Position numbers and translations under genes: made by a program. From a bacterium (GTDB lineage: Bacteria; Desulfobacterota; S145-22), in assembly GCA_029934085.1 (NCBI GenBank), contig JAOZMY010000015.1, positions 1 through 34,403 of the forward strand: 34,403 bases of DNA, in the 5' to 3' direction. Positions 1 through 34,403 of this stretch are shown here, piece after piece. Below the pieces are notes generated by a model. It had not been told where the DNA came from and did no database searches. It was given only the letters and a program-made list of their open reading frames with translations. Position 1 is the first letter of the stretch, and each line of letters opens with the position of its first letter.

Positions 1-1232
1 CGGCATTGGAGAAAGGGGCTGGAGCCATCCTCGCCCAGGATCCTATTCCATGTAAAGACACAACCCCCTGTCTGTTCGTCCCGGATACCCTTACCGCCTA
101 CGGCGCGCTTGCCGGGTCTTACAGGGAAAGATTGAAAACAAAATTCCTGGCCATCACGGGATCCATGGGGAAAACCTCCACGAAGGAAATGGCCGCTGCA
201 ATCCTCGCGAAGAAGTATCGCGTGGCCAAGACAGACAAGAATGAGAACAACCGGGTTGGTGTTCCCAAAACCCTTCTCAGGATCGAACAGGAAACGGAGG
301 TGGCAGTCATCGAGCTGGGTTCCAACATCCCCGGTGAAATCTCCCTCCTCACGGAGATCGTTCAACCAGACTGCGCCCTCATCACGAACATCGCCCCCGT
401 CCACCTCGAGCGTTTCAAGGCCCTGGAGGGAGTTCGCATCGAAAAAAGCGCCCTCTTCTGGCGCGCCCCCAAAGATGCCCTCCGGTGCGTGAACCTGGAC
501 GATGAATACATCAGAAAGATTCCCTTGATGAAGGAATGGTCAACGATTTCCTACGGAAGCGGTAAAAACGCGCAGATCCGCTCGAAGGATATCACCCCTA
601 TGGGGCTGGAAGGAACCCGGTTTACGCTTACCGCGAAAGGCGAAAGCGTGAATGTTTCCCTTCGGCTCCTCGGGCTTCATCAGGTCAAAAATGCCTTGGC
701 CGCCGCGACCCTCGGAATCTCGGAAGGCATCCCGCTCAAAGAAGTTAAAAACGCCCTGGAGGCATTCCATCCACCCGAGGGACGACTCGAAACGATTTCA
801 ACAGCATCCGGTTCCGTCATCCTCAACGACACCTACAACGCCAATCCCGAAGCAACCAAACTGGCCCTCCGGACATTGGCCATGTTCAATGCCGATTATT
901 TTACCATTGCCCTGTTGGGAGACATGTTGGAACTCGGGGAAAAGGCCGTCACCTTCCATGAAGAGGTAGGAGCAGAGTGCGCAAGGCAAAATATCAAGAT
1001 TCTCGGCGTCACGGGAAACTTCCGAGATTCAATCCGTGAGGGTGCCATCAACAGCGGTTTTCCTAAAAATAACGTCTTCACCTTCGATGATGAGACCACG
1101 CTCCTTGACCACCTTTCCCCCCATCTCGGCAAGCAGGTGATGATCCTTGTAAAGGGTTCTCGCGGCCTCCATATGGATCAGTGGATCGAGGTCCTCCTCT
1201 CCCATATAAAGCTGAAGGGGAGGAAACGATAA
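1..1232 (+). CDS. murF: UDP-N-acetylmuramoyl-tripeptide--D-alanyl-D-alanine ligase, 5'-truncated by window edge
   Basis: Mur ligase motifs [29 protein letters not shown]; frame open to the window start; stop TAA overlaps the mraY ATG. Confidence 0.95.
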
Positions 1233-2308
1233 TGCTGTATCATCTCCTCTATCCCCTTCACACCCATTTTAGTTTCTTCAACGTTTTTCGCTACATCACC
1301 TTCCGTTGTATCTACGCCACGATCACCGCCCTCCTCATCTGTTTCATCTTCGGCCCTTATCTGATCAAACGCCTGAAGGTTCATCAGATAGGGCAGGCCA
1401 TCCGGAAAGACGGGCCCGCCTCTCACCTGAAGAAGGAAGGCACCCCTACCATGGGGGGGCTCCTAATCCTCATCTCCATCATCGTTCCCACCCTTCTCTG
1501 GGCCAATCTCACGAATCGGTATATCTGGATGACCCTGTTTGTGACCGTTTGTTTTGGCCTTTTAGGATTCGTGGATGATTACCTCAAGGTGAGCAGAAGG
1601 AACTCAAAAGGGGTTCCGGCGCGCTCAAAGATCCTTGTCCAGGTCCTCGTGGCGGCCGTCTGCACTTTCATCCTGATGAGGGTCCAGGGGTTTCCTACAA
1701 CGGTGGTCTTTCCTTTCTTCAAGAACTTTTCTCCAGACATCGGAAACTTCTATCTCCTCCTGGGCATCTTCGTCATTGTCGGCACCTCCAACGCCGTGAA
1801 CCTCACCGACGGCCTGGACGGGCTGGCCATCGGCCCCACCATGATATCCGCCGCCACCTACACCCTCTTCGCCTACCTGGCAGGACACGCGATCATCTCG
1901 CGCTACCTCAACATCCCCTATGTCAAGGGGGTGGGTGAGCTTTCCATCTTTTGTGGATCCATGGTGGGGGCAAGTATGGGATTCCTCTGGTTCAACACCT
2001 ACCCCGCTCAGGTCTTCATGGGAGACACCGGGTCTCTCTCCCTGGGAGGGGCCCTCGGAACCATCGCCCTCATGACGAAACAGGAGCTTTTGCTCATCAT
2101 CGTGGGCGGGATTTTCGTCATCGAAACCCTTTCCGTCATCATTCAAGTGGCCTCCTACAAACTCACCGGGAAACGCGTGTTCAAAATGGCTCCCATCCAC
2201 CACCACTACGAATTGAAGGGATGGGCAGAACCAAAGATCATCGTTCGTTTCTGGATCATAAGCATCTTCCTGGGGCTTATCGCCATAAGCACCCTGAAGA
2301 TAAGGTAA
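1232..2308 (+). CDS. mraY: phospho-N-acetylmuramoyl-pentapeptide-transferase
   Basis: [55 protein letters not shown]; start refined to ATG 1232 inside the ORF-track call. Confidence 0.96.
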
Positions 2309-2316
2309 GAAAAGGG

Positions 2317-3678
2317 ATGGAACTAAAAGGGAAAAAAATCTTAGTCGTCGGAGCGGGCAAGACAGGGACAACCCTCTCGGAGTTTCTGGCCGATAAGGGT
2401 GCCATTGTCACGCTCAACGACAAAAGCTCCCCTCCCCCCGACTACCAGGTTCCCCATCCCTCCATCAAGGCGGTTTGGAACGGACACCCCGAACATCTCT
2501 TCCTCTCCGCCGATCTCATCCTCCTATCCCCTGGCGTTCCCCTCAGCCTCTCTCCCATCAAGAAGGCAAAAAAACAGGGAATTCCCGTCCTGGGGGAATT
2601 AGAACTGGCCCTCCAATTCATCGACTTTCCCTACATCGCCATCACGGGAACCAATGGGAAAACGACAACGACGACACTGGTCGGAGATATGCTTAAAAAC
2701 GCTAGTATCGACACCTTTGTAGGGGGGAATATCGGTCGTCCACTTATTACCGCCTGTATGTCTTCGAAAAAATTTCAGTGGGGTGTTCTGGAGGTCAGCA
2801 GTTTCCAGCTGGCCACTGCCCCGCACATCCATCCCCGTGGCGCAGCGATTCTCAATATGGAGCCCGACCATCTCGATTGGCATCCCACGTTGGATGACTA
2901 CTACAAGGCAAAATGGGCTATTGCGAGGAACATGACGGCTGAAGAAACCCTTGTTCTTTACGAACCCCTACGCCACCAGTGTCCGGACTTCATCAAGGCT
3001 AAGATTAAAACCTTCTTTCACACCGATGAGCCGGATTGTGCGGCAAGCATCAAGGATGAGGCACTTCGATGGTGGTTCGAAACCAATATCCTGAAAATTC
3101 CCATCTCCGAACTGCCCGTTCAGCAGGTTCACATCCTTTCAGACATGCTGGCAGCCGGCCTTCTTGCCCATGAAGCGGGTGCCACCCCGGAAGCCATCGC
3201 GAAGACCCTACGTGAGTTTCGTGGGCTACCTCACAGGACAGAGTTTGTGGGTGAAATCAATGGGATTAAATTCGTCAACGATTCGAAGGCTACCAATGTG
3301 GACGCGGCCCTGTGGGCGCTGAAAAGTATTCCGAAACCTATCATCTGGCTCGCGGGAGGTCTCTGGAAGGGTGGAAATTTAACGGTTTTGGACGGGGTGG
3401 TGAAGGAAAAGGTGAAATCCGTCATCGCCTTTGGGGACAGCGCCGAGCGTTTTACCCGGGCCTTCCAGTCCCTGACCCCTGCCCAGAAGGTGGAAACCAT
3501 GGAAGAGGCGGTCATCGCTGCATACAGGCTCGCCCGGACGGGGGATACCATTCTCCTCTCCCCGGCCTGCGCAAGCTTTGATCAGTTCGAAAACTACAAA
3601 GAGCGGGGAGAAGTATTCGCTGCGCTTGTTACCTCACTTAAACCCAAGGGAGAAGAAATACCCTATGTTTCGGAATAG
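2317..3678 (+). CDS. murD: UDP-N-acetylmuramoyl-L-alanine--D-glutamate ligase
   Basis: MELKGKKILVVGAGKTGTTLSEFL, ITGTNGKTTTTTLVG, HRTEFVGEINGIKFVNDSKATN; start refined to ATG 2317 because the upstream ORF extension overlaps mraY. Confidence 0.96.
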   Translation: MELKGKKILVVGAGKTGTTLSEFLADKGAIVTLNDKSSPPPDYQVPHPSIKAVWNGHPEHLFLSADLILLSPGVPLSLSPIKKAKKQGIPVLGELELALQFIDFPYIAITGTNGKTTTTTLVGDMLKNASIDTFVGGNIGRPLITACMSSKKFQWGVLEVSSFQLATAPHIHPRGAAILNMEPDHLDWHPTLDDYYKAKWAIARNMTAEETLVLYEPLRHQCPDFIKAKIKTFFHTDEPDCAASIKDEALRWWFETNILKIPISELPVQQVHILSDMLAAGLLAHEAGATPEAIAKTLREFRGLPHRTEFVGEINGIKFVNDSKATNVDAALWALKSIPKPIIWLAGGLWKGGNLTVLDGVVKEKVKSVIAFGDSAERFTRAFQSLTPAQKVETMEEAVIAAYRLARTGDTILLSPACASFDQFENYKERGEVFAALVTSLKPKGEEIPYVSE

Positions 3679-4792
3679 CGACAGCAATCATATCGACCTC
3701 TTACTGCTGGGAACCGTCCTCGCCCTGACCACGGTCGGATTCATCATGGTCTTCAGCGCCAGTGCCGTCCTCGCCCAGCAAAGATACGGGGACAACCTCT
3801 TCTTCTTCAAGCGTCAGCTCATCTACGGCCTATTCGGCATTTTCATGATGTTCCTCATGAGCAAAATCGACTACCGACGACTAAGACCCCTTGCCTATCC
3901 CCTCCTCTTCGCGTCCGTTTTCCTTCTCGTCCTCGTCTACACCCCGGGCATCGGATTCAAGGTCGGTGGCGCTCGACGCTGGATTCATCTGGGACCTATT
4001 ACCTTCCAGCCCAGTGAATTCACCAAGCTCAGCCTCATTATTTACATGGCCTACTACTTCAGCAAGAAGAAGGACACCATTAAGCAATTCAAAAAGGGGC
4101 TCCTACCGGTTCTCTTAATCACCGGCCTTCTGATCGCCCTTATCTATCCCCAACCGGACTTTGGGAACGCCATGTTTCTGACCCTTCTTCTCATCACCTT
4201 TCTCTTTATCGCTGGAGCAAGGTTTATTCATCTTGGAATTTTGGGGGCCTCCGCGCTTCCCTTCGCCCTCTTCGCCGTTTTTCATGCCGGCTATCGATAC
4301 CGACGGCTCATTGCCTTCTTGGATCCCTGGAAAGATCCCAGAAGCACAGGGTTTCAGATCATTCAATCGTTCCTCTCCCTTGGTTCCGGGCAGCTCTTCG
4401 GACGTGGGCTGGGAAATGGCCAGCAAAAACTCTTCTTTCTGCCAGCCCCCCACACGGATTTCATTTTTTCCGTCATAGGAGAGGAACTGGGATTCATCGG
4501 GGTGGTCATTATTATTCTCCTCTTCATGATCCTTCTGCTCCGGGGCTTTCGAATCGCCTATTTAGCTCAATCCCCTTTCGCCTCCTATCTTGCTCTGGGA
4601 ATTACCCTTATGATCGGTCTTCAAGCTGTCATCAATCTGGGCGTGGTCATGGGTCTGCTCCCCACAAAAGGGATTCCCCTTCCCCTTATCAGTTACGGTG
4701 GATCCTGTCTGCTCATCACGCTCATGGGCGTGGGTATCCTGCTGAACATCTCGAAACGCCTGGACGCCAAAGAGGAGCTAAACCGATGGTAG
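3665..4792 (+). CDS. ftsW: putative lipid II polymerase / cell division protein FtsW (SEDS family)
   Basis: Multi-TM; GARRWIHLGPITFQPSEFTKL, HTDFIFSVIGEELGFIG, PLISYGGSCLLITL; start refined to ATG 3665. Confidence 0.95.
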   Translation: MFRNSDSNHIDLLLLGTVLALTTVGFIMVFSASAVLAQQRYGDNLFFFKRQLIYGLFGIFMMFLMSKIDYRRLRPLAYPLLFASVFLLVLVYTPGIGFKVGGARRWIHLGPITFQPSEFTKLSLIIYMAYYFSKKKDTIKQFKKGLLPVLLITGLLIALIYPQPDFGNAMFLTLLLITFLFIAGARFIHLGILGASALPFALFAVFHAGYRYRRLIAFLDPWKDPRSTGFQIIQSFLSLGSGQLFGRGLGNGQQKLFFLPAPHTDFIFSVIGEELGFIGVVIIILLFMILLLRGFRIAYLAQSPFASYLALGITLMIGLQAVINLGVVMGLLPTKGIPLPLISYGGSCLLITLMGVGILLNISKRLDAKEELNRW

Positions 4793-5883
4793 CCCGTTTC
4801 ATCTTTTGTGGCGGAGGAACAGGGGGGCATCTTTTCCCCGGGATTGCCATCGCACTGGCCATCCGGAAAAAGGCCCCCGACAGCGCCATCCTCTTCATCG
4901 GTACTCGGCGCGGATTGGAAGAAACCGTTCTCCCCTCCTACGGATTCGAGTTCAGACCGGTAAAGAGCGCCGGCTTCAAAAACCTTGGCCTCATGAAGAA
5001 ATTGAAGGCCCTCTTTATTCTACCCCTTGGCATCCTCGAAGGGCTAAAAACGATCAAATCCTTCAAACCACACGTCGTCATCGGCCTGGGAAGCTATTCC
5101 GCCCTCCCCGTCATGGTGGCGGGTATCCTCAAACGGATCCATCGTGTCATCCAGGAACAGAACAGCATCCCCGGCTTGACCAACCGCCTCCTGGCCCCCT
5201 TTGCGCATAAAATTTTCATCTCCTTCGAAACAACTGCGCAACATTTCCCTAGAAATAAAACGGTCCTAACCGGGAACCCTATCCGCGAAGGCCTGTGTCA
5301 TGAAAAGGAAAAGAGTCCCTCCGATAACACGACACATCTGCTCATTCTCGGCGGGAGTCTCGGAGCCCATTTCATCAATACCCTTTGCATGGCCGTTCTT
5401 CCCGACCTCCTTGCAAGACATCCGAAGTTGGAGGTCACCCTCCAAACGGGCAAACAAGACCTGCCGGCCGCTCAAAAGGCCTTCGAGGAATATGGGGGTA
5501 GGGTCCATGTGGAGGCCTTCATCGAAGACATGAAGAGCGCTTACCAGCGAGCGGATTTCGTCATTGCCCGAGCGGGAGCCACGACCCTGGCCGAACTTGC
5601 CGCCTGCGGGCTTCCCGCCATCCTCATTCCGTTTCCTTACGCCGCCAACGACCACCAGACGGAAAACGCCCGCTACTATGCCTCCCGCGGAGGGGCCATT
5701 CTCATGCCCCAATCCGAGATCTCCGAAGAGACATTTACAAAAACACTCGAAAACCTTCTAACGGACCCGGAAAAACTTCAAGCCATGGCAACAAAAATGA
5801 AGGCGCTCGGACACCCCGAAGCCGCGGAATCCATCGCGACCACTCTGCTTTCCCTCGCCGCCCCGACAGGGAGTCCGTCATGA
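4786..5883 (+). CDS. murG: undecaprenyldiphospho-muramoylpentapeptide beta-N-acetylglucosaminyltransferase
   Basis: FCGGGTGGHLFPGIAIA, VIQEQNSIPGLTNR, ARAGATTLAELAACGLPAILIPFPYAANDHQ. Confidence 0.97.
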   Translation: MVARFIFCGGGTGGHLFPGIAIALAIRKKAPDSAILFIGTRRGLEETVLPSYGFEFRPVKSAGFKNLGLMKKLKALFILPLGILEGLKTIKSFKPHVVIGLGSYSALPVMVAGILKRIHRVIQEQNSIPGLTNRLLAPFAHKIFISFETTAQHFPRNKTVLTGNPIREGLCHEKEKSPSDNTTHLLILGGSLGAHFINTLCMAVLPDLLARHPKLEVTLQTGKQDLPAAQKAFEEYGGRVHVEAFIEDMKSAYQRADFVIARAGATTLAELAACGLPAILIPFPYAANDHQTENARYYASRGGAILMPQSEISEETFTKTLENLLTDPEKLQAMATKMKALGHPEAAESIATTLLSLAAPTGSPS

Positions 5884-7259
5884 TCCAGAAAAGATTTTAT
5901 AAAATCCATTTTGTCGGGATTGGCGGCATCGGCATGAGTGGCATCGCCGAACTCCTCCACAACCAAGGGTACGAGGTCTCGGGATCGGATCTGAAGGAAA
6001 CGGAAACCACCCGCCGCCTCGCCAAAATGGGCTGCACGATCTACTACGGCCACCATGCCGACCATGTGAAAGACGCCCACGTGGTGGTCATGTCTTCCGC
6101 GGTTCATGTCGACAACCCGGAAATCGTCGCCGCCAGGAACCTTCAGATTCCTGTCATCCCAAGGGCGGAGATGCTGGCGGAGCTCATGCGAATGAAGCAG
6201 GGCGTCGCCGTCGCGGGGAGCCACGGGAAAACCACGACTACCTCTCTCATCGCCACGGTCCTCAATCAGGCGGGGCTGGATCCCACCATCGTGATCGGGG
6301 GCAAGCTCAACAGTATCGACAGCAATGCAAAATTGGGCGAGGGGGAGTATATCGTGGCCGAAGCGGATGAAAGCGACGGTTCCTTTCTCAAGCTCAATCC
6401 CATCCTCGCCATCATCACCAACATCGACCCCGAGCACATGGAACACTTCAAGACGATGGACAACCTTCGGGAGGCCTTCATCACCTTTGCCAACAAGGTT
6501 CCCTTTTATGGGGCCGCTATTGTTTGCCTCGACCACCCGGAGATTCAACGCATCCTCCCAAAAATCCAGAAACGGATCGTGACCTACGGCGTCTCGACCC
6601 AAGCGGATCTTCAGGCCACCAACATTCGCCAGGAGGAGTTTGAAACCATCTTCGATCTCATGATCCAGCAGGTCCCCTCTGGGGAAATTCGCGTCAGGAT
6701 GCCGGGAGAGCACAACGCCCTGAATGCCCTGGCCGCCATCGCCACTGCCCATGAACTGGGGATCGACCTAGAGACCACAAAGACGGCCCTCCAGGCCTTC
6801 GAGGGGATTCAAAGGCGCTTTCAGCTCCGCCATAAAATCAACGATATCCTCATCATCGACGACTATGGCCATCATCCCAGGGAAATCGAGGCCACCCTAA
6901 GGGCCGCCAAAGCCGGATGGCCACGCCGGGTGATCGCCATATTCCAGCCCCATCGATACACTCGTGTTCGGGATCTCGCGGACGAGTTCCATCGCTGTTT
7001 CTATCAGGCGGATAAACTCATTGTCACAGACATCTATCCCGCTGGGGAGTCCCCCATCGAGGGCGTCCACGCCAAAAACCTCTACGAGGGAATCCTCCGC
7101 CACGGCCATCGGGACGTCACCTACATCCCGGACAAGGCAGATATCGCGCCGTCCCTCGTCTCTCTCGTCCAACCGGGTGACATGGTGATTACGCTCGGCG
7201 CCGGAGATGTCTGGAAGGTAGGCGACGAGCTGGCGCTAAGACTTAAAGAAGGGAAATGA
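5880..7259 (+). CDS. murC: UDP-N-acetylmuramate--L-alanine ligase
   Basis: HFVGIGGIGMSGIAELL, VAGSHGKTTTTSLIA, FQPHRYTRVRDL; 4-nt overlap with murG. Confidence 0.97.
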   Translation: MIQKRFYKIHFVGIGGIGMSGIAELLHNQGYEVSGSDLKETETTRRLAKMGCTIYYGHHADHVKDAHVVVMSSAVHVDNPEIVAARNLQIPVIPRAEMLAELMRMKQGVAVAGSHGKTTTTSLIATVLNQAGLDPTIVIGGKLNSIDSNAKLGEGEYIVAEADESDGSFLKLNPILAIITNIDPEHMEHFKTMDNLREAFITFANKVPFYGAAIVCLDHPEIQRILPKIQKRIVTYGVSTQADLQATNIRQEEFETIFDLMIQQVPSGEIRVRMPGEHNALNALAAIATAHELGIDLETTKTALQAFEGIQRRFQLRHKINDILIIDDYGHHPREIEATLRAAKAGWPRRVIAIFQPHRYTRVRDLADEFHRCFYQADKLIVTDIYPAGESPIEGVHAKNLYEGILRHGHRDVTYIPDKADIAPSLVSLVQPGDMVITLGAGDVWKVGDELALRLKEGK

Positions 7260-8173
7260 AGGATCACTGGATGACAATGCTAAGGGAACAATTTAGGAGC
7301 GCATTCGTCGAAGACGCACCGTTGGCACCGCTCACGACCTTCAAGGTAGGGGGTCCGGCCAAAGGGCTCCTTACCGTGAGGGACACCGGCGAGCTCCAAA
7401 AGGCCTTGGCGATTCTTGAAAGATTCAACGTTCCTTATCTCTTGATGGGTAGAGGGGCCAATCTCATCGTTCCGGATGAGGGATTTAAAGGGCTCGTCAT
7501 CCGGCTCAAGGAAAAATTCGAAATGATCCGCCCGATAAAAAAGACGCGCGGGACCCTTTATCTTCACGTGGGTGCGGGTGTCTCCCTCCCTTCCCTTCTC
7601 GCATACACTACCCGGCATGGGCTCTCCGGGCTCGAACCCCTGGTCGCCATTCCGGGAACGGTTGGTGGTGCCCTCATCATGAACGCGGGAATTCCCGGAT
7701 TCTCCATCTCAGAGGCCCTATCTTCCATTACTTCTTTGAAACCCCCAAGGACCCTCATCAAACGCTACAGGCATCAGCTCCACCCCTCGTATCGGGATAT
7801 GGGTCTGCCGGCCGGGGAAATCGTTCTTCACGCGACCTTCAAACTCAAACCCTCAACGGAAAGAGAGGTCCGAAAAAGGGTGCACCATTTCCTCGAAAAA
7901 CGCCGGAATCAGACCTGGCGTAAATACCCCACAGCGGGATCCGTCTTTAAGAACCCGGAAGGCGCGTCCGCCGGGAGACTCATCGAGTCGTGCGGGCTAA
8001 AGGGATACCGGATCGGAGATGCGCAAATCTCCCCGGCGCATGCCAACATCATTGTTAACAGGGGGAAAGCCACGGCCAAAGACATCCTCGATCTTATAAC
8101 TCACGTGCAAAAAGAGGTGGCAAAAAAAACGGGCATATACCTTGAACCGGAGGTCATCATTGCAAGAAATTAG
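7256..8173 (+). CDS. murB: UDP-N-acetylenolpyruvoylglucosamine reductase
   Basis: TTFKVGGPAKGLL, LMGRGANLIVPDEGFKGLVI, AIPGTVGGALIMNAG, YPTAGSVFKNPEG, SPAHANIIVN. Confidence 0.96.
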   Translation: MKDHWMTMLREQFRSAFVEDAPLAPLTTFKVGGPAKGLLTVRDTGELQKALAILERFNVPYLLMGRGANLIVPDEGFKGLVIRLKEKFEMIRPIKKTRGTLYLHVGAGVSLPSLLAYTTRHGLSGLEPLVAIPGTVGGALIMNAGIPGFSISEALSSITSLKPPRTLIKRYRHQLHPSYRDMGLPAGEIVLHATFKLKPSTEREVRKRVHHFLEKRRNQTWRKYPTAGSVFKNPEGASAGRLIESCGLKGYRIGDAQISPAHANIIVNRGKATAKDILDLITHVQKEVAKKTGIYLEPEVIIARN

Positions 8174-9101
8174 GCGATTCGCGAACGCAAAGGTCGGAGT
8201 TCTCCTTGGAGGTCTCTCCAAAGAGCGGGAGATCTCCATCAAGACGGGAACGGCCATTGCGGACGCCCTCGCCGAACGGGGATATCAGGTGGAAACCCTG
8301 GACGTCTCAAGAGACATCTGCACGCAACTAACGGAGAAAACGATCGAGGTGGCCTTCATCGCCCTCCACGGCCGCTGGGGGGAAGACGGCACCATCCAGG
8401 GGCTCCTCGAAATCCTACAGATCCCTTACACGGGCTCCGGGGTCACGGCAAGCGCCATCGCCATGGATAAGATCATTTCCAAACGACTCTTCATAGACGC
8501 GGGGCTACCGACCCCCCCGTTTACGACCCTGCGAGAACCCATTCCAAATCCCCCTCGCCTCCTTCCCCTCGTGGTCAAGCCCGCCTCGGAAGGTTCTACC
8601 ATCGGCGTCACCATCGTCCGCACCCTCGAGACATGGCAGAAGGCCCTGGATGCGGCCTTTGAGCTGGATCAAAGGATCCTCGTGGAAGATTTCATCGACG
8701 GTAAAGAAATTACGGCCTCTATTTTAAACGGGAACCCCCTCCCCCTCATTCACATTGAGCCAAAAAAGGGTTTCTACGACTACACGTCAAAATATACACC
8801 GGGAAAGACCCTGTATCATGTCCCGGCTTCCCTGGATCCCGACACGGAAAACCTCCTCAAAGAGCTGGCGGTCAAGGCTTATAAAACCTTGGAATGCAGC
8901 GGATGCGCACGCGTGGATATGATCCTCTCGGAAGAAACAGGGCCGACAGTCTTAGAGGTTAATACCATTCCCGGCATGACCCCAACCAGCCTCGTTCCCA
9001 AGGCCGCTCAAGCTGTGGGTATGTCCTTCGGAGAGCTGGCAGAGGCCATTCTAAACGATGCCTCTCTGAAAACCGGACAAAGAGAGGAAAGGACCAAATG
9101 A
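8160..9101 (+). CDS. ddl: D-alanine--D-alanine ligase
   Basis: KVGVLLGGLSKEREISIKTG, ALHGRWGEDGTIQG, VEDFIDGKEIT, VLEVNTIPGMTPTSL; proposed TTG start at 8160 with GGAGG at 8149-8153 (alternative TTG at 8142). Confidence 0.93.
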   Translation: MQEIRRFANAKVGVLLGGLSKEREISIKTGTAIADALAERGYQVETLDVSRDICTQLTEKTIEVAFIALHGRWGEDGTIQGLLEILQIPYTGSGVTASAIAMDKIISKRLFIDAGLPTPPFTTLREPIPNPPRLLPLVVKPASEGSTIGVTIVRTLETWQKALDAAFELDQRILVEDFIDGKEITASILNGNPLPLIHIEPKKGFYDYTSKYTPGKTLYHVPASLDPDTENLLKELAVKAYKTLECSGCARVDMILSEETGPTVLEVNTIPGMTPTSLVPKAAQAVGMSFGELAEAILNDASLKTGQREERTK

Positions 9102-9886
9102 AAAAAGAAGAGGTAAAGGCATCCCGCTTCAGAACGACGTTCAGGCTCATTCAGAGGACGACGTGGGGTTTTCTCTTGGTCCTGATCCTCACGTTGACGA
9201 TCTACTTGGGAAACAGGGCTTATAGGGAATTGCAGGGCTCCACCTATTTTCAGGTTAAAACCATCGCCATCCACGGGAACCATGTCTTGTCCAAAACGGA
9301 CCTCATCTATTACCTGGGGCTCAGTGAGGCCTCAAACCTCTTGACCCTGGATCTAAAATCCCTCTTCCAAAAACTCGCCTCGCACCCCTGGATCAAAAAG
9401 GCAAGCATCCACCGCAAGCTGCCCAGCACCCTCATCATCGACATCGAAGAAAGAGTCCCCGTCGCTCTCATCAAGATTGGGGAGTTCTATTACATGGACA
9501 GTGACGCTATCATCTTTGCCAAAATCAGCAAAGAGGTGGGATGCGACTTCCCCGTTTTTACAGGCCCCCGCAATTTTTCAGAGCTTCCCGCGTACCACCC
9601 CCTTATTACGGAGGCCCTCTCCATCCTTGACAGAAAAGCCAGCCTCATCATCTCAGAATTTCATCTCGACCTGACGCGTGGTATCACACTCATCACCCTG
9701 AACGACGCCCTTCCCGTTAGGCTGGGACGGAAGAATCTCGCCCGGCGCTTTCACCGATTCCAGACCGTTTATCATTACCTCAGACGGAGAGAAATTCCCA
9801 TCAAGGCCATTGACTGCCGGTATCCCGACCGCGTTGTCGTCAGATACATCCATAATATATCGGAGGGGAAACGTGAAAAAACTTGA
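9098..9886 (+). CDS. ftsQ: cell division protein FtsQ (POTRA domain)
   Basis: Single N-terminal TM, then FQVKTIAIHGNHVLSKTDL...HPWIKKASIHRKLPSTLIIDIEERVPVALI; between ddl and ftsA. Confidence 0.93.
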   Translation: MKKEEVKASRFRTTFRLIQRTTWGFLLVLILTLTIYLGNRAYRELQGSTYFQVKTIAIHGNHVLSKTDLIYYLGLSEASNLLTLDLKSLFQKLASHPWIKKASIHRKLPSTLIIDIEERVPVALIKIGEFYYMDSDAIIFAKISKEVGCDFPVFTGPRNFSELPAYHPLITEALSILDRKASLIISEFHLDLTRGITLITLNDALPVRLGRKNLARRFHRFQTVYHYLRRREIPIKAIDCRYPDRVVVRYIHNISEGKREKT

Positions 9887-11099
9887 TAACCTCGTCGTCG
9901 GACTCGACATCGGAACCACCAAAATCTGCGCGGTCGTTGGCGACGTGGTGGACAATCAACTCAACATCATCGGCATCGGGAAATATCCTTCCAAGGGGCT
10001 CCGAAAGGGGGTGGTTATCAACATAGATGCCACCGTCGATTCCATCAAGAAGACCATCGAAGAAGCCGAACTCATGGCAGGATGTGAAATCACCTCCGTG
10101 TACGCCGGGGTTGCGGGAGGCCATATTAAAGGGATGAATAGCCACGGCATTATCGCGGTTAAATCGAGGGAGATCACCCCAAGGGACGTCCAGCGCGTCA
10201 TCGAAACAGCCAGCGCCGTCGCTCTCCCGTTGGATCGAGAGGTCATCCATGTCATCCCTCAGGAGTTTATCGTGGATGATCAAACGGGTATTCGGGACCC
10301 GGTGGGGATGGCAGGCGTAAGGCTGGAAGGGAAGGTCCATATCATCACGGGGGCCGTCACCTCCGCGCAGAACATTATCAAATGCGCCAACAAGGCGGGG
10401 CTGGATGTGAACGATATCATCCTCGAGCAGTTGGGAGCGAGTGAAGCCGTTCTGGACAGGGATGAACGAGAGATCGGCGTCGCCCTCCTGGACATCGGGG
10501 GTGGCACCACGGATCTTGCCATCTTCGTCGGGGGGACGATCCAGCATACCTCCGTCATCGCCCTGGCGGGGAATCACGTGACGCATGACATCTCCATCGG
10601 GTTGAGAACACCCAAACAGGAGGCGGAACGCCTGAAGATTCGATACGGATGCGCTTTGGCCTCCATGATTCGAAAAGACGAAACCATCGAGGTCCCCAGC
10701 GTGGGAGGAAGAAAACCTCGTATCCTCTCCCGAAAGACCCTGGCGGAGATCATCGAACCACGGATGGAAGAAATCTTCGAACTGGTCAATCAGAATCTCA
10801 ACGAATCCGGTCTGGCCGATCTCCTCGGGGCGGGTATCGTTCTGACAGGGGGAGGCAGTATCATGGAAGGGACCGTGGAGCTGGCCGAGCGGGTCTTCGG
10901 GATGCCGATCCGCCTTGGGGTTCCCAGGTGGATCGGGGGATTGACGGATCTCGTGACATCCCCGCTCTACGCCACGTCCGTGGGACTCGCCCTTTACGGT
11001 AGCAAGAACCTTCACCAAACACGGTTCAAGGCACAAGACACCAATCTCTTTAAAAAGGTACTGGTAAGGATGAAAGAATGGTTAGGAGAATATTTTTAA
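9873..11099 (+). CDS. ftsA: cell division protein FtsA
   Basis: VVGLDIGTTKICAVVGD, GIRDPVGMAGVRLEGKVHIIT, LLDIGGGTTDLAIF, IVLTGGGSIMEG; proposed GTG start 9873 preceded by GGAGGGG. Confidence 0.95.
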   Translation: MKKLDNLVVGLDIGTTKICAVVGDVVDNQLNIIGIGKYPSKGLRKGVVINIDATVDSIKKTIEEAELMAGCEITSVYAGVAGGHIKGMNSHGIIAVKSREITPRDVQRVIETASAVALPLDREVIHVIPQEFIVDDQTGIRDPVGMAGVRLEGKVHIITGAVTSAQNIIKCANKAGLDVNDIILEQLGASEAVLDRDEREIGVALLDIGGGTTDLAIFVGGTIQHTSVIALAGNHVTHDISIGLRTPKQEAERLKIRYGCALASMIRKDETIEVPSVGGRKPRILSRKTLAEIIEPRMEEIFELVNQNLNESGLADLLGAGIVLTGGGSIMEGTVELAERVFGMPIRLGVPRWIGGLTDLVTSPLYATSVGLALYGSKNLHQTRFKAQDTNLFKKVLVRMKEWLGEYF

Positions 11100-11186
11100 C
11101 CTTAACAACGGGAATAGGCAAAGAAAAAAGATGCAAGAGAGAAGTCAGGGCTTCTCACCAAAACGAAAACCAAAAAGGAGGGGAAC

Positions 11187-12359
11187 ATGATAGATTTTGA
11201 GGAAGAAAAAGGCTTTTCAGCAAAGGTCAAGATCATCGGCATCGGGGGGGGCGGGTGTAACGCCATCGACAATATGATCGAAGCCAAGCTCAAAGGCGTC
11301 GATTTTATTGCCGCGAACACCGACGCCCAGGCGCTAAGCGCTTCGAAGGCCCCCGTCAAGATCCAGCTCGGGGCAAAGCTGACCAAGGGATTAGGGGCTG
11401 GAGCCAATCCCAAGGTGGGTGAAGAGGCCGCCCTCGAAGACGTGGACAGCATCAAGAGCGCCCTCATGGGAGCAGACATGGTCTTCGTAACCGCCGGCAT
11501 GGGGGGCGGAACAGGGACAGGCGGCGCCCCCATCATCGCGAAGATCGCCAAGGAAATCGGGGCGCTGACCGTGGCCATCGTGACCAAACCCTTCGAGTTC
11601 GAGGGACGGCGGCGCATGGAACAGGCGGAAACGGGTATCAGCCTCCTCAAGAGGATCGCCGACACCCTGATCACCATCCCTAACCAACGCCTTCTTTCGG
11701 TGACAGGAAAGAACATCTCTTTCATGGATGCCTTCAAGGTCGCCGACGATATTCTCCTGCAGGCCGCCAAGGGGATCTCCGACCTCATTCTCGTTAGGGG
11801 TCTCATCAATCTCGACTTCGCCGACGTCCGCACCATCATGTCCGAGATGGGAATGGCCCTCATGGGGACAGGGATCGCCTCCGGAGAAAACAGGGCCAGC
11901 AACGCGGCGCAGATGGCGATCTCCAACCCACTCCTCGAAGACCTGACCATCGACGGGGCTAAGGGAATCCTCATCAATATCTCCGGGAATCGTTCCATGA
12001 CCCTGAACGAGATCCACGAGGCCTCCTCACTCATACGTGAAGCCGCCCACGAAGACGCCAATATCATCTTTGGCGCCGTGGTGGACGAGTCCCTTGGGGA
12101 AAGTGTCCGCGTTACCGTAATTGCCACAGGTTTTGGTAAAGAAGACAGCATGATGACGCCCCAGTTTGCTGAGAACATCATGCCTTTCAATCAGAGGCTG
12201 ACCGGAAACTCAGGGGAGGAAGAAGATAGAAAAGTGGTCTTCAAATCCAGGAAGCTTCCTGAATTTGACGATATTACATACACCAAGGTTGGTGTCATCG
12301 ACGATCTGAATCACGACGAATACGATGTCCCAGCCTTTTTGAGAAAGCAGGCCGACTAA
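11187..12359 (+). CDS. ftsZ: cell division protein FtsZ
   Basis: IGIGGGGCNAIDNM, GMGGGTGTGGAP tubulin signature, C-terminal peptide VPAFLRKQAD; AAGGAGG upstream. Confidence 0.98.
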   Translation: MIDFEEEKGFSAKVKIIGIGGGGCNAIDNMIEAKLKGVDFIAANTDAQALSASKAPVKIQLGAKLTKGLGAGANPKVGEEAALEDVDSIKSALMGADMVFVTAGMGGGTGTGGAPIIAKIAKEIGALTVAIVTKPFEFEGRRRMEQAETGISLLKRIADTLITIPNQRLLSVTGKNISFMDAFKVADDILLQAAKGISDLILVRGLINLDFADVRTIMSEMGMALMGTGIASGENRASNAAQMAISNPLLEDLTIDGAKGILINISGNRSMTLNEIHEASSLIREAAHEDANIIFGAVVDESLGESVRVTVIATGFGKEDSMMTPQFAENIMPFNQRLTGNSGEEEDRKVVFKSRKLPEFDDITYTKVGVIDDLNHDEYDVPAFLRKQAD

Positions 12360-12364
12360 GGTGT

Positions 12365-14014
12365 ATGCGTTCGAAAGGGAGACAGTGGAGAGACAAGGTT
12401 GCCATCGCATTGATCTATCCCAATCAACCCTCCGTTGGGATGGCCAATCTCGGGTTTCAGACCCTATACCAGCGTCTCAACCAAAGAAGGGACGTGGTAT
12501 GTGAACGGGTCTTTTTAGAGATCCCTGAGCACGGAGAAATGCGGGGTTCCCCTCCTCCCCGTTCCCTCCCCAGAAGCCGGGAATCAAAAAGCCCTTTAAA
12601 TGCCTTTGACATCCTTGCCTTCTCCATCCCTTTCGAAAACGACTACATCAATATCCTCAGCCTCCTTTCTCTTTCACACATTCCCCTCGAGACCCAAGAC
12701 CGGGGGCCGGACTTTCCCCTGGTTATTGCGGGAGGGATGACTACCTTTATCAATCCCGAACCCATCTCCCCCTTTATCGACGCCTTCCTCATTGGCGAAG
12801 GCGAAACCCTCCTGGAAAATTTCCTGGATGCGTACCTTAAAAATCGGCCAACGATAGAGCAAAAAGACCTCACTCCCCTTCTCGAAATCCCCGGTGTCTA
12901 TGTTCCCAGCCTTTATGAAGTCGCCTACACCCCCGATGGCCTGATCTCCGAACGCAAAGCCTCACCACCGGCCCCGAGCACCATTCAAAAACAGGTGGAA
13001 AAGGATATCGACCGTTTTGTCACCTTCTACACCTTTCCCAAAGAAGCCAGTGAATTCTCCGACATGGCCATCATTGAGGTCAATCGGGGCTGCCCCCGAG
13101 GATGCCGCTTCTGCGCCGCCGGTTACCTCTGCCTTCCGTTCAGAAACCGTTCCATGGAAAACCTACTGAGTTTCCTGAAGGAAAACCGCCCCCGAGAGAA
13201 GACTATCGGCCTGCTGGGAACGGGGGTGTCCGACTATCCCGACCTTGTGCCATTGAGCAGGGAGATTCTTTCCCTCGGCTACCGCATCTCCTTCTCTTCA
13301 CTTCGGATCGACCGGATTACCGACGAGCTGGCAGAAATCCTAAAGAAGGGGGGACAAAAAACCGTGACCCTCGCCCCTGAGGCAGGCTCGCAGAGGCTCA
13401 GGGACCTCATCCGCAAGGATATCACCGAAGAGGAGATCCTCCGGGCGGTGGATGCCCTGATCCGACAGGATATTCTGAACCTCAAACTTTACTTCATGAT
13501 CGGGTTGCCTGGCGAAACCATGGAGGATATCCACGCCATCCTTTCCCTCATCAGGAAAATCCGACACACGGTCCTCAGTCACCGATACACGACTAAACGG
13601 CTCGGGAGGATTACGCTTACCATCAGCCCCTATGTCCCCAAGCCGGCCACCCCCTTTCAGTGGTTTCCACTCCTAACACTCACTGGAATCAAGAAGCGCC
13701 TCGCGTGGCTGAAGAAAACCCTCTCAAAAGAGCCGAATGTGCACGTCATCGCTGATCTCCCAAAGTGGACATACGTTCAGGCGGTGCTCTCCCGGGGGGA
13801 TCGAAGGATCGCATCCCTGCTTAAACGGGTCCACGAAAATCAAGGAAACTGGCCCCGCAGTTTCAAGGAATCCCCCATCAACCCGGACTTCTTTGCCTAC
13901 CGCTCCCTCGACACCGACGAAACCCTTCCCTGGGATTTCATCGATACCGGCATCTCTAAATCCCGGCTTCTCAAGGAATACCTTCAGGCCCGCCAGCAAA
14001 TAGCCTCTTTTTGA
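12365..14014 (+). CDS. B12-binding-type radical SAM protein (YgiQ/TIGR03960-like architecture)
   Basis: CxxxCxxC cluster motif NRGCPRGCRFCAAGYL, ALIYPNQPSVGMANLGFQTLY N-terminal region, IAGGMTTFINPEPISPFIDAFLIGEGE; starts 5 nt after the ftsZ stop. Confidence 0.85.
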   Translation: MRSKGRQWRDKVAIALIYPNQPSVGMANLGFQTLYQRLNQRRDVVCERVFLEIPEHGEMRGSPPPRSLPRSRESKSPLNAFDILAFSIPFENDYINILSLLSLSHIPLETQDRGPDFPLVIAGGMTTFINPEPISPFIDAFLIGEGETLLENFLDAYLKNRPTIEQKDLTPLLEIPGVYVPSLYEVAYTPDGLISERKASPPAPSTIQKQVEKDIDRFVTFYTFPKEASEFSDMAIIEVNRGCPRGCRFCAAGYLCLPFRNRSMENLLSFLKENRPREKTIGLLGTGVSDYPDLVPLSREILSLGYRISFSSLRIDRITDELAEILKKGGQKTVTLAPEAGSQRLRDLIRKDITEEEILRAVDALIRQDILNLKLYFMIGLPGETMEDIHAILSLIRKIRHTVLSHRYTTKRLGRITLTISPYVPKPATPFQWFPLLTLTGIKKRLAWLKKTLSKEPNVHVIADLPKWTYVQAVLSRGDRRIASLLKRVHENQGNWPRSFKESPINPDFFAYRSLDTDETLPWDFIDTGISKSRLLKEYLQARQQIASF

Positions 14015-14058
14015 GACCATCCACCTCTGCTTAATAGGTATTCCTTCCACCTAAGCTC

Positions 14059-14086
14059 TTGACGTTCCCCAAAAAATGATTATCTA
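14059..14086 (+). promoter_or_regulatory. Candidate promoter for hsp20 (TTGACG-16 nt-TATCTA)
   Basis: TTGACG 14059-14064, TATCTA 14081-14086, upstream of hsp20. Confidence 0.45.
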
Positions 14087-14131
14087 TTTCCATGAAAAAA
14101 GAACAAAAAATTATCAAAGGGGGTGTGAAGG

Positions 14132-14575
14132 ATGAGTTGGCTGGTACCATCCAGAACGACAAGAGAAACAGAGAGATCCTTATTCCCGACCCGTTTACTG
14201 GACACGTTGTGGGAACCCTTCAGCTTTGGACTTGAGCCGCTCGTTGGGGAAATGGCACCGGTGGATTTTAAGGAAACGGACGATGAGTATGTATTGAAGG
14301 TTGAGCTACCTGGTCTTGAGAAGGATGATGTCCAGATTTCTCTCGAGCAGAATGTCTTGACCATCCGCGGTGAGAAAAAGGAAGAGGACGTCAAGGAAAA
14401 CGAATCCTTCCACAAGAAGGAAATCCGTTACGGTTGGTTCGAACGTAGCTTCAGCCTTCCTGGAGACATTAATGAAAAGAAGATCGATGCGAAGATGAAA
14501 AACGGTGTCTTGACCATCCGAGTCCCCAAAGAAGAGTCGGCCAAACCGAAAAGGATTCCCATCACCGTCCAGTAA
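14132..14575 (+). CDS. Hsp20/alpha-crystallin family small heat shock protein
   Basis: DFKETDDEYVLKVELPGLEKDDVQISLEQNVLTIRGEKK, ACD C-terminus MKNGVLTIRVPKEE; SD AAAGGGGGTG upstream. Confidence 0.95.
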   Translation: MSWLVPSRTTRETERSLFPTRLLDTLWEPFSFGLEPLVGEMAPVDFKETDDEYVLKVELPGLEKDDVQISLEQNVLTIRGEKKEEDVKENESFHKKEIRYGWFERSFSLPGDINEKKIDAKMKNGVLTIRVPKEESAKPKRIPITVQ

Positions 14576-14597
14576 ACATCACGTCACTCCATTTAGG

Positions 14598-14622
14598 CCG
14601 TCCCGAAAGGGACGGTTTTTTT
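14598..14622 (+). terminator. Rho-independent terminator after hsp20
   Basis: CCGTCCC-GAAA-GGGACGG followed by TTTTTTT. Confidence 0.9.
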
Positions 14623-14683
14623 ATGTCCAAAGTTGAATTTTCAACCTCTTCTGTGGTAATAGTCCAACAAAAGGAGAGTATTC

Positions 14684-15502
14684 ATGAAACTCAAAGATAT
14701 TAAAAGTATCGGTTTTATCGGCGCGGGAAAGATGGCGGAGGGCATCATCAAAGGAATCCTCAAAAGCAACCTTTTCCCTCCCAACAGGATCTTCGCCGCC
14801 GATATTGACACAAAGCGCCTTGAAACTATGAAGACCGAATACCGCATCGAAACCGGCTCCAACTCTGAAATCCTTCAAAAAGGCGATCTGATCTTTCTCG
14901 CCGTGAAACCCCAGCATATCGATGAAGTCTTCCAAGAATTGAAGGGAATTCCATTGGAGAGAAAATGTTTCCTTTCCATTATGGCAGGGGTCACAACCCA
15001 AAGGATTGAAGAGAGGTTAGGAGAAAACGTGCCTGTCATTCGGGTCATGCCCAACATTGCTGCAACCGTCCAGACAGCGGCTTCCGCCTATTGTCTGGGG
15101 CGATGGGCCACGGAGAGAGATGCAGCCATGGCCCAATCCATCCTCGAAACATTTGGGACAGCAACCCAAGTAGAAGAACCCCTGATGGACGCCATAACGG
15201 GGCTCAGCGGCAGCGGCCCCGCCTACGTATATGCTTTCATTGAAGCACTGAGCGACGGGGGTGTGATGATGGGGCTTCCAAGGGACACCGCCCTATCACT
15301 CGCAGCCCAGACCGTTCTTGGAGCAGCCAAGCTGTTGATGGAAACAGAAGAACATCCCGCCGTATTACGTGAAAATGTTACCTCACCTGGCGGGACAACG
15401 ATCCATGGGCTTGAGGCGATGGAGAGACACGGATTCAGAAACGCTGTCATCCAGGCGGTGATCCGCGCGACGGAACGTTCCAAGGAACTTGGAAGCAAGT
15501 AA
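14684..15502 (+). CDS. proC: pyrroline-5-carboxylate reductase
   Basis: IGFIGAGKMAEGIIKGIL, VIRVMPNIAATVQTAASAY, GLSGSGPAYVYAFIEALSDGGVMMGLPRDTA, TSPGGTTIHGL. Confidence 0.96.
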   Translation: MKLKDIKSIGFIGAGKMAEGIIKGILKSNLFPPNRIFAADIDTKRLETMKTEYRIETGSNSEILQKGDLIFLAVKPQHIDEVFQELKGIPLERKCFLSIMAGVTTQRIEERLGENVPVIRVMPNIAATVQTAASAYCLGRWATERDAAMAQSILETFGTATQVEEPLMDAITGLSGSGPAYVYAFIEALSDGGVMMGLPRDTALSLAAQTVLGAAKLLMETEEHPAVLRENVTSPGGTTIHGLEAMERHGFRNAVIQAVIRATERSKELGSK

Positions 15503-15520
15503 CCCTTCAAAAATCCATAA

Positions 15521-15554
15521 AAAAGGCCCGCGGAATCAATTCCGCGGGCCTTTT
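15521..15554. terminator. Bidirectional terminator between convergent proC (+) and the beta-barrel gene (-)
   Basis: AAAA-GGCCCGCGGAA-TCAA-TTCCGCGGGCC-TTTT, perfect 11-bp stem with A and T tracts on either side. Confidence 0.93.
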
Positions 15555-15574
15555 CTTTTCCAGCGTTTCAGCCG

Positions 15575-17761
15575 TTAAAAGGTGTAGTTTAATCCCACGT
15601 TGATGATCCAGAGTTCACCATCCGCGTCATAGAGATAGGGCTCATCATCGGTGTATTTCCGGTAGGTTACCACACCGGCTAATTCGAGGGCCTTATAGAG
15701 CTTCACATTACAGCCCAGCGAGCACTCGAAACGGCTCTGATCCAGATCGGAGTAGTCTGGATACCCCGAGAAATCCATATCAAACGCGGCATCCATGGAA
15801 GGAGATGGATCGTTGAAGGTCGTGTAACCCGCCGGAGGTGCCGACATATGGACACTATCGAAATCCGCATCAGATTTCGTGTATGAAGCATCGAGATTCA
15901 AACTCACCCGATTTGTGGGGGTAAACAGGGCAGAGGCATACAGAACATGGTTTTTGATCTCGTAGTCATTGTCACTATACACAGAGCCAACCTGGCTCGT
16001 GAATGAATGGCCCGCTCACCCACCAAACAAATCAGTGCATATCTGACCGCCGTAACGCTCATACTGATAGTTGTACCCCAACGAAAAGCTCAACTTTTTC
16101 ATGGGCATGAACCAGAAATTGATCCCCGCCATGTAACGATCCGAATCCCAATCGCTGTGATCGTTGTCCTGCCTTTCATACTGGAACAACCCGTTGATCG
16201 ACATGGAAGTCTTAGGCATATAAGTCGCTGAAAGCTTAATCTCGTGCACACTTTCCGGTGAAACCGAACCATCATGCATTCTATTTTCTCTGTTGAAAAT
16301 CTGATAGTACGGCGTCGCAGAATGGAGATTTTCAACTTCTTGGCAGCATCCACCCACGTTCGAGAAGGGATCATCTATGTTTTTATAGGTATATCCGACA
16401 CGATATTTCCATTTCCTGTCAGGCCTACCATTGACCGCTACCTTGAAGGTATGAGTCGTGGTTTCCGTATCTCCAGATCTCGTCACTTCAAACGTATCGC
16501 GATCGATATTGTCGTACTCGTATCCCAAACGAATTGTGGTACAACGGTTCAAACGGTATGCGGCATCCAGATTCCCCGTGATTTCCTCGCGATCTATCGC
16601 CGACTCTCTCGTGAAACTGAAATTATCCGTTACGTGGTACGAAGGGTCCGTCGGAACAAAATGATTCTCAATTGGAACGTAAGCGTTGTCGCTATTGATA
16701 TCGATGTAACGGAACCGACCCGACAAGGTCAGCCTTCGCTTCATGAAATCCTTCGTGAGCCGAAGGTTGTAAACGTGCTGATCCACGTCCAGATCGTTGT
16801 AGTCATTCTCCATAGTCGTGCAAACGAAGGATCCATACGCGGTAGTCTCTGCTGGAAGATCAGCTCTTGCTTTGATCGTATGCATTTTTTTGCTCGAATC
16901 AGGAATCAGGTTCCGGATACTATCCACACCGTGCATGTTTAATCTCCCGGCAAACAACGCTGTTTTCCCAGCTGAGGGAGTCTTTACATCATCATAATAG
17001 ATGTTCTGTGTGCTTGCATCGTTGCTGAAATCACGATCCAAATAGGTATAATCAACCGTAACCACACCAAGCTTCAAAGTCGCACCAACCGTGAGGTCAT
17101 TGGTGGTTTGATCGATCCGGTTCCCATACCCAACAATATGGCAGGGAGTACATTTACCTGTCATAAGGGTTCCCTGCCTCCATCCATGCCGGATTTCATT
17201 TCTCCATCCCCCATGAAATGTCAAGGCGGGAAAAGAGGGCACCGTCACCTTGGCTTTCATCTCGGAATGCTGGCGATAGATTTGATAATTCTTACCAGGC
17301 TGCTGATCCGTGTATTTCCATTTCTGGGCTCCTTCTAATGATCCATGTTTGTCCCAGAAGGGATTGACCACCATTTTCCCATTCAACTCATCTTGAAAAA
17401 GGGGATCGTGACGGGTGCGATGGATAAATTTATTGTAATCCATCTTGAACCTGAAAACCCGGTTAATGTCCAGGTTCACGTTCCCCGCATTGTCGTCTTG
17501 CGTGGTGTAACGCGCATTCAAGTCTATGAAGCTTTTTCCGAACGACCCGGTGTAACCGAACAACCCTGTCGCGCTTCCACCGGTATCGTCATACTCGGCC
17601 ACATTGGTTTTCGTATCATCCGTGCTGGTTGTGTAATATCCAGCGCCCACTTTCAGCCGGTAGGCCTTCTCCGCCTTTTTCTCTTCGGCAAAGGCCACAC
17701 CCAGGGAAGTGACGCAGATAAATACAGCGGCAACCAGCAGGATCAGGGTTGAACGTCTCAT
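15575..17761 (-). CDS. MtrB/PioB-like outer-membrane beta-barrel with in-frame UGA; candidate selenoprotein of 728 residues including Sec (otherwise an interrupted gene)
   Basis: ORF-track pieces 16016..17815 and 15575..15982 lie in the same frame, separated only by TGA (16016-16018) plus 11 sense codons. Start refined to ATG 17761 (MRRSTLILLVAAVFICVTSLGVAFAEE signal peptide, AAGGAGGAGACTC SD). Repeated amphipathic strands; C-terminal ...WIINVGLNYTF ends in Phe as in many OMPs; adjacent to a decaheme cytochrome gene. Confidence 0.8.
15980..16001 (-). promoter_or_regulatory. Candidate bacterial SECIS hairpin downstream of the in-frame UGA
   Basis: mRNA CAC-GAGCC-[AGGUU]-GGCUC-U-GUG: 5-bp apical stem, one U bulge, 3 more bp; loop begins 22 nt after the UGA and contains GGU. 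Confidence 0.55.
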
Positions 17762-17836
17762 GAGTCTCCTCCTTCTCACTGGTGATTGTTTCCTTTTTTC
17801 ATGTGTACTTGACACGATTTTCCTCCGCTTGTGTAT

Positions 17837-18832
17837 TTACCGCGTTAAAGACTTTCCCTGTCCCGGCGTTGACAACGATGGCAGATCCGAGCCATGAATC
17901 TGGCTGTGGCACTGGGTGCATCGTGTTCCCATAACCATCTTCACGCTGTGTCGCTCGGGAGAAACTTTATTCAAGCCTGTCCCCGGCTGTTTTGTCGTGA
18001 AAACAGAGTGGAAATGGAGATGGTGACACTGGAGGCACAGGAACGGTTCGTTCTGTTTCAGCAAGTTATCCGCGACGGTCCCGTGGGGATCGTGGCAGAT
18101 CGTGCAGTCTTCTACCACCGGCGCGTGCTCAAAGGTAAAAGGACCCTGTTTGTCCGCATGGCATTTCCAGCAAAGATCGTTGATCCGCTCTTCCGTCTTC
18201 AAGTTGTGCAAGCTGCTCCCATGGTTTTCATGGCAGTCTGAGCACTTCATCTTTCCTTCACGTACCGGATGGTGAGAGGGATAACTCTCTTTCGCTCGAA
18301 TATCCGCGTGGCACTGATAACAGAGTTCAGGCTCCGCCATCTTCAGCGTTCCCTTGGCCGGATCCTGGTGAACTTTGTGACAATCAACACAGGTCACGTC
18401 ATTGAGGGCATGCTCGTTGCCGCGCCAGTCCATCGTTGCATCGTCGGTATGGCACTGCAGACAGATGGCCGAGGCCTCGCCGGGCGTAATGGCCCCTTCG
18501 TCGCCCACATTGGTGAAGCGGATGATTTTGGAAGTGTCTCCATCATTTTCAATATGGACACTCCCCGGACCGTGACAGGATTCACACCCCGCCTTTCCCC
18601 TCACCTCATAGTCGGCGATCCTGCCATGAATGGTCCCCCTGAAGGACTTAACCTCATCCTCATGACAGTCGGCACAGGAATCGCTTCCCTCATACGTTGC
18701 ACCTTTGATTGCCACAGGCATCTTAATCATCGCCTTGCTCTTCCCCTTTGTAGAGGCGCAAGTCCCCATGACCATCGCCACCGATACAATCAGGGCAAGC
18801 ATCATGAGGGTCTGAATCGTACTTCGCTTCAT
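17837..18832 (-). CDS. DmsE/MtrA-like decaheme c-type cytochrome
   Basis: Ten CxxCH motifs: CADCH, CESCH, CLQCH, CVDCH, CYQCH, CSDCH, CWKCH, CTICH, CLQCH, CTQCH; N-terminal hydrophobic export signal; next to an MtrB-like barrel gene. Confidence 0.93.
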   Translation of the reverse strand: MKRSTIQTLMMLALIVSVAMVMGTCASTKGKSKAMIKMPVAIKGATYEGSDSCADCHEDEVKSFRGTIHGRIADYEVRGKAGCESCHGPGSVHIENDGDTSKIIRFTNVGDEGAITPGEASAICLQCHTDDATMDWRGNEHALNDVTCVDCHKVHQDPAKGTLKMAEPELCYQCHADIRAKESYPSHHPVREGKMKCSDCHENHGSSLHNLKTEERINDLCWKCHADKQGPFTFEHAPVVEDCTICHDPHGTVADNLLKQNEPFLCLQCHHLHFHSVFTTKQPGTGLNKVSPERHSVKMVMGTRCTQCHSQIHGSDLPSLSTPGQGKSLTR

Positions 18833-19272
18833 TGAGTTCCTCCTTCATTTCGCAATGACTAACACCTACTTTGAAATCCTGTAGCAACTACCTTCAAACT
18901 TCTACAAATTAATAAATTAGATTTCCCGTTCACCCCCTTTCTTTTTTCCAGATTTCCCGCCTTTATGGGCACGAAAACCACTTCTCTCACAAAGACAGGA
19001 TATTAAACGAATGCCAAAAATCATTTGAACCAGATTTGTCAATCATTATAGTAAAATTTTTCACAAAAGCAAGTAATTTAATCAAATTATCCGATAAAAT
19101 TTCAATTTTAGATAGATGTTATCAATATAATAAATCGTTATGTTTACTGATATTGAAAGCGATCTTCCGTTCCCGGCTCTCTAATTCCCAGTATGTGTTT
19201 CGAAAGGGGGACTTGACAAAACACCAATTCTATAATAGAGGATAGCGCACCAACAAAAAAGGAGGGAATACG

Positions 19273-19542
19273 GTGGCAAATCATCCATCAGCTTGGAAGC
19301 GCATTCGTCAAAACGAAAAGCGCAGGCTTAGAAATAAATTTTACCGGACTCGCATGAAGACTTTTATCAAGAGGGTTCGTGAGGCGGTCAATGAAAAGGA
19401 CACGGAGCAGGCTGCGGTGCGCTTGCAGGAAGCCTCGCAAATCATCGCGAAAACCGCTTCAAAGGGGGTCATCCATAAGAGAACAGCCGCGAGAAAGATA
19501 TCACGTTTGACCCGTCAGGTTAATGCCTTAAGGGCCTCTTAA
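19273..19542 (+). CDS. rpsT: 30S ribosomal protein S20
   Basis: MANHPSAWKRIRQNEKRRLRNKFYRTRMKTFIKRVREAV...KGVIHKRTAARKISRLTRQVNAL; AAGGAGG upstream; GTG start. Confidence 0.97.
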   Translation: MANHPSAWKRIRQNEKRRLRNKFYRTRMKTFIKRVREAVNEKDTEQAAVRLQEASQIIAKTASKGVIHKRTAARKISRLTRQVNALRAS

Positions 19543-19565
19543 AAAATCTGTCCTGGAAGCATTAA

Positions 19566-19605
19566 AGCGCAATGGATCCAAACTCCATTGCGCTTGCTAT
19601 TTTTA
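19566..19605. terminator. Terminator between convergent rpsT and aroK
   Basis: AGCGCAATGGA-TCCAAAC-TCCATTGCGCT, then TGCTATTTTTA. Confidence 0.8.
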
Positions 19606-19622
19606 CTCCCATATTTGCAAGT

Positions 19623-20186
19623 TCACCCAGCTACACGATTCTTTTCACTCCTCAATCCCTCGATGATTCTCTCGCATATTTCATCTACAGATAAACGCGT
19701 GCCTTCGATTATAATATCCGCATACCTCACATAGAGGGGGAAACGTTCCCGGTAGAGATCCTCAAAGCTCTGCTCCGGGTGTTTGGCAATACCCCTTTCG
19801 CCAAAATTCTTTATCCTCTTCCTCAACGTTTTCAAATCCACATTCAAAAAGACGATGACCCCGTTCGTCTTCAGGTGCGCCATTGCCGCACGGCTGTAAA
19901 CAGCGCTCCCGCCCGTGGAAACGACATAGCGGATCGGATCAAACGAAAGCAGAACCTTTTCCTCTATCTGCCGTAGGGTCAAGTAGCCATTATCATCAAC
20001 AATCTTCTGGAGAGAACGCCCCGTTACCTTCTCAATCAGGGCATCCGTATCGATATAGGCATAGCCCAGCATCCCGGCGAGACGCGCCCCAATGGTGCTT
20101 TTCCCGGAACCTGGCATTCCTATTAGCACAACATTTTTCCCCTGAACGCCATCAGGTTTTACGGCGTCGGAATCCTTCATCCCCAT
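19623..20186 (-). CDS. aroK: shikimate kinase family protein
   Basis: GMPGSGKSTIGARLAGMLGYAYIDTDALIEKVTGRSLQKI, VVSTGGSAVY, RFPLYVRYADIII. Confidence 0.82.
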   Translation of the reverse strand: MGMKDSDAVKPDGVQGKNVVLIGMPGSGKSTIGARLAGMLGYAYIDTDALIEKVTGRSLQKIVDDNGYLTLRQIEEKVLLSFDPIRYVVSTGGSAVYSRAAMAHLKTNGVIVFLNVDLKTLRKRIKNFGERGIAKHPEQSFEDLYRERFPLYVRYADIIIEGTRLSVDEICERIIEGLRSEKNRVAG

Positions 20187-20204
20187 CCCGCGCCCCCATA
20201 CCCC

Positions 20205-21287
20205 TCATGCGCGGCGTAGAGATTGTCCAGACAAGGCATATATAAGGCTTTCCATAATCTGGGAATCCGGTAGGCGGCTTCCCTTCAAACGTAGATCTGT
20301 CTCCCTCAAAAGGTCAAACGCCTTCACAATCTTCTCCCGTGAAAGCACCTTGGCGTGACGCATTACCTTCTGGGTCACGAACCTGGAGGGATGTATCCGA
20401 ACGTTTTTTCCCGCGTCCCCCAGCTCCTTCAGACGCTGGGCCTTGACCATCAATCGATAGTGCCACAGGATAAGCGAGAGGATTCTCAAGGGATGTTCCC
20501 CCGTTCCCATGATTTCCCGCAAGATCTCAATCGCCACAGCGGATTTTCCCGAGGCGACGGCGTCGAGCAAGGCAAAGGCATCCCTCGAAAATTCTCCCGG
20601 GGAAATAATGGTCAGATCGTCCTCGTGGAGTTCCCTGCGCGCCCCGGAAAAAAGGGCGACTTTTTCCATCTCGCTGGAGAGTCTCTGGGCATCGCCACCA
20701 CAAATTTCAACGAATTGCTCGATCCAGGAATTCGAAGCCACCTTGCCAAGCTCTTTCAGTCTCTCCCTCACAAACAGAAAAATGTCCCTCCCCTTCAAAC
20801 CCATACAGGGAACCAGGATGGTATCTTCAGGAAAAGCACGGGTAAATGAGTGGTTTTTCTTTATCTCCAGGGCGGAAGAAATGAGAAGAAGGGTATTTCG
20901 CGAGGGGTGACGGAAGTATCTCATCAAGCTCTCTTCGATCGGTGTTAAACCTTTGTTGCCCCCATCCTTTGCTTTCTCGCCCTTTTTAACGGCTGTGGCA
21001 GCCAATTCAAAACGCCGGAGGACCATTATCTTTCTGGGAAGGCCAAACGGTATCGTCTTCAAGGCGCCAAGGAGGTGGGAGGGGTCCACTTCAGGGGCCT
21101 CATAATCAGCCAGGCCAAAGACACGATCCTTCTCATTGGGAAGATAGATATCAATAACCTCAGAGATCAGATGATTTCGGGTATAGGCGTCTGGGCCATA
21201 GAAAAAAACGACCGAGGGAAAGCTCTCCCCGTCTGTCAAATATGACAAAAGCTGATCTGGGCGTTTTTCACGAACCATCTTTTTCAC
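20205..21287 (-). CDS. holA: DNA polymerase III subunit delta
   Basis: FFYGPDAYTRNHLISEVID..., CGGDAQRLSSEMEKVALFSG, FALLDAVASGKSAVAIEILREIMGTGEHPLRILSLILWHYRLMVKAQRL. Confidence 0.9.
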   Translation of the reverse strand: MKKMVREKRPDQLLSYLTDGESFPSVVFFYGPDAYTRNHLISEVIDIYLPNEKDRVFGLADYEAPEVDPSHLLGALKTIPFGLPRKIMVLRRFELAATAVKKGEKAKDGGNKGLTPIEESLMRYFRHPSRNTLLLISSALEIKKNHSFTRAFPEDTILVPCMGLKGRDIFLFVRERLKELGKVASNSWIEQFVEICGGDAQRLSSEMEKVALFSGARRELHEDDLTIISPGEFSRDAFALLDAVASGKSAVAIEILREIMGTGEHPLRILSLILWHYRLMVKAQRLKELGDAGKNVRIHPSRFVTQKVMRHAKVLSREKIVKAFDLLRETDLRLKGSRLPDSQIMESLIYALSGQSLRRA

Positions 21288-21288
21288 C

Positions 21289-21321
21289 TAAAAAGGGGAT
21301 TCCTCATCTCTGGGAATCCCC
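21289..21321 (-). terminator. Candidate terminator/attenuator between lptE and holA
   Basis: On the - strand: GGGGATTCC...GGAATCCCC followed by TTTTTAGG. Confidence 0.6.
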
Positions 21322-21376
21322 TCTCCTACCCAAATAGCGTTACGTCCCACACCTATGGGTTGCCATAGCTCCTGTG

Positions 21377-21901
21377 TTAAAAATTCTCGAGCATACGATC
21401 ATGGATGATTTCTGCCATAAATTTCGCAAGCCGGCGGATGGCCTTTTCCTTGTTTGCCTCGTTCTCGATGGTGTTGGTCGAGGCATCGTAATCCTCAAAT
21501 TCCGACAGGTGCTTGGCCCGCCAGATGACCTCCTTGGTCTTCGCACGCACGAGGGACACCTCCGCCACAATCCTGACTCGGTACTGGGAAACCTTTCCGC
21601 CGCCGGAGTATGTCAGCGTTTCGTTGTGATATTCCTTCAGTACCCCGTAGATAACGGCATCCGCCTTGTCCACATCCGTAATTTTGAACTCTTTGCTTCT
21701 GACAAACTGGGCAATCAAGGCATTGGTGAAAAGGTTCTCAATGTTGGTTTCCGTGGTATCGTTCTTAAAGATGGGGATACTGATACTTTTGATGTCCTCG
21801 GGAAGATTGTTCGTCTTTCCCTTAAAGTGGTAACCACATCCCACGAGGAACGCTATCAAAAAAACAACGCCCAATCCCCTTAGCAGAAAACGATTACGCA
21901 T
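21377..21901 (-). CDS. lptE: LPS-assembly lipoprotein LptE
   Basis: Lipobox LVGCGYHFKGK, SISIPIFKNDTTETNIENLFTNALIAQF, YDASTNTIENEANKEKAIRRLAKFMAEIIHDRMLENF; downstream of leuS. Confidence 0.9.
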   Translation of the reverse strand: MRNRFLLRGLGVVFLIAFLVGCGYHFKGKTNNLPEDIKSISIPIFKNDTTETNIENLFTNALIAQFVRSKEFKITDVDKADAVIYGVLKEYHNETLTYSGGGKVSQYRVRIVAEVSLVRAKTKEVIWRAKHLSEFEDYDASTNTIENEANKEKAIRRLAKFMAEIIHDRMLENF

Positions 21902-21978
21902 AGACCCTCTCCTTTTATGGGTTCACCTTCTCCTACCATATGGCACCCTGAATGACAAGGCAGACAGATTCCCATGAC

Positions 21979-24444
21979 TCAACCCACCACGATATTGAGG
22001 AGCTTTTTCGGAACATAGATGACCTTTCGGATCGTCTTGCCATCCAGATACTTCTTTACTTTCTCCTGGGCCATCGCCGTCTCTTTCACCTGCTCCTCCT
22101 GAACGTCCGCCGGCAGCGTCAGCCGGTCCCTCAGCTTTCCGTTGACCTGCACCACGATAGTGATTTCTTCTTCTTTGGCCGCCTCTGGGTCGTATCCCGG
22201 CCAGGGTTCGTTCAGAAGATAGGTGTCATTTCCCGTCTGATGCCATAGCTCCTCTGTAATATGAGGGACAAAAGGTGAAAGTAAGAGAAGGATCGCCCTA
22301 ACCGCCTCCTGAAAGGCTCCCTTTGTCTCCTCTTTCAGCGGAAGGACCCCATAAACGGCGTTGGTCAGCTCCATTACGGCACTGATGGCTGTATTGAAAT
22401 GGTATCGATCGATATCCTCCGTCACCTTCTTAATCGTTTGATGGGTTTTCCTATGGAGATCTTGCGAGACGCGATCATCCCCCACCTTGGCCGAAGGCCC
22501 CCTCAGTATTTCAAGATTCTCCACGATGAGGCGCCAGACACGATTCAGAAAGCGGTAGCTCCCCTCCACGCCCTGATCGCTCCAATCCAGGTCCCGTTCC
22601 GGTGGCGCGGCGAAAAGGCTGAAGAGACGCGCCGTGTCTGCTCCGTACTTCTCGATCAGATAGTTGGGGTCCACCACATTACCCTTAGACTTGGACATCT
22701 TGGCCCCGTCCTTGATGACCATCCCCTGCGTCAGGAGATTAGTAAAAGGCTCGTCAAAATCGACCAGGCCGAAGTCCCGAAGGACCTTGGTATAAAATCG
22801 GGAATAGAGAAGATGCAGAATGGCGTGCTCGATCCCCCCGATATATTGATCGACGGGCAGCCAATACCTCACCGCCTCCGGGTCAAACATCCCCTTGTCG
22901 TAGCGGGGTGAGGCATAGCGCTCATAGTACCAGGAGGACTCCACGAAGGTATCCATGGTATCCGTCTCACGCCGCGCCTTCTTCCCGCACTTGGGACAGG
23001 TAACTTCGTAGAATTCAGGGGACTTAGGAAGCGGTGACTGCCCTTCCTTTCCCACCTCTAAATCAAGCGGAAGGACCACGGGTAGATCCTCTTCAGGCAC
23101 GGGAACAATGCCACAATCCTCACAATAGATGATGGGGATGGGCGCCCCCCAGTACCGCTGGCGTGAGATTCCCCAATCCCGGAGTCGGTATTGGACGGTC
23201 CGTTTCCCGATCCCCTTTTCCTCCAGGTAGTCAGCGATCTTCTCCATGGCCTCCCGGTTTGGGAGCCCGCTGAAGGGTCCGGAATTTACGAGAACCCCGT
23301 CCTCTGTATAAGCCTCGGTCATCGTTTTAGGATCAAGTTCCTCCCCCTCTGGCTGAATCACCACCACGAGAGGTAAATCATATTTCTTCGCGAACTCGAA
23401 ATCGCGCTGGTCGTGGGTCGGAACCGCCATAACCGCCCCGGTCCCATATTCCATCAAAACGAAGTTAGCCACGTAGATGGGCATGTCCCATCCCGTCAGG
23501 GGATTGACACAATAGGCCCCTGTAAAGATTCCCTCCTTTTCCAGGTCCTCGGAAGACCGAACGATCTTGTCCTGTTTTTTCGTCCGTTCCACGAACTCCC
23601 GCACCGCCTCGTACTGAGGTGTCCCCTCCGCCAGTTCCAGCGCGAGGGGGTGCTCCGGCGCCAGGCTCATGAAGGTCGCGCCAAACAGGGTATCCTGACG
23701 AGTCGTGAATACACGAATGGCATCCTCCCGCCCCTTGATGGGGAAGTCTACTTCCACCCCAAAGCTCTTGCCGATCCAGTTCTTTTGCATGGTCAGGACC
23801 CGCTCGGGCCATCCAGGAAGCTTGTCGCAGTATTCCAACAGTTCATCGGCGTAGGCGGTAATCTTGAAGAACCACTGATCCAGCTCCTTGGGTGTAACTT
23901 CCTGATGACAACGCCAGCATTTACCCGCCTCCACCTGTTCATTGGCCAGAACCGTTTGGCAGGTCTCACACCAATTTACCGTCGATTTCTTCTTGTATGC
24001 CAATCCTTTTTCATACATCTTGAGGAAGATGAGTTGCTCCCAACGATAATACTCCGGCTCGCAGGTGGCCAACTCCCGATCCCAGTCGTAACTGAACCCC
24101 ATCCGTTTCAACTGCGCCCGCATGGCATCGATATTGTGATGCGTCCATACATTCGGGTGAACCCCATGCTGGATGGCTGCGTTCTCCGCCGGCATGCCGA
24201 AGGCATCCCATCCCATGGGATGAAGGACATTCAGCCCCCGCATCCTCAGGAAACGGGCCACCACATCTCCGATGGAGTAGTTCCGAACGTGACCCATGTG
24301 GATATTTCCGGAAGGGTAAGGAAACATCTCCAGAAGATAGAATTTTTCCTTTGAGGGGTCTTCCGTTACACGAAACAGCTTGTCTTCTTCCCAGCGCTCT
24401 TGCCAGGCAGGTTCGATCTCCTCCGGTGCGTATTTAGGAATCAT
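21979..24444 (-). CDS. leuS: leucyl-tRNA synthetase
   Basis: [25 protein letters not shown] (HxGH), [14 protein letters not shown] (KMSKS), [13 protein letters not shown]. Confidence 0.98.
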
Positions 24445-24448
24445 TGTG

Positions 24449-25666
24449 TCACTCCTGCGTCCTCTTTTCCTCCATGAGCCTGCGAATCCTCAGCCGCAGT
24501 GAATTCAGGCGTATGAATCCCTCTGCGTCACTCTGCCGATAGACTTCATCCGCTTCGAAGGTGGCGAAGTCCTCACTGTAAAGGGAATGGGGTGAGCGGC
24601 GCCCTACTACCATACAATTACCTTTGTAGAGCTTCAGCCGGACGTCACCCGTCACATTTTTCTGGGTCTCTTTTATCGTCTTCCAAAGGACATCCATCTC
24701 CGGGGAATACCAGTAACCATAATAGATCAGTTCGGCGATTTTCGGCATGAGCTTGTCTTTGAGGTGCATGACTTCCCGGTCCAACGTGATGGATTCCATG
24801 GCGCGATGGGCGATGTGCAATACCGTCCCGCCCGGCGTCTCATATACGCCGCGGGACTTCATGCCTACGTAGCGGTTTTCCACCATATCCACGCGCCCAA
24901 TCCCATTCTCTCCGGCAATTTTGTTAAGGGCCCCTAAGAGCGTTGCCGGAGACATGTTCTCCCCGTCGATCGCAACAGGGATACCGTCCTCGAAGGAAAT
25001 CATGAGGTAGCGGGGTGTATCCGGTGCTTTCTCCGGTGCAACGCTCATGACAAACATGTCCTCCGGGGGCTCGTTCCAGGGATCTTCCAGGATGCCCCCC
25101 TCGAAACTGATGTGCAACAGGTTTCGGTCGCTGCTGTAAGGCTTTTCCTTGGTCACTGGCACGGGGATCCCCCGGTCCTTGGCGTAGGCGATGAGGTCAC
25201 TCCGGGAACGGAACGACCATTGCCGCCACGGCGCAATGACTTTTATGTTGGGATCGAGACTCAGATAGGTCAGCTCAAACCGGACCTGGTCATTTCCCTT
25301 ACCCGTCGCCCCATGCGCCACGGCGTCGGCGCCTTCTTGATGGGCAATCTCGATCTGTCGTTTTGCGATAAGGGGACGGGCGATAGAGGTGCCCAGCAGA
25401 TAATTTCCCTCGTAGATGGCCCCCGCCTGAATGGCGGGGAAAACAAAGTCCCGAACAAATTCTTCCCTCAAGTCATCGATGTAAACCTTGCTGGCGCCGG
25501 TTTTCTTCGCCTTCTCCTCCACGGGGGCTAATTCCTCCCCCTGACCCAGGTCGGCGGCGAAGGCAATGACCTCACAATCGTAGGTTTCCCCTAACCATTT
25601 CAGGATGATGGAGGTATCCAACCCTCCCGAATAGGCGAGAACGACTTTCTTGATTTTCTCAGACAT
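24449..25666 (-). CDS. argG: argininosuccinate synthase
   Basis: [55 protein letters not shown]. Confidence 0.97.
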
Positions 25667-25788
25667 AATACTTCCCCTTCTATTTAGTGAAAAGTGAAAG
25701 GTTCATTCCAAAACCTTATCCAACTTCAAATTCAAAATTTCCACCCCTGACAAAACATAGTATCACGGCTATCTCCGTAATGATCTTT

Positions 25789-26694
25789 TTAGTGGAGTAA
25801 TAGAAAAGCGAGAATCGCCTTCTGGGCGTGGAGACGATTTTCCGCCTGGTCGAACACGATGGACTGGGGTCCGTCAATCACCTCTGCCGCCACCTCTTGA
25901 CCCCGGTGTGCGGGAAGGCAATGCATGAAAACTGCGTCTTCCTTGGCCCGAGACATCAACTCAGATGTAACCTGATAACCCTCAAAATCCCTCAAACGTT
26001 TCTGAGCCTCTTCCTCCTGACCCATACTGGCCCACACATCCGTGTAAACCACGTCTGCACCGGCTACGGCCTCCAAAGGATCGTGAAAAAGCTTTACCCG
26101 CTCAGGAGGGACCTTCGCCAAAAACTCAGGATCAGGTTCATACCCCTTGGGGCATCCGAGTCGCAGGGAAAAATCGAGGCGACCCGCCGCCAGGATCCAG
26201 GAATGGGCCACGTTGTTTCCATCACCCACATAGGCAACCGTCATTCCCTCGACACTCCCCTTCTGCTCATAAATGGTCAAAAGGTCCGAAAGAATCTGGC
26301 AGGGGTGAGTGGCATCCGTCAGGCCGTTGATGACGGGAACCGTTGATGCCTTCGCCAGTGTCTCTACGGCCTGATGGCTGTAGGCGCGGATCATGATCCC
26401 ATCCACATACCGCGAGAGAACCCGTGACGTATCCTCCACGGTTTCACCGCGTCCCAGCTGCATTTCCCCTGCATGTAAAACGACAGGTGTGGCACCCAAC
26501 TGGGCAATGCCCACCTCGAAGGAGACCCTCGTCCGGGTAGAGGGCTTCTCAAAGACCATGGCAATGGTCCTCCCCTCGAGGAAACGATGGGAAATCCCCC
26601 GTTTCTGGAGGTCTTTCAGTCGCTCTCCTTCCTTGACGATATATAAAATCTCCTCCCGCGTGAGGTCCAGAAGAGTCAATAAATCACGTTTCAT
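25789..26694 (-). CDS. argF: ornithine carbamoyltransferase
   Basis: FEKPSTRTRVSFEVGIAQLG, ADVVYTDVWASMGQEEEAQKR, FMHCLPAHRGQEV. Confidence 0.97.
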   Translation of the reverse strand: MKRDLLTLLDLTREEILYIVKEGERLKDLQKRGISHRFLEGRTIAMVFEKPSTRTRVSFEVGIAQLGATPVVLHAGEMQLGRGETVEDTSRVLSRYVDGIMIRAYSHQAVETLAKASTVPVINGLTDATHPCQILSDLLTIYEQKGSVEGMTVAYVGDGNNVAHSWILAAGRLDFSLRLGCPKGYEPDPEFLAKVPPERVKLFHDPLEAVAGADVVYTDVWASMGQEEEAQKRLRDFEGYQVTSELMSRAKEDAVFMHCLPAHRGQEVAAEVIDGPQSIVFDQAENRLHAQKAILAFLLLH

Positions 26695-27887
26695 GCCACT
26701 TCCTTGAAAATATTATTTAAAATATCAAACATCTCTTCTACTTCTTTTTCAGAAATTATCAAGGGGGGAAGCATTCGCAACACAGTTTCCTGGGTGCAAT
26801 TAATCAAAAGGCCCCTCTCGAAGGCCTTCGCGACAATATCTTTGCAAGGAACAGACAACTTGATACCCACGATAAGGCCTCGCCCCCGAACCTCCTCTAT
26901 AAAGCCGAACTGTCCGGCCATTTCTTTGAAACGGGCTCGGATCAAATCCCCCATCTCTATGACGTTGGCAAGAAAAGATTCATCTGTCACGTGCTTCATC
27001 ACGACAAGCCCCGCCGCGCAGGCCACGGGGTTTCCTCCGAAGGTGGACCCATGGCTTCCCGCCGAAAGGATCGGGGCGTATTTTTCCTTCGCGAGCATCG
27101 CGCCCAGCGGCAACCCCCCACCCAACGCCTTGGCTAAGGTCATCACGTCCGGCTCGATCCCCGCCCACTGATGGGCAAAAAGCCTTCCCGAGCGCCCCAT
27201 TCCCACCTGGATCTCGTCCAGAATGAGTATGATATCACGCTCTGTGCAAAGGGCACGGACTTTCTGGAGATATGGGGTCGAAAGCACAACCACGCCCCCT
27301 TCTCCCAAAATAGGCTCCAACATGATCGCGCAGGTGCGGTCAGACACCGCCTGTTCCAAGGCATCGAAATCATCTGCCGGCACGTGGATAAACCCTTCCG
27401 GTAAGGGAGCGAAGCCCTGTTTGACCTTTTCCTGGCCCGTGGCGGAAACGGTCGCCAGCGTCCGGCCGTGGAAAGAATCCTCAAGGGTGATGATCTCAAA
27501 CCGGTTTTCCCCGTGAACCTCCTGGGCGTATTTCCGTGCCAGCTTGATGGCGGCCTCGTTAGCCTCCGCACCGGAATTACAGAAAAAGACCCGGTCGAGG
27601 GAGGAATGTTTCACCAGCTCATGCGCCAGTTCCGTTTGGGGGGGCATGAAGTAGAGGTTGGAAACATGCATGAGGCTCTTCGCCTGCTCGCATACCATCT
27701 TTGCGATCTCGGGATGGGCGTGTCCCAGGTTCGCCACCCCGATTCCGCTTAGGAAATCAAGATAACGCCGCCCCTCCGTATCATACAGATAGGCACTCTC
27801 TCCGCGCACCATGGCCGCGGCGTACCGGTTATAGGTTGGGAAGAAGACCTCCCCCGAAATCTCTCTTATCTCTTCGAGTCGACTCAT
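26691..27887 (-). CDS. argD: acetylornithine aminotransferase
   Basis: YLDFLSGIGVANLGHAHPE, FFCNSGAEANEAAIKLARKY, LDEIQVGMGRSGRLFAHQ, GSHGSTFGGNPVACAA; 4-nt overlaps with argF and argB. Confidence 0.95.
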   Translation of the reverse strand: MSRLEEIREISGEVFFPTYNRYAAAMVRGESAYLYDTEGRRYLDFLSGIGVANLGHAHPEIAKMVCEQAKSLMHVSNLYFMPPQTELAHELVKHSSLDRVFFCNSGAEANEAAIKLARKYAQEVHGENRFEIITLEDSFHGRTLATVSATGQEKVKQGFAPLPEGFIHVPADDFDALEQAVSDRTCAIMLEPILGEGGVVVLSTPYLQKVRALCTERDIILILDEIQVGMGRSGRLFAHQWAGIEPDVMTLAKALGGGLPLGAMLAKEKYAPILSAGSHGSTFGGNPVACAAGLVVMKHVTDESFLANVIEMGDLIRARFKEMAGQFGFIEEVRGRGLIVGIKLSVPCKDIVAKAFERGLLINCTQETVLRMLPPLIISEKEVEEMFDILNNIFKEVA

Positions 27888-28765
27888 CTCTTTTCCTTGA
27901 CGACCTCCGTGCCAACGCCCCCCTTGGTGAAGACCTCCAGCAAAACGGCGTGAGGGAGGGTCCCGTTGATGATGTGGGTCTTTTCAACCCCGTTCTTGAC
28001 CGCGTCGATCACGCATCGGATCTTCGGGATCATTCCACCCTGAATGGTTCCCTCACTGATTAACTCCTCCGCCTCCGCGACGCTCAGGGAGGAGAGAAGC
28101 TGCTTCTCACTATCCATGACCCCATCCACGTCGGTGAGCAAGATGAGCTTTTCCGCGCCGAGCGCCTCGGCGATACGCCCCGCCACGTGATCCGCGTTGA
28201 GGTTCAAGGCCTTGCCATTCTCTCCCTGTCCCACGGGAGCGACCACGGGAATGAATCCTTGAGAGATGAGGGTCGTCAAAATACCCGGTTTAATCTCCTC
28301 CACCTCTCCTACCTGCCCCAAGTCCACCTCATCCGATTGGTTGTCGGCGAGCCGAAGATGCATCTTCCTTGCCCGTATGAGGTTTCCATCCTTCCCCGCC
28401 AGGCCAACGGCGTTTCCGCCAAACCTGTTAATGCGGCGAACGATGTTCCCGTTGACGAGGCCCATCAAAACCATCTCTACCACGTCCATCGTTCGTTCAT
28501 CCGTGACGCGCAGCCCCTCATGGAACCTCGTCTCAATCCCCAACTGGGTCAAGACCTGTCCAATTTGAGGTCCCCCCCCGTGTATCACGATGGGGTGGAT
28601 CCCAACGGTGGCAAGCAAGACGATATCCCGCGCAAAATCATCCTCCAAGGCCGGATCCTGCATGGCGTGCCCGCCGTACTTGACCACTACGGTCTTTCCG
28701 GAAAAGGCCTGGATATACGGAAGGGCCTCAATCAAGGTTTCTGCGCGCCGAATCAAATCCTTCAT
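27884..28765 (-). CDS. argB: acetylglutamate kinase
   Basis: GKTVVVKYGGHAMQDP, VIHGGGPQIGQVLTQLGIETRFHEGLRVTDERTMDVVEMVL, NLNADHVAGRIAEALGAEKLILLTDVDGV. Confidence 0.97.
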   Translation of the reverse strand: MKDLIRRAETLIEALPYIQAFSGKTVVVKYGGHAMQDPALEDDFARDIVLLATVGIHPIVIHGGGPQIGQVLTQLGIETRFHEGLRVTDERTMDVVEMVLMGLVNGNIVRRINRFGGNAVGLAGKDGNLIRARKMHLRLADNQSDEVDLGQVGEVEEIKPGILTTLISQGFIPVVAPVGQGENGKALNLNADHVAGRIAEALGAEKLILLTDVDGVMDSEKQLLSSLSVAEAEELISEGTIQGGMIPKIRCVIDAVKNGVEKTHIINGTLPHAVLLEVFTKGGVGTEVVKEKR

Positions 28766-28773
28766 GGCAAATC

Positions 28774-30162
28774 CTATAAGATGTAACGGCTCAAGTCTTC
28801 GTCTTCCACGAACTCCTTGAGCTGTTCTTCCACGTAATCAGCGGTGATGGTCACCTTAGGATCACTCATCTCAGGAGCCCGGAAGGAAATATCGTCAAGG
28901 AGCTTCTCCATGATGGTGTAAAGACGTCGGGCCCCGATGTTCTCCGTCTTTTCGTTGATCCGGGTCGCGATCTCCGCAATCTTCTCCACGGCCTCGTCGG
29001 TAAATTCCAGTTCGATCCCCTCCGTTTCCAGCAACGCCTTGTATTGTTTGATGAGGGCGTTTTTCGGCTCCGTGAGGATCCGTACAAACTCCTCCTTCCC
29101 CAGGGAATCCAACTCCACTCGGATGGGAAACCGTCCCTGTAGTTCAGGGATGAGATCGGAAGGCTTGGAGACGTAAAACGCCCCTGCAGCAATAAAGAGG
29201 ATGTGGTCTGTCTTGACCATTCCGTGCTTCGTGTTGACCTTGGTCCCCTCCACGATGGGCAGGATATCCCGCTGAACCCCCTCCCGGGAGACATCCGGGC
29301 CGTGCCCCTGTTCCTTCCCAGCAATCTTGTCGATCTCGTCGAGGAAGATGATCCCCCCCTGTTCCACCAGGGTCAGGGCGTCTTTCACGACCTTGTCCAT
29401 ATCGATGAGTTTCTGAATTTCTTCCTGGGTTAGGATATCGAGGGCCTCGGGGATCTTGACCTTTTTGTGCTTCGTCTTTTTGGGGAGGATATTGCTGAAC
29501 ATATCCTTCACGTTGATCCCCATCTCCTCGATACCGGATCCGGAAAAGATCTCGAACATGGGCATGGCGGTCTGCGTAATCTCCACGTCCACGTAACGCT
29601 CATCCAGGCTTCCGTTCCGCAGGAGCTGGCGAAGTCGCTCCCGAGTGGAAGGAGCCGACTTTTTCTCCCCCACGATCTCCAGGGGTTTTTCTCCCGGTCG
29701 CATCCCTTCCGGTGGATGGGGCGCGGCGGGTCTGGGTGGCAGGAGAAGATCCAGGAGCCGCTCTTCCGCGATCTCCCGGGCCTTGTATTCCACCCGCTTG
29801 TTCTCCTCGGCCTTGACCATGTTGATGGCGATTTCCACCAGATCACGGATCATCGACTCCACGTCCCGTCCCACATAGCCCACCTCGGTAAACTTGGAGG
29901 CTTCAATCTTCAGGAAAGGGGCGTTGGAAAGTTTCGCCAAGCGCCGGGCGATTTCCGTCTTCCCCACCCCCGTGGGACCGATCATGATGATGTTCTTCGG
30001 GGCGATCTCGTCCCGGAGCTCCTCGGGGACCTGTTGACGCCGCCAGCGGTTACGCAGGGCCAGGGCCACGGCCCGCTTGGCCTCGTGCTGGCCGACGATA
30101 TACTTGTCCAACTCCGAGACGATCTCCCGGGGTGTAAAGGTATGAATATGGGCCTCTGTCAT
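28774..30162 (-). CDS. hslU: ATP-dependent protease ATPase subunit HslU
   Basis: [65 protein letters not shown]-terminal DEDLSRYIL; start refined to ATG 30162 (4-nt overlap with hslV). Confidence 0.97.
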
Positions 30163-30701
30163 GGTAGTTTCTCTATAACAATTTCTTGGTTGGTGTAAAT
30201 ACAAATCTCCGAAGCGATCTTCATGGCCGTTTCAACGATCTCCTCCGCGGCCATCTTCGTGTGCGTAAGCAGAGCCTTGGCTGCCGCCTGGGCATAGGCA
30301 CCGCCCGACCCAATGGCGGCGATCGGCTCATCCGGCTCAATGACGTCCCCGCTACCGGAAAGGATGAGGATGTGCTGCTCATCCGCCACCACGATCATCG
30401 CCTCAAGGCGTCGCAGAAAACGATCCGTGCGCCAGTCCTTGGCCAGATCGACCGCCGAACGAACCAGATTCCCGCTCGTCTTCTCAAGTTTTTCCTCGAA
30501 ACGCTCGAACAGGGTAAAGGCGTCTGCCGTGGCACCGGCAAATCCCGCAAGAACCTTGTCGTCATACAGACGACGTATCTTCCGGGCCTTCTTCTTGAAG
30601 ACCGTGACATCAAAGGTTACTTGGCCATCTCCCGCCATCACCGTATGGCCGTCTTTCCGAACACAAAGAATCGTTGTTCCATGAAAGTTTGGATGGGTCA
30701 T
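30159..30701 (-). CDS. hslV: ATP-dependent protease proteolytic subunit HslV
   Basis: [67 protein letters not shown]. Confidence 0.97.
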
Positions 30702-30703
30702 TC

Positions 30704-31621
30704 TTATTTCCTTGGATGGGTTTTGTCGTAGACACGCATCAGCTGATCCATGCTGATATGTGTATATTTCTGAGTTGTGGAAAGGCTCGCATGCCCCAGC
30801 ATTTCTTGGATAGACCTGAGATCCGCCCCCGCTCCCAACAGATGTGTGGCAAAGGAATGGCGTAAGGCGTGGGGATTGATACGACGAACCATTCCCCGTT
30901 TCAGGGCGTAGGTCTTGACCATTCGCTCCACACTCCGGGCCGTTAGGCGCCCCCCAAAACGGTTGAGGAAGAGGGCCTGTGTCGGTTCCTTTCCCTTTCG
31001 TTTCCGGGCAAGCTCGTCCCGTCGCTTGAGATAGGCTCGAATCGCCGCGACGGCCTTCCCTCCGACCGGCACGATTCTCTCCTTTCCCCCCTTCCCAACA
31101 ACACGGATCAACTGAACTGATGTGTCCACCTGCCGGACGTCGAGAGATACAACCTCCGAGACCCGAAGCCCACTGGAATAGATGAGCTCAAGGATCGCCC
31201 GATCCCGAAGCGTTAAGGGGGTTTCCTCTCCTTCACCATCGTCAAGCAGATGAAAGATCTCGTCCACACTCAAGAAGTTGGGGAGTTTTTTAGGGATCTT
31301 CGGGGCAGAAACTCCACGTGTCGGAGAGGCCGGAAGCAGTTTCCTTTGCTTGAGAAACGCGAAAAATCCCTTGATGGATGAGACCTTTCGGGCAATAGAG
31401 GACGGAGCATGGGAACGATAAAGGGAAACAACGAAACTTCGCACATCCAGCTCGTCAATCTCGCTAATCAGGACAGGTGCTTCTTTCCCTCCCTTTTTCT
31501 TGACAAGGAAATTTTGTAATTGCTTCAGGTCCTTTACGTAACTCTTCCTGGTATTTTCAGACAAATTTCTCTCTGTTTCCAGGAAGGTAACATACGCCCG
31601 AACAGCTTCCTGAAACGTCAT
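30704..31621 (-). CDS. xerC: tyrosine recombinase XerC
   Basis: [63 protein letters not shown]; start refined to ATG 31621 with AGGGAGG SD (ORF-track start 31642). Confidence 0.92.
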
Positions 31622-31745
31622 CTGCTCCTCCCTTTTGCGCATCCTATATCAATCCATGGCAATAATCAACAGAGGTTTTTCTCCTTTACCCGTAACACCC
31701 CAATAATACATGAATTCCCATGCATGCACAGATAAAAACGGAAAC

Positions 31746-31774
31746 TTTACAAAAACTCTTCACTGTTTTAGAAT
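31746..31774 (+). promoter_or_regulatory. Candidate sigma70 promoter for the substrate-binding protein gene
   Basis: TTTACA (31746-31751), 17-nt spacer, TAGAAT (31769-31774); leader of about 115 nt. Confidence 0.55.
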
Positions 31775-31894
31775 AGAAAATGAAACCACTTGCCCGAAAA
31801 TCGATGTCCATGCTATCTTGAACTATAAAGAAGACATTGAAAGGGGGTGAATTCTCCGATAAGGATACACCACAAACAAAAAGGAGGGTAGAAC

Positions 31895-33118
31895 ATGAAA
31901 AGATTTCTCTTAAACGGGTTCAAGGGATTCCTGATTGTCTCGTTTATCCTGGGTGCGGTCGTGGCGCTTCAAACCCCGCTCCAGGCCAAAGACGTCATCA
32001 AATTCGGCTGTGCCATCTGCTTCACCGGTAAGAACAGCCGGACCGGAAAACTCTATGTCGATTCCTACAATCTCGCCAAGGACGCCATCAACAAGGCCGG
32101 GGGTATCAAGGTGGGAGGGAAGAGCTACCCCATCGAAATCATCTACTATGACGACAAGAGCAGTGACGCGGAAAGCGCCAAGTTAGTGGAAAAGCTCATT
32201 GTGGAGGACAAGGTGAATTTCCTGCTCGGGCCTTACACGAGTTGGATTACCATTCCTGATAGCCTGGTGGCCCAGCGTTACAAGATTCCCATGGTGGAAG
32301 GCGGCGGTGCCTCTGGAAAGATCTTCAGCAGGAAAAATCCCTACATCTTCGGGACTCTTCCGGCAGCCAGCCAGTATTTCCACTCCACCCTGGAGATGCT
32401 GGCGGGTTTCAAACCGAAACCGAAAAAGATCGCCATCATCTTCGGAGACGACAAGTTCGACATCATGGTGGCCAAAGGGGTCAAGAAGGTAGCCCCCAAG
32501 TTCGGGTTCGACATCGTTCTGTATGAAAAGATCTCCGAGAGCTCCGCGGACTTCAACACGATCCTCACCAAGGTCAAATCCCTGGCACCCGACGCCCTCC
32601 TCATGGCCGGACACACCATCGGCGGCATCAACCTGATCCAGCAGGCGAAGGAGCTGGACGTCAATGTCAAGATGATCTCCATGACGGTAGGCCCCTCGGA
32701 GGCCGACTTCCGGAAATCCCTTGGAAAGGACGCCGAGTATATCTTCGGTGTGGCCAGTTGGTCCCCCCAGATGCACTATAAAGGGATCATCTTCAAAGAC
32801 ACCAAGGATTTCGTAGAGAAATTCAAGGCGAAATACCACTACGACCCCGACTATCACAACGCCTCGGCCGTCGCGGTCCTGGCCGTCTTCAAGAATGCCA
32901 TCGAGAAGGCGGGAACCCTGGATCCCCAGAAGGTTCGGGACGAAATCGCCAAGACGGATATCGAAACCATCTACGGTCCCGTTAAGTTCAACCCCAACGG
33001 CCAGATCAAGGGAAGCAGCGTGGTGCTCCAGATCCAGGGAGGCCAGGTCTACCAGGTCTATCCCAAGGGCACCAAAAAGCCGATCTATCCCATGCCCAAG
33101 TGGAAAGAGCGCAAATAA
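31895..33118 (+). CDS. ABC transporter periplasmic substrate-binding protein, branched-chain amino acid type (Peripla_BP_6/LivK-like)
   Basis: Signal peptide MKRFLLNGFKGFLIVSFILGAVVALQTPLQA; FGCAICFTGKNSRTGKLYVDSYNLAKDAINKAGGIKVGGKSYPIEIIYYDDKSSDAESAKLVEKLI; AAGGAGGG SD. Confidence 0.93.
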   Translation: MKRFLLNGFKGFLIVSFILGAVVALQTPLQAKDVIKFGCAICFTGKNSRTGKLYVDSYNLAKDAINKAGGIKVGGKSYPIEIIYYDDKSSDAESAKLVEKLIVEDKVNFLLGPYTSWITIPDSLVAQRYKIPMVEGGGASGKIFSRKNPYIFGTLPAASQYFHSTLEMLAGFKPKPKKIAIIFGDDKFDIMVAKGVKKVAPKFGFDIVLYEKISESSADFNTILTKVKSLAPDALLMAGHTIGGINLIQQAKELDVNVKMISMTVGPSEADFRKSLGKDAEYIFGVASWSPQMHYKGIIFKDTKDFVEKFKAKYHYDPDYHNASAVAVLAVFKNAIEKAGTLDPQKVRDEIAKTDIETIYGPVKFNPNGQIKGSSVVLQIQGGQVYQVYPKGTKKPIYPMPKWKERK

Positions 33119-33140
33119 CATCTTTTAGAGAGAGCAAGAA

Positions 33141-33180
33141 AACGGGGGGAGATAACTTTTCATCTCCCCCGTTCGTTTTT
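33141..33180 (+). terminator. Rho-independent terminator after the substrate-binding protein gene
   Basis: AACGGGGGGAGAT...ATCTCCCCCGTT (one bulged G), then CGTTTTT. Confidence 0.8.
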
Positions 33181-33194
33181 CGAGAAATTTGAAC

Positions 33195-34403
33195 CTACGG
33201 AATCTCCGGCTGCAGGATAAGGAAGTTACGTCCCCCCGCCTTTCCCTTCCACAAAACCTTGAGCGGCACCCCCGCCATACGCGCAAAATCCGCCAACTGT
33301 CTCTTTGTAAGAACGACCGCAGCCTTCGGCGTGGTCTTCAAAAAATCCATCTCCCATTGGGCGGGAGGGACCACCGGCAGATACGCCAGTTTGGTATAAA
33401 AGAGGATTCCCATGGGCTCCAAACCACACAACATCCTCACGTCATATCCCTTATCTTTCATGGCCTGGATCTCTTCCCCTACGATCCGAAGAGATTTCAC
33501 TCGGTTGAACTGAGGCATTATCCATCTTGCCGTCACAAAAAAGAGGGCAAAATACGAAAGGAAAAGAACCCAAACCACCGCCTTCGTCTTTTTCGCCCCA
33601 TTAAGAAAACAGAGGAACGCTCCCGAGACGATCATGAGAATCCCCATAAGGACAAACGGCAAGGAAGGCAGCACAAGGTCGGGAAAACGAAACTTGACGG
33701 CATACGGGGCAAAGGGGAAAGCAACTCCCGCAACAATCCCCAAAATACCCAGGATATAGACGGGAATTTTAAACCACGGTGTGGGCGGGGTCTTTCCCCG
33801 ATAGACGGCACTGAGATAAACCCCAAGGAAAAGGCACACCGCCGGGATCAAAGAAAGGACATAAAGGACCCGTTTACTTTTAGAAAAGGAGATAAAAAAC
33901 AGATTGGCCAGAGCCCAAACCACAACGAACAAAAGCGAAGATCGGGTTCCTTTCTCCCTCCCTTTTCCTAAAACAAAAAAGATCGCCGCGGGGAGAAAGA
34001 TCACCCAAGGCAGGAGAGCCTCTGGAAAGGTGTAAAAGTAGTAAAAAAATCCTTTCTGGTGATTGATCCCGTGAAGATACCTCGTTACGGTCTGACGAAA
34101 GATCAGCTCCTGTGTATAGGCCTTTCCCCCGGCGAGGCAGGTGGGAACCAGACCCGCAGCAAGAATTAGAAGAAAGATTCCGAACCCGCTGAACCACGGA
34201 ACCTTCTTCAAGGTCCTGAAATCCCCTTTCAGGAAAAGATAGACAATCAATGTGAGAAAGGGAACGATCAGCCCCAAGGGACCCTTGACCAGCGTGGCCA
34301 CACCAGCGGAAAGAAAGGCCAACCGGAACCAGAGATTCCGTCGGTGCCCCCCCTCAAGCCCCCGGACGATGAAATAAAGACTGACCAGGATGAAAAGGGT
34401 CAT
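33195..34403 (-). CDS. ArnT/PMT-like membrane glycosyltransferase, N-terminus cut by window edge
   Basis: Multi-TM; SAGVATLVKGPLGLIVPFLTLIVY typical of ArnT/PMT_2 proteins; frame open to the window end. Confidence 0.8.
   Translation of the reverse strand: MTLFILVSLYFIVRGLEGGHRRNLWFRLAFLSAGVATLVKGPLGLIVPFLTLIVYLFLKGDFRTLKKVPWFSGFGIFLLILAAGLVPTCLAGGKAYTQELIFRQTVTRYLHGINHQKGFFYYFYTFPEALLPWVIFLPAAIFFVLGKGREKGTRSSLLFVVVWALANLFFISFSKSKRVLYVLSLIPAVCLFLGVYLSAVYRGKTPPTPWFKIPVYILGILGIVAGVAFPFAPYAVKFRFPDLVLPSLPFVLMGILMIVSGAFLCFLNGAKKTKAVVWVLFLSYFALFFVTARWIMPQFNRVKSLRIVGEEIQAMKDKGYDVRMLCGLEPMGILFYTKLAYLPVVPPAQWEMDFLKTTPKAAVVLTKRQLADFARMAGVPLKVLWKGKAGGRNFLILQPEIP

Follow-up and report, generated by a model that had tools for sequence, protein, structure and literature searches.

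The window, a 34,403-nucleotide stretch from a desulfobacterotal draft genome, carries on its minus strand a two-gene operon in which a decaheme c-type cytochrome gene is followed by a gene for an MtrB/PioB-like outer membrane porin (Table 1). An ORF caller reports the porin gene as two open reading frames, of 599 and 135 amino acids. Direct reading of the sequence places both in one frame with a single TGA as the sole separator, as the sequence-only reading of this DNA had stated, and the full-length alignment of homologues agrees. The joined frame extends from an ATG at 17761 to a TAA at 15575-15577 and encodes 728 residues with the UGA as codon 582, which is also the precursor length and approximate Sec position that had been proposed. 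This ATG is preceded by a Shine-Dalgarno sequence and is a better start for the porin than the GTG at 17815 chosen by the ORF caller. No Shine-Dalgarno sequence is present before the downstream 135-aa ORF, and this piece supplies the last barrel strands and the terminal Phe of the porin. Its independent translation, already thought unlikely, is ruled out on these two grounds. Reassignment of UGA is likewise ruled out: TGA is the ordinary stop codon of 12 of the 26 genes in the window and the code is therefore standard.

Table 1. Features of the porin-cytochrome operon and their positions in the window
Feature	Position	Strand	Basis or remarks
Predicted Sec-containing MtrB/PioB-like porin, GSU2204 family	15575..17761	-	728 aa, Sec at 582; NF041027 560 bits, PF11854 83 bits
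In-frame UGA, predicted to be read as selenocysteine (residue 582)	16016..16018	-	36 near-full-length sequences, that of the window among them, have UGA; 2 have Cys (TGC)
SECIS-type hairpin GAGCC-AGGUU-GGCUC	15984..15998	-	In 36/36 UGA forms at an equal distance from the UGA; stem covaries; absent from both Cys forms
Single CXXCH heme-c motif C204-T-P-C207-H208	17138..17152	-	Invariant in 36 aligned sequences
Putative N-terminal signal peptide, about residues 1-25	17687..17761	-	Read from sequence; model helix 3-24
Shine-Dalgarno sequence AAGGAGGAG	17766..17774	-	Read from sequence
GSU2203-family decaheme c-type cytochrome, partner gene, 10 CXXCH	17837..18832	-	NF041028 449.5 bits; directly upstream in 38/38 NF041027-type loci
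Rho-independent-type terminator ending the two-gene operon	15519..15556	-	17-pair stem followed by a T run

Between the start of the decaheme gene and a plus-strand ORF of 89 amino acids (19273-19542), which by eye resembles ribosomal protein S20, there are about 440 bases (18833-19272) that contain no convincing gene. This interval is probably the regulatory region of the operon.

In an NCBIfam scan the porin matched NF041027, 'GSU2204 family CXXCH-containing (seleno)protein', with 560.4 bits against a curated cut-off of 350. The match covers positions 3-580 of the 580-position profile, the end of which falls directly before the Sec. A Pfam scan gave 83.3 bits for PF11854 (MtrB_PioB; gathering score 23), whereas the cut-off of the TIGR03509 subfamily was missed (40.9 bits vs 240). 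On these profile scores the porin is a member of the wider Pfam MtrB/PioB family that lies outside the stricter TIGR03509 subfamily. The product of the upstream gene matches, in addition to NF041028, the DmsE-type profile TIGR03508 (267.9 bits). The family has already been listed among the predicted prokaryotic selenoproteins, as MtrB/PioB family outer membrane beta-barrel protein, in a 2022 review (PMC9312934) and is given as a predicted prokaryotic selenoprotein together with NF041027 in a 2026 review (PMC13188914). The idea of a Sec-containing porin is thus not new, contrary to what the sequence-only reading had implied, and the window adds one member of the family from a further draft genome. 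This member has the profile match, the single CXXCH, the Sec site and the NF041028 partner in common with the rest of the family and shows no difference of substance from it. Biochemical proof that NF041027 is a selenoprotein was not found in the literature, the family being a computational prediction, and the literature searched contained neither proteomic nor selenium-labelling evidence for a Sec porin.

Conservation of the UGA codon in homologues

The family search covered 396 genomes of the phylum, with 39 over the cut-off. UGA occupies the column of codon 582 in 36 near-full-length sequences, that of the window included, which come from many families, and also in several partial ones. Two sequences (L035 and L077) have Cys (TGC) at this column. 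Homologues are 24-81% identical to the window porin and can be aligned over its whole length, similarity being kept downstream of the UGA as the sequence-only reading required of a Sec codon. More distant subfamilies without UGA (e.g. L022, L023, L036, L076 and L083-L085) align poorly at the UGA column. In a 44-row tree the Cys pair is nested beside Sec forms, and the labels need three changes only. For the sequence downstream of the UGA, dN was 0.09-0.18 against a dS of 1.3-1.8 in five comparisons, changes being mostly synonymous, and purifying selection is acting on both halves of the gene, that beyond the UGA included. Because this selection extends to both halves and homologues across the whole range of identity align over the full length, the continuity of the frame is not a matter of chance.

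Invariant residues are C204, C207 and H208 (36 aligned sequences), H114, G581 and Sec/Cys582. Cys575 is present in 25 of 36 sequences and Cys473 in 20, always together with Cys575. An invariant thiol partner for the Sec was not found among the 36 sequences, some homologues having neither Cys575 nor Cys473. A universal resolving Cys near the Sec is thereby ruled out, the CX6U pair being common but not present in all homologues.

A search of genome contigs for related loci gave three close relatives only. The genome of the window contains a second decaheme-porin pair (L104; contig C34, 12258-15578) in which the porin has a CXXCH and no UGA, with CAG at the aligned column. Another Sec-type paralogue is represented at about 17416-18168 of the same contig (L086, 6417-7168) by a C-terminal fragment; this fragment includes the UGA, has no adjoining N-terminal part and is either a remnant or a misassembly. 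An N-terminal piece of the porin family is found at the start of contig C20. The Cys-type homologue L035 (G050:C87) has an in-frame TGA at codon 569, about 90 residues before the Cys, which may represent a broken gene, an error or another recoding site. Lastly, a Sec-type paralogue (L033; G001:C109) has an apparent frameshift near its C-terminus at about 1190-1213, L034 from a related genus being intact.

Evidence for decoding as selenocysteine

The 15-nt hairpin of the window begins 17 nt past the UGA. Its loop appears to resemble the AGGUCU loop to which SelB binds in E. coli fdhF. A per-sequence hairpin search detected, in each of the 36 UGA forms, a stem of 5 bp or more whose apical loop lies 21-23 nt past the UGA and so within the distance of about 16-37 nt downstream that is taken as the criterion for a bacterial SECIS. 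No comparable hairpin was found in the two Cys forms. Elsewhere in the same gene, in-frame windows that are equally stable make up a median fraction of 0.5%, this figure being 5-14% in a subgroup of about five sequences. Pair counting with shuffled and slid controls gave a stem covariation score of 0.329 vs 0.110 for shuffled alignments (0/500), and 28 stem cells were changed on both sides vs 11.1 in controls; the shuffles leave relatedness in, and the result is to be read as support and not as a probability. A scan of the window against Rfam at gathering scores returned no match, the SECIS being established by comparison instead. RNAalifold gave no consensus structure for the 36-row alignment, a result attributed to the stem standing one or two columns apart in different subgroups.

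The genome of the window encodes tRNA-Sec (selC; 76.5 bits vs a gathering score of 47), selA (618.6 bits) and selD (379 bits; C117:1966-2892). The selD gene has an in-frame TGA of its own and, judged from its sequence, SelD is probably itself a selenoprotein. A search did not find selB in this 94%-complete draft of 170 contigs. Of the four sel genes looked for, selC, selA and selD are present in the draft, and the locus of selB is apparently cut at the end of contig C79. In the two relatives that were read, an HNH-type gene comes after selB, and in the genome of the window this neighbour is present as residues 135-192 only, running off the end of C79 (5113 of 5116). The most economical interpretation is an assembly gap that contains selB, since its usual neighbour is cut at this contig end. 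Above the cut-off, selB was found in four of five genomes of the same family (G001-G004) and in 360 of the 396 genomes of the phylum, and with selB so widespread a correlation with its presence is uninformative.

The UGA/Cys column, the conservation downstream of it, the SECIS-like hairpin and the presence of tRNA-Sec, selA and selD all argue for the earlier proposal that the UGA is read as Sec, and on this comparative evidence codon 582 is almost certainly decoded in this way. Were the UGA instead a real stop, the gene being broken or giving two separate products, the two ORFs of the ORF caller and the failure to find selB in the assembly would be as expected. Such a stop is hard to reconcile with a UGA codon whose position is shared by 36 sequences of down to 24% identity, with purifying selection and a conserved hairpin beyond it, or with a downstream piece that supplies the last strands of the barrel together with the terminal Phe and has no Shine-Dalgarno sequence, and we regard it as very improbable. 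A sequencing or assembly error in place of a sense codon, conceivable in a draft assembly, is refuted by the homologues, dozens of separately assembled genomes having the same TGA, and can be dismissed.

The predicted barrel and its relation to known conduits

An AlphaFold2 model of the porin built from 36 sequences (pLDDT 77, pTM 0.72) has 26 strands and an N-terminal helix at residues 3-24. The best fold match in the PDB is 6r2q_B, the MtrB of the Mtr complex (E 1.6e-23, TM 0.66/0.74), which was also retrieved by a sequence profile search. The next fold match has an E value of 4.5e-12, and TonB-dependent receptors come well behind MtrB. Fold, profile match and PF11854 score are all in agreement with the MtrB/PioB assignment originally made from the sequence alone. 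The mean loop length in the model is 20 residues after odd strands vs 3 after even strands. Long loops on the outer side are the usual pattern of such barrels. Because the long loops follow the odd strands, the loop with the CXXCH (201-208) and that with the Sec (580-589) would be extracellular, and both are predicted to face outwards, sidedness being taken from strand parity and loop length only. Two hairpins of the model have longer strands than all others (21+23 and 23+27 residues), and the CXXCH and the Sec are placed at their tips; pLDDT at these tips is below 50, too low for any claim as to a heme-Sec distance. Neither the single invariant CXXCH nor the decaheme partner gene was mentioned in the sequence-only reading.

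The MtrB of Shewanella (6r2q_B), like the window porin as modelled, is a 26-strand barrel with an adjoining decaheme partner of the MtrA/DmsE kind. The two proteins are about 14% identical in structural alignment and differ in that the window porin bears its own CXXCH and Sec on predicted outer loops. A further difference from MtrCAB is that the window operon is without an MtrC/OmcA-type surface decaheme cytochrome. The decaheme gene is directly upstream of the porin in all 38 NF041027-type loci. No other multiheme ORF was found in the window. Of 13 wider loci, 11 have none in the vicinity of the pair, and the other two have further multiheme genes there. A partial parallel is found in the ExtKL/ExtI selenite-tellurite operon of Geobacter, in which a porin-like protein and a predicted Sec c-type cytochrome are likewise encoded in one cluster, although there the Sec is in the cytochrome and not in the barrel and ExtI has no significant homology to MtrB (PMC5877670). 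Expression of GSU2203 and GSU2204 in Geobacter is induced with hematite, 2.68- and 2.36-fold respectively (PMC4070692).

A possible selenium-dependent electron conduit

These observations can be brought together in the following mechanism. SelB, acting on the SECIS hairpin just past the UGA, would deliver Sec-tRNA so that Sec is inserted at residue 582, and the full-length porin would then be exported and fold as the predicted 26-strand MtrB-type barrel. Together with the periplasmic GSU2203-type decaheme cytochrome it would form an electron wire across the outer membrane in the manner of MtrB and MtrA. Homology and operon structure make such a conduit role with the decaheme partner likely, and we hold with considerable confidence that a GSU2204-family selenoprotein porin in an MtrAB-like conduit is the best explanation of the locus as a whole. 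In most lineages no MtrC-type surface decaheme cytochrome is encoded with the porin, and the porin's own c-type heme motif and Sec at the outer hairpin tips would probably constitute an outer redox site, which may pass electrons to, or take them from, an extracellular partner. It is possible, and we suggest it tentatively, that the outward heme and Sec of the barrel together make up a single redox centre at the surface and take the place of an MtrC-type terminal cytochrome, the decaheme-porin pair being in that case a minimal two-gene, selenium-dependent conduit.

The Sec might also be inserted without the barrel being a wire to minerals. Sec is usually a catalytic residue, and in this family both it and the CXXCH are near-universal and placed on predicted outer loops. 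The porin might then reduce or take up a soluble extracellular substrate (such as an oxyanion of selenium, sulfur or a metal, or a peroxide), with the Sec catalytic and the decaheme cytochrome as the electron feed. In the ExtI/ExtKL selenite-reduction cluster of Geobacter, too, a porin-like protein is combined with a cytochrome predicted to contain Sec (PMC5877670). No known reductase catalytic domain was found in the Pfam and NCBIfam scans, however, and the Geobacter genes are upregulated with iron oxide minerals (PMC4070692), and we consider this alternative rather unlikely.

Taking the SECIS covariation, the Cys variants without a hairpin, the heme motif and Sec of the outer loops and the two-gene operon without MtrC together, a catalogue entry is turned into a testable model. 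If the conduit mechanism preferred here is true, the supply of selenium would set a limit on one of the routes along which electrons of these anaerobic bacteria reach minerals or partners, and annotation pipelines that halt at the UGA would lose the end of the barrel.
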